Position numbers and translations under genes: made by a program | Part shown: piece by piece, positions 1 to 5,426 of the stretch | Position numbering within the stretch: the first letter of the stretch is position 1 | Layout: each line of letters opens with the position of its first letter | Assembly (NCBI GenBank): GCA_003165615.1 | Contig: PLWR01000051.1 | Span: 1 to 5,426, forward strand | Source of the DNA: Acidobacteriota bacterium | Lineage (GTDB): Bacteria > Acidobacteriota > Terriglobia > UBA7540 | DNA: 5,426 bases | Direction: 5' to 3' | The notes under the pieces: generated by a model | Seen by the model: the letters and a program-made list of their open reading frames with translations, nothing else | Database searches by the model: none | Told to the model about the DNA's origin: nothing

Positions 1-11
1 ATGAACTGCAA

Positions 12-467
12 TTGAAACTGAAGGAAGGCGACATCGCTCCACCGTTCACGGCGGCAACGAATGGCGGTGGGAGGATTTCGCTGTCGGATTACAAGGGCAA
101 GAATGTGATTCTCTATTTTTACCCTAAGGATAGTACACCCGGCTGTACGAGGGAAGCCTGTGCGTTTCGGGATCACTGGGAAGAATTCAAGAAGAAAGGG
201 GCAGTCGTTCTGGGCGTGAGCACGGACAACCCAAAGTCACACGACAAATTCGCGGAGAAATACAAACTGCCATTCACGCTGCTCGCCGATGAGGACAAGA
301 AAATCGTGGAAGCTTACGGCGTCTGGGGGCCGAGGACTTTCATGGGGATACACTATGTTGGGACAGCACGGGTGACGTTTTTGATCGGGCCGGACGGCAG
401 GATCAAGAAGGTTTGGCCGAAGGTGAAAGTCGCGGAGCACTGGGAGGAAGTGCTGGCGGCGCTTTAA
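12..467 (+). CDS. bcp: Thioredoxin-dependent thiol peroxidase, Bcp/PrxQ family
   Basis: This cytosolic peroxiredoxin reduces H2O2 and organic hydroperoxides using electrons from thioredoxin. The product is 151 residues, close to the usual length of about 155. The AhpC/TSA thioredoxin fold is evident: a start of LKEGDIAPPF, then YFYPKDSTPGCT with peroxidatic Cys45, and Cys50 five residues later, the resolving position of atypical 2-Cys Bcp enzymes. STDNP, LPFTLLADED, GVWGPRTFMG and the conserved Arg120 before VTFLI follow in the family order. The start shown is TTG. It gives a normal N-terminus, but no ribosome binding site lies before it inside the window and the frame stays open to the left edge (GAA CTG CAA precede it). 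A true start a few codons upstream is therefore possible. The stop codon is followed almost directly by the AAA+ remnant with no terminator between. The function is secure from family motifs. Confidence 0.93.
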   Translation: MKLKEGDIAPPFTAATNGGGRISLSDYKGKNVILYFYPKDSTPGCTREACAFRDHWEEFKKKGAVVLGVSTDNPKSHDKFAEKYKLPFTLLADEDKKIVEAYGVWGPRTFMGIHYVGTARVTFLIGPDGRIKKVWPKVKVAEHWEEVLAAL

Positions 468-483
468 CCTTAATCCGACGTTC

Positions 484-963
484 TTGGCCGGCATTATGGA
501 ATCGGCCGGCATGAAATCCATGGAGATGAGTCCTGTCTTCGTGGTGGCCACAGTCAATGACGTGTCCCAACTTCCGCCCGAGATGCTCAGGAAGGGACGC
601 TTCGATGAGCTTTGGTTCGTCGATCTGCCCAACCAGAATGAACGGGAGGCGATCTGGGGCATCCAGATTGCAAAATATCATCGCAATCCGAAGGACTACG
701 ACAACGCCCAAGTGGCTCGGGCGACGGAGGGGCTGGAGGGAAGCGAGATTGAAAGCGGCTTTACGGACGCCTCGTACCTGGCCTTCGACGGCAACCGGGA
801 GCCTGCGGATTTCGACGTGGCGCGGATTCTCACGGAATTTGTGCCGTTGTCCAAGTTGATGGCGGAGCAGATCACCGGGTTGAGGAATTGCGCGAAGGGG
901 CGGGCGCGGTTGGCCACGTCGGCGCGGCAGGAGGAGGTGAGACTGAGGGGAATCGCGGCGTGA
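484..963 (+). pseudogene. 3' remnant of a Ycf46-like AAA+ ATPase
   Basis: The 159-residue reading frame matches only the back end of an AAA+ ATPase of the Ycf46/FtsH-like clade. Residues 17-26 (PVFVVATVND) hold strand 4 and the sensor-1 Asn25. LPPEMLRKGRFDE at 30-42 carries the arginine-finger region (Arg36, Arg39), followed by FVDLP. The small alpha-helical lid contains ATEGLEGSEIE (80-90), and the tail is LTEFVPLSKLMAEQI plus a basic end. Walker A and Walker B are absent. Family members are typically about 500 residues, so roughly the first two thirds are missing and ATP hydrolysis is not possible. The frame is free of stops and could still be translated from the TTG at 484 or an ATG at 496. 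No clear ribosome binding site precedes either. The gap to the peroxidase stop is 16 bp, so the gene was probably truncated by a deletion or rearrangement joining it there. An intact small protein with a new role is the less likely alternative. Confidence 0.72.
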
Positions 964-970
964 GGGTAGG

Positions 971-1049
971 AAAGAGGGAGTTCGCCTTTGGGCGGGCTCC
1001 TTTCTTTAGGTGTGAGGTGAGGAAACCACCTGCAATGAACTTATTGGCA
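971..1049 (+). repeat. Intergenic direct repeat, copy A (terminator plus conserved tail)
   Basis: This stretch recurs imperfectly in the same orientation at 4281-4357. Both copies have a GC-rich hairpin with a GGCGGGCTC right arm and a T-tract. Both then carry a tail with the shared blocks TGTG, GAGGAAA, CACCTG, AATGAAC and TTGGCA in the same order and at nearly the same spacing. In both, GAGGAAA sits between short GGTG and CACC arms that could pair as a small hairpin. Tail conservation beyond the hairpin argues against two unrelated terminators. The copies bracket the QatB-like/QueC-cyclase genes. It could be a scar of insertion or recombination, or a member of a dispersed intergenic repeat family. 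Confidence 0.6.
977..1007. terminator. Rho-independent terminator, bidirectional (repeat copy A)
   Basis: A 10-bp stem pairs 977-986 (GGAGTTCGCC) with 991-1000 (GGCGGGCTCC), including two G-T wobbles, around a TTTG loop, and TTTCTTT follows. On the + strand it ends the peroxidase/AAA-remnant transcript, whose last stop is 14 bp upstream. Read on the minus strand, the same stem is followed by CTCTTT and lies about 65 bp past the stop of the cyclase fusion gene. It therefore probably serves both converging transcripts. The hairpin is seen directly; the bidirectional role is inferred. Confidence 0.8.
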
Positions 1050-1066
1050 GACCACCAATCGCTCAT

Positions 1067-3139
1067 TCATGTTAGCTCCGATCTGCTTGGGAGGTCATTG
1101 GTGATGACATGCCAGCAATGGATGGGTTCCGAGGACCCTTTAAGCGACAGTTTGCCTGCATCCTGAAATAAGAATTGTTTCCGTTCGGAAGGGGCGATGC
1201 TCTGAAGAACACTCCCGCTGATACAAATCCCGCCTGGTTGAGCAGCTTCTTCGAGCCTCTTTGCGACATTGACAGTGGCACCCTGAAGATCACCACCCCT
1301 GACCGCATTCACGTCACCGGTGTTGATTCCAATGCGGACTTGAATCTGGATTGCCTCGTGGCGGTTCAGCTTTGCCACTTCTTCTTGCATGCTGAACGCG
1401 CATCGCAATCCGTCGAGAGCTGAATGAAAATAGACCATGTAGGAATCCCCGATTGTTTTTACGAGATTTCCTTCGTGCGAAAGGATGCAGGCGTCCATCA
1501 CCGCGTTGTGTTGTTCCAACATTTTCAACGTTGCAGGCTCATCCTGGTCCACCAGCGTACTGAAGTCTTTGATGTCAGTGAAAATGACGGTGAGGGTGTG
1601 GCGGCCGGGTGCTATTCCCAGACTTGAGGCATTTGGACTGTTCGTGCGTGGGGACACCTCCTCGCCATTCTCTGGCGCTGCCGGCAGCGACGTCACCGAC
1701 CCCGACTCGCAAACCGTCTTTACCAGGCAATCACCCGGCAAAGAGCGCGTCAACAATTCCCCGACGTGCCGCTTCAGTACCTCCTGCATCGCCCCGCGCA
1801 CCTCCACCCCGTGCCGCCGCTGCAATTCCAGCAGTCTCGCTGCTGCGCTCGCCTTGTTTCCGTCCAAATACCGTAGCACATCCGCCACCTGTGGGAACAC
1901 CGTCAGCAACTGGCCCACGTCCTTAATATTCAGGACCTCATTCGCCCTCTCCAAGTATGCCGCCCCCATCATCTTATCTGCATTCTTCGGTCGCGACTGC
2001 GTGAAAATGTCCACCTCGTAATTCTCCTTCGAATCAAATTCGTCTGCCTTCGCGGCAATGATTCCAAACCGCCGGTCAATGCACTGCGAACACACCCCAC
2101 AATGAGGGAACTTCAGCGTCGCCTCCCATGTGTGCGCACAGCTAACGGACGGAGTAATCATCGGCCCACACTTTGCGTCCAAAATTCTCTGAATAACCTG
2201 CCCCTTCGTTTCCCACATGAACGGGTTGTCCACCGTGAACGTTTCGCCTGCGACCAGCGAGAGCAGCGACTGAAATCCCCGCAGCACCCGCGGGTGTGTC
2301 GTGCGAGTCGCCCGCCCGCCCACCACTTGGGCGCACACTGGCAGGTTCAAACTCACCACCCCGTTCTCGTAGAATCTAACGTTGTGCAGACCGACCATAC
2401 GCGCGACCGTGGCCCCCAGTGCCACGTACAGGAAGGACCGGCTCCGCTGGGTAGACTCCCGGCCCAGCTTCTTATCCTTGTTGATCCGCACGGCAATGTG
2501 TTCAGGTTTGGGATACCCAGCTTTCTCCGCAAGCAGCCGCTCAAGCTCACGATGTTTACTGTTGTGCTTTTCCGTCGAACGATGGTTCACCAACACGATG
2601 CGCTGCTTCCGCACAATTGCCTCATCAATCGCCCCAGCTAGAGAATCCAGTCCCGCCGAGAACAGCATCACCTGATCCGGCTGCCCCAGCCCCCCACCGC
2701 CACCGTCTAGTTTCAGGTACATCTGGAAAGGCGGAGGGTCATTGGCCGGGTAGAACGTGAATTCATAATAGTCATCTGAAAGAAAACCCAGCGTTGCGCA
2801 CAGTACCCGCTTCATTTCCGCCCCATTCCAAAGGTCCGGCGCCCGCACCGGCACATGAAACTCAAACGCCCGCCGCCAACTCCCGCCGAACGTGTCCACG
2901 TCCTTTCCCCCGCGGCTTACAGCCTGGTCTGCCACATAAACATACGTCGCAATCTCCAGCAGGTCGTGGAATGCCGGAGGCACATCGCGCCTCAACCGCT
3001 CGTGAATGTCCTCGATCTCCAATTTTACATTCGGCTTCCCGTTTCGCCCCCACAGATCCAATTCCACTGCACCAGCCCCAAGCGGGAGCGCACCGGTCAG
3101 TTTCACTCCACCGCACAAAACTACACGTTCAGTTGCCAT
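1067..3139 (-). CDS. QatC/QueC-like enzyme fused to class III adenylyl-type cyclase
   Basis: This 690-residue protein is a fusion. Residues 1-150 form a QatC-type N-terminal region ending in a glycine run (146-150). Residues 156-380 are a QueC-like ATP-pyrophosphatase domain. It has the PP-loop FSAGLDSLAG (160-169; SGGxDS with Ala162) and zinc ligands Cys334, Cys347, Cys350 and Cys353 in SCAHTW...HCGVCSQC, followed by IDRRFG. A helical region (385-475) completes the QatC-like part, and a Ser/Pro/Asn-rich linker (about 476-512) follows. Residues 514-680 are a class III nucleotidyl cyclase. It has metal Asp522 (FTDIKDFS) and Asp565 (KTIGDSYM), adenine-type Lys561 and Asp617, and transition-state Asn624 and Arg628 (GATVNVAKRLE). 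No signal peptide or membrane segment is seen, so it should be cytosolic. I chose the ATG at 3139, which has AAAGGA 9 nt upstream and overlaps the upstream gene by 11 bp. The frame is open further upstream, but that would lie entirely inside the QatB-like gene. QueC makes preQ0; the QatC/Cap9 relatives act in phage defence. The substrate of this protein is inferred, not shown. Confidence 0.88.
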   Translation of the reverse strand: MATERVVLCGGVKLTGALPLGAGAVELDLWGRNGKPNVKLEIEDIHERLRRDVPPAFHDLLEIATYVYVADQAVSRGGKDVDTFGGSWRRAFEFHVPVRAPDLWNGAEMKRVLCATLGFLSDDYYEFTFYPANDPPPFQMYLKLDGGGGGLGQPDQVMLFSAGLDSLAGAIDEAIVRKQRIVLVNHRSTEKHNSKHRELERLLAEKAGYPKPEHIAVRINKDKKLGRESTQRSRSFLYVALGATVARMVGLHNVRFYENGVVSLNLPVCAQVVGGRATRTTHPRVLRGFQSLLSLVAGETFTVDNPFMWETKGQVIQRILDAKCGPMITPSVSCAHTWEATLKFPHCGVCSQCIDRRFGIIAAKADEFDSKENYEVDIFTQSRPKNADKMMGAAYLERANEVLNIKDVGQLLTVFPQVADVLRYLDGNKASAAARLLELQRRHGVEVRGAMQEVLKRHVGELLTRSLPGDCLVKTVCESGSVTSLPAAPENGEEVSPRTNSPNASSLGIAPGRHTLTVIFTDIKDFSTLVDQDEPATLKMLEQHNAVMDACILSHEGNLVKTIGDSYMVYFHSALDGLRCAFSMQEEVAKLNRHEAIQIQVRIGINTGDVNAVRGGDLQGATVNVAKRLEEAAQPGGICISGSVLQSIAPSERKQFLFQDAGKLSLKGSSEPIHCWHVITNDLPSRSELT

Positions 3140-3917
3140 CGAGCGTATTCCTTTCTGCAAGTTCAAGCTGTATTTTCCGAATCGCATTCCAACCGAATCC
3201 CTCGGAAGACTCCCGCGAGATGTTGCCTTTCTCCTCGAAACGGTGTTTCGACAGCCACTCCCCGCAAAAACTTTCCACAATCAGCGACGCCTCCTCGCAA
3301 TGCTTCCGCATCCCGTCCTTGAACTGCGCCACCTGGTTCGTCGTCACAAACCGGTGCCCCTCGCCGACTTCCGTCCCCAGGGTCTTGCTCAGGAAATAAT
3401 TCAGGAACTCACACGTCAGCCTGCCAAAGAACTTTCGCCCAAACGCGCCAAACTCCTTCTCCCGGTGCAACGGCCCAAGCTGGGCCGTCAAATCCTCGCG
3501 CTTCGCGTCGAACAGCGGCATCCCTTGCCGTGTCAGGTAATCTGATACCGTCGCCACCAGCGCCCCTTTCGCAATTTCTCCCCAGTCCGAACGCTGCCCC
3601 TTTCCCTCCATTCTCCGATCCAGCGCCTCAGTCAGTCCTGCCGCCAAATCCGCCACGGACCCGCCTGCCGCCAATTCCACCCCGACCGCAGCCATGTGCT
3701 CCGCCGCATCTTTGGTTGTCCCGGCCAGAGCCAACTGCACCATGAGGTGAACCGCTTCCCGGAAACCTGGGTCATTCTGGGCGGCGTTCAGCGCCCGCTG
3801 AGCGGCCTGTAGGGTGGCATCCGCCACCTTCGACACGTCCGCCCCATCAGCGATCAGCTTCACAACCTTCTTCCAAGGTTGTGTCATCGGCAGCTCGCCT
3901 AGTCGCTGGTGTCCCAT
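3129..3917 (-). CDS. QatB-like partner protein of the QueC-cyclase fusion
   Basis: This 262-residue protein is probably soluble, with no signal peptide or membrane helix. The N-terminal half (about 12-105) is alanine-rich and helical (VADATLQAAQRALNAAQ, MVQLALAGTTKDAAEHMAA), which suggests a helical bundle. The C-terminal half (about 155-255) resembles, from memory, proteins encoded beside QueC-like genes in Qat-type loci: FGRKFFGRLTCEFLNYFLSK, then GEGHRFVTTN, KHCEEASLIVESF, EWLSKHRF and a final helix with a KIQLEL-like end. No catalytic motif is recognisable, so it is more likely a partner or substrate than an enzyme. Its last 11 bp overlap the start of the fusion gene, which implies translational coupling and joint function. 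The start is uncertain. ATG 3917 (MGHQRL) has AGGAGG only 2 nt upstream, which is unusually close. ATG 3887 (MTQPWKK, 252 residues) has only a weak AGGCGAG and a 9-bp hairpin right behind it. The gene call is firm; the QatB-like assignment is moderate. Confidence 0.75.
   Translation of the reverse strand: MGHQRLGELPMTQPWKKVVKLIADGADVSKVADATLQAAQRALNAAQNDPGFREAVHLMVQLALAGTTKDAAEHMAAVGVELAAGGSVADLAAGLTEALDRRMEGKGQRSDWGEIAKGALVATVSDYLTRQGMPLFDAKREDLTAQLGPLHREKEFGAFGRKFFGRLTCEFLNYFLSKTLGTEVGEGHRFVTTNQVAQFKDGMRKHCEEASLIVESFCGEWLSKHRFEEKGNISRESSEGFGWNAIRKIQLELAERNTLDGN
3149..3154 (-). promoter_or_regulatory. Ribosome binding site deciding the fusion gene start
   Basis: AAAGGA on the minus strand lies inside the last codons of the QatB-like gene, 9 nt before the ATG at 3139. 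It supports that ATG over the in-frame upstream start at 3280, which would add 47 residues overlapping the upstream gene with no matching QueC-like sequence. Confidence 0.65.
3861..3883 (-). promoter_or_regulatory. Perfect 9-bp hairpin at the QatB-like gene start
   Basis: CACAACCTT at 3861-3869 and AAGGTTGTG at 3875-3883 are perfect inverted repeats around a 5-nt loop. In the minus-strand mRNA the stem begins one base after the alternative ATG at 3887 and covers codons for TQPWKKVV. Such a stem beside an initiation codon could reduce initiation at 3887 or tune expression. It could equally be a chance result of the codons. The pairing is seen directly; a regulatory role is inference. Confidence 0.35.
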
Positions 3918-4278
3918 ACCCTCCTATAGTTGGTGCCGGTACACAGTCCAGTCGCGCCCCAACAATAACTTGGACCTTTGAAATTTCATCGGCGACCCAA
4001 AAATACTCTGCCGAAATTGCCGCCTGCCCTCTCCGCTCTGCGGAAAAGACCGGCCCGAGGCGCGCCCTAAATCAAAGCGCCTATCGGACTGAGGAGCGCG
4101 AATTCGACGCCCGCCCCTCAATCAATACCCTACGATGCTTGTACATTACAGGAGGAGCCGCGATAATGCAAAACAAACCCAATGATGACTTCTAATCATA
4201 TATAGCTGGTGCGGCAGCCAAAACATGTACACCCTCCGCCAGGAAGCCCCGATGTCCCGCCGGACCTCGATAGGGCGG
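3918..4278. other. Intergenic region upstream of the QatB-like gene
   Basis: About 360 bp separate the QatB-like gene from the second terminator. Reading frames here have poor composition and no recognisable family, apart from the mini-ORF listed separately. The promoter for the two-gene unit should lie in the first 100 bp (minus strand), but I see no convincing -35/-10 pair. An AGGAGGG lies immediately before the ATG at 3917. No tRNA-like or CRISPR-like structure is apparent. Confidence 0.5.
4150..4195 (+). other. Nine-codon mini-ORF behind a strong ribosome binding site
   Basis: AGGAGGAG at 4150-4157 is followed 8 nt later by ATG at 4166. The frame reads MQNKPNDDF and then stops with TAA. 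The initiation region looks genuine, but the peptide is too short for a family assignment. It may be the 5' stub of a gene cut off by the rearrangement that brought in repeat copy B, or a leader peptide. No clear gene follows in frame: the frame after the stop runs only about 25 codons before the next stop. A chance purine-rich stretch remains possible. Confidence 0.3.
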
Positions 4279-4312
4279 AAAAAGGAGACCGCCTTCCGGC
4301 GGGCTCTTTTTT
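4279..4312. terminator. Rho-independent terminator, bidirectional (repeat copy B)
   Basis: The core CCGCC (4289-4293) pairs with GGCGG (4298-4302) around a TTCC loop. After one A-G mismatch the stem continues through GAG/CTC and an A-tract/T-tract, with six Ts at 4307-4312. On the minus strand it is followed by a run of five Ts (from the A-run at 4279-4283), so it can also stop transcripts from the caspase-like gene, which ends about 250 bp away. No + strand gene clearly uses it. Confidence 0.8.
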
Positions 4313-4357
4313 AGCTGTGGTGTGAGGAAAAGCACCTGTAATGAACATATATTGGCA
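4281..4357 (+). repeat. Intergenic direct repeat, copy B (terminator plus conserved tail)
   Basis: This is the second copy of the element at 971-1049, in the same orientation and about 3.3 kb away. The hairpin is followed by TGTG, TGAGGAAA, GCACCTG, AATGAAC and ATTGGCA, matching copy A apart from small indels and scattered substitutions. Divergence between the copies suggests an old duplication or independent members of one repeat family, not a fresh target-site duplication. Confidence 0.6.
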
Positions 4358-4565
4358 CAAAACGGCGGTCCCGTATTGTTCGCGCAAACTCTGCTGGCCA
4401 GCATTGCCGGAGCCGCCTCAGTGATAGGGAACTGGGTAAGCCAGCCTCGAAAGGGAGCCGTCGTCAGGCATGAGGCACGCAGCGACACACATTCCGGTTC
4501 GGGCGGAGAGGCGCGACGGGCGAATGCGAGCGATTTGATTACTATCGCGTGCCAAAGAATGACGA
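4358..4565. other. Short intergenic stretch downstream of the caspase-like gene
   Basis: About 208 bp lie between repeat copy B and the stop codon of the caspase-like gene. I see no supported gene, RNA or hairpin terminator of its own here. Frames are open on both strands over parts of it, but none shows family similarity. Confidence 0.5.
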
Positions 4566-5132
4566 CTATGGCGGGTTTGACCAATTGGTGTCCTCCACCT
4601 CAACGCGGTCATAACAGAAGAAATCATATCCTGTAGCCTTCGAGGCTCTCTCAGTTGCACAGGACGGCTGCTCGTGTCGAGCCTCCATGTTGTAAATAAA
4701 CACATGAAAGCCAGCCGTGATGTCAAGCCCAGTAACCGTCCATCGTGGCCCGCACACATAATCAATCTCACAACAACTTGAGAACAAGCGCATCGCCACC
4801 TGACGAAGGCCACCGCGGCAACAGCCAAGAAGAAGGATGCTTTCCCGGTTGAGGCATTGGGACTCGCAGAGTGCGAGTGCGAACTGCTCCCACTGCATCA
4901 CCGTACTGCCGTCCGATTCACCAAACCCCGACAAGTCAGCGTGGGCACCTATGTAGATGTAGTCGAATTTGCCGTGTCCAACCATCGCAGCCTGAAAGCT
5001 GGCGGGGTGTGTTAGGTCAAATGTTTCATGGACCATCCCGAACATTTCGGCGATTGTCTTTAGGTGATCGACTTCCGCAGCGCACACGTCTCTGCTGGCT
5101 TTAAGGATGAGTAACTTTTTGGGCATAAGCAA
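4566..5132 (-). CDS. Small caspase/CHAT-like putative cysteine protease
   Basis: This cytosolic protein is 188 residues (186 if it starts at the ATG at 5126). After a LLILKAS strand and an amphipathic helix comes a hydrophobic strand ending in a His: FDYIYIGAHADLSGFG with His64. About 40 residues later another strand ends in Cys: ESILLLGCCRGGL with Cys104/Cys105. The strand-His-Gly-rich-strand-Cys order is that of clan CD peptidases (caspase, CHAT). The absence of extra domains makes it a minimal catalytic unit. Later blocks CEIDYVCGPRW and GFHVFIYNME look structured. Which Cys is catalytic is unclear. Start choice: GAGG, overlapping the stop of the upstream gene, lies 8 nt before TTG 5132 and 14 nt before ATG 5126, so TTG fits better. 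It sits 10 bp behind the ARWAK-repeat gene and is surely co-transcribed with it. Caspase-like proteins often act as effectors in bacterial defence. That role here is inferred, and the family call rests on motifs only. Confidence 0.7.
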   Translation of the reverse strand: MLMPKKLLILKASRDVCAAEVDHLKTIAEMFGMVHETFDLTHPASFQAAMVGHGKFDYIYIGAHADLSGFGESDGSTVMQWEQFALALCESQCLNRESILLLGCCRGGLRQVAMRLFSSCCEIDYVCGPRWTVTGLDITAGFHVFIYNMEARHEQPSCATERASKATGYDFFCYDRVEVEDTNWSNPP

Positions 5133-5142
5133 GTTGTGAACC

Positions 5143-5421
5143 TCACAGCCTTGTCTTCCCCTCCGCCCTCGCCTTCGCCCATCTCAGTTTGGCCGCTGCT
5201 GAAAGTTTGGCCCGCACCTCCGGACTGCTGCGCCAATCCTTCCTGGCCGGCTTGGGTGTTGCAGATGTGCCTTTGACCTTCGCCCACCTCGCTTTGCCCG
5301 CGGCACTCATGGCCGCCCTTCCTGCCGCGCTTATTCGCCTCTTGCGCCTTTTGGCCGGTTTGAAATCCGTTGACCCGGTCACCTTAATCTTGGCCCATCT
5401 GGCTTGTTGCGCAGCCGCCAT
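5143..5421 (-). CDS. Basic Ala/Lys-rich protein with three ARWAK repeats, probably 5'-partial
   Basis: The 92 visible residues are very rich in Ala, Lys and Arg. They contain three copies of a motif ending in ARWAK or LRWAK, at residues 7-11, 44-48 and 79-83, spaced about 36 residues apart. Each is preceded by a small helix-like SAAGKA/SAAAKL segment. The third unit, SSPEVRAKLSAAAKLRWAK, resembles NUMOD3-type DNA-binding motifs (S-x-E-x-x-x-K-x-S-x-A-x-K). Histone H1-like basic tails in environmental bacteria look similar. Nucleic-acid binding is therefore likely by inference. An ATG at 5421 follows CAAGG, but the frame is open to the right edge and the visible sequence begins inside a repeat unit, so the real protein may be longer. 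The gene lies 10 bp upstream of the caspase-like gene in the same direction, forming an operon with it. Confidence 0.65.
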   Translation of the reverse strand: MAAAQQARWAKIKVTGSTDFKPAKRRKRRISAAGRAAMSAAGKARWAKVKGTSATPKPARKDWRSSPEVRAKLSAAAKLRWAKARAEGKTRL

Positions 5422-5426
5422 CCTTG

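Follow-up and report, generated by a model that had tools for sequence, protein, structure and literature searches.

A QatC-like enzyme fused to a class III nucleotidyl cyclase domain and encoded next to a QatB-like partner in an Acidobacteriota contig

Genes and features of the locus

The window (the whole analysed stretch of 5,426 nt, contig PLWR01000051.1) holds two overlapping genes on its minus strand, one for a QatB-like protein and one for a QatC-like enzyme continued by a class III nucleotidyl cyclase domain (Table 1). The preliminary description of this DNA had given the right coordinates for the fusion gene and was silent on the QatB-like gene overlapping its start. The coding strand is the minus strand, and the plus-strand frame at the same place is interrupted by stops.

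Table 1. Features of the window and the evidence for their assignment.
Feature	Position	Strand	Remarks
AAA gene piece, FtsH/PAN-like	484-963	plus	covers just the C-terminal half of the AAA domain; no NCBIfam match (8e-11) reaches its cut-off
77-nt imperfect direct repeat, left copy, hairpin	972..1048	plus	18 nt from fusion gene stop codon
qatC-cyclase fusion gene	1067..3139	minus	690 aa, ATG at 3139, stop at 1067, single ORF
Class III nucleotidyl cyclase domain, residues 513-690	1070..1603	minus	Pfam PF00211, PDB alignments with 3mr7 and Ma1120
Low-complexity linker (module junction), residues 490-512	1604..1672	minus	family core ends at ~488
QatC-like module, residues 1-489	1673..3139	minus	PADLOC, NCBIfam, PDB 9vlk/9zee, alignment with six plasmid QatC
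Zinc site Cys334, 347, 350, 353	2081..2140	minus	invariant in alignments A4 and A6
TRTTHP, residues 278-283, with QatC-type threonines T278/T280	2291..2308	minus	aligned with TRTTHP of both solved QatC
PP-loop SAGLDS, residues 161-166	2642..2659	minus	S161, G163, D165, S166 invariant (alignment A4, with six plasmid QatC)
Overlap of QatB-like and qatC-cyclase genes	3129..3139	minus	11 nt
QatB-like partner gene	3129..3917	minus	262 aa; family, co-occurrence, putative QatB fold
N-terminal MGHQRLGELPMTQPW, predicted modification tail with Gly2	3873..3917	minus	M1, G2, H3, P10 nearly invariant, W15 invariant (alignment A1)
77-nt imperfect direct repeat, right copy	4279..4356	plus	upstream of QatB-like gene
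188-aa ORF, His/Cys motifs GAHAD and LGCCRGG	4566-5132	minus	caspase/CHAT-like by eye
92-aa lysine/alanine-rich repetitive ORF, AAGKARWAKVKG-type units	5146-5421	minus	ORF list

The two genes are bracketed by the direct repeat, which carries a hairpin and a T-run on the plus strand. The repeat pair has a local score of 76, the second-best pair of the window scoring 33, and no flanking repeat of comparable score occurs in 137 related loci put through the same test (the best reaches 38). A common element was rejected as the identity of the repeat: no full copy was found in the related loci, nhmmer gave no match to the copies in 187 loci (E up to 10), where blastn-short found only matches of 14-19 nt, and in Verrucomicrobiota 14 of 387 genomes match in part, nearly always at the hairpin. 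The sole Rfam match up to E 1 scored 21.7 bits (gathering score 114). An integron attC was also set aside, the core-site consensus not being seen on inspection by eye only. The repeats may be cassette ends or att-like sites.

The AAA piece, which starts 16 nt past the stop of a peroxiredoxin gene and adjoins the left repeat copy, is likely a truncated remnant. The peroxiredoxin shares 74% identity with a protein encoded in the Limisphaerales genome with locus L029, which makes a verrucomicrobial relative the probable host. At the other end of the window, the 188-aa ORF gave no match in Pfam, PADLOC or NCBIfam; it has one homologue in the 387 Verrucomicrobiota genomes (L183, 38%), located beside ORFs that are terminase-like by eye.

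The QatC-like module

The N-terminal part of the fusion protein matches the PADLOC QatC model (E 6.4e-51), Pfam QueC (27.4 bits, cut-off 22) and the QatC chains of the PDB (9vlk, 3.6e-27; 9zee, 3e-25), in keeping with the QatC relation proposed for it in the preliminary description. Its score with NCBIfam QatC is 199.5 bits, under the cut-off of 280, which places the protein outside NCBI's QatC family, and it is 24-30% identical to six plasmid QatC proteins. The PP-loop and the four-cysteine zinc site lie at the residues first reported. Together with the threonine pair they make up the qatABCD-type features of this part, all of which are kept, with one Gly to Ala exchange in the PP-loop. This departure from SGGxDS concerns residue 162, which is Ala in the window protein and in P0002 and Gly in the remaining 18 sequences of alignment A6. 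All 19 sequences of that alignment have Thr at residue 280, whereas at residue 278 there are 15 with Thr and 4 with Ser. In QueC and Cap9 the position of the QatC threonine pair is occupied by Tyr/Asp (PMC13279940, available text).

Reality of the join

The fusion of QatC to a cyclase is real and unusual; the kind of enzyme is not new, and it is the QatBC module that is altered. The fusion is known from few contigs, as it would be if an assembly chimera had united two genes, but this explanation is hardly credible: one open frame runs through the linker, the 690-aa protein (P0001) has two contigs as its source in a search of ~5.8 billion proteins (the longer of 7,921 nt), and a third contig, of 4,723 nt, encodes a partial relative, P0003. 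Relatives of P0001 were taken as the best 120 of 2,492 matches, so that rarer proteins with a cyclase tail may exist. P0003 has the same join and aligned at 86% across residues 176-578. As read, it seems to contain frame shifts, has no D565 and stops short of D617, and so it backs the join and not an intact cyclase. No further QatC-cyclase protein was present in the best 120 of 436 matches to query residues 400-690, and no cyclase-like ORF was found in 160 related loci or in the further short loci.

The cyclase domain and its likely product

Residues 515-676 match Pfam Guanylate_cyc (PF00211) with an E value of 4e-25 (88.9 bits, cut-off 21.9), so that the search with QatC/QueC and cyclase profiles agrees with a QatC-like enzyme fused to a complete cyclase, as originally claimed. 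The residues listed at the outset, namely two metal aspartates (D522 and D565), Lys561, Asp617, Asn624 and Arg628, were all found, and the six catalytic positions are intact. We take D522/D565 to be the metal-binding aspartates, N624/R628 the transition-state pair and K561/D617 the adenine-recognising Lys/Asp. In the PDB alignment Lys561 and Asp617 coincide with the Lys and Asp of Ma1120, presumably the adenine-recognising pair of adenylyl cyclases, and cAMP is accordingly the likeliest product predicted from the sequence.

The PADLOC PycC models also match the domain (best E 1.6e-10), as would be expected if the cyclase were a true Pycsar-like defence enzyme making a cyclic pyrimidine, with the QatC part merely a sensor. 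This match is far weaker than that of the general cyclase model, and the same models match unrelated class 3 cyclases equally (P0170, 2e-10; P0175, 7e-11), for which reason an assignment to Pycsar was rejected. The adenine pair is present, and neither PycTM nor PycTIR was recognised among the window ORFs scanned with Pfam and PADLOC; a Pycsar-like system is very unlikely.

The GC3 of the cyclase part (0.584) is lower than that of the QatC part (0.693), which suggests a recent graft. This, the presence of only two examples among the matches listed (the second damaged as read), and the fact that no effector was recognised nearby would fit a non-productive passenger domain, which binds nucleotide or dimerises and regulates QatC with no catalysis. 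The intact catalytic positions of the window protein argue against such a passenger, which we regard as quite unlikely. The window shows no recognisable cyclic-nucleotide receptor, and this speaks against an operon that would be complete for signalling in itself.

The nearest cyclase domain outside the fusion (58% identity, in the best 120 of 436 matches) belongs to P0167, a cyclase-NACHT protein and a possible candidate for a STAND system with cyclic-nucleotide output.

The QatB-like partner

The QatB-like family comprises 45 proteins among the matches listed, the window's own counted. Structure prediction gives the window protein a putative QatB fold, with pLDDT under 50 for residues 1-14. 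Gly2 was found in 150/150 readable QatB-like loci, as MGH in 147, MGN in 2 and MGT in 1, against MGTS of canonical QatB (the count admits a Met-Gly, Val-Gly or Leu-Gly pair up to 5 residues from where the profile starts; 5/155 loci were unreadable). In the alignment of canonical QatB, 6/8 start with MGTS followed by PLVPSW variants, and the annotated starts of L162 and L168 lack that part. According to the available text of PMC13279940, the canonical protein begins with MGTS, the G2D substitution or loss of residues 16-22 (with a conserved Pro/Trp) abolishes defence, and the QatB N-terminus is modelled inside the QatC active site.

Comparison of the QatB-like and QatB profiles gave no lead. 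In the PDB the QatB-like profile met only EF-hand, ETS and SRP-receptor chains (best E 0.0009), which were judged chance matches. An AbiEi model matches the window protein with E 1.9e-4 and 9/29 family members in all (best 1.4e-5). A scan of viral contigs with the single QatB-like protein gave no relative, and phage records gave two remote matches.

A QatBC branch without QatA and QatD

The related loci, 160 in number and 3.0-21.5 kb long, comprise 80 of 279 genome contigs and 80 of 149 IMG/VR viral contigs. A QatB-like gene is present in 155/160; in four of the remaining five (L126, L140, L151 and L158) qatC lies at the locus end, which is not the case in L014. The QatA NTPase and the QatD TatD nuclease were found in 0/160 of these fetched stretches and are also absent from the window, while the same queries match both in 8/8 canonical loci (L161-L168, three of them sources of the queries and five not). 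A serine-recombinase-like ORF occurs in 38/80 genome loci and 61/80 viral loci.

At E 1e-20, the QatC core was found in 13/387 genomes of Verrucomicrobiota, the phylum of L029. L170-L174 are long-tailed and have a partner gene matching the A1 profile, three of them being L029, L003 and apparently L044 again. The other QatC proteins of these 13 genomes are 428-487 aa long, and six (L177-L182) look like ordinary Qat, given the QatD-like ORFs nearby. At E 1e-60, the core was present in 4/217 Acidobacteriota genomes (the phylum of L057) and in 5/216 Planctomycetota genomes (the phylum of L042), the centre genome being counted in both cases.

The C-terminal slot of this QatC branch is usually taken by a winged-helix-like domain, which is replaced by the cyclase in the window. 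On the tree of the branch, counted per class, there are 24 changes, 20 being the minimum required by the 21 classes. Other tails were also observed. A QatC-like protein on a Leptospira noguchii plasmid (L169:3935-5800) ends in a DpnII-MboI nuclease domain (PF18742) and has a QatB-like partner of the MGH type. On a Bradyrhizobium ottawaense plasmid (L168:3815-5947), QatC and TatD (QatD) form one protein, annotated as plain QatC. In L057, L061 and L075 the QatC-like protein has a tail 425-444 aa long; two of these proteins were included in the tree, both from Acidobacteriota. The tail of L057, the sole one of the three scanned, gave no Pfam match.

A larger and apparently undescribed QatBC branch stands behind the window protein. 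Among the papers listed in full-text searches of the open-access literature none describes a system with a QatC-cyclase fusion, and none was known to the preliminary description. The words 'cyclase', 'fusion', 'fused' and 'winged' occur 0 times in the main text of PMC13279940; in the available text of PMC13329287 'cyclase' and 'fused' occur 0 times, and 'fusion' stands there once, for a GATase joined to a member of another family.

Proposed working of the module

The locus is interpreted as a two-gene QatB-QatC module in which the C-terminal slot of QatC holds a class III adenylyl cyclase domain, and to this reading, with the four steps below, we give about an even chance (roughly 0.5). The QatB-like protein and QatC would assemble into a complex, in which the QatC active site, with ATP, may modify Gly2 of the partner, by analogy with the action of Cap9 on the CD-NTase and with the proposal for canonical QatBC. 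Infection or another trigger would then act on the Gly2 modification or on how the complex is assembled. Finally, two cyclase domains would pair, because class III cyclases require a dimer, and would convert ATP into cAMP, the signal. The switching-on of the cyclase by QatC chemistry, as put forward in the preliminary description, is plausible.

The main rival is the control of mobile elements: QatBC with a C-terminal regulator, in which the usual winged helix would bind DNA of the element or of the host, and the window cyclase would feed host cAMP regulators. Against this stand the frequent carriage of defence genes by prophage-like elements and the nuclease and TatD tails, which suit an effector better than a regulator. 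Moreover, the QatC and QatB-like parts keep residues and a motif that canonical Qat cannot lose without losing defence (PMC13279940, available text). Control of mobile elements is considered rather unlikely, and a role in phage defence is putative.

If the four-step module is correct, a natural QatC with a possible soluble cyclic-nucleotide output would offer a direct readout of the QatBC module being on, and could give an unexplained immune reaction a measurable product. The 2026 QatBC paper leaves open which reaction QatC carries out and how the modification of QatB stops phages, and its authors did not succeed in reconstituting QatC activity in vitro (PMC13279940, available text). The locus also indicates a large QatBC branch with no QatA or QatD and with exchangeable output domains, of which the available texts of PMC13279940 and PMC13329287 make no mention. 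Tentatively, and at somewhat less than even odds, the stand-alone MGH-type QatB-QatC branch may be an undescribed modular platform for signalling or immunity, found in bacteria and prophage-like elements, in which a QueC-family enzyme modifies a small helical partner at its N-terminus and the C-terminal slot of QatC carries interchangeable outputs (winged helix, restriction nuclease, TatD in canonical Qat, adenylyl cyclase here). The window would then be the first case of N-terminal protein modification by a QueC-family enzyme gating the synthesis of a cyclic mononucleotide.

Comparison with known systems

A close resemblance is to the QatB-QatC core of qatABCD (PMC13279940, available text), with which the window shares the QatC-type residues; the adjacent upstream partner, with a putative QatB fold, a predicted flexible N-terminus and a Gly2 motif, is a further likely resemblance. 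The window branch differs in having MGH..LP...W in place of MGTS and no QatA or QatD in the 160 loci, and the window QatC carries an extra C-terminal domain, the cyclase.

Type IV CBASS is similar in that the QueC-family enzyme Cap9 is encoded beside a partner with an N-terminal Gly and is linked to nucleotide signalling. The positions of the Cap9 Tyr/Asp are Thr in the window protein, as read through alignment with the solved QatC sequences, with the equivalence to Cap9 taken from the available text of PMC13279940. In the window, the class III cyclase sits on the QueC-like enzyme itself, and no CD-NTase was matched among its ORFs (six searched in Pfam, five in PADLOC). The idea that the cyclase substitutes for the CBASS CD-NTase makes a weaker comparison, because T278/T280 are of the QatC type and the candidate substrate is QatB-like; an analogue of type IV CBASS was rejected on the threonine pair and the lack of a recognised CD-NTase.

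With PycC of Pycsar the window protein has in common the class III cyclase fold, and it differs in the fusion to QatC, the lack of a PycTM or PycTIR recognised in the window and, probably, the K/D adenine pair. P0167 carries its cyclase at the N-terminus, fused to a NACHT NTPase, whereas that of the window is C-terminal to QatC. The QatC-TatD protein of B. ottawaense (L168) likewise bears an enzyme domain at the C-terminus of QatC, but it belongs to a canonical Qat locus and the added domain is a QatD-type nuclease.
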